A stretch of DNA of 32,198 bases from Deltaproteobacteria bacterium (GTDB taxonomy: Bacteria; Desulfobacterota; Desulfarculia; Adiutricales; Adiutricaceae): positions 1 through 32,198 of the forward strand of contig JAITKK010000018.1 of assembly GCA_031278475.1 (NCBI GenBank), written 5' to 3'. The stretch's first letter is position 1, and the number at the start of each line of letters is the position of its first letter. Positions 1 through 32,198 of the stretch are shown one piece after another. The notes beneath the pieces are model-generated. The model was not told where the DNA came from. It saw only the letters and a list, made by a program, of their open reading frames with translations, and did not search any database. The translations under genes were made by a program, and so were the position numbers.

Positions 1-23
1 TCAGACGTGTGCTCTTCCGATCT
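1..23. other. Illumina TruSeq adapter remnant (artefact)
   Basis: Bases 1-23 tcagacgtgtgctcttccgatct are identical to the 3' part of the TruSeq read-2 adapter (GTGACTGGAGTTCAGACGTGTGCTCTTCCGATCT). Confidence 0.97.
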
Positions 24-373
24 CCCCCCGCCTTGCCTGAGGCAGGCCCCGCCCCGCCCTTCCTCCCGACAGCGACCTCGCCTGCGGTCGAGAGGAGGAG
101 GGTGACCCTGAGGGGCCGCTTCCTCCCCGCCAGGGTGACGGTTATGGGGAGGTCCTCGGATCTGCCGGAGGAGAGCGCCCCCGGGGGCGCCAGGGCGGCC
201 CGGAGGAGCCCCGGGTTGGGGGCGCGGGCGCAGTCGCAGAGGAAGAGGAGGAGGGCCGCCACGGGCAGGATGAAGGCGGCCAGGGCGTACTCGGGGAGGG
301 CCGTGAGGATGACTCCGGCGAGCGGCGCGGACGCCGCCGTGAAGAGGGCCGTCCTGGGGGTGGGGACAATCAT
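24..373 (-). CDS. DUF58-family protein, N-terminal fragment truncated by contig end
   Basis: Minus-strand reading from ATG at 373: [63 protein letters not shown]...[22 protein letters not shown]. Two N-terminal hydrophobic segments followed by a beta-rich region, as in DUF58. ATG overlaps the MoxR stop (ATGA). Not in the ORF track because it runs off the edge. Confidence 0.7.
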
Positions 374-1326
374 CGCGGGGCCGGGAGCTGGGCCAGGATG
401 TCCAGGACGGCCTGGTCGGGGGAGTGGCCCCCGATCTCGGCCGAGGGGGTCATCACCAGGCGGTGCCTGAGCACCGGAAGGGACAGGGCCTTCACGTCGT
501 CGGGGATGACGAAGGCCCTCCCCTGGAGGGCCGCCCGCGCGCGGGAGGCCGAGGAGAGCATCACGGCGGCCCTGGGGGAGGCCCCTGTCTCGACCGAGGG
601 GTGCCGCCTGGTGGCCCTCACAATCTCCACTATGTACTGCACCACCGGGTCGGAGGCCAAAACCTCCGAGACGTTCCTCCTGGCCTGGGCTATGTCCTCC
701 TTGGAGGCCGCCTGGGCGACCCCCAGGGCGCCCGCCTTGGGCATGCCCTGGGAGCCCCCGTGCCTCCTGACTATCTCGGCCTCCTCCTCCCTTGACGGGT
801 AGCCTATGTCTATCTTGAAGAGGAACCTGTCCAGCTGCGCCTCCGGAAGGGGGTAGGTGCCCTGCTGCTCTATGGGGTTCTGGGTGGCCACCACCAGGAA
901 GTCGTCGCCCAGCGGGTAGGTCTGGCGGTCTATGGTGACCGTCCTCTCGTTCATGGCCTGCAGCAACGCCGCCTGGGTCTTCGGCGGGGTGCGGTTTATC
1001 TCGTCCGCGAGCAGGGTCTCCGTGAAGATGGGCCCGGGCGTGAGGGTGAACTCGTTCTTCTGGAAGTTGAAGAGGTTCGTGCCTAGGATGTCCCCGGGCA
1101 TCATGTCCGGGGTGAACTGGATGCGCCCGAACTTAAGGCCCAGGGATCCCGCGAATGCCTGCACGAGGAGGGTCTTCGCGGTGCCCGGCACCCCTTCCAG
1201 GAGCAGGTGCCCCCCGGACAAGAGACTGGTCAGCATGAGCTCGATGGTCTCGAGTTGGCCAACTATGACCTTCCCCACCTCCGAGCGTACGTTATTGGTT
1301 ATCCTTCCCAAGAGTTCCAGGTCCAC
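370..1326 (-). CDS. MoxR-family AAA+ ATPase
   Basis: Walker A-like GVPGTAKT, Walker [24 protein letters not shown], sensor [31 protein letters not shown] start at 1326. Confidence 0.95.
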
Positions 1327-2599
1327 TTTCCAGGGTTTCCTTCCAGCTGTGTAGTTGGGACGCGCATCGGAGCATCTGGCTCCGGGGCGCGGCCCCTGCC
1401 GCGCCCTTGGCGAGGCGCAGGGCCTCCGCCCACAGGGCGGAGGGCAGTTTCGCCCCGGGTATCATCCGGGGTAGCGAGCGGTCCAAAAAGGAGAGCAGCC
1501 CGTCCCTGTCCGACAGGACGGGTTTGGGGGCGTGCAGGAGCCTTCCCAGGGAGTCGAGGGTGAAGGCCGCCCACTTGAGGAAGATCTCCCTCTCCCTGCC
1601 GGTCCCGGTTATGAGCCTTGCCGAGTTCCTGATAAGCCCCAGCTTCCCGAAGGCCACCCTGTCCGAGGGGTTTTCCTCCGGCCAGTAGCGGTGCAGGCCG
1701 AAGAAGGCGAGCAGCAGTGCCGCGACAAGGGCCAGGAGAGCCACCAATATGTTGGGAAGCCTCAACCGCAGGGGCACCTCTTTTTGCCTGTCCTGGGTGC
1801 CGGAGCCCCCGGGGACGTCCGGGTCGTAGAACACTATGGTTGGCTTCGGGCCACCCAGGGCCCAGTTCTCGACCAAGGCCATCGCGAATTCCAGGTTTTG
1901 GCCCTTAAGGAGCCCTTGGTTGTTGAGTATGTCCGGATCCGAGAGCACCCAGGCCTTCTTTCCCCCGGGAAGCGTCAGTTCGCCCAAGAGTATGCCGTCG
2001 GAGGTCGCCACAAGCGGGGTCATGCGGTTTGACCTGATTAGCTGGGCGGGCTTGTCGCCCAGGTCGGGCCTTATCCCCAGTATGTCTTGGGTGAAGGGCT
2101 CGGATAGCGGCCCTTCCACTATGGTGGGGGTGGAACCTAGGTCCTTTTTTTCGTCCCCGAGAAGGAAGAGCAGCACCCTGTAGGCGGTAATGCCGTTGTC
2201 CGAGCTCACATCCTTGACCCAGCCCTTGTGGGAAGTGTCCTCGACGGCCTGAAACTTGGGAAGTATTACCAATGCCCTCCCGGGTTTTCCCAGATCGTCC
2301 GGATTGTTTTCCTCGCTTAGAAACCTGCTGGATCTGGTTACTATCAGGGCCTCGTCCTTGCCCGTGGGATAGCCGTCCGCGGTGCGCCTGCGCAGGACCT
2401 TCCAGCCCGCCTCCTTCAAGGTGTCATGGAACAGGAGGAAGCCCAAGGCCGACCTGGAGTCGGAGCCCGGCCCCGGGTCCACCGGCCCGTAACCGTCCTC
2501 GGGGATGCCGTCCCCCAAGGTCATGAACACGAGGAAGACGGCGACCAGCCCCCCGGCGATGCCGATAGTGAGTATCGCCTTTTTCCTGCCCTTGGTCAT
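1292..2599 (-). CDS. DUF4350-like membrane protein of the MoxR operon
   Basis: Start [31 protein letters not shown] at 2599; second [25 protein letters not shown]. Start overlaps the upstream stop (ATGA); position in operon fits DUF4350. Confidence 0.7.
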
Positions 2600-3510
2600 G
2601 GGGCCGGGGTCCGGGGGGCGCCGGGAGGCGCCCCGGCGTCTTTGCCCAAGGAGGCAAGAAGCCTCCCGAAGCTCGAGTAGGCCCCATCGAAACCCTCCTT
2701 GTCGCCCTCCATGGGCCCGAACCATATGGGCTCGGAGCGGTCGACCAGGTCCTTGAAGCAGGCGTTTTCCTCTTGGTTGAGGGGGAGGGCCCCCACCAGC
2801 TCGCGGCCGGTGAGCGGGGCCGGGATCTCCTTGCCGCGCCTGCGGCGGTACTCCTCCAGGCTTTCCAGGAGCAGGGTGTGGATTGCCTCGGAGTAGCGCC
2901 CCTCGCTTGCGAGGGACTGGGCATCGGTCCCCACCTTGGCCAGGGCCTTCTTGAGCTTTTCCTGGTCCTCCTTGACTTCCTTTTCCGACTTTTCCTTCCC
3001 GGGCTTTTCCTTGGAGAGCCCCTTCGCCCTCCAGAGCTTGAAGGCGATTATTAAGAGAAGGGCCACCCCAGCCCCGGCGGCTATGATCACGGCGACCCTG
3101 GACAGAAGCCGGGCTAGCCCCGGGTTGGGCTTCCGCTGCGGCCGTGGCTGCGGCTCTTGGTAGGTTGGGTATTCTGTCTGCACGTCCTTGGACATCGCGA
3201 CGTCCTGGGCGTTGCGCCTCAGGCGGTCGCTCTTCACGAAGCGGGTGGGCTCGCTTATGTCCTGCCTTTGCCCCCGGACCTCGTCCTGGAAGGAGGCCTT
3301 TAGGAGCCTGTCCGGGAAAAACCCTTGCCGGAAGCCCTCAAGGGCCGAAAGGGCTTGGCCCTTGAAGATCCCCTCGCCGTGGTAGGCCCCCTCGTTATGG
3401 CCTGACAGGAGGAAAAGCCCTACGGCTGCCACAAGGGCCCAGGCCAAGGCTTGGGCGGATTGGGGCCGGCGGCCCTTCCGGGCCATGGGGCAGGGCGTCT
3501 GTCGGGGCAT
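2596..3510 (-). CDS. DUF4129-like membrane protein
   Basis: N-terminal TM, central TM, C-terminal segment SEGRYSEAIHTLLLESLEEYRRRRGKEIPAPLTGRELV typical of DUF4129. Start may be the internal Met (MARKGRR). Confidence 0.7.
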   Translation of the reverse strand: MPRQTPCPMARKGRRPQSAQALAWALVAAVGLFLLSGHNEGAYHGEGIFKGQALSALEGFRQGFFPDRLLKASFQDEVRGQRQDISEPTRFVKSDRLRRNAQDVAMSKDVQTEYPTYQEPQPRPQRKPNPGLARLLSRVAVIIAAGAGVALLLIIAFKLWRAKGLSKEKPGKEKSEKEVKEDQEKLKKALAKVGTDAQSLASEGRYSEAIHTLLLESLEEYRRRRGKEIPAPLTGRELVGALPLNQEENACFKDLVDRSEPIWFGPMEGDKEGFDGAYSSFGRLLASLGKDAGAPPGAPRTPAP

Positions 3511-3614
3511 GGCGAAATCCTGGGGGCCCCAATCCTTGCCTTGGGGCTGGGGAGGCTGTTAGCGTTGCGGGCGGGCGCAACCATTATGGCATAAAGCGAG
3601 CCCCCAAGGCAAAA

Positions 3615-3660
3615 GCCGGGGCCCATGGGCCCCGGCCTTGGGGCACCCCCCAAGGTGCCC
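3615..3660. repeat. 22-nt perfect palindrome plus adjacent 7-bp hairpin (intergenic)
   Basis: gccggggcccatgggccccggc (3615-3636), then gggcacc-ccccaa-ggtgccc. Confidence 0.8.
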
Positions 3661-3944
3661 TTCGCCCTTCCGTGCTATAATCGTATCCGACATTTTGTAA
3701 TTATCCCAAAGCTTGGGGCCGGGGAGGCTTGCCGCCCCCTTTCAAGGGGGCGAATGGGCCCCCTTGCCCTTGAAAACAGCCAAGGCCCTGTCAATCGCGG
3801 CCAAATATTGCCAATGCCGCCTAAAGGCCCCCGATAAAAAAACCGCAATGACACTATGCCCAACAATCACCAAAGCATCCGTCCAAACAATCAAACCATT
3901 GAATGGCACCGCCCGCGCCAAGGGCGTGACCGGAGGAGAGCATA

Positions 3945-4628
3945 ATGTTACCCAAATACGAGATACTCTACGGCGATACTTTTCCCGTGCTGCGTTACAG
4001 GCTCGATGCCGGGGAGACCATAAAGGCGGAGTCCGACGCGATGGTGGCGATGAGCCCAACCGTCGACGTGGAGGGCAAGCTCGAGGGGGGTATCCTGGGT
4101 GGGCTCGGGAGGCTGTTTTCCGGGGAGAGTTTCTTTTTCCAGACCATGAACGCGAAACGGGGTCCTGGCGAGGTAATTCTCGCCCCTCCCGCGCCCGGGT
4201 CCATCATGGCCCTGGGGCTGGACGGTTCCAGGGAGTACTCCGTGCAGAAGGGCGGGTTCCTGGCCGCCACCCCGGGCATCCAGGTCGGCACCCGCGCCCA
4301 GAACATAGCCAAGGGCCTTTTTTCCAAACTGGGTTTCTTCATTTTGAAGATGTCGGGCACGGGGACGGTCTTTCTCAATGCCCTGGGCTGCATACACAAC
4401 TTCATCCTCAACCCGGGCGAGGAGATCATCGTGGACAACGGCCACTTGGTGGCCTGGCCCACGGACATGCGCTACACGCTGAGGAAGGCCACCAAGGGCC
4501 TGGTCAGCATGGTGACCTCGGGCGAGGGCTTGGTATGCCGCTTCGAGGGCCCCGGGCAGATCTTCATCCAGACCAGGAACCCAACCGCCTACGCCGCTTG
4601 GACCAGAAGCATCCTTCCCAAATGGTGA
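3945..4628 (+). CDS. AIM24 / TIGR00266-family protein
   Basis: MLPKYEILYGDTFPVLRYRLDAGETIKAESDAMVAMSPTVDVEGKLEGGILGGLGRLFSGESFF...NPGEEIIVDNGHLVAW; upstream ggagga SD. Confidence 0.85.
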   Translation: MLPKYEILYGDTFPVLRYRLDAGETIKAESDAMVAMSPTVDVEGKLEGGILGGLGRLFSGESFFFQTMNAKRGPGEVILAPPAPGSIMALGLDGSREYSVQKGGFLAATPGIQVGTRAQNIAKGLFSKLGFFILKMSGTGTVFLNALGCIHNFILNPGEEIIVDNGHLVAWPTDMRYTLRKATKGLVSMVTSGEGLVCRFEGPGQIFIQTRNPTAYAAWTRSILPKW

Positions 4629-4645
4629 GCCTTTCGCTTGTTGCC

Positions 4646-6595
4646 TTACTTGTCCTGGGGCTTTGGATCCGCCTCGGGCCCGGCCTCAAGCTCAGCCAAT
4701 GGCCCGGCCTCGGGCCCTGCCTCGGGCCCCGGCATCTTTTGGGCCTTGGCCTCGGCCAATGCCTCGGCCTCGGCCCTGTACAGGGGCAGGATCTCCTCGG
4801 GGGGGCCGATCCTTACGGCCTTGCCCCCGTCCAGCCACAGCACCCGGTCGCAATCCTCCACGGAGCTTAGCCGGTGGGCTATTATTATGGTGGTGGTGGA
4901 TCCCTTGAGGGCGGCAAGGCTCTTCCTGAGAAGTTTCTCCGACAATAGATCCAAGGCCGAGGTGGCCTCGTCAAGGATAAGGATCCCGGGCTCCCTGTAG
5001 AGGGCCCTGGCTATGGCTATGCGCTGGATCTGCCCCCCGGACAAGGTCTGGGAGGCGGAGGACAGGTTGGTGTCAAGCCCGTCCGGGAGCTCCTTTTCAA
5101 GGTCCAGGGCGGCAAGGGTAGCCGCCCTTTCGAGCCTCTTGTCGTCCCGTGGGGCGCCAGGGCCTTCGAAGGATATGTTTTCCGCGATGGTCCCGTCTAT
5201 CACCAAGGGGGACTGGGGCACGTAGCCCAAGTCGTCGAAGTAGGCCTCCCGGGTGCCTGGGCCAAGCCTTTCCCCGTCCACCAGGAACAACCCGGAGCTG
5301 GGTGGCACAAGGCCAGTGAGGAGCAGCGCGAGGGTGCTCTTCCCCGAGCCCGAGGGCCCTATGACGCCAAGGAACTCGCCTTTGGCGACTTTTAGCCCCA
5401 TGTCCCTGAGGGCCAGGGCCTCGGCCCCGGGGTACCTGAAGGAGGCGTCTTCCAGCCCCAGGGATCCCTTGAACCCGAAGCCCGGGGAAGGGGCCGGGGC
5501 CTGCGGCCCCGGCTCCTTCCGGAAGGACTCCAAAAGATCGAGGAAGTTCATGGCCATCGGCCGCAGGCCCCTTATGAGGACCGAGGCTGACAGGCAGCGG
5601 TTCAAGGCCGGTAGGATGCGCCACGCGGTGAGCATCAGAAGGGACGCCGTGGCCACTATCCTGTCCATGGGAAGGCTTGAGCGCAGCATGACTATCATGA
5701 GGGTCCCGATGGTCAGGAAGCCCACGAACTCCAGTATCTGGGTGGGTATGTGGGCCGCGAAGTTCACGAAGGCCCTGGGCCTTAGCGATCTCCCGAAAAC
5801 CTTCCCGAAATGATCGACGCTAAGAGCCTGCCTTCTGTGGATCACTATCTCCCGCATGGCCTTCTGCAGGGAGATGAGCACCTTCCTGCCCTCGAGTTCC
5901 GCCTCGTAGGCGGCCTTCCCCGCCCTGTCGAGCCTTAGCCTGACCGCCCCGTAGAGAAGCGTCCCCGCGAAGCCGAAGACCAGGACCACCACAAGCGTAA
6001 GCCCCGGTTCCAGTATGAAGAGCGACACGAAGAGCACCAGGCACAACAGGGCGTTGGAGTACAGGCCCATGGTGTGGGTCATGAAGATCGCGAACTGGTG
6101 GCGGTCAAGGATGCGCACCAACGCGTCGTGGCTTTCGGCCGTCATGTGCCAGGCGTAGTCCTTGTAAACGAAGAGCCTCACCACCTCCATGGTGACGGCC
6201 TTGTTGCAGAGCTCGACCCAGACGGTGGAGGCCCTGTTCGCGACAAGGGCCAGCACGCATTTGACCATCACCACGGCTATCATGAGGAAGGAGACGATCT
6301 GGACCGTCTCCCTGGGGTTTGCGAGGCGATCCTTCAGAAAGGGCAGGAACTCAAGGATCTTCTGCATCACCCGGCTGTCGGCAAGGGCCTCGGGCGTCGC
6401 GACCGCGAGCGCGAAAAGCGAGATGACAACCAGGGTGAAGGTCTCGCTCAGGGCCGAGAGTAGCTGCAGCCCCTGCAGAAGCCAGAACCTCAGCCTCAAA
6501 GGGAATGGCAGGGCCCGATGGACCCTTGCGAAGTCCCTCACGAAGGCCCGGTAGAATAGGACCGGGAGCCTCAGCGGCGATATGAAGGTTCCCAA
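4646..6595 (-). CDS. ABC exporter (fused permease and ATP-binding domains)
   Basis: Walker A GPSGSGKSTL, signature LSGGQIQRIAIARAL, Walker B ILILDEATSALD, six-TM type N-terminal domain. TTG at 6595 lies 1 nt after the lgt stop and is a plausible start. Pro/Glu/Ala-rich C-terminal tail. Confidence 0.9.
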   Translation of the reverse strand: MGTFISPLRLPVLFYRAFVRDFARVHRALPFPLRLRFWLLQGLQLLSALSETFTLVVISLFALAVATPEALADSRVMQKILEFLPFLKDRLANPRETVQIVSFLMIAVVMVKCVLALVANRASTVWVELCNKAVTMEVVRLFVYKDYAWHMTAESHDALVRILDRHQFAIFMTHTMGLYSNALLCLVLFVSLFILEPGLTLVVVLVFGFAGTLLYGAVRLRLDRAGKAAYEAELEGRKVLISLQKAMREIVIHRRQALSVDHFGKVFGRSLRPRAFVNFAAHIPTQILEFVGFLTIGTLMIVMLRSSLPMDRIVATASLLMLTAWRILPALNRCLSASVLIRGLRPMAMNFLDLLESFRKEPGPQAPAPSPGFGFKGSLGLEDASFRYPGAEALALRDMGLKVAKGEFLGVIGPSGSGKSTLALLLTGLVPPSSGLFLVDGERLGPGTREAYFDDLGYVPQSPLVIDGTIAENISFEGPGAPRDDKRLERAATLAALDLEKELPDGLDTNLSSASQTLSGGQIQRIAIARALYREPGILILDEATSALDLLSEKLLRKSLAALKGSTTTIIIAHRLSSVEDCDRVLWLDGGKAVRIGPPEEILPLYRAEAEALAEAKAQKMPGPEAGPEAGPLAELEAGPEADPKPQDK

Positions 6596-6596
6596 G

Positions 6597-7508
6597 TCAA
6601 GACCCCTTCCGGCCCTTGCCTCTCTTGCCCTTGCGGCCACGCCCCCCACCTTTGGGGTTGGTGGCGGGGGGTTTTGCCCGGTCCGCTGGCCCGCCGGGGG
6701 CGGGGTTTCCCGGCGCCCTGCGCCAGAGGGCCCAGACGAAGAGGCAGATTCCGAGCGCGAGGGGCAAAAGGGAGAGCTGCTGCCCCCTTGAGAGCGCCAG
6801 GTTGTCGAAGCTTCCCTGCCTCTCTTTCAGGAACTCGACCAGGAACCTGCCCAGGAAGTAAAGAATCAGAAAGAGCCCGGACAACGCCCCAAGCGGCCTC
6901 GCGTTCCGGCCCATGCGCCTGTCGGCCAGGAGCAGGGCCCCCAGTATCAGGAAGCCCATGAGGCTTTCCAAAAGCTGGGTGGGGTAGCGGGGCGGGGCGA
7001 AGGGCCCGTCGTAGAGGGGGAAGCGCACGCCGAAGGGGGAGCCGTCGGGGGCAACCTTCCCCACTATCTCGGAGTTGCAGAAGTTCCCAAGCCTTATGAG
7101 CGCGGCCCCTAGGGCCGCCGAAAAGGAGAAGCGGTCGGAAAGGCACAGGAACGGGAGCTTTTTCCTGTGGGACTGGTAAAGGAGGGCAAGGGCGAGCCCG
7201 GCGGCCGCCCCGTGGGATGCCAGCCCCCCGTCCCAGATCCTGAAGATCCAGGCGGGATCGGATAGGAAGTGCCCCATGTTGTAGAAGAGCACGTGCCCGA
7301 GCCGCGCCCCTATGACGGTCCCCAGGAAGCCGGGGATTATGAAGGACACCGCGTCCTCCTCGCTCCCGCCCGAGCGGACCGTCTGCCAGCGGTAGAGGAG
7401 GAAGCCCAACAGGAAGGCGGCCGCGAAGAAGAGGCCGTAGTAGCGTATCGGCCTGTCTATGAGCGGGACGGTGAAAAAAACGGGGTCGAGATCCCAGACG
7501 GGGTGCAT
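6597..7508 (-). CDS. lgt: Prolipoprotein diacylglyceryl transferase
   Basis: MHPVWDLDPVFFTVPLIDRPIRYYGLFFAAAFLLGFLLYRW...GARLGHVLFYN...GGLASHGAAAGL...RLGNFCNSEIVG...YPTQLLES; unusual basic C-terminal tail. Confidence 0.93.
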   Translation of the reverse strand: MHPVWDLDPVFFTVPLIDRPIRYYGLFFAAAFLLGFLLYRWQTVRSGGSEEDAVSFIIPGFLGTVIGARLGHVLFYNMGHFLSDPAWIFRIWDGGLASHGAAAGLALALLYQSHRKKLPFLCLSDRFSFSAALGAALIRLGNFCNSEIVGKVAPDGSPFGVRFPLYDGPFAPPRYPTQLLESLMGFLILGALLLADRRMGRNARPLGALSGLFLILYFLGRFLVEFLKERQGSFDNLALSRGQQLSLLPLALGICLFVWALWRRAPGNPAPGGPADRAKPPATNPKGGGRGRKGKRGKGRKGS

Positions 7509-7599
7509 AGGCGGGTCTTGGTTGGGGGCGAAAGCGGAAAAACCAGGGGACGGCCCCTGGTTTTCCCGTTGGATCACGTGTTTTCAAGGCCCGGCATTC

Positions 7600-7625
7600 C
7601 CCGGGGGGCCAAATGGCCCCCCGGG
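7600..7625. repeat. Perfect GC-rich inverted repeat between ompA-like gene and lgt, possible terminator
   Basis: cccggggggccaaatggccccccggg; no T-tract. Confidence 0.65.
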
Positions 7626-7682
7626 TGGCTTGCCGGGGCGGTATATGAGCGATTAGGTACCTCTGGGCCCGGGGCCTGGGTC

Positions 7683-8696
7683 CTACTGGTCGACGTCGGT
7701 GCCTGTGAAGACGCCCACGACCCTGCGGTTCTCGGCGCGGCCCTCGGCCGTCTCGTTGGTCGCGATCGGGCGGGACTCGCCGTAGCCGATGGAGGTCAGC
7801 TTGGAGGGATCGACGTTGAACTGGTCGACCAGGTAGTTGCGCACGGCCGCGGCCCTACGCTCCGACAACCTCTGGTTGTACGCGTCGTTGCCCCTCGAGT
7901 CCGTGTGGCCCTCGATCACGGCGGTGGAGCCGGGATGGCTGTTCAGGAACTCGGCGACCCTCTGCACCTCCGTGCGGTACTGCGGCTTCACTACTGCCTT
8001 GTCGAAGTCGAACTTGATGTCAAGGGTGATGGTGACGGCGATCGGGCAGCCGTCGGCATCGACCCTGTAGCCGGCAGGCGTGCCCGGGCACTTGTCAAGC
8101 GTGTCGCAGACACCGTCGTTGTCCGAGTCCGGGCAGGCGGACGGCTGGGCGAACTGGAATGTCAGACCGGCGGTGATTATGGGCGCGCTGAAACGCTTGT
8201 CCCCTTCCTTCTTGAAGGCCACGACCTCGTTGGCCTCCATACGCAGGGCCACGACCTCATTGAAGAAGTACTTGAAGCCGAGGCCCACGTTGGCGGTGGC
8301 CGAGGAGTAATCGTGGTTGTTCTGCCCTTCGAGCTTCATGGCGCCAAGACCGGCGGTGATGTAAGGCACGAAGTTGTAGTCTGTCGCGAAGTGGAAGATA
8401 GCGTTGAAGCGGCCAAAGAAGATGTCATTGTCGGTATCGATGACTTCCGGGCCAAGCTTGTTGTCGATGTTGAAGGCATAGTGGCCAAAACCCTCTATGC
8501 CCCAGTTCTTATTGAAGTTGTAGCCCAAGCCGATGCCCACTATGGCACCGTTTTCCAGGTTCAACCCATGGTCGGGGAAGATGGCACCGCCCATGATGCT
8601 CAAGTGCAACGATTCCGGCTCCATCTGGGCTGTCGCCAGTGCCGGGAAACAGAAGACGAGAGCGAAAACCGCAATAAGCAAGATTTTTGACTTCAT
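7683..8696 (-). CDS. OmpA-family outer membrane protein (beta-barrel, thrombospondin type-3-like repeat, OmpA C-terminal domain)
   Basis: Signal peptide MKSKILLIAVFALVFCFPALATAQ; CPDSDNDGVCDTLDKCPGTPAGYRVDADGCP; AVIEGHTDSRGNDAYNQRLSERRAAAVRNYL. Confidence 0.95.
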   Translation of the reverse strand: MKSKILLIAVFALVFCFPALATAQMEPESLHLSIMGGAIFPDHGLNLENGAIVGIGLGYNFNKNWGIEGFGHYAFNIDNKLGPEVIDTDNDIFFGRFNAIFHFATDYNFVPYITAGLGAMKLEGQNNHDYSSATANVGLGFKYFFNEVVALRMEANEVVAFKKEGDKRFSAPIITAGLTFQFAQPSACPDSDNDGVCDTLDKCPGTPAGYRVDADGCPIAVTITLDIKFDFDKAVVKPQYRTEVQRVAEFLNSHPGSTAVIEGHTDSRGNDAYNQRLSERRAAAVRNYLVDQFNVDPSKLTSIGYGESRPIATNETAEGRAENRRVVGVFTGTDVDQ

Positions 8697-10107
8697 AGAA
8701 AGACGCTCCTTGGTTTCAAAGCCAAATTTAATTTTTACGCGGATTTGCCCCTTGGACTTCTCAGGCGTGCCGCGGAAGGTTGACTGTGGCGGTCATGATC
8801 CGAGGACGGGTTCGCGGGCGCCCTGGGACGGTCGCGGCCCGCGCCCCGTTGGAAGGGCGGCAGGGCCAGGAACATGGCCGCGTTGGATCGCTTGTTCGTC
8901 GTGCCGGGGAAAGGGAGGCCCCGCTTTAAGCGGGGCGCCGCCCCAAGGCCCACCCAGGCCCGGGGCCTCCGCCTGCCGGCCGAAGGCTGCGATGCGAACA
9001 AGGGTAAATCGCCAAAAATGCCGCTCCCGCCTTGCTTAGGACGAAAAGCCGCCTTTAGGGGCGAAAAGAGATGGCGTTGCCCTCCCCAGGGCCCTTGGGG
9101 CCCAGGGGCCACCATCCGTGGATCGCTTTCTTTGGTGGATTGCCCTTGCATTGAGCTTACGTTCCGGGCTTTGTAGCTCAGTTCAGCATAGGATAACGGA
9201 CATTGCCCTTTATGTCAATCGCATTCTGAAATTTTTTTGGCAATGGGACCGTTTTTTTGGCCTAAGGGCCCCGTTAACAGGTGAAAAGTGGAGAAAAAGC
9301 CCACAAATGTGATAATTCCTGGAATGGCATCAATTAGGTGGGATAATTAGATTTTTGATAAGATTTAGTGGGTTGATACCCTTGCATTTGAGTGGCCATC
9401 CCTTGGATTTATTTGCAATAAATACTCTTGCTTGGGTTCTCTCAATTTTTATTGGCGAAAGGCTCGTGATATTCCCAAATCCTGCGTTTTAAGGACGGTT
9501 TCGGCATTTTTCCCCAACATTTCCCGCAATTTACCGCCAAAGCTTCCCGAAAAGCCCACTTTTTGGCCCTCCCGCTTTCAGCCGACCCACAAGGGCCCCT
9601 TGCCCAATCCTGCAAGCGCGCAAGGTTTTGCGGAAATGGGGATCATTTTGGCCAATGGGCCTTTCTTCAAGACGCTTAGCTTTATGGCCGAATATCTCGA
9701 AAAATCCCCTTTTTTTTCGATAACCCCCTGTCTTTTCGCATGAATTCGCGACCGCGTCATTGCGTCCATTGCGTTATCCCGCAAATGCGGGCCCTGGGTG
9801 TCGTTCGCGGGGCCTTTCAGGGGGCCTTCTGGTAAAACGCGCGGGGGCAAAATGCGATACGGTGCCAGGGCCGCTTTTCCCTTTGAATCGGGCTACGGGA
9901 AATTTAGGGGCGGTTTATGGGCGGGTTTTCGGAAATCTAGGGTAAATTTATGGGAAATTTATGTGAAATTTTGCTTCGATTGGGATGGGCGGCCAAATGG
10001 GAAATAGCCTAAAAAAATAAAATATGCCGAAAAATCATAGTGAAATTTTTACAACACTAAAGCCAGGCAGCGGGATATTCCAAAAATCGCCTGTCATCCT
10101 AATCCAG

Positions 10108-10159
10108 CCAACCGTGTCCGCCACCTGTGCCCGCCAACCGTGCCCGCCAACCGTGCCCA
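10108..10159. repeat. 13-nt tandem repeat, 4 copies
   Basis: ccaaccgtgtccg / ccacctgtgcccg / ccaaccgtgcccg / ccaaccgtgccca. Confidence 0.85.
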
Positions 10160-10474
10160 TGACACATTAGCCCAATGTTGGCGCGTCAAGTCGCAACGCG
10201 TTATGGGAAAATATCGCGCAAGTGACAAAACACAGCGTTTTGGCCGTTATTACGGCAGGCCTTTTTTGTGGAATGTGATATGTAATTGTGCCAATTAGGG
10301 ATGATTATGTGTTGGGTTATGGGTCCCGCCTTGCGGCGCCAAAAGGGCAAGGCTTGTACGGGTCCCAACATTAACTCGGCAAGTCAGGCCCTGTAAGGCA
10401 TCCCCTTTGGGAAAGGGCAAATGTCCTGACCCTTGGGAAGCTTTGTGGGAGGAGGCCCTTTGCTCCCAAGCATG

Positions 10475-12196
10475 TCAACCATCCTTCCCCTTGCGCCGCT
10501 TCCCTTTAGGGGCTTGGGTAAGATCATCCTCCCCTTGCCCCCCCGGAGGGGCCCCGGGGCCTTCGGCCCCGGGGCCCTTCCCGGCGAGCCTGCGGGCAAG
10601 CCTTCCCAGCGGCGGGACGGCCTTGAGGAGGATTGCGATCGTTGTAAGGATTGCGAACAACGGGGCCAGCAGGTAGCCGAACCTCACGTAGGGGGTGAGC
10701 TTCTGGCCCCTCGGCAGGGGGACCTGGTATATGAAAGCCTTGACCTCGTTTAGCGAGGAGCGCGCAAGTACCCTCCCGGAGGGGAGGATGACCCCGCTTA
10801 TGCCGTTGTTGGCGGCCCGCAACAGGGGCCTGCGGGTCTCGACGGCCCTCAGGATCGAGTGGGCGAAGTGCTGGTCCGGGGCGAAGCTGTCCCCGAACCA
10901 GGCGTCGTTGGTGGTCACCACCAGCAGGTCCGCCCCGGCCTCCGCGTTCAGGCGGGAAAGGTAGGGGAAGATGGACTCGAAGCAGATGATTATCCCCATG
11001 CTCACGCCCTCGTAGGCTATGGGGGCTATGCCCTCGCCCGGGGAAAAATTCCCCGCGGCGCCCAGGACCCCTTGGAGGAAGGGGGCTTTGAGGAAGGGCA
11101 TAGTGTCGGAGAAGGGCACGTACTCCCCGAAGGGCACCAGGTGCAGCTTGTCGTAATGCGGCCCCAGGCGCCTCCCGGGGTAGAGGAGCCAGGCCCGGTT
11201 GCGGGTGGAGCGGCCCAGGCCTTTGTCATAGGCCACGGCCGTGAGCCCCACCAGCATGGGTATCCTCAGATCCTCCAGGAGTCCCATCACCCACTCGCTC
11301 TCATAGGGATCGTTTCCGAAGACGAAGGGGGCGGCCGTCTCCGACCAGACCACCAGGAAGGGGTCGTAGGTGGAGGCCTGGCGCGCCAGTATCCCGTAGC
11401 GGGCGAGTATCTCGCCCCGGTATGCGGAGTCCCACTTGTAGTTCTGGTCCACGGATGCCTGCAGCACCGCGAAGTCCCTCGCCTGCGCCTCCTGGAGCCT
11501 CCCCTCCTGCCCCATATAGGCGGGAGCCCCATAGGCCAGAAGGACCATGACCACGGCAAGGGGCGCCGCGACCATGGGCAGCCACTCTTTTTTGCCCCTG
11601 CCCCGCAGCCACATGATGGCCGCAAGCCCCAGGGCGCAGCCGGAAAGGGCCACAAGGTAGCCCAGGCCGTAGGTGCCTATGAGATCCGCGACGCCCAGGA
11701 GCCTGGGGGCCGCCGCCAAGGAGCCCGCGATGGGCGTCCAGTTGAAGCCCGTGAACACCCAGTTCTTAAGCCAATCCAGGCCCGCCCAGTACAGGGCCGC
11801 CTTCAGGAGGAAGGGGAAGGGCCTTTGGAGCCAGTCGTGGCCCGCAAGAAGCCAGGCGAAGAGCCCCTGGTAGAGGCCCAGGAAGGCCGCGAGCAACAAA
11901 AGCACCAATGCCCCGCCCCAGGGCCCCAGGCCCCCGTAGCCGGACATGACGCCTGAGAGCCAGCTGAAGCTGGCAAGCCCCAGCGCAAGCCCGTATATCC
12001 AGCCGTAAAAAAGGGATCCCTTTCCGGCCCTTCCGTGGATGGCCAAGAGCAATGGCGCGAGGCATGCGAAGGACAGCGGGTAGAGCCCCACCCGCGGGTA
12101 GGCAAGGGCCTGGATGACCCCGCCCAGGCCCGCGAGCGGGAAGGCGACATAAGGCGGGAGCGGGAAAGGCGATTCTTTGGCTGGGGCTTCTTGCAT
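10475..12196 (-). CDS. lnt: Apolipoprotein N-acyltransferase
   Basis: Multi-TM N-terminus and nitrilase domain: VWSETAAPFVF, GPHYDKLHLVPFGEYVPF, GIIICFESIFPYLSR, VVTTNDAWFGDSFAPDQHFAHSILRAVETRRPLLRAANNGIS. Confidence 0.95.
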   Translation of the reverse strand: MQEAPAKESPFPLPPYVAFPLAGLGGVIQALAYPRVGLYPLSFACLAPLLLAIHGRAGKGSLFYGWIYGLALGLASFSWLSGVMSGYGGLGPWGGALVLLLLAAFLGLYQGLFAWLLAGHDWLQRPFPFLLKAALYWAGLDWLKNWVFTGFNWTPIAGSLAAAPRLLGVADLIGTYGLGYLVALSGCALGLAAIMWLRGRGKKEWLPMVAAPLAVVMVLLAYGAPAYMGQEGRLQEAQARDFAVLQASVDQNYKWDSAYRGEILARYGILARQASTYDPFLVVWSETAAPFVFGNDPYESEWVMGLLEDLRIPMLVGLTAVAYDKGLGRSTRNRAWLLYPGRRLGPHYDKLHLVPFGEYVPFSDTMPFLKAPFLQGVLGAAGNFSPGEGIAPIAYEGVSMGIIICFESIFPYLSRLNAEAGADLLVVTTNDAWFGDSFAPDQHFAHSILRAVETRRPLLRAANNGISGVILPSGRVLARSSLNEVKAFIYQVPLPRGQKLTPYVRFGYLLAPLFAILTTIAILLKAVPPLGRLARRLAGKGPGAEGPGAPPGGQGEDDLTQAPKGKRRKGKDG

Positions 12197-12392
12197 GTGT
12201 CTTTCGAGATGCGCGGCTTCATGGCTGCGCCATGCTTGCGGCCTTGCGGCGGGTATCGGGCTTGGAAGGCCGGGAACTCGGGCGGCAAGGGCCGGACGGC
12301 GAAAGCTTGTGGGAAGTCGCGTGGCATTGGCACAAAAGCGGGATTATGGCATGCGGCCATGGTATGGCATGCCTTCATATTATATATAGTGT

Positions 12393-13463
12393 CTAGGCCC
12401 CGCCTTGGAAAGACACCCGGCCCTTGAAGCCCTCCGGCACCCACAGCTCCAGCATGGAGCAGGCGAGCCCGGAGCCGATGCCCATGAGGGCCACCCTTGA
12501 GCCGGGCCTTATGAGCCCTTGCTCGAAGGCGAGATCGAAGGCGAAGGGGATGGCGACCGGGCCCATGTTGCCGTACTGGGGGTAGGTCTTGAGGATGCGC
12601 TCCCAGGGGATGCCCAGGGCCTCGGAGAAGCGCCTGGTGTTGGCCTCGCTAACCTGGTGGCTGATTACCAGATCGAAGTATTTGGGTTCCCAGCCAAAAT
12701 CAAGCCTCCCTTCCTCGAAGGTCCTGGCCGCCAGGGCGACCCCCTTCTCAAGGAGCTTGGCCGGATCGGTCCACATGCCGCTCTCGTCGCCCCGGCACAA
12801 ATCGTTGGATGCGGGATCGGTCAGGGACGCCATGGCGACCATCCTCGGGGAGTGGGGGTATCTCTCGGCCTTCCCCACCAGCATGGCGGCCCCGCCGGAG
12901 CCCAGGGTAAGGGTCGCGAAGTGCCCGAAGAAGCCCTGGAGCGTAACCCCCGGCCCCAGAAGTGCCCTTACCGTGCTGGTAAGGACCCTTCTCGCGTTCT
13001 CGCCAGCTACCACAAGGGCATGGTCGATGATCCCGTTTTCCAGCTGCAACGCAGATAGCGCCAGCCCGTCCAGGAAGCCCAGGCAGGCCGAGCCCAAATC
13101 CAGGCTCTGGGCCCTTGGGCCGAGCCCAAGGGCCGCCTGTATGACGGAGGCGGTGGAGGGCTCTAGGAAGTCGCGGCCCACGGACGTGGAGTAGAGCAAG
13201 TCGATTTCAAGGGGGGAAAGCCCGGACCCCTCCATGAGCCTTCCCGCCGCGAGTATGGCCCCCCGGCTGGGGGGCGAATCCCCTGGGTAGAGATCCCTCG
13301 AGCCTATGCCCGTCATCCTGGGAATGGTCCCCAAGGGGACCCTTATCCTCTCGTAAAGGGGCGCGAGGGTGGATTCCAGGGCACCGGTGCTAAGGCTCTC
13401 CGGGCCCTCGTCCCGGGCCCAGGCGAGGATGGCGCTGTTCTCGAAGCGGGCTTGCCTGCGCAT
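12393..13463 (-). CDS. 3-oxoacyl-ACP synthase III-like condensing enzyme
   Basis: Putative Cys/His/Asn triad: SACLGF, ISHQVSEAN, YGNMGP. Thiolase fold motifs; not assigned to FabH versus a relative. Confidence 0.8.
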   Translation of the reverse strand: MRRQARFENSAILAWARDEGPESLSTGALESTLAPLYERIRVPLGTIPRMTGIGSRDLYPGDSPPSRGAILAAGRLMEGSGLSPLEIDLLYSTSVGRDFLEPSTASVIQAALGLGPRAQSLDLGSACLGFLDGLALSALQLENGIIDHALVVAGENARRVLTSTVRALLGPGVTLQGFFGHFATLTLGSGGAAMLVGKAERYPHSPRMVAMASLTDPASNDLCRGDESGMWTDPAKLLEKGVALAARTFEEGRLDFGWEPKYFDLVISHQVSEANTRRFSEALGIPWERILKTYPQYGNMGPVAIPFAFDLAFEQGLIRPGSRVALMGIGSGLACSMLELWVPEGFKGRVSFQGGA

Positions 13464-13668
13464 GGTGATTTTTAAAGTTTCATCTTTTGTGATACGCTAC
13501 ATTGGGAAGCCGGGCGGGGCCTTCGCCGCCCCGGCCGGCAAGGCTCCCCTCCGCCCATCGCCAGGGCCAAGGGCCCAGGACAGCCACAAAATATAGTCCA
13601 TATAAAACAACAAATGCGCGCATCTTGGGCCAGGCCCGATGCCACGCCAAAAAACCCAAGGAACGATT

Positions 13669-15105
13669 ATGACTGAAGCCTCTTTCCCGCGCAAGACCAA
13701 AATAGTAGCGACGCTGGGGCCGGCCTCATCCTCCAGGGAGGTCCTGAGCCACATGATAGACGCCGGGCTCAACGTCGCCAGGCTCAATTTCTCACACGGG
13801 GACCACGAGAGCCACCGGGCCGTCATCAAGATACTCAGGGAGCTTTCCGCGGAGAAGGGTCGCGACGTGGGGATCCTCCAGGATCTCTCCGGGCCCAAGA
13901 TCCGCCTGGGGGCCATCTCCGAGAGGAGGTTGGAAACCGGCGACAAGATCCGCCTCGTCGTGGGCCAGGGCGACACCCCTCCCGAGGTGCTCTCCGTGAA
14001 CTACGAGTTCCTGACCGACGACGTGGAGGTCGGGAGCCGCATCCTCCTGGCCGACGGGCGCATGGAGCTTAAGATCCTGGGCAAGGACAAGGACGGCCTG
14101 GACGCCGAGGTGCTGACGGGCGGCGACATCAGCGCCCACAAGGGGGTGAACCTCCCGGACAGCAACCTGCGGGTCAGGGCCTTCACCGAGAAGGACAAGC
14201 TGGACCTCACCACGGGCCTGGACGCCGGTGTGGACTTCGTGGCCATGAGCTTCGTGCGGCACGAGGACGACCTCAAGCCCGTCCGCGAGATGATAAACCG
14301 CTCGGTAAGCCCGCCCCTGCTTATAGCAAAGATCGAGAAGCCCCAGGCCCTCACAAGGGTCCCGCAGATCCTGGACGTGGCCGACGGGCTCATGGTCGCG
14401 AGAGGCGACTTGGGCGTGGAGATGGCCCTGGAGGATGTCCCGCACATACAGAAGATGCTGATAGCGAGCGCCCGCCGCCGCGGCAAGGTGGTCATCACCG
14501 CGACCCAGATGCTGGCATCCATGGTGTCCAGCCCCAGGCCCACAAGGGCCGAGGTGACAGACGTGGCCAACGCGATACTTGACGGCACCGGGGCGGTGAT
14601 GCTCTCGGACGAGACGGCCGTTGGCCAGTACCCCGTGGAGGCGGTCGCGATACTGGACAGGGTCGCCAAGGCGACCGAGCCCAACATCGAGATGGACAAG
14701 TTCCTGAACGAGGAAATGGACCCAAGGCTCGACCCGATGGGCGCGAGCATTACCCATGCGGTCTCCATCCTTGCGAAGGAGCGCAACGCCAAGGCCATAG
14801 TCGCCATCACCCAGACCGGCTCGACGGCGAGGCTGGTGTCCCACTTCAGGCAGCAGGTGCCCATAGTGGGCATGACCTCCTCCCAGACCACCTACAGGCA
14901 GCTGACCATATCCTGGGGCGTGACCCCGGCCATGGCCCCTGCCTGCGACTCCATCATGCTTCTGGAGCAGCTGGCGTCCGAGTTCCTCGTGAAGAACGGC
15001 ATCGCCAAGAAGGGCGACGTGGTCTTCCTCACCTGCGGGCTGCCCCTGCAGAGGAGCGGCACCACCAACCTCATCAAGCTTTTGGACATCGGGGAGTCAT
15101 CCTAA
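13669..15105 (+). CDS. pyk: Pyruvate kinase
   Basis: RKTKIVATLGPASSS, ARLNFSHGDHESH, ILQDLSGPKIRLG, MVARGDLGVEMALEDVPHIQK, VVITATQMLASMVSSPRPTRAEVTDVANAILDGTGAVMLSDETA. Internal ATG at 13669 is the homologous start. Confidence 0.96.
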   Translation: MTEASFPRKTKIVATLGPASSSREVLSHMIDAGLNVARLNFSHGDHESHRAVIKILRELSAEKGRDVGILQDLSGPKIRLGAISERRLETGDKIRLVVGQGDTPPEVLSVNYEFLTDDVEVGSRILLADGRMELKILGKDKDGLDAEVLTGGDISAHKGVNLPDSNLRVRAFTEKDKLDLTTGLDAGVDFVAMSFVRHEDDLKPVREMINRSVSPPLLIAKIEKPQALTRVPQILDVADGLMVARGDLGVEMALEDVPHIQKMLIASARRRGKVVITATQMLASMVSSPRPTRAEVTDVANAILDGTGAVMLSDETAVGQYPVEAVAILDRVAKATEPNIEMDKFLNEEMDPRLDPMGASITHAVSILAKERNAKAIVAITQTGSTARLVSHFRQQVPIVGMTSSQTTYRQLTISWGVTPAMAPACDSIMLLEQLASEFLVKNGIAKKGDVVFLTCGLPLQRSGTTNLIKLLDIGESS

Positions 15106-15346
15106 GGCCCTAAGGCCATAAGGACATCGCTCCGCCCCATGGGGCGTTGCGGGATCCTTCCAGGCCTTATGCTGTTTCCCTAATATTTCGCGTAACGATC
15201 CCCTATCAGGCATGACAAAGCCAAGCTCATGGATCGTCCGTTCCCAGGCTCTGCCATTGGTTTAGCCCCAATGGCTTAGCCTCAAAGGCTAAACGTAAGG
15301 TTCGGGGCCATCGGGTGAACCCCGCGGCCCCAAGGCTAAGGGCCTG

Positions 15347-15438
15347 CCCGCCCGTGCCTGTCGGCACGGGCGGGGAATGGCCCGGAAGGATCCCCCCGGC
15401 ACAAGCCGCGCAATGCGGCGGGCCCCATGGCCCGCCGC
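15347..15438. repeat. Two perfect GC-rich hairpins downstream of pyk
   Basis: cccgcccgtgcc-tgtc-ggcacgggcggg (15347-15374) and gcggcgggcc-ccat-ggcccgccgc (15415-15438). Confidence 0.8.
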
Positions 15439-15706
15439 GTGGGCCAGGCCTGCCACTTAGGCGGGATCTTCTTGGCTGGGGCAGAGGAAAGGGGCGGCAT
15501 AGCGGCAAAGGACAGGGGCAGGGGACAAGGAAGCTTTCCCCGACACAGCATATATTGATAAAGGGAGGGCGGCCAACAGCCCATGGGTGGCCTAAAGTCA
15601 CTGAGGCCGCCATCCGATAAGACAAGTGGATGATTGGGTTTACGGGGAAGGGATCCGCCTATCCCCAACCCAAGACGAGCGCAGCCCGAAAGGCCAGGGG
15701 TTTTCC

Positions 15707-18700
15707 ATGTCAGGAACCAAGAAAGTGTCGCAGGTCGTGGTGAAGGTGCCCTGCCCGGATCGTTTGATAGAGGTCAGGGTCACCCCGCCGGACAGCCAGC
15801 TGGACGTGCGCATCCTCAACGAGGGCGACACCCTGGAGGTCAAGATCCTGCCCCGCGGCAAACACGTCGAGGTCAAGGTCAACCCCGTGGAGGACACAGA
15901 CGATCTGATAAAGGACAGGACCCGGCTTCCCGGTGAGGGTGAGCCCGCGGAAGGCCAGGATGAGGAACCCGGGCCAATAGAGGCGGTATCCGTCATACCG
16001 CCGGTAACCGGCAAGACATTTTTGGGTGTGGAGGTCCACGAGCTTCAGGTGGCGGATCTCAGCAAGCTGGACGCCTCCGACACCGCCTTCAGGGAAACCA
16101 CCGGCGAGGAACCCATCCAGCCATCCTTGGGATCCTACCAGCCAGAGGGCCAGGACAAGGATTCCGTGGCGCTCTACGAGAAGGATTCCTCCTTCCCGAT
16201 GTACCAGGCGCCTTTCGCGGACGAGGCCGACAGGGAACCCGTTCCCGCTTTCGGCGAGTTCCCGCCCCAAGGGCCCGGGGGCGAGGCCCTGGCCCCGGAC
16301 GGCGGCGAGCTGGGGGGCGACGACTACGAGGTGCTCCCGGCGCAGCCCTTGGAGGGCATCATTGGGGATGGCACGGACCTTGGCAGCATCGCGGCAGGCG
16401 AGGTGCTGGCCCTTGGCGGTAACAGCCTGGAGGAGGCCATTGACCATTTGGGTAAAGGGGTGTCCCCACAGCCGGAGCCTCAGCCCGAAGCCGTCGAGGA
16501 GCCCCCGCCCGATGCCGTAATCGTCGAAAGCCCCGATGCCGTTAGTGCCCCGGATGGCTCTGAGCCTGATTTGTCCGCCCCGGATGGCCCCGCGCCTGAT
16601 TTGTCCGCCCCGGATGGCCCCGCGCCTGATTTGTCCGCCCCGGATGACCCCGCGCCTGATTTGTCCGCCTCGGATGGCCCTGCGCCTGATTTGTCTTCCC
16701 CGGAGGGCCCTTCCCCGGAAGACGTGGGCATTGGACCTTCCGGGCAGATGTCCTTCGACGCGAAAACCATACAGGAGGCCAACGCCCTTCTGGAAAAGAT
16801 CGGGCAGCCGCCGGTTGACGCTTCCTTGATGACATTTTCCGAAGAGGATGCCCCTTCCGGGGATGACGTGGCGGCCGATTTCGAATCCGGCCCTTACGGG
16901 GAAGGCCAGGCTGCCCCGGGAGACCCGGACAGCTCAGCCGATGGGGTCCCATTGGGCGCGGGCGATCCTATGGCATTCGATGAGGAAACCATACGGGAGG
17001 CAAACGCCCTTCTGGAAAAGATTGGCCAGCCGCCGGTTGATGCCTCACTTGTTGGTGGCGTAACGGATGCCGCGGCCGGCGACACGCCAGAAGGCCAAGG
17101 TGCCGCCGAGGCGAAAGACGCGGCTGTTGCCGTTCCTGTGGAAAGCCTTGCAGGCGAGGGTGCGAACGGCGTCGGGCTTGGCGCGGGTTCCCCCATGGCG
17201 TTCGATGAGAAAACCATAGAGGAGGCCAACGCCCTTCTGGAGCAGTTGGGGGCGCCCCCGGTGGACGTCGCACAGGCCAACCTAAGTGCCTCCGGAGGGA
17301 CAGGGGACCCTGAGCCAGGAAAGGAGCTTCTTAAGGATACCCACGGCGACATGGCCGAGCTCGCGAACGTGAGCGAGAGCAACCCAAAGACAACAGACGG
17401 CGCCCCTGATACCCTAAAAGAGCTGGCGGAGAACGCCCAGGCCTTGGATGTGGGCGGCGAAGGGCCTCCAGCCTCTTCCACGCACCCAGTCGATCCCAAG
17501 GCCTTGGAGAACGCTAACAAGCTTCTGGAGGACATGGGCAAAGCCCCGTTGGATCCGTCTTCGCTTAAATCCGAAGAGGAGCTTGAGAGGATAATCGAGG
17601 AGAGCATCCCGGACAGCCAGTCGGACATCCAGGAACTAGCCGATGGCGAATCCTTCAACGGAGAAGCCACTGACGATGTAGTCGCCTTCAGGGACATGAT
17701 GGAAAAGGCCAAGGGGCTCGAGAAGGGCGTTAAGGTTGTTGAGATCCCGGAAAACCCGGAGCCTTCCGACATCCTCGGCCTTGACATGACGGGCCCGGGG
17801 GATCCCTGGTCAGGCAATGGGGATGACCCAGACCCTGTCGCATCCGCCATGGCAGGCCTGATAGCACAGGAAGAGCTAAACGCCCAAGAGGAGAAAGAGC
17901 CCAAAGAGGCAAAGAAGGAAGACCCGGAAGGGCAAAAAAAAAATCCTGACAAAGCCGGAAACGGGCAAGGGGACCCCTTAGACGAAGGGACGCCCCAGGA
18001 TCCAGGGCCCGATGGGCAACTGGAAGGCGAAGACGAGCTCGACAGCGTAACGGAATCGCTTACCGGGGACGATCTCAGAGACGAGTCCGGTCCCGACCAA
18101 GAACCCTCTTCGGATGGGACAGAGCCCCTCCCGGAAGACGATCCCGCCGCGGACGAAAGCCAGAAGGCAACGGACGCATCCGACTCAGCCGAAAGCCCGG
18201 ATAACACGGATAACCCAGGTAACCCAGAACCCACTGGCTCCGGCTGGTCACTTGAGTCCGGGCTTTTGGGCGCGGGTGCCCTGGCATTGGCAGGGTCCAT
18301 GGCAGCCCCGGAGCAAGCCTTGGCATCCCCTGCTATGGATGCGGTGTCCCAAGCCCAGCCTGACATCCCAGAAGATGCCGACCTTGGCTCGGAGGAGCCT
18401 GCCTTCCAGGTGGAAAGCGTCGCAGCCGATGCCAATCCCCCCGAGGCCGATGCCGATGCTGATTCCCCAATAGTTTCGGAAGACAGCCCCGAAACACTGG
18501 AAGCCCAAGCAGGGCTTGGGTCCCAAGCCGAACCAGAGGCCGAGCCAGAACCCGAGCATCCGGGTTTTGAGGTGGAAAGTGTAGCAATTGATGCTAATCC
18601 ACCAGAAGCTAAGGCCGAGGCTGAGGCCGAAGCCGAGGCCGATGCCCCGTTAGCTGCGGAAGACACACCCGAAACGCTGGATGCCCAAGCAGGGCTTGGG

Positions 18701-20155
18701 TCCCAAGCCGAGCCAGAACCCGAGCCCGAGCCCGAGCACACGGGTTTTGAGGTGGAAAGTGTCGCTGACACGGCCGATCCCTCAGTCCAAGATCCAAGCC
18801 TAGAACCTACCCAAGAATTTACCCAAGAACCTACCCAAGAAATTACCCAAGAACCCATCCTGGAACTTACCCAAGAACCTACCCAAGAAATTACCCAAGA
18901 GCCCATCCAAGTTCCAAGCCTAGACAAAGAGGAAGAGGGGATCCTGAGCCTGGAAAGCGAGTCCGCCCAAGTCGAGGCCCCGGAGGATGGATACGCTGCG
19001 GGGATCACCGATGCGGATAGCCTACTCGCCAAGAAAGCCGTAAGCGATGGCGACCCGCTCTTCGACGAGGCGCAGCTGCAGCCGGAGCCCTTGGACTTCA
19101 CGGCGGAAACCGAGGAAGTTGGAACGGATGATGGCTTGGATGGGGTTGTGGCCCAAGAGCATGCCCCGGAGGAGAGGTTCGCCCCGGAGATCCCGGAGGT
19201 GCAGAGCGTGACGGAGGAGGAGTCGCTTACCGAGGGCGATCCGCTCTTCGTGAACGCAACTCCCCTTTCAGAGCTGGAGGCATCCCTTGCGGGTTCTGTC
19301 CCCCAAGAGGGGGCGCAAGAGGCCCAGGAAGAACCCAGCATTGACGGAGAGATTGCCCAGTGGCCTGCGGAATCCGTTATTGATGCCGAGGAATCCCAGC
19401 CGGGCCAGGAATCGGCCGATCATGGGGAGGAGGCGCAGGATCCCTTGGTCGCGGCCGGTTCGGCAATCGACCCGGCGGATATCCAAGTGGATGGCTTGTC
19501 CCTGGAGGAGCCCCTCTTAGGCCAATCGGCCGAGAGCCCAGCAAGCTCCCCGGATGACTCGATAGTTGACGGCGAGCCGGTCCTGGAGGACTCAAGGGAA
19601 TTTTCAGAGCCTGAGGGGGTCTTGGATTATGCTGGCGAGGGTGCGGGCGGGGTACCCTTTGCCGGTGTCACCCTTGTGGGGCCCAATTCGGACTTCAGCC
19701 CGGATTCCTCAATCGCCAAGCTCCCGCCCGAGGCCTTGCCCCAGATTGGCGAGGGAACCCTTCTGGCGCAGGGGCTTGCGGCACCTGTGAGGGAAGGGGC
19801 CGCCGAGAGCGATTACCTGGAGGCCGATTCCGGTTACGTCGGGGCGGACGAGGGCTCCGTTGTGCCGGTCGCGAAGATCCCGGAGGAAAAGCCCCCATTC
19901 GAGAAGATGGGGGGGAATGCGGGTATTGAGACCCCCTACGCCCGCAACCGCCTCAGCGGGAGGCCCATGGCCGAGTCCTCGACAGCCGTTATAGTCAATT
20001 ACCTGGACGACAAGGACGAGGGGCTGGTGGTGGACCAGGGCCAGTACGGGGCCCTTGGGGCCGAGGAGGATCTGGACCTCGATCTCCTGGAGCTAGACAA
20101 CCCGCCAAGCTTCAAGGCCAAGCCCATGATCCCGGTGCCCAGGGAGCCAAGGTGA
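15707..20155 (+). CDS. Very large acidic repeat-rich protein of unknown function
   Basis: Single ~1480-codon ORF from likely start MSGTKKVSQVVVKVPCPDRLIEVRVTPPDSQLDVRILNEGDTLEVKILPRGKHVEVKVNP. Several internal repeat families; strongly Asp/Glu/Pro/Ala/Ser rich. Confidence 0.85.
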   Translation: MSGTKKVSQVVVKVPCPDRLIEVRVTPPDSQLDVRILNEGDTLEVKILPRGKHVEVKVNPVEDTDDLIKDRTRLPGEGEPAEGQDEEPGPIEAVSVIPPVTGKTFLGVEVHELQVADLSKLDASDTAFRETTGEEPIQPSLGSYQPEGQDKDSVALYEKDSSFPMYQAPFADEADREPVPAFGEFPPQGPGGEALAPDGGELGGDDYEVLPAQPLEGIIGDGTDLGSIAAGEVLALGGNSLEEAIDHLGKGVSPQPEPQPEAVEEPPPDAVIVESPDAVSAPDGSEPDLSAPDGPAPDLSAPDGPAPDLSAPDDPAPDLSASDGPAPDLSSPEGPSPEDVGIGPSGQMSFDAKTIQEANALLEKIGQPPVDASLMTFSEEDAPSGDDVAADFESGPYGEGQAAPGDPDSSADGVPLGAGDPMAFDEETIREANALLEKIGQPPVDASLVGGVTDAAAGDTPEGQGAAEAKDAAVAVPVESLAGEGANGVGLGAGSPMAFDEKTIEEANALLEQLGAPPVDVAQANLSASGGTGDPEPGKELLKDTHGDMAELANVSESNPKTTDGAPDTLKELAENAQALDVGGEGPPASSTHPVDPKALENANKLLEDMGKAPLDPSSLKSEEELERIIEESIPDSQSDIQELADGESFNGEATDDVVAFRDMMEKAKGLEKGVKVVEIPENPEPSDILGLDMTGPGDPWSGNGDDPDPVASAMAGLIAQEELNAQEEKEPKEAKKEDPEGQKKNPDKAGNGQGDPLDEGTPQDPGPDGQLEGEDELDSVTESLTGDDLRDESGPDQEPSSDGTEPLPEDDPAADESQKATDASDSAESPDNTDNPGNPEPTGSGWSLESGLLGAGALALAGSMAAPEQALASPAMDAVSQAQPDIPEDADLGSEEPAFQVESVAADANPPEADADADSPIVSEDSPETLEAQAGLGSQAEPEAEPEPEHPGFEVESVAIDANPPEAKAEAEAEAEADAPLAAEDTPETLDAQAGLGSQAEPEPEPEPEHTGFEVESVADTADPSVQDPSLEPTQEFTQEPTQEITQEPILELTQEPTQEITQEPIQVPSLDKEEEGILSLESESAQVEAPEDGYAAGITDADSLLAKKAVSDGDPLFDEAQLQPEPLDFTAETEEVGTDDGLDGVVAQEHAPEERFAPEIPEVQSVTEEESLTEGDPLFVNATPLSELEASLAGSVPQEGAQEAQEEPSIDGEIAQWPAESVIDAEESQPGQESADHGEEAQDPLVAAGSAIDPADIQVDGLSLEEPLLGQSAESPASSPDDSIVDGEPVLEDSREFSEPEGVLDYAGEGAGGVPFAGVTLVGPNSDFSPDSSIAKLPPEALPQIGEGTLLAQGLAAPVREGAAESDYLEADSGYVGADEGSVVPVAKIPEEKPPFEKMGGNAGIETPYARNRLSGRPMAESSTAVIVNYLDDKDEGLVVDQGQYGALGAEEDLDLDLLELDNPPSFKAKPMIPVPREPR
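16551..16700 (+). repeat. 30-nt in-frame tandem repeat, 5 copies
   Basis: cggatggccccgcgcctgatttgtccgccc-type units encoding (S)APDGPAPDLS. Confidence 0.92.
16748..17560 (+). repeat. Four dispersed protein modules 'M-x-FD-x-x-TI-x-EANALLE-x-[IL]-G-x-PPVD'
   Basis: MSFDAKTIQEANALLEKIGQPPVDASL (16748), MAFDEETIREANALLEKIGQPPVDASL (16970), MAFDEKTIEEANALLEQLGAPPVDVAQ (17195), VDPKALENANKLLEDMGKAPLDPSSL (~17489). Confidence 0.9.
18404..18770 (+). repeat. Three ~54-60 aa repeats (F[QE]VESVA...)
   Basis: FQVESVAADANPPEA...PETLEAQAGLGSQAEPE / FEVESVAIDANPPEA...PETLDAQAGLGSQAEPE / FEVESVADTADPS. Confidence 0.9.
18800..18915 (+). repeat. Short tandem repeat encoding (E/P)xTQEPTQEITQEPI
   Basis: Repeated 12-nt-type units containing 'acccaaga'. 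Confidence 0.88.
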
Positions 20156-20188
20156 TACCCGCCCCCCGCCTTGGCGGGGGGCGGGTAT
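20155..20188. terminator. Perfect GC-rich hairpin abutting the stop of the acidic repeat protein
   Basis: atacccgccccccgcc-tt-ggcggggggcgggtat; no T-tract, so terminator role is inferred. Confidence 0.6.
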
Positions 20189-20381
20189 GGGGCTGCTCGC
20201 CAAATTTTCGCTAATCTTGTGAAATAAATGCGCGTCCCCGTTGTCAATTATTTGCAATAAACCATAACAAGCCAAAGAACCCAAAAAAACGCCAATTACG
20301 CCCAATATGCCCAACTTTTCCGTGATTTCCGATATGCCGGTTAGCAGCAAGACCAGGACGGCGCCCATTGCCGATAACACC

Positions 20382-20963
20382 ATGACCCATCGCCGAATAT
20401 GCCCAATGCCGCAGCTTTTTTGCGCCCTCTTCGTAGCAAGCCTTATTCTATTGGCAGGGGCTAGCGGCTCCTTTGCCCAGATGAACCCCCTGAGGGCGCT
20501 TACCGTGGAGGAGGTCAGGGCCGACCTGGAGCGCAAAATCAACCGGGACGCAACATACCAGACCATCTGGAACACCGGCTACCAGTTCTACCGGCTGCAT
20601 CTCAGGAACCAGGACTCGGCGCAGGTGATATTCGAGGCCTACATGGCGGTGCGGGGGAACACCCCGGAGCAGAACAAGGCCATCAGGCAGGCCGCCATCT
20701 ATTGGCAGAAGATTCACGATTATGGTATCACTAATGTTCCGGTTGGGATTGACAACTCCGTTAGGGAGACAGTCCCCAACAGGAGAAGGGGGCGGATGGG
20801 GGACCTCAGGATGGCCAGACCCCGCGGCGGGCCGGTGCCTTTGCGGGAGAGCGAGGCTACCATCGCCAACAGGGCCAACCGGAGGATGGAACGCCGCGAT
20901 CTGAAAGGCCACAGGGTGAACCCCTACCCGGGGCCATATTACCCCGGGGTATACCCGCCGTGA
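20382..20963 (+). CDS. Secreted/periplasmic hypothetical protein
   Basis: Signal peptide-like MTHRRICPMPQLFCALFVASLILLAGASGSFAQ, then EEVRADLERKINRDATYQTIWNTGYQFYRLHLRNQDSAQVIFEAYMAVRG and an Arg-rich, Pro/Tyr-rich tail. Confidence 0.65.
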   Translation: MTHRRICPMPQLFCALFVASLILLAGASGSFAQMNPLRALTVEEVRADLERKINRDATYQTIWNTGYQFYRLHLRNQDSAQVIFEAYMAVRGNTPEQNKAIRQAAIYWQKIHDYGITNVPVGIDNSVRETVPNRRRGRMGDLRMARPRGGPVPLRESEATIANRANRRMERRDLKGHRVNPYPGPYYPGVYPP

Positions 20964-21039
20964 GCTTGTTTGACCCTTTGTTTGACGCGTAAGCGAAACC
21001 CAAGGCTTTTCCGATGGCCTTCAAAACGGAGGCAGCACC

Positions 21040-22902
21040 ACGTTTGACGTAATAGTCGTGGGCGGGGGGCACGCCGGCCTCGAGGCCGCCTTCGCCGCCG
21101 CCCGTCTTGGCGGCGGGACGCTCCTCGTCACCCAGAGCCTGGACAGCATCGGGGTCTTGTCCTGCAACCCCGCCTTCGGGGGCCCGGCAAAGGGGACCCT
21201 TCTCTGCGAGGTGGACGCGCTGGGCGGTTATTCGGCCAGCGGGGCGGATGCCTCGGCCATCCAGTGCCGTATCCTCGGCGAGTCCAAGGGACCCGCGGCC
21301 AGGGCCACCAGGAACTTGGTCGACAGGGCCCGCTACAGCTATTTGGCCAAAGAGCACGCCAAGCGCGAGAAGGGGTTAACCCTAATCCAAGGCGAGGCGG
21401 CTAGGGTGCTCGCCCAAAACGGCAGGGCCACGGGCATTGCCCTGGTCGACGGCCGCGTCTTTGAATGCGGGGCCATCGTCCTCACCGGGGGAACCTTCTG
21501 GAACGGAAGGGTTTACCATGGGCTCGAGTCCAACCCGGGCGGCAGGGTGGGCGAGCCCCCAGCTACCCACCTGAAGGATTCCCTCTGCTCCTTGGGCCAC
21601 AGGCTGACAAGGCTTTCCACCAGCACCGCCCCAAGGCTGATAGCCTCCACGGTCGATACCAGCGACCTGGTGGAGCAGCCTGGGGATCCCGAATCGAGGC
21701 CCTTCTCCGTCCTTAGCGGCGGCACCAGGAACCTCGTCTCCTGCCATCTCACCTGGACCAACCCCAAAACCCACAAGATAGTGCTTGACAACCTAGGGGC
21801 CTCCATCATCTTCGCGGAAAAAGACCGCGTGTCCACGGGCCCCAGGTACTGCCCCTCCTTGGAGGACAAGGTGGTGGCCTATCCCGAAAGGGAGCGCCAC
21901 CAGATCTTCCTGGAGCAGGACGGCCCGGAACATGTCTACCCCAGCGGGCTTCCCACTGGCCTTGCCCCCAAGGTCCAGCAGCAGGCGGTAAACACCATCA
22001 AGGGCCTGGAACGGGCCATCATCGGCAGGCCCGGCTATGCCATAGAGTACGACGTGTCCGATCCGAGGGATCTCACGCCCGCGTTGGAATCGAAGTTTGT
22101 GAAAGGCCTCTTCATGGCGGGGCAGGTAAACGGCACCAGCGGCTACGAGGAGGCCGCGGCCCAAGGCGTCTGGGCGGGGGTGTCGGCAGCCTTAAGGGCC
22201 TCCGGGGGGGATCCTGTCTTCCTGGGAAGGGATCAGGCCCTTATGGGCGTGATGATGGACGATCTGACCGTCCAGGGGGTGTCCGAGCCCTACCGCATGT
22301 TCTCAAGCCGTGCCGAGTGGCGGCTCTGCCTCAGGGAGGATAACGCCGATCTTAGGCTCTCACCCATAGCGGGCGGGATGGGGCTCTTGGATCCCACAAG
22401 GGCCGAGCTTCTCAAGCAGAAGCAGGCGGCAATGGAGAGGGGCAAGGCCCTTTTGGCCCAGGGGAAGGTCACTCCTTCCCAGGCCGAGGCCCTGGGAAAC
22501 GAGCACGGCATCCAGAGGGACAGCCAGCTTGCCGAACCCATGCGCGCAAGCGAGTTTCTGAGGAGGCCCCTTGTGAAGCTCAGGTACCTGGAGCAGCTCT
22601 TCCCGCAGCTCTCCGAGATATCTCCCGACGCCCTGCGCACGCTCGAAATCGAGCTGAAGTTCGAAGGCTATTTGGAACATCAGAGGCGCGGCATCGAGAG
22701 GATGCGCCGCCTGGAGGGCTCCAGGATCCCGGAGGGCATGGACTTCAGGGATGTGCCCGGGCTCACCCGGGAGGCCATCGAGTCGCTCTCCAAGGCCAAA
22801 CCCGACACCCTGGGCCAGGCAGGCCGCCTCAGGGGCGTGACCCCGGCATCCGTATCCGCCCTGTCGGTCTTCATCAGGAAGAAAGGGATCGCAAACATAT
22901 AG
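21040..22902 (+). CDS. mnmG: tRNA uridine-5-carboxymethylaminomethyl modification enzyme MnmG (GidA)
   Basis: (T)FDVIVVGGGHAGLEAAFAAARLGGGTLLVT, CNPAFGGPAKGTL, PRYCPSLEDKVVAYPERERHQIFLEQDG, GLFMAGQVNGTSGYEEAAAQG, EPYRMFSSRAEWRLCLREDNADLRL. Family identity certain; start codon (ACG) inferred. Confidence 0.95.
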   Translation, partial: TFDVIVVGGGHAGLEAAFAAARLGGGTLLVTQSLDSIGVLSCNPAFGGPAKGTLLCEVDALGGYSASGADASAIQCRILGESKGPAARATRNLVDRARYSYLAKEHAKREKGLTLIQGEAARVLAQNGRATGIALVDGRVFECGAIVLTGGTFWNGRVYHGLESNPGGRVGEPPATHLKDSLCSLGHRLTRLSTSTAPRLIASTVDTSDLVEQPGDPESRPFSVLSGGTRNLVSCHLTWTNPKTHKIVLDNLGASIIFAEKDRVSTGPRYCPSLEDKVVAYPERERHQIFLEQDGPEHVYPSGLPTGLAPKVQQQAVNTIKGLERAIIGRPGYAIEYDVSDPRDLTPALESKFVKGLFMAGQVNGTSGYEEAAAQGVWAGVSAALRASGGDPVFLGRDQALMGVMMDDLTVQGVSEPYRMFSSRAEWRLCLREDNADLRLSPIAGGMGLLDPTRAELLKQKQAAMERGKALLAQGKVTPSQAEALGNEHGIQRDSQLAEPMRASEFLRRPLVKLRYLEQLFPQLSEISPDALRTLEIELKFEGYLEHQRRGIERMRRLEGSRIPEGMDFRDVPGLTREAIESLSKAKPDTLGQAGRLRGVTPASVSALSVFIRKKGIANI

Positions 22903-23040
22903 GGCCAAGGATTGCCAAGATTGCGGACCCCTGCCTAAAGGACCCCCCTAAAAGCCACACCAAGACTATCCCCAAAGAACATTCCCCAAAGACTCACCCA
23001 AAGAAAATAAGAGAAACCCCGCCTTACGCGTTTAGGCCTT

Positions 23041-23110
23041 TAGCCCTGGGCCAATAGCCATGAGCCAATGGCCATGAGCCAATGGCCATTAAGCCATGAA
23101 GTCATTAGGC
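23041..23110. repeat. Degenerate short repeat 'ccatgagccaatgg'
   Basis: gggccaatagccatgagccaatggccatgagccaatggccattaagccatgaagtcattaggccattaa. Confidence 0.6.
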
Positions 23111-24228
23111 CATTAACCTAATGATCCGTAAGGCGCATGCCTTGAGCCAAGAGACAAGGATAGAATCAAGGCCCGCAATAAGCCCCGATTCCCCGTAATC
23201 CCCCATAAAGCCCCATAATCCCTCATATCCCCATTATTCCCCAATTAAAAGCCAACACTCCCAAGCACTAACCTCTTGGCAATATTCGCCAAGGCCAGGT
23301 TTTTTTTCAGAAAAACGATTGCACCACTACATAATGTGGCATCCCCTGATTTGCATGGCTCGCTTGGGCTCTGTGAGGATGTATTCACATAACGCGACCC
23401 TGTCGGAGAAAACCCAGCAAGTGGTGTGTGGGCTTGTGTAACGCAGGGGATTTTTGCAGCTGGAGGGTTCGTTCAAGGGAGAAATTGCAATCAAAAGGAA
23501 AAAGAGCCAAAAGACGCGCCACCATATGTGGCATGCCCTTGCGGCAGCAATACGATTTTTCGGACTTTTTTTTTGATGCCATAAAAAAATCTTAAGTCCA
23601 AGAAAATAATTTCGCACAAATTTCTTGATCAAAATCAAAAAAAACGCTTTTTTCTTAGCCTTGTGTGGGGTGAAGGGGAAAGCTTTCCCAAAAATGGCTC
23701 AGCTTAAGTTCCCTATGATGCGCGAGCTTGTTGGATTTCCCCCCATATAGGCCTCGCTTTGCCTGTGGGAAACCCGAAGGAGCTTCTTTGCGGGGCTTTG
23801 CCACAAGGGATGCGGCAGGGCTTATGCGATTTCTCCCGGGCGGCCTTTGGTCAAATTGGGGATTTCCTGGATTATCAAAGGATTGGGATAAATTGACTTC
23901 CCCTTTTGCCCTTCTTCCCTTAAAGCCACCGCAAGGTAAACGGGGGATTGGTTACTGGGAAAACATCCATGCCCTTGATAGGAAGGCTTATTGCCCTTGA
24001 GAAAATTAAGCTGGAGCAACGCTCTAATTAAGCTATAAATTCTTAGAATAACATTGAATTATTAAGTTAATAATATGTAATTTGATAATTTAAATATAAG
24101 AGTGGTAAAGTTAGTCAGATTTTAGCCGAAAAGAAAAACGGGTTTCCAGATTCCAGATTAATTCCAGACCATTCCCTCAAGCCCCTGTTTTTCTCCCAAG
24201 CCCCCCAGCAAGCTGCCAGGAGGATGAA

Positions 24229-25809
24229 ATGCCCATAAGCAACTTTATTAACATCGGCGGGCTCAGCATAAAGGGCAAGAGCCTGTACAGCACTTCAAGC
24301 GTAGGCGTTAAGAGTGCCATCGGCAACTCCGTGCTCAAGATCGCGAACGGCTACATAGGGACCAAGGTCTCGGCCACCGCGACCCAAGAGGCCAAGACCA
24401 ACTACCTCTCCCTAAGCTTCAGGGACAGCCTCCTCAGGAACCTGAACGTGGCCAACCAGCTAATAGCGGACAATAAGAAGAAGAGCGAGGAACAGAAGGA
24501 GAAGTTGGTCGACTCCGTGGTGGCCGCGGCCGAGGAGATCCGCAAATCCTTCGGCTATGCCGAGGCCAACCGCTTCATGGCCATGGTGCTCACCACCACC
24601 GAGTCGGATGTCACCGAGGCAAGGCTTGCTAGCGCCATGACGGAGTTCCTCACTGTTGTGAAGGACAAGGCCCTAAGTACCCTCGCGAGCGCAGGGGTCA
24701 CGGAAGAGGTGTCCGCAGAGGCCGACAAGACTCTGGGAAAGCTTCAGGATTTCGTGGTCTACCTGAACAACGGCTCCGAGGATAGCAAGACTGGGCTTAG
24801 CGTGGCCTCCGCCATGAACGAGTACTTCGGGCGCGGCCAGGCTGCCGACGAGGACAAGAGGATCTTCACGGACGGCCTTGAGTGGCTCTCAGCCAATGAG
24901 GTTGCGGCGGCGGAGGCGGCTTCCAACGCCAGTTTCGTCATCACCAAAGCCGAGCTGGCTACCGAGGCCTTGGAGGAAACCGTCACCTTCCTCACAGAGC
25001 AGGTGGCAAGCGAGAAGGCCGCCGCCGTCATCGTCTCACTCAAGGAAGATGAAGACATCTTCGATGCGGTTGACGAAGTGCGCACGATCTTGGCCGAAGA
25101 GGACGATGAGGAGGCCAAGGAGGCAGGGACAAACGCCCAGACAGACGCCTCTACTGCCGTTGCGGCGTCAGCCACCGAGGCCCTTTCCGCCACCAATGCC
25201 GCCGCGGCCGCGGCAGCGGCCGCGGCCGTCGCGGTATCCTCAGGCGCGGCCGACGACGGCAAGATTGCCGAAAGCGACGCCGGGGCTACCATTAGCGGGT
25301 CCAACGCGGCCAAGGTGCTGGACGCGGCTGTCAAGGCAGCCACCAAGAGCGCCCTGTTCGACATGTTTCTTGAGAATTACTTCCTGGCCGAGATAAACAA
25401 GACCATCCAGAACGACAAAAACGTGGGCGGGAGGCTCACGACCGTGGTGTCCAGCAAGATCGGGGTGGGCTTCGAGATAGGGAGCGTGGGCATCTCCACC
25501 TGGCCGGGGCTGTTTGCCTCGAGAGGGACCGGTCTCTCAGTCTCCGTGGGCTTCGAGAGGGAGTTCTCCATATCCGTGGGGAAAGATAACAAGGTAGAGA
25601 CCAAATTCACCCAGAGCGTCAAGATAGAGGCCACCTTCCGCAGCGCACCCACCTACGGGATTGGCAGCGGCGGGGCCTTGGTCGCGGCCGGGCTTCTCAC
25701 CCTCGCAAACTCCCTCGAGACCCGCTACCTCGCGGGCAGAATAGCTACCAACAACACTACCACCCCGTCGGCCATCAGGAGCTCGTATCTGCTCTCAAGC
25801 CTGGTATAG
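24229..25809 (+). CDS. Orphan Ala/Ser/Thr-rich protein of unknown function (526 aa)
   Basis: Complete ORF; aggagg SD 6-7 nt before ATG; long predicted helical Ala/Glu-rich centre; Gly/Ser beta-like C-terminus; own terminator downstream. Confidence 0.85.
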   Translation: MPISNFINIGGLSIKGKSLYSTSSVGVKSAIGNSVLKIANGYIGTKVSATATQEAKTNYLSLSFRDSLLRNLNVANQLIADNKKKSEEQKEKLVDSVVAAAEEIRKSFGYAEANRFMAMVLTTTESDVTEARLASAMTEFLTVVKDKALSTLASAGVTEEVSAEADKTLGKLQDFVVYLNNGSEDSKTGLSVASAMNEYFGRGQAADEDKRIFTDGLEWLSANEVAAAEAASNASFVITKAELATEALEETVTFLTEQVASEKAAAVIVSLKEDEDIFDAVDEVRTILAEEDDEEAKEAGTNAQTDASTAVAASATEALSATNAAAAAAAAAAVAVSSGAADDGKIAESDAGATISGSNAAKVLDAAVKAATKSALFDMFLENYFLAEINKTIQNDKNVGGRLTTVVSSKIGVGFEIGSVGISTWPGLFASRGTGLSVSVGFEREFSISVGKDNKVETKFTQSVKIEATFRSAPTYGIGSGGALVAAGLLTLANSLETRYLAGRIATNNTTTPSAIRSSYLLSSLV

Positions 25810-25983
25810 GTAAATCTTGCTTCAAGTTGGAGAAGCCCCAGGGCCCTTTGGATGCCCAAAGCCTTCTTGCTTTTTGGCGCATCAATTATTGTAAATTATA
25901 TGTAATTGCTTGTATATTATATTATAGTCTATATGCCGTTGCCCTGGTGACCTTAAGATCCAAGGCAAATATCTTTGTCAATC

Positions 25984-26027
25984 AAGCTTTCCGCTGAGGG
26001 CCTCCCCTTGGCGGAAAGCTTTTTTTA
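25984..26027 (+). terminator. Rho-independent terminator
   Basis: aagctttccgc ... gcggaaagctt followed by ttttttattt. Confidence 0.9.
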
Positions 26028-26185
26028 TTTGAGGCTGATATTAACTGCCATCAAGGTTATCCTGGAAAATGGGTAAAATTTTGACGATTGGAATTTGATT
26101 AATGGGTATCTTTGGTTGACAAACCACTCTCAAAAGGGGGATAATACATTTATAAAGGCATCCTCGGGCCAAAGAGGAGGAACGG

Positions 26186-26731
26186 ATGATAGGGTTGCAT
26201 CAGGCAAGATGCCCTAACGCGGATTGCAAGGATTTCGGCAAGGAGAACACCGGGAACATCGCCATACGGGGAAGGTACGGCAAGAACAAGGACAAGCTTC
26301 TCCTCTATTGCCGCACCTGCGGGAAGAGGTTCGCCTCGACCCACGGCACCCCCATGTTCGCCTCCCATCTGCCGATTGCGACCATACATTCCATCATCCA
26401 CCACGTCTCCATGGGAGAGAGCCTCAGGAGCACGTCCCGCCTGGTGGGCATCCCCAAGGCCACCGTGAAGCTCACCATGGACAAGTTGGAGGCCTTCTGC
26501 CTGAAAAGCCTCCGGGAGATAACCGACACACTGGAGCTTGACGTGGCGCACATAGAGAAGCTCTGGGTATTCCTGAGACGCCTCCAGGACATGAGGCGCG
26601 AGAACCGGAAGGTGGATCTCATACAGGCGCCCGTGGGCATTGTCCCCCATCCGGAGGATGTCGTCTCCGAGGTGGAGGCTTCCTTCCCCGGGATGGAGGT
26701 TAGCATCCCAGAAAGCGATGAGGATGCCTAA
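26186..26731 (+). CDS. IS1 InsA-like zinc-ribbon / HTH protein without a transposase catalytic domain
   Basis: CPNADCKDFGKENTGNIAIRGRYGKNKDKLLLYCRTCGKRFASTHGT (zinc ribbon) and GESLRSTSRLVGIPKATVKLTMDKL (HTH); acidic C-terminus; no DDE region downstream. Confidence 0.65.
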   Translation: MIGLHQARCPNADCKDFGKENTGNIAIRGRYGKNKDKLLLYCRTCGKRFASTHGTPMFASHLPIATIHSIIHHVSMGESLRSTSRLVGIPKATVKLTMDKLEAFCLKSLREITDTLELDVAHIEKLWVFLRRLQDMRRENRKVDLIQAPVGIVPHPEDVVSEVEASFPGMEVSIPESDEDA

Positions 26732-27714
26732 CCAAAAATCCCCTAATATCTTACGAAAAGTACTCCATTAGGTTAGTTTTTGTATATTCGGGCGCCCGGC
26801 TTGCCTCAGGCATGCGCCCATGCCCGCCAAGCCCATCCCCCGTCTTTCCCCCACCCTTAATCCCATTCCATACATTATTATATAGTGGACCGCCCAAGGC
26901 ACCCAACATGCCCCAGGCAGAGTCGCCCCATGGCGAAGCTTGGGTGTCAATGCCTCTTTGCCCATGGTCGCTCTAAACCCAGCAGCACTCCCGCCTTGGG
27001 TGCCCTCTGCGGCACCTATATCGCGCATAGGGCAAATACATTCTGGCAAGGCACCCCATGGCCGGGCCAAGTTGCGCAAGCGCGCCATGCGGGATAACAG
27101 TGCTTGTGCCTGAGCCGGCCTAAACCCGAAAGGAGCCCCAAGTCGCCCGACGGTAAGGCAAGGGTTACCAAGAAGAACCGCCAGGAAGGGACTTCTTGGG
27201 GAAATCCAAAGGCTAGGGGCCTTGGAAACACGCAATATGTTGGGGAAGACAATCAGAATGTTAGGCAAATGTTTGCCTACTGGTTGCTCCAGTCTCCTGC
27301 AATGGAGAGCCAACGGCGGTTATCTTCTGGGGTTCCTCTGGGGTACGGAAGGGCGCCTATCCAAGGGGCGACGTGCCCCCATACGCAACCCAAGATTGCC
27401 AAGTATCAATGGGCATCAGGGTTTCACAAGCGATGAGGCGAACCGGAAAGCCCGATTGCCAGGGTCGGGCACCTAGGCATGTGAGGCATGCCAGGGTTGG
27501 GGGCATGTCATAGGCGTGTATGAGGCATGAGAGAGAATTAGGGGGCTAGGGTTGCCATTATAGGTAATGTTGGGGCAGGGCAGGGAGCCATAGCTTGCAG
27601 GTGAGGGCACGGTCCACCCTTGCGTTGGCAGGAATGTGGTGTAATATGGAAACAATTTGGCCTAATTGGCCTCCCAGGGGGGGGCCAAGGGATGTTTCCG
27701 GAAGGAGGCGGTCC

Positions 27715-28203
27715 ATGGACATCATCCTTTTCGAGCCTGAAATACCTCCCAACACCGGCAATGTTGCCCGGCTATGCGCAGGTCTGGGGCTTGGGCTCCA
27801 TCTCATAGAGCCTCTTGGCTTCTCTTTAGACGACAGATACCTCAAGAGGGCGGGCCTCGACTACTGGCCGTACGTAAAGATGAGACTGTGGCAAGACTGG
27901 GAGAAGTTTAAGGCCGATTGGGCAGGAGGGAGGATAATAGCCACCTCCGCAACGACCGGCAAGCCGTTCACCGAATATGCCCCGCTGGATAGCGATGCCT
28001 TGCTCTTCGGCCCGGAAACCAGGGGTCTCCCGGATTGGCTGATATCCGAGTCCTCTGAAGCCTACAATATCCCCATGAACCCCGGTGTGAGGAGCATCAA
28101 CCTTGCTACCTCCGTCGGTTTCTTCATGGGCTTGGCGCTTTCCAGGCTCCAGACCAGCCATAATTCCCCCAGTCCTGGGAGTGGGGCACCTCCTTCCGTC
28201 TGA
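27715..28203 (+). CDS. trmL: tRNA (cytidine/uridine-2'-O-)-methyltransferase, TrmL-like SPOUT enzyme
   Basis: MDIILFEPEIPPNTGNVARLCAGLGLGLHLIEPLGFSLDDRYLKRAGLDYW...LLFGPETRGLP...IPMNPGVRSINLATSVGFFMGLAL; SD ggagg upstream of ATG 27715. Confidence 0.94.
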   Translation: MDIILFEPEIPPNTGNVARLCAGLGLGLHLIEPLGFSLDDRYLKRAGLDYWPYVKMRLWQDWEKFKADWAGGRIIATSATTGKPFTEYAPLDSDALLFGPETRGLPDWLISESSEAYNIPMNPGVRSINLATSVGFFMGLALSRLQTSHNSPSPGSGAPPSV

Positions 28204-28590
28204 TGCCTCCCCTAAGGCAGTGCGAGCATGCGCCAGGGCATCGCCCTAGGGTGCATGCCCTGAAGGGACGCCCTGAACTCTCATGGAGGCTTTCTGGACC
28301 CGCTTGGAGGCTTTAAAGTCATTGGTGAAACAGCCATGGCCATCCCGAACCCAAGACAGAACTTCTGGCCAGGTGAGTAGGCACAAGAGGCGAAACCTAC
28401 CCCCTTGGGCTTGCCTTGGCCCTAAAGGCTACAGGGTTTTTCAAGTGATTAGGGGATATTAGGGTTTCTTATCGGCCTTCCGGAGCCTCTCCACGCCCCT
28501 GGGGTTTCCCCTCCCTGACGCTCTGCGCAGGGCAAAAATGGGGCTCTCTCGGGACAATTCCCTTGTCGCAGGTTAAGAACTGCTTGTGCC

Positions 28591-28650
28591 TGCCTCGTCT
28601 TCCATCTCCCAGCCTGCCTTATCTTCCATCTCCCAGCCTGCCTCATCCAA
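28591..28650. repeat. 24-nt tandem repeat, ~2.5 copies
   Basis: gcctcgtcttccatctcccagcct / gccttatcttccatctcccagcct / gcctcatcc. Confidence 0.8.
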
Positions 28651-29328
28651 GCTTTCCTAGCTCGCCTTCCCATATCCCACTCAGCCATATCCCGGCGGCA
28701 ATCCTCAGCCCTCCATATTCCAGCAGCCAAAATCGGCTTGCCTCATCCATGCCTAAGGCATCCTAGGCTACCTTTTCCTGGCAGGCCTATTCCCCTGTTC
28801 TCTCTCTCCAGCCCGTCCATGTCCCTTCTTCCCAGTGCTCTGGCTGTGGTTCGCAATTCTCTCCTATGCCCTTGGCAGCCCTCTCCCAGGGCTCTCGCAC
28901 ATAGCTTCCCAAGGTCTTGGGGAATGGTTTGCCTGGGAATCATCCGAAGGGGCCCGCGAAGGAGGGGCAAGGTGCGTTTGGGACGTGATTTTCATGGAAG
29001 GGTCGGCTACCTTGGTTTCTTTCAAGCCAGGCAATGAAAATCGAGAGGGCAGGGGAGTCAGCAGAGCTCCAAAAAAGTGCCAATGCGACCCAAGGGAGGA
29101 AGTCGGGCAGAAAAAAATTCACATCCAAAGCATCCTCCCTAACCTGGATCCGAGAGAGCGTCGAATGGGCCCTTGTTCAGATAGTGTAAGGCTTTTCAGG
29201 CGATCGGCTCCTAGCTGGGGGTGCTTCGCTTTTGCTTTGTCCCTGGAAAAAAGAGCCAAATGAAAAAAAAATTGTATTTTTTTGAAAAAACCCCTTGCAT
29301 TGACATTTTGGGTTATGGGATAATGCGT

Positions 29329-29679
29329 TCACTGGAGATGGATCTCCGCGAGATGGGCAACGGGTTCGTTTTTTGCGAACACTCCGAATAGGCGAAAATC
29401 CATAGCAAGCCATTCCTTGGCGGCGTGGCTGGTTTCCCGAAGGGCAGGGCTCTTAGAGGGATCCAGCCGGAAACAAGTCATTTTGGCACGCCGCACCACC
29501 CGGCGGAAGAAGCCCCACCAACTCTCCCGCTTGTGCCCCTTGGGAGGATGCCCCAAGGCCATTTCAAGGCGATGGTAGTTCCCTCTTGGCGGTTCGCTCA
29601 CAGCCGCCATCGTGAGGCCAACCCCAGCAAGATGCATTTTGGATTTTTCAGGGTTTGAAATCCCGTTTTCCAACAACAC
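29329..29679 (-). pseudogene. Possible degraded minus-strand gene
   Basis: Protein-like stretch RESWWGFFRRVVRRAKMTCFRLDPSKSPALRETSHAAKEWLAMDFRLFGVFAKNEPVAHLAEIHLQ; adjacent frames upstream (29648-29964) also partly protein-like, as after frameshifts. No family recognised. Confidence 0.25.
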
Positions 29680-30070
29680 ATGACAGACCTACCGGTCGAT
29701 CCCCAAGAATGCCATCCATAGGAATGCCTTCCAAAGGAATGCCTTCCTCTGTATCCATCGGGAGGGTAGGTCCCAAACCCAGGTGCCAAGCGCCACCAAG
29801 CCAGCTTGGCCGGACACAACTCCCCAGCCACACGCCAAGGGAGTGTTTCGGCCAGCGATAAGGCAATGCGCCCTGATTACCCCAAATCGGGGCTGCCAAG
29901 CGGCTTCAAAGGTGCTTTTCCCGCAATTCAAGGGGAAGTTCCCCAGCTTTTTCAAATAAGCCATTGTCCCCTATAATCCTTCAGGCCAAGCTCTGGCCTG
30001 GGGAGAAAGAGCAATGCAAATCCTCGACCCGTCATTAGGGAAGGGCGGTCGGCAGAAAGAAAGGAACACT

Positions 30071-31198
30071 ATGACAAACGACGATCTCACCAAGAAAGCA
30101 GCACTTTCCGAGGAGTCCACCCTTTGGGGCCTGGACTCTGATTTGGAGGAAATGCCTCCCCTTGACTTGGTCGACGACGATGACGACGACGATGAAGACG
30201 ATGACGACTCTCCTGATCTCTACATCTTCACCCAGGAAGAAGAGGAAGATGAGGAGGATGACGAGGACGATGACGACGACTTCGACGATGACGACGATGA
30301 CGACGAGGACGAAGATGACGAGGAAGAAAAGCCCGCCCGCGTGACCAAGCCCCCGAAGCCCCCGGCAAAGCGTCCCGTCAAGCCGGCCGTCCGCAAGAAG
30401 CCCGGCCCCAAGCCCAAGGCAAAGCCTGCGGCAAGGAAGCCCGCGGCCAAGAAGCCCGGTCCCAAGCCAAAGCCAAAGCCAAAGCCGACGACAAGGAAGC
30501 CCGCGGCCAAGAAGCCCGGTCCCAAGCCCAAGGGGACTGTCAAGGCGACCGTGAGGAAGAAGCCCGGTCCCAAGCCCAAGGGCACTGTCAAGGCGACCGT
30601 GAGGAAGAAGCCCGGTCCCAAGCCGAAGGCCGCTGTCAAGGCGACCGTGAGGAAGAAGCCCGGCCCGAAGCCGAAGGCCGCTTCCGCCCGCAAGCCGGCC
30701 GTCCGCAAGACCGCAACGCGCAAGACCGCAGTCCGCAAGACCACAGCGCGCAAGACGGCAGTCCGCAAGGCGACCCCGGGCCGCAAGCCCGCCGTTCGCA
30801 AGACCGCGGTGCGCAAGCCGGCAGTCCGCAAGGCGACCCCGGGCCGCAAGCCCGCAGTCCGCAAGGCAACCCCGGGCCGCAAGCCCGCAGTCCGCAAGAC
30901 GGCAGTGCGCAAGCCGGCAGGCCGCAAGGCGACCCCGGGCCGCAAGCCCGCCGTCCGCAAGGCCCCAGGCAGGAAGCCAGCCGCCCACGCAAAGAGGGTG
31001 ATGGGCGCCCGCAAGACCGGGACACGCAAGGCCCCCGGCCGCAAGCCGGCAGCCGCGCACGCCCACAAGCCAGCAGGGCGCGCACCGGCCGGCCGCAAGC
31101 CGGGCCGCAAGCCCGCAGTCCGCAAGGCAACCCCGGGCCGCAAGCCCGCCGCACATGCCAAGCCAAGGGCCGGCGCGGCTAAAAAAAAACTAAGCTAA
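30071..31198 (+). CDS. Histone H1-like nucleoid protein with acidic Asp/Glu block and Lys/Arg/Pro repeats
   Basis: MTNDDLTKKAALSEESTLWGL...DDDDDDDEDDDD...DDDDDFDDDDDDDEDEDDEEE, then KKPGPKPK, TVKATVRKKPGPKPKG and ATPGRKPAVRKTAVRKPAVRK repeats. ATG 30071. Confidence 0.85.
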   Translation: MTNDDLTKKAALSEESTLWGLDSDLEEMPPLDLVDDDDDDDEDDDDSPDLYIFTQEEEEDEEDDEDDDDDFDDDDDDDEDEDDEEEKPARVTKPPKPPAKRPVKPAVRKKPGPKPKAKPAARKPAAKKPGPKPKPKPKPTTRKPAAKKPGPKPKGTVKATVRKKPGPKPKGTVKATVRKKPGPKPKAAVKATVRKKPGPKPKAASARKPAVRKTATRKTAVRKTTARKTAVRKATPGRKPAVRKTAVRKPAVRKATPGRKPAVRKATPGRKPAVRKTAVRKPAGRKATPGRKPAVRKAPGRKPAAHAKRVMGARKTGTRKAPGRKPAAAHAHKPAGRAPAGRKPGRKPAVRKATPGRKPAAHAKPRAGAAKKKLS

Positions 31199-31479
31199 GT
31201 TCACCTGGCAGGGCGGGGAGAATCCCCACCAAGGGGTCGATTGCGAAAAAGCTCTTCAAGGATCTGAGCGAAGGCCAGCTTAGCGGCAAGGGCCTTAAGA
31301 CCCTGAGGGGAGCGTTGGCCATATCGGCCTCCACAATGTCCAAGGCCTTGGGGATCAGGGCTTCAACCCTCTACCGCTGGGAGAACTACCCTCCCAGCGC
31401 ATACACCGAGGAGACGAGGATACTGATCTCGGACTTCGTCCACAACTGCGTGGACCACGGGTACTTGGAGGTCAAGTGA
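31183..31479 (+). CDS. Start-less C-terminal helix-turn-helix domain in the -1 frame of the histone-like gene
   Basis: KTKLSSPGRAGRIPTKGSIAKKLFKDLSEGQLSGKGLKTLRGALAISASTMSKALGIRASTLYRWENYPPSAYTEETRILISDFVHNCVDHGYLEVK*; XRE/Cro-like HTH by eye; no ATG/GTG upstream in frame; frame opens exactly in the A9 run. Confidence 0.7.
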   Translation, partial: KKTKLSSPGRAGRIPTKGSIAKKLFKDLSEGQLSGKGLKTLRGALAISASTMSKALGIRASTLYRWENYPPSAYTEETRILISDFVHNCVDHGYLEVK

Positions 31480-31523
31480 ACTTTGATGCCGGATGCCCTT
31501 CCAAGGCATCCGCAAAGCCTAAA

Positions 31524-31617
31524 TCCTGTCCTGTCCTGTCCTGTCCTGTCCTGTCCTGTCTCCTGTCCTGTTATGTCTCCTGTCCTGTCCTGTCCTGTCC
31601 TGTCATGTCATGTCATA
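31524..31617. repeat. Pentanucleotide microsatellite (TCCTG)n, with TCATG variants
   Basis: Seven perfect TCCTG units, then 2, then 5, interrupted by tc and ttatg, ending tcatgtcatgtcata. Confidence 0.97.
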
Positions 31618-31632
31618 TACTCCATTGTCCTT

Positions 31633-31665
31633 GGAAAAAGGGGCCTCCCAGAGGCCCCTTTTTCC
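31633..31665. terminator. Bidirectional intrinsic terminator
   Basis: Perfect 15-bp stem ggaaaaaggggcctc-cca-gaggcccctttttcc with A/T-rich base. Confidence 0.85.
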
Positions 31666-31705
31666 ACTCCTCCGCATCCAATATCACCTAATTAAGTAGC
31701 TCTTT

Positions 31706-31764
31706 GGCATCCAACATCCCCCAATAAAGCCGCTTCTGGGCATCCAATATCCCCCAATAAAGCC
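31706..31764. repeat. 33-nt-period direct repeat, 2 copies
   Basis: ggcatccaacatcccccaataaagcc (31706) and ggcatccaatatcccccaataaagcc (31739). Confidence 0.85.
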
Positions 31765-32009
31765 CAACATCCCACGCATAAGCATCTCTTTTGACATTGC
31801 CCTTGCCATGGGATCGCCCCAGCATAATCGGGCATGGGCCCTGAGGCTCCCGCAAGGGAGCGCCTCTGAGCTTACCGCTCGTTATCGCTTGTTATTGCTT
31901 TTGCGGGGGGTTTGGGAAGAGGAGGGTGCTTTGGGGGTTCCGGGCAGTAGGAGTCGCAGCCCCCTTGGGGGGTGTTCGCCCCATGGGGGTGAACGCGTCA
32001 CGGCTGGGC

Positions 32010-32198
32010 TCAGAGGAGGTATTCCCTTGGGTCCTTTTCCTTCTTTCTCGCCTCGTCGGTCAGGTTGTAGGGGCCCACGACGGTACCGAACTTCTTGGCG
32101 AGGCTGACCAGCTCCTTTACGGAGGGGTCGAAGGCGTCAGGGGAGTTCAGGCTCAGGCAAACGGAGTTTGCGCAGCGCACGCCGTTGAAGATCAGGGG
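32010..32198 (-). CDS. C-terminal fragment of an unidentified protein, truncated by contig end
   Basis: Minus reading LIFNGVRCANSVCLSLNSPDAFDPSVKELVSLAKKFGTVVGPYNLTDEARKKEKDPREYLL*; open to the window edge. Confidence 0.6.
   Translation of the reverse strand, partial: PLIFNGVRCANSVCLSLNSPDAFDPSVKELVSLAKKFGTVVGPYNLTDEARKKEKDPREYLL

Follow-up and report, generated by a model that had tools for sequence, protein, structure and literature searches.

Genes decoded by slippage on a homopolymeric run are already known in bacteria, and several of them resemble the locus considered here. In tssM1 of Citrobacter rodentium, which encodes a secretion-system membrane protein, an A11 run lies close before the stop codon and a C-terminal domain is encoded in another frame; transcriptional frameshifting, with transcripts carrying 10-15 A's, gives two length variants with no ribosomal signals nearby, the slippage having been demonstrated by mass spectrometry of the mRNA and both forms being needed (PMC4256274). 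A sense-strand A9 run in dnaX of Thermus thermophilus likewise leads from one gene to two products, of which the long one is standard and the shorter one arises by slippage (PMC1088944, PMC5009743), and slippage on A9 is efficient in bacteria (PMC5009743). In mxiE of Shigella flexneri, which encodes a transcription activator in two overlapping ORFs, slippage on a run of U links the two and adds the second part of this DNA-binding regulator (PMC1088944). Hc2 of Chlamydia and AlgP of Pseudomonas are H1-like proteins with a basic, repeat-rich tail rich in Lys, Ala and Pro (PMC9239181).

The H1-like gene described here lies in a window of 32,198 nucleotides (the whole stretch of DNA that was analysed) from an uncultured deltaproteobacterium and combines features of these systems. 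Its layout is that of tssM1, with an A-run close before the stop codon, a C-terminal domain in another frame, two putative length variants and no ribosomal signals nearby, although the product is histone-like rather than a membrane protein and the case for slippage is built on sequence comparison. The A9 run is shared with dnaX, but slippage would here be needed for the long product instead of shortening it. As in mxiE, slippage would add part of a DNA-binding protein, whereas the run consists of A and the first part of the gene already encodes a complete protein. The tail resembles those of Hc2 and AlgP, from which the protein differs in its acidic N-terminus and, via the proposed slippage, in a C-terminal helix-turn-helix (HTH). 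The latter is similar in predicted fold and profile to HTHs of the XRE or Cro/C1 type (HipB, HigA2, P22 c2), but unlike these it is a C-terminal appendage of an H1-like protein and has strong matches in this bacterial family only.

It is probable, from the comparisons reported below, that conserved slippage, most plausibly transcriptional, yields both the H1-like protein alone and an H1-HTH fusion. Cellular slippage-decoded genes with comparative support are, to our knowledge, few. A literature search found neither this gene family nor any H1-like gene decoded by slippage, nor a case in which an H1-like protein is made both with an HTH and without one; the GeneTack survey makes no mention of histones in its main text.

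Organisation of the H1-like gene

The gene and its presumed upstream signal comprise the following features.

29949..29977, forward strand: tentative sigma-70-like promoter (TTTTCA, 17 nt, TATAAT), 5' of the H1-like gene
30071..31198, forward strand: H1-like ORF of 375 aa in the 0 frame, ATG at 30071, stop at 31196-31198
30071..30355, forward strand: acidic N-terminal part of the H1-like ORF, 52 D/E in 95 residues
30356..31180, forward strand: basic K/R/P/A-rich repeats of the H1-like ORF

The ATG is preceded by an SD-like gaaagga, and the H1-like gene of the congener of the source genome (G000), referred to as G001, has an identical start (MTNDDL) and a similar SD. The product has an acidic N-terminus, a basic repeat-rich tail with 103 K/R and no D/E beyond residue 95, and the terminus AAKKKLS (stop). 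It matches the Pfam model HC2 at 42.2 bits, above the curated cut-off of 40, which is weak evidence of descent because the sequence is of low complexity; the NCBIfam models for Hc2 and for Burkholderia H1-like proteins score it far under their cut-offs. The tentative promoter agrees with the consensus at 10 of 12 positions, one such site having been found in a consensus scan as against 0.2 in shuffles. Rfam and tRNA scans of the whole window gave no matches. Elsewhere in the window, an alanine-rich ORF of 526 aa without a Pfam match occupies positions 24229-25806.

The A9 run and the change of frame

The transition between the two frames involves three further features.

31181..31189, forward strand: A9 run, read as codons AAA AAA AAA, candidate slippage site
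31190..31198, forward strand: 0-frame tail cta agc taa, so that the short isoform would end two codons past the run
31183..31479, forward strand: open stretch in the -1 frame, 98 codons (31183-31476) and tga at 31477-31479

The sequence across the run is gct aaa aaa aaa cta agc taa, and in the -1 frame a taa stop (31180-31182) directly precedes the open stretch. The earlier note had placed an A9 run and a 0-frame end of AKKKLS (stop) at these coordinates and had described a -1 frame stop followed by about 98 open codons up to the tga; the sequence bears out both statements.

Outside the run, the lysine codons of the H1-like gene are AAG in 67 cases and AAA in one (n=68). When synonymous codons were reshuffled according to the gene's own codon usage, none of 20,000 reshuffles reached a run of at least nine A's in G000, and 2.7% and 0.3% did so for the corresponding genes of two relatives described below (G008 and G015, respectively). 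Codon use is therefore no explanation for the run. The 3.18 Mb source genome contains 60 A9 windows, both strands counted. Of 44 A/T runs at least nine long that were inspected in this genome, several lie within long ORFs, and under a strict coding criterion no other run among the 44 had a sense-strand coding frame opening only at the run; this background check is only indicative because the criterion is strict enough to miss even the upstream H1-like part here. The window contains a second slippage-prone site, an A10 run at 17934-17943 (CAA AAA AAA AAT) in the middle of a low-complexity, in-frame ORF of 1509 codons (15626-20155), where the frame is unchanged.

The HTH domain behind the run

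31234..31473, forward strand: XRE-type HTH domain (residues 18-97 when counted from 31183), assigned by AlphaFold2, Foldseek and the family profile

The HTH in the -1 frame is real coding DNA and is predicted to be an XRE-type domain. Its frame is free of stops, with GC contents of 0.46/0.48/0.80 by codon position, and both other frames contain stops; the third-position value is 0.80 in G000 and 0.77 in G015, and weaker (0.50) in G008. AlphaFold2 gave a pLDDT of 76 for the window sequence alone and of 82.6 when two relatives were added, the ordered domain comprising residues 18-97. A Foldseek search of the PDB with the single-sequence model returned top hits that are mostly XRE-type, with high probabilities and no E-value below 0.001; the predicted fold resembles HipB, HigA2 and P22 c2, and the HTH family profile matches the P22 c2 repressor (E 6.5e-4). 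The Pfam model HTH_3 scored 18.4 bits on the window HTH, under its cut-off of 23. The frame contains the peptides ASTLYR and WENYPPSAYTEETR, and the conserved R, T and RWE positions are retained in the HTHs of all three genomes in which the domain is split from the H1-like frame. A convincing HTH in this frame, as claimed before, is thus upheld by the codon-position bias, the structural model and the predicted XRE-type fold.

The HTH might instead be translated on its own, through internal or coupled initiation, and candidate starts in the HTH frame exist in all three split genomes: TTG 31315 (residue 45, with an SD-like AGGGGAG) and ATG 31336 (residue 52) in G000, TTG 358 in G015 and ATG 1522 in G008. 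Their positions are not conserved, however, and the relatives are in-frame fusions. The first start in G000 lies past the first strand and two helices of the domain, and separate initiation is highly improbable there since every ATG, GTG and TTG of the HTH frame is inside the domain. To the earlier statement that no ATG or GTG lies before the centre of the HTH and that no separate SD was seen, the TTG at 31315 with its SD-like motif and the ATG at 31336 are additions; ahead of the HTH core, G000 has no standard start codon. Soon 3' of the HTH stop, at 31524-31614, there is a pentanucleotide array of about 17 copies of TCCTG.

Fused, split and HTH-less homologues

Relatives were surveyed in a family of 37 genomes from 11 genera, which might be the Adiutricaceae from termite guts and other guts, and strong matches to the HTH profile were found in 14 of the genomes. 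In 11 of the 14, belonging to genera g6 and g10, a basic N-terminal part of varying length is joined in frame to the HTH, and no A-run of at least eight occurs in the 450 nt upstream of the HTH. Since these 11 relatives carry both parts in frame, the H1-like and HTH parts belong together. The other three are out-of-frame splits, all at long A-runs: A9 in G000, A11 in G008 (1325-1335, L066/L002) and A10 in G015 (299-308, L065), with the H1-like frame stopping 2, 5 or 9 codons past the AAA codons. G008 and G015 are deltaproteobacterial MAGs of genus g8 from a single sample (Pcl387), their HTHs being only 36% identical, and G000 represents another genus. The A10 and A11 runs appear unchanged in the public records JAITKT010000158.1 and JAITII010000033.1.

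In G001, the sole congener in the comparison (85% complete), the H1-like gene ends gcgaagaagaagaccaggtag, with AAG-AAG-AAG in place of AAA-AAA-AAA and no HTH behind it, and G004 has neither run nor HTH, nor have those g7 genomes in which the end of the H1-like gene can be read. As these HTH-less genes are also run-less, long A-runs accompany the split HTH. The run and the split arrangement are conserved in three genomes of two genera, with varying run length and sign of the shift, and in none of the relatives compared did the locus prove to hold a stand-alone HTH gene with a normal start. The earlier proposal that slippage at the A9 run joins the H1-like protein to the HTH and gives two isoforms is supported by this comparison, the 11 in-frame fusions and the A10 and A11 splits of a second genus both favouring such a link.

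Outside the family, searches of the order, of the class and of 396 genomes from the phylum yielded no further strong HTH match, and a search of genome contigs with the window HTH as sole query gave no match. The three split HTHs retrieved, besides G008 and G015, a protein of Archangium with an XRE-like domain, which was rejected as unrelated.

An error of assembly or consensus in the run length, the true gene being an in-frame fusion, might be suspected in a fragmented draft genome of 249 contigs, homopolymers being the usual places of such errors. An error of the same kind at the same place would, however, be needed in three genomes, and the contigs of G008 and G015 bear k119_ names, which point to short-read assembly. 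Run-length errors at A9-A11 are rare in short-read assemblies, and the probability of this explanation is negligible.

The main rival to slippage is phase variation at the DNA level, in which replication alters the run length, each cell line has either the short protein or the in-frame fusion, and the assemblies happen to show the off state; it would look alike in three consensus genomes. The run lengths do differ between genomes (A9, A10, A11), and with all frames equally likely, finding all three copies out of frame would have a probability of about 0.3, so that phase variation stays compatible with the data. None of the 14 strong HTH matches, on the other hand, is an in-frame copy with a long run, and runs of at least nine A's are expected to slip in transcription anyway (PMC5009743), so that both products would be made whatever the state of the DNA. 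Phase variation is accordingly regarded as rather unlikely.

The direction of the frame change bears on the level at which slippage would act. The HTH is reached by a gain of one A (or a loss of two) in G000 but by a loss of one (or a gain of two) in G008 and G015, the change in genus g8 being opposite to that of the window. Ribosomal slippage, by a shift or slide on AAA AAA AAA, would give the fusion in G000, where the slippery heptamer a aaa aaa (31183-31189) is in phase and a -1 shift on it leads to the HTH; ribosomes slide on A-runs, three AAA codons being enough, and do so robustly at A11 in an E. coli cell-free system (PMC4363877). A -1 shift fails to reach the HTH in G008 and G015, however, where +1 or -2 would be required, and no stimulatory RNA structure was found downstream of the three runs (z 0.09, 0.76 and 0.59 against shuffles). 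The weak hairpin noted earlier at 31215-31227 does exist, but its region folds no better than shuffles (the first of these values) and it is irrelevant to the frame change. That the two genera need shifts of opposite sign is more easily reconciled with slippage of the polymerase than with -1 ribosomal frameshifting: the former would serve all three split genomes, the latter G000 only. Ribosomal slippage thus appears quite unlikely.

Proposed decoding of the gene

The observations are that the gene has an A-run, that an HTH is encoded out of frame behind it, that this HTH is homologous to those of in-frame fusions and that the arrangement occurs in two genera; from these we infer that slippage occurs, that it takes place in transcription rather than on the ribosome, and which roles the isoforms may have. 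In the preferred reading a single gene would be decoded in two ways, RNA polymerase slipping on the nine A's to produce transcripts that differ in A count. Where the A count matches the template or differs from it by three, the product would be the short H1-like protein, which stops two residues past the run; with one A added or two removed, translation would enter the HTH frame, and the resulting long isoform would have an XRE-type domain at its C-terminus. The short form, with its acidic N-terminus and basic DNA-binding tail, resembles DNA-coating H1-like proteins in composition and might coat DNA, and the long form, to which a putative sequence-reading domain would be added as in the in-frame relatives, might tether an otherwise non-specific nucleoid protein to specific sites on the DNA or act in gene regulation. 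We propose that slippage sets the ratio of the short to the long form. Several points speak against slippage: only three genomes are split, two of these come from one sample, the HTH tree is uncertain because of its long branches, several HTH-less relatives indicate that the domain is open to loss, and the frame change needed differs between G000 and G008/G015, so that the exact frame is not conserved.

If the proposal is true, one gene makes DNA-coating and site-directed histone-like forms at a set ratio. The family contains natural controls, in the form of in-frame fusions, splits at A-runs and genes with neither HTH nor run, and the slippage idea is therefore directly testable. Gene callers would overlook the HTH in split genomes or label the gene as frameshifted.

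Synteny and evolutionary history

32013..32198, reverse strand: 3' end of a spermidine-synthase-like gene, convergent with the H1-like gene, synteny anchor; continues on contig C186

The convergent arrangement of the H1-like and spermidine-synthase-like genes is found in G000, G001, G008, G015, five g6 genomes and G016; the G001 orthologue of the neighbouring gene is barely over the cut-off of the Pfam model Spermine_synth. In a tree of the neighbouring gene, genera g1, g8, g4 and g7 are grouped (92/94), the order inside the group not being fixed, and the genera with a split HTH fall within one part of the tree. The three split sequences form one side of a branch of the HTH tree (95/97, 96% of bootstraps), which is uncertain owing to its long branches. 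Differences between the split HTHs by codon position are saturated. On the simplest reading of these patterns, the split state would have arisen once, and HTH and run would have been lost on later occasions.

The HTH-less relatives (G001, G004, g7) show that the domain can be lost and hence is dispensable, which would suit an inactivating frameshift, an indel in the run having cut off the HTH as a now decaying remnant. In all three split genomes the HTH is nevertheless open, biased at third codon positions and intact at the conserved R, T and RWE positions, and the split must date back at least to the divergence of G008 and G015, unless it arose repeatedly. A decaying remnant is thus very unlikely. 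A fuller version of the slippage reading, which we hold only tentatively, would have a conserved transcriptional-slippage site that sets the ratio of bulk to site-directed (HTH-bearing) H1-like protein, that replaced the in-frame fusion in one lineage and that disappeared along with the HTH from several relatives.

Between the HTH and the spermidine-synthase-like gene, a 33-base repeat occurs three times at 31667-31764. The end of the window contig (32080-32198) overlaps the start of C186 by 119 bases, within the spermidine-synthase-like gene.
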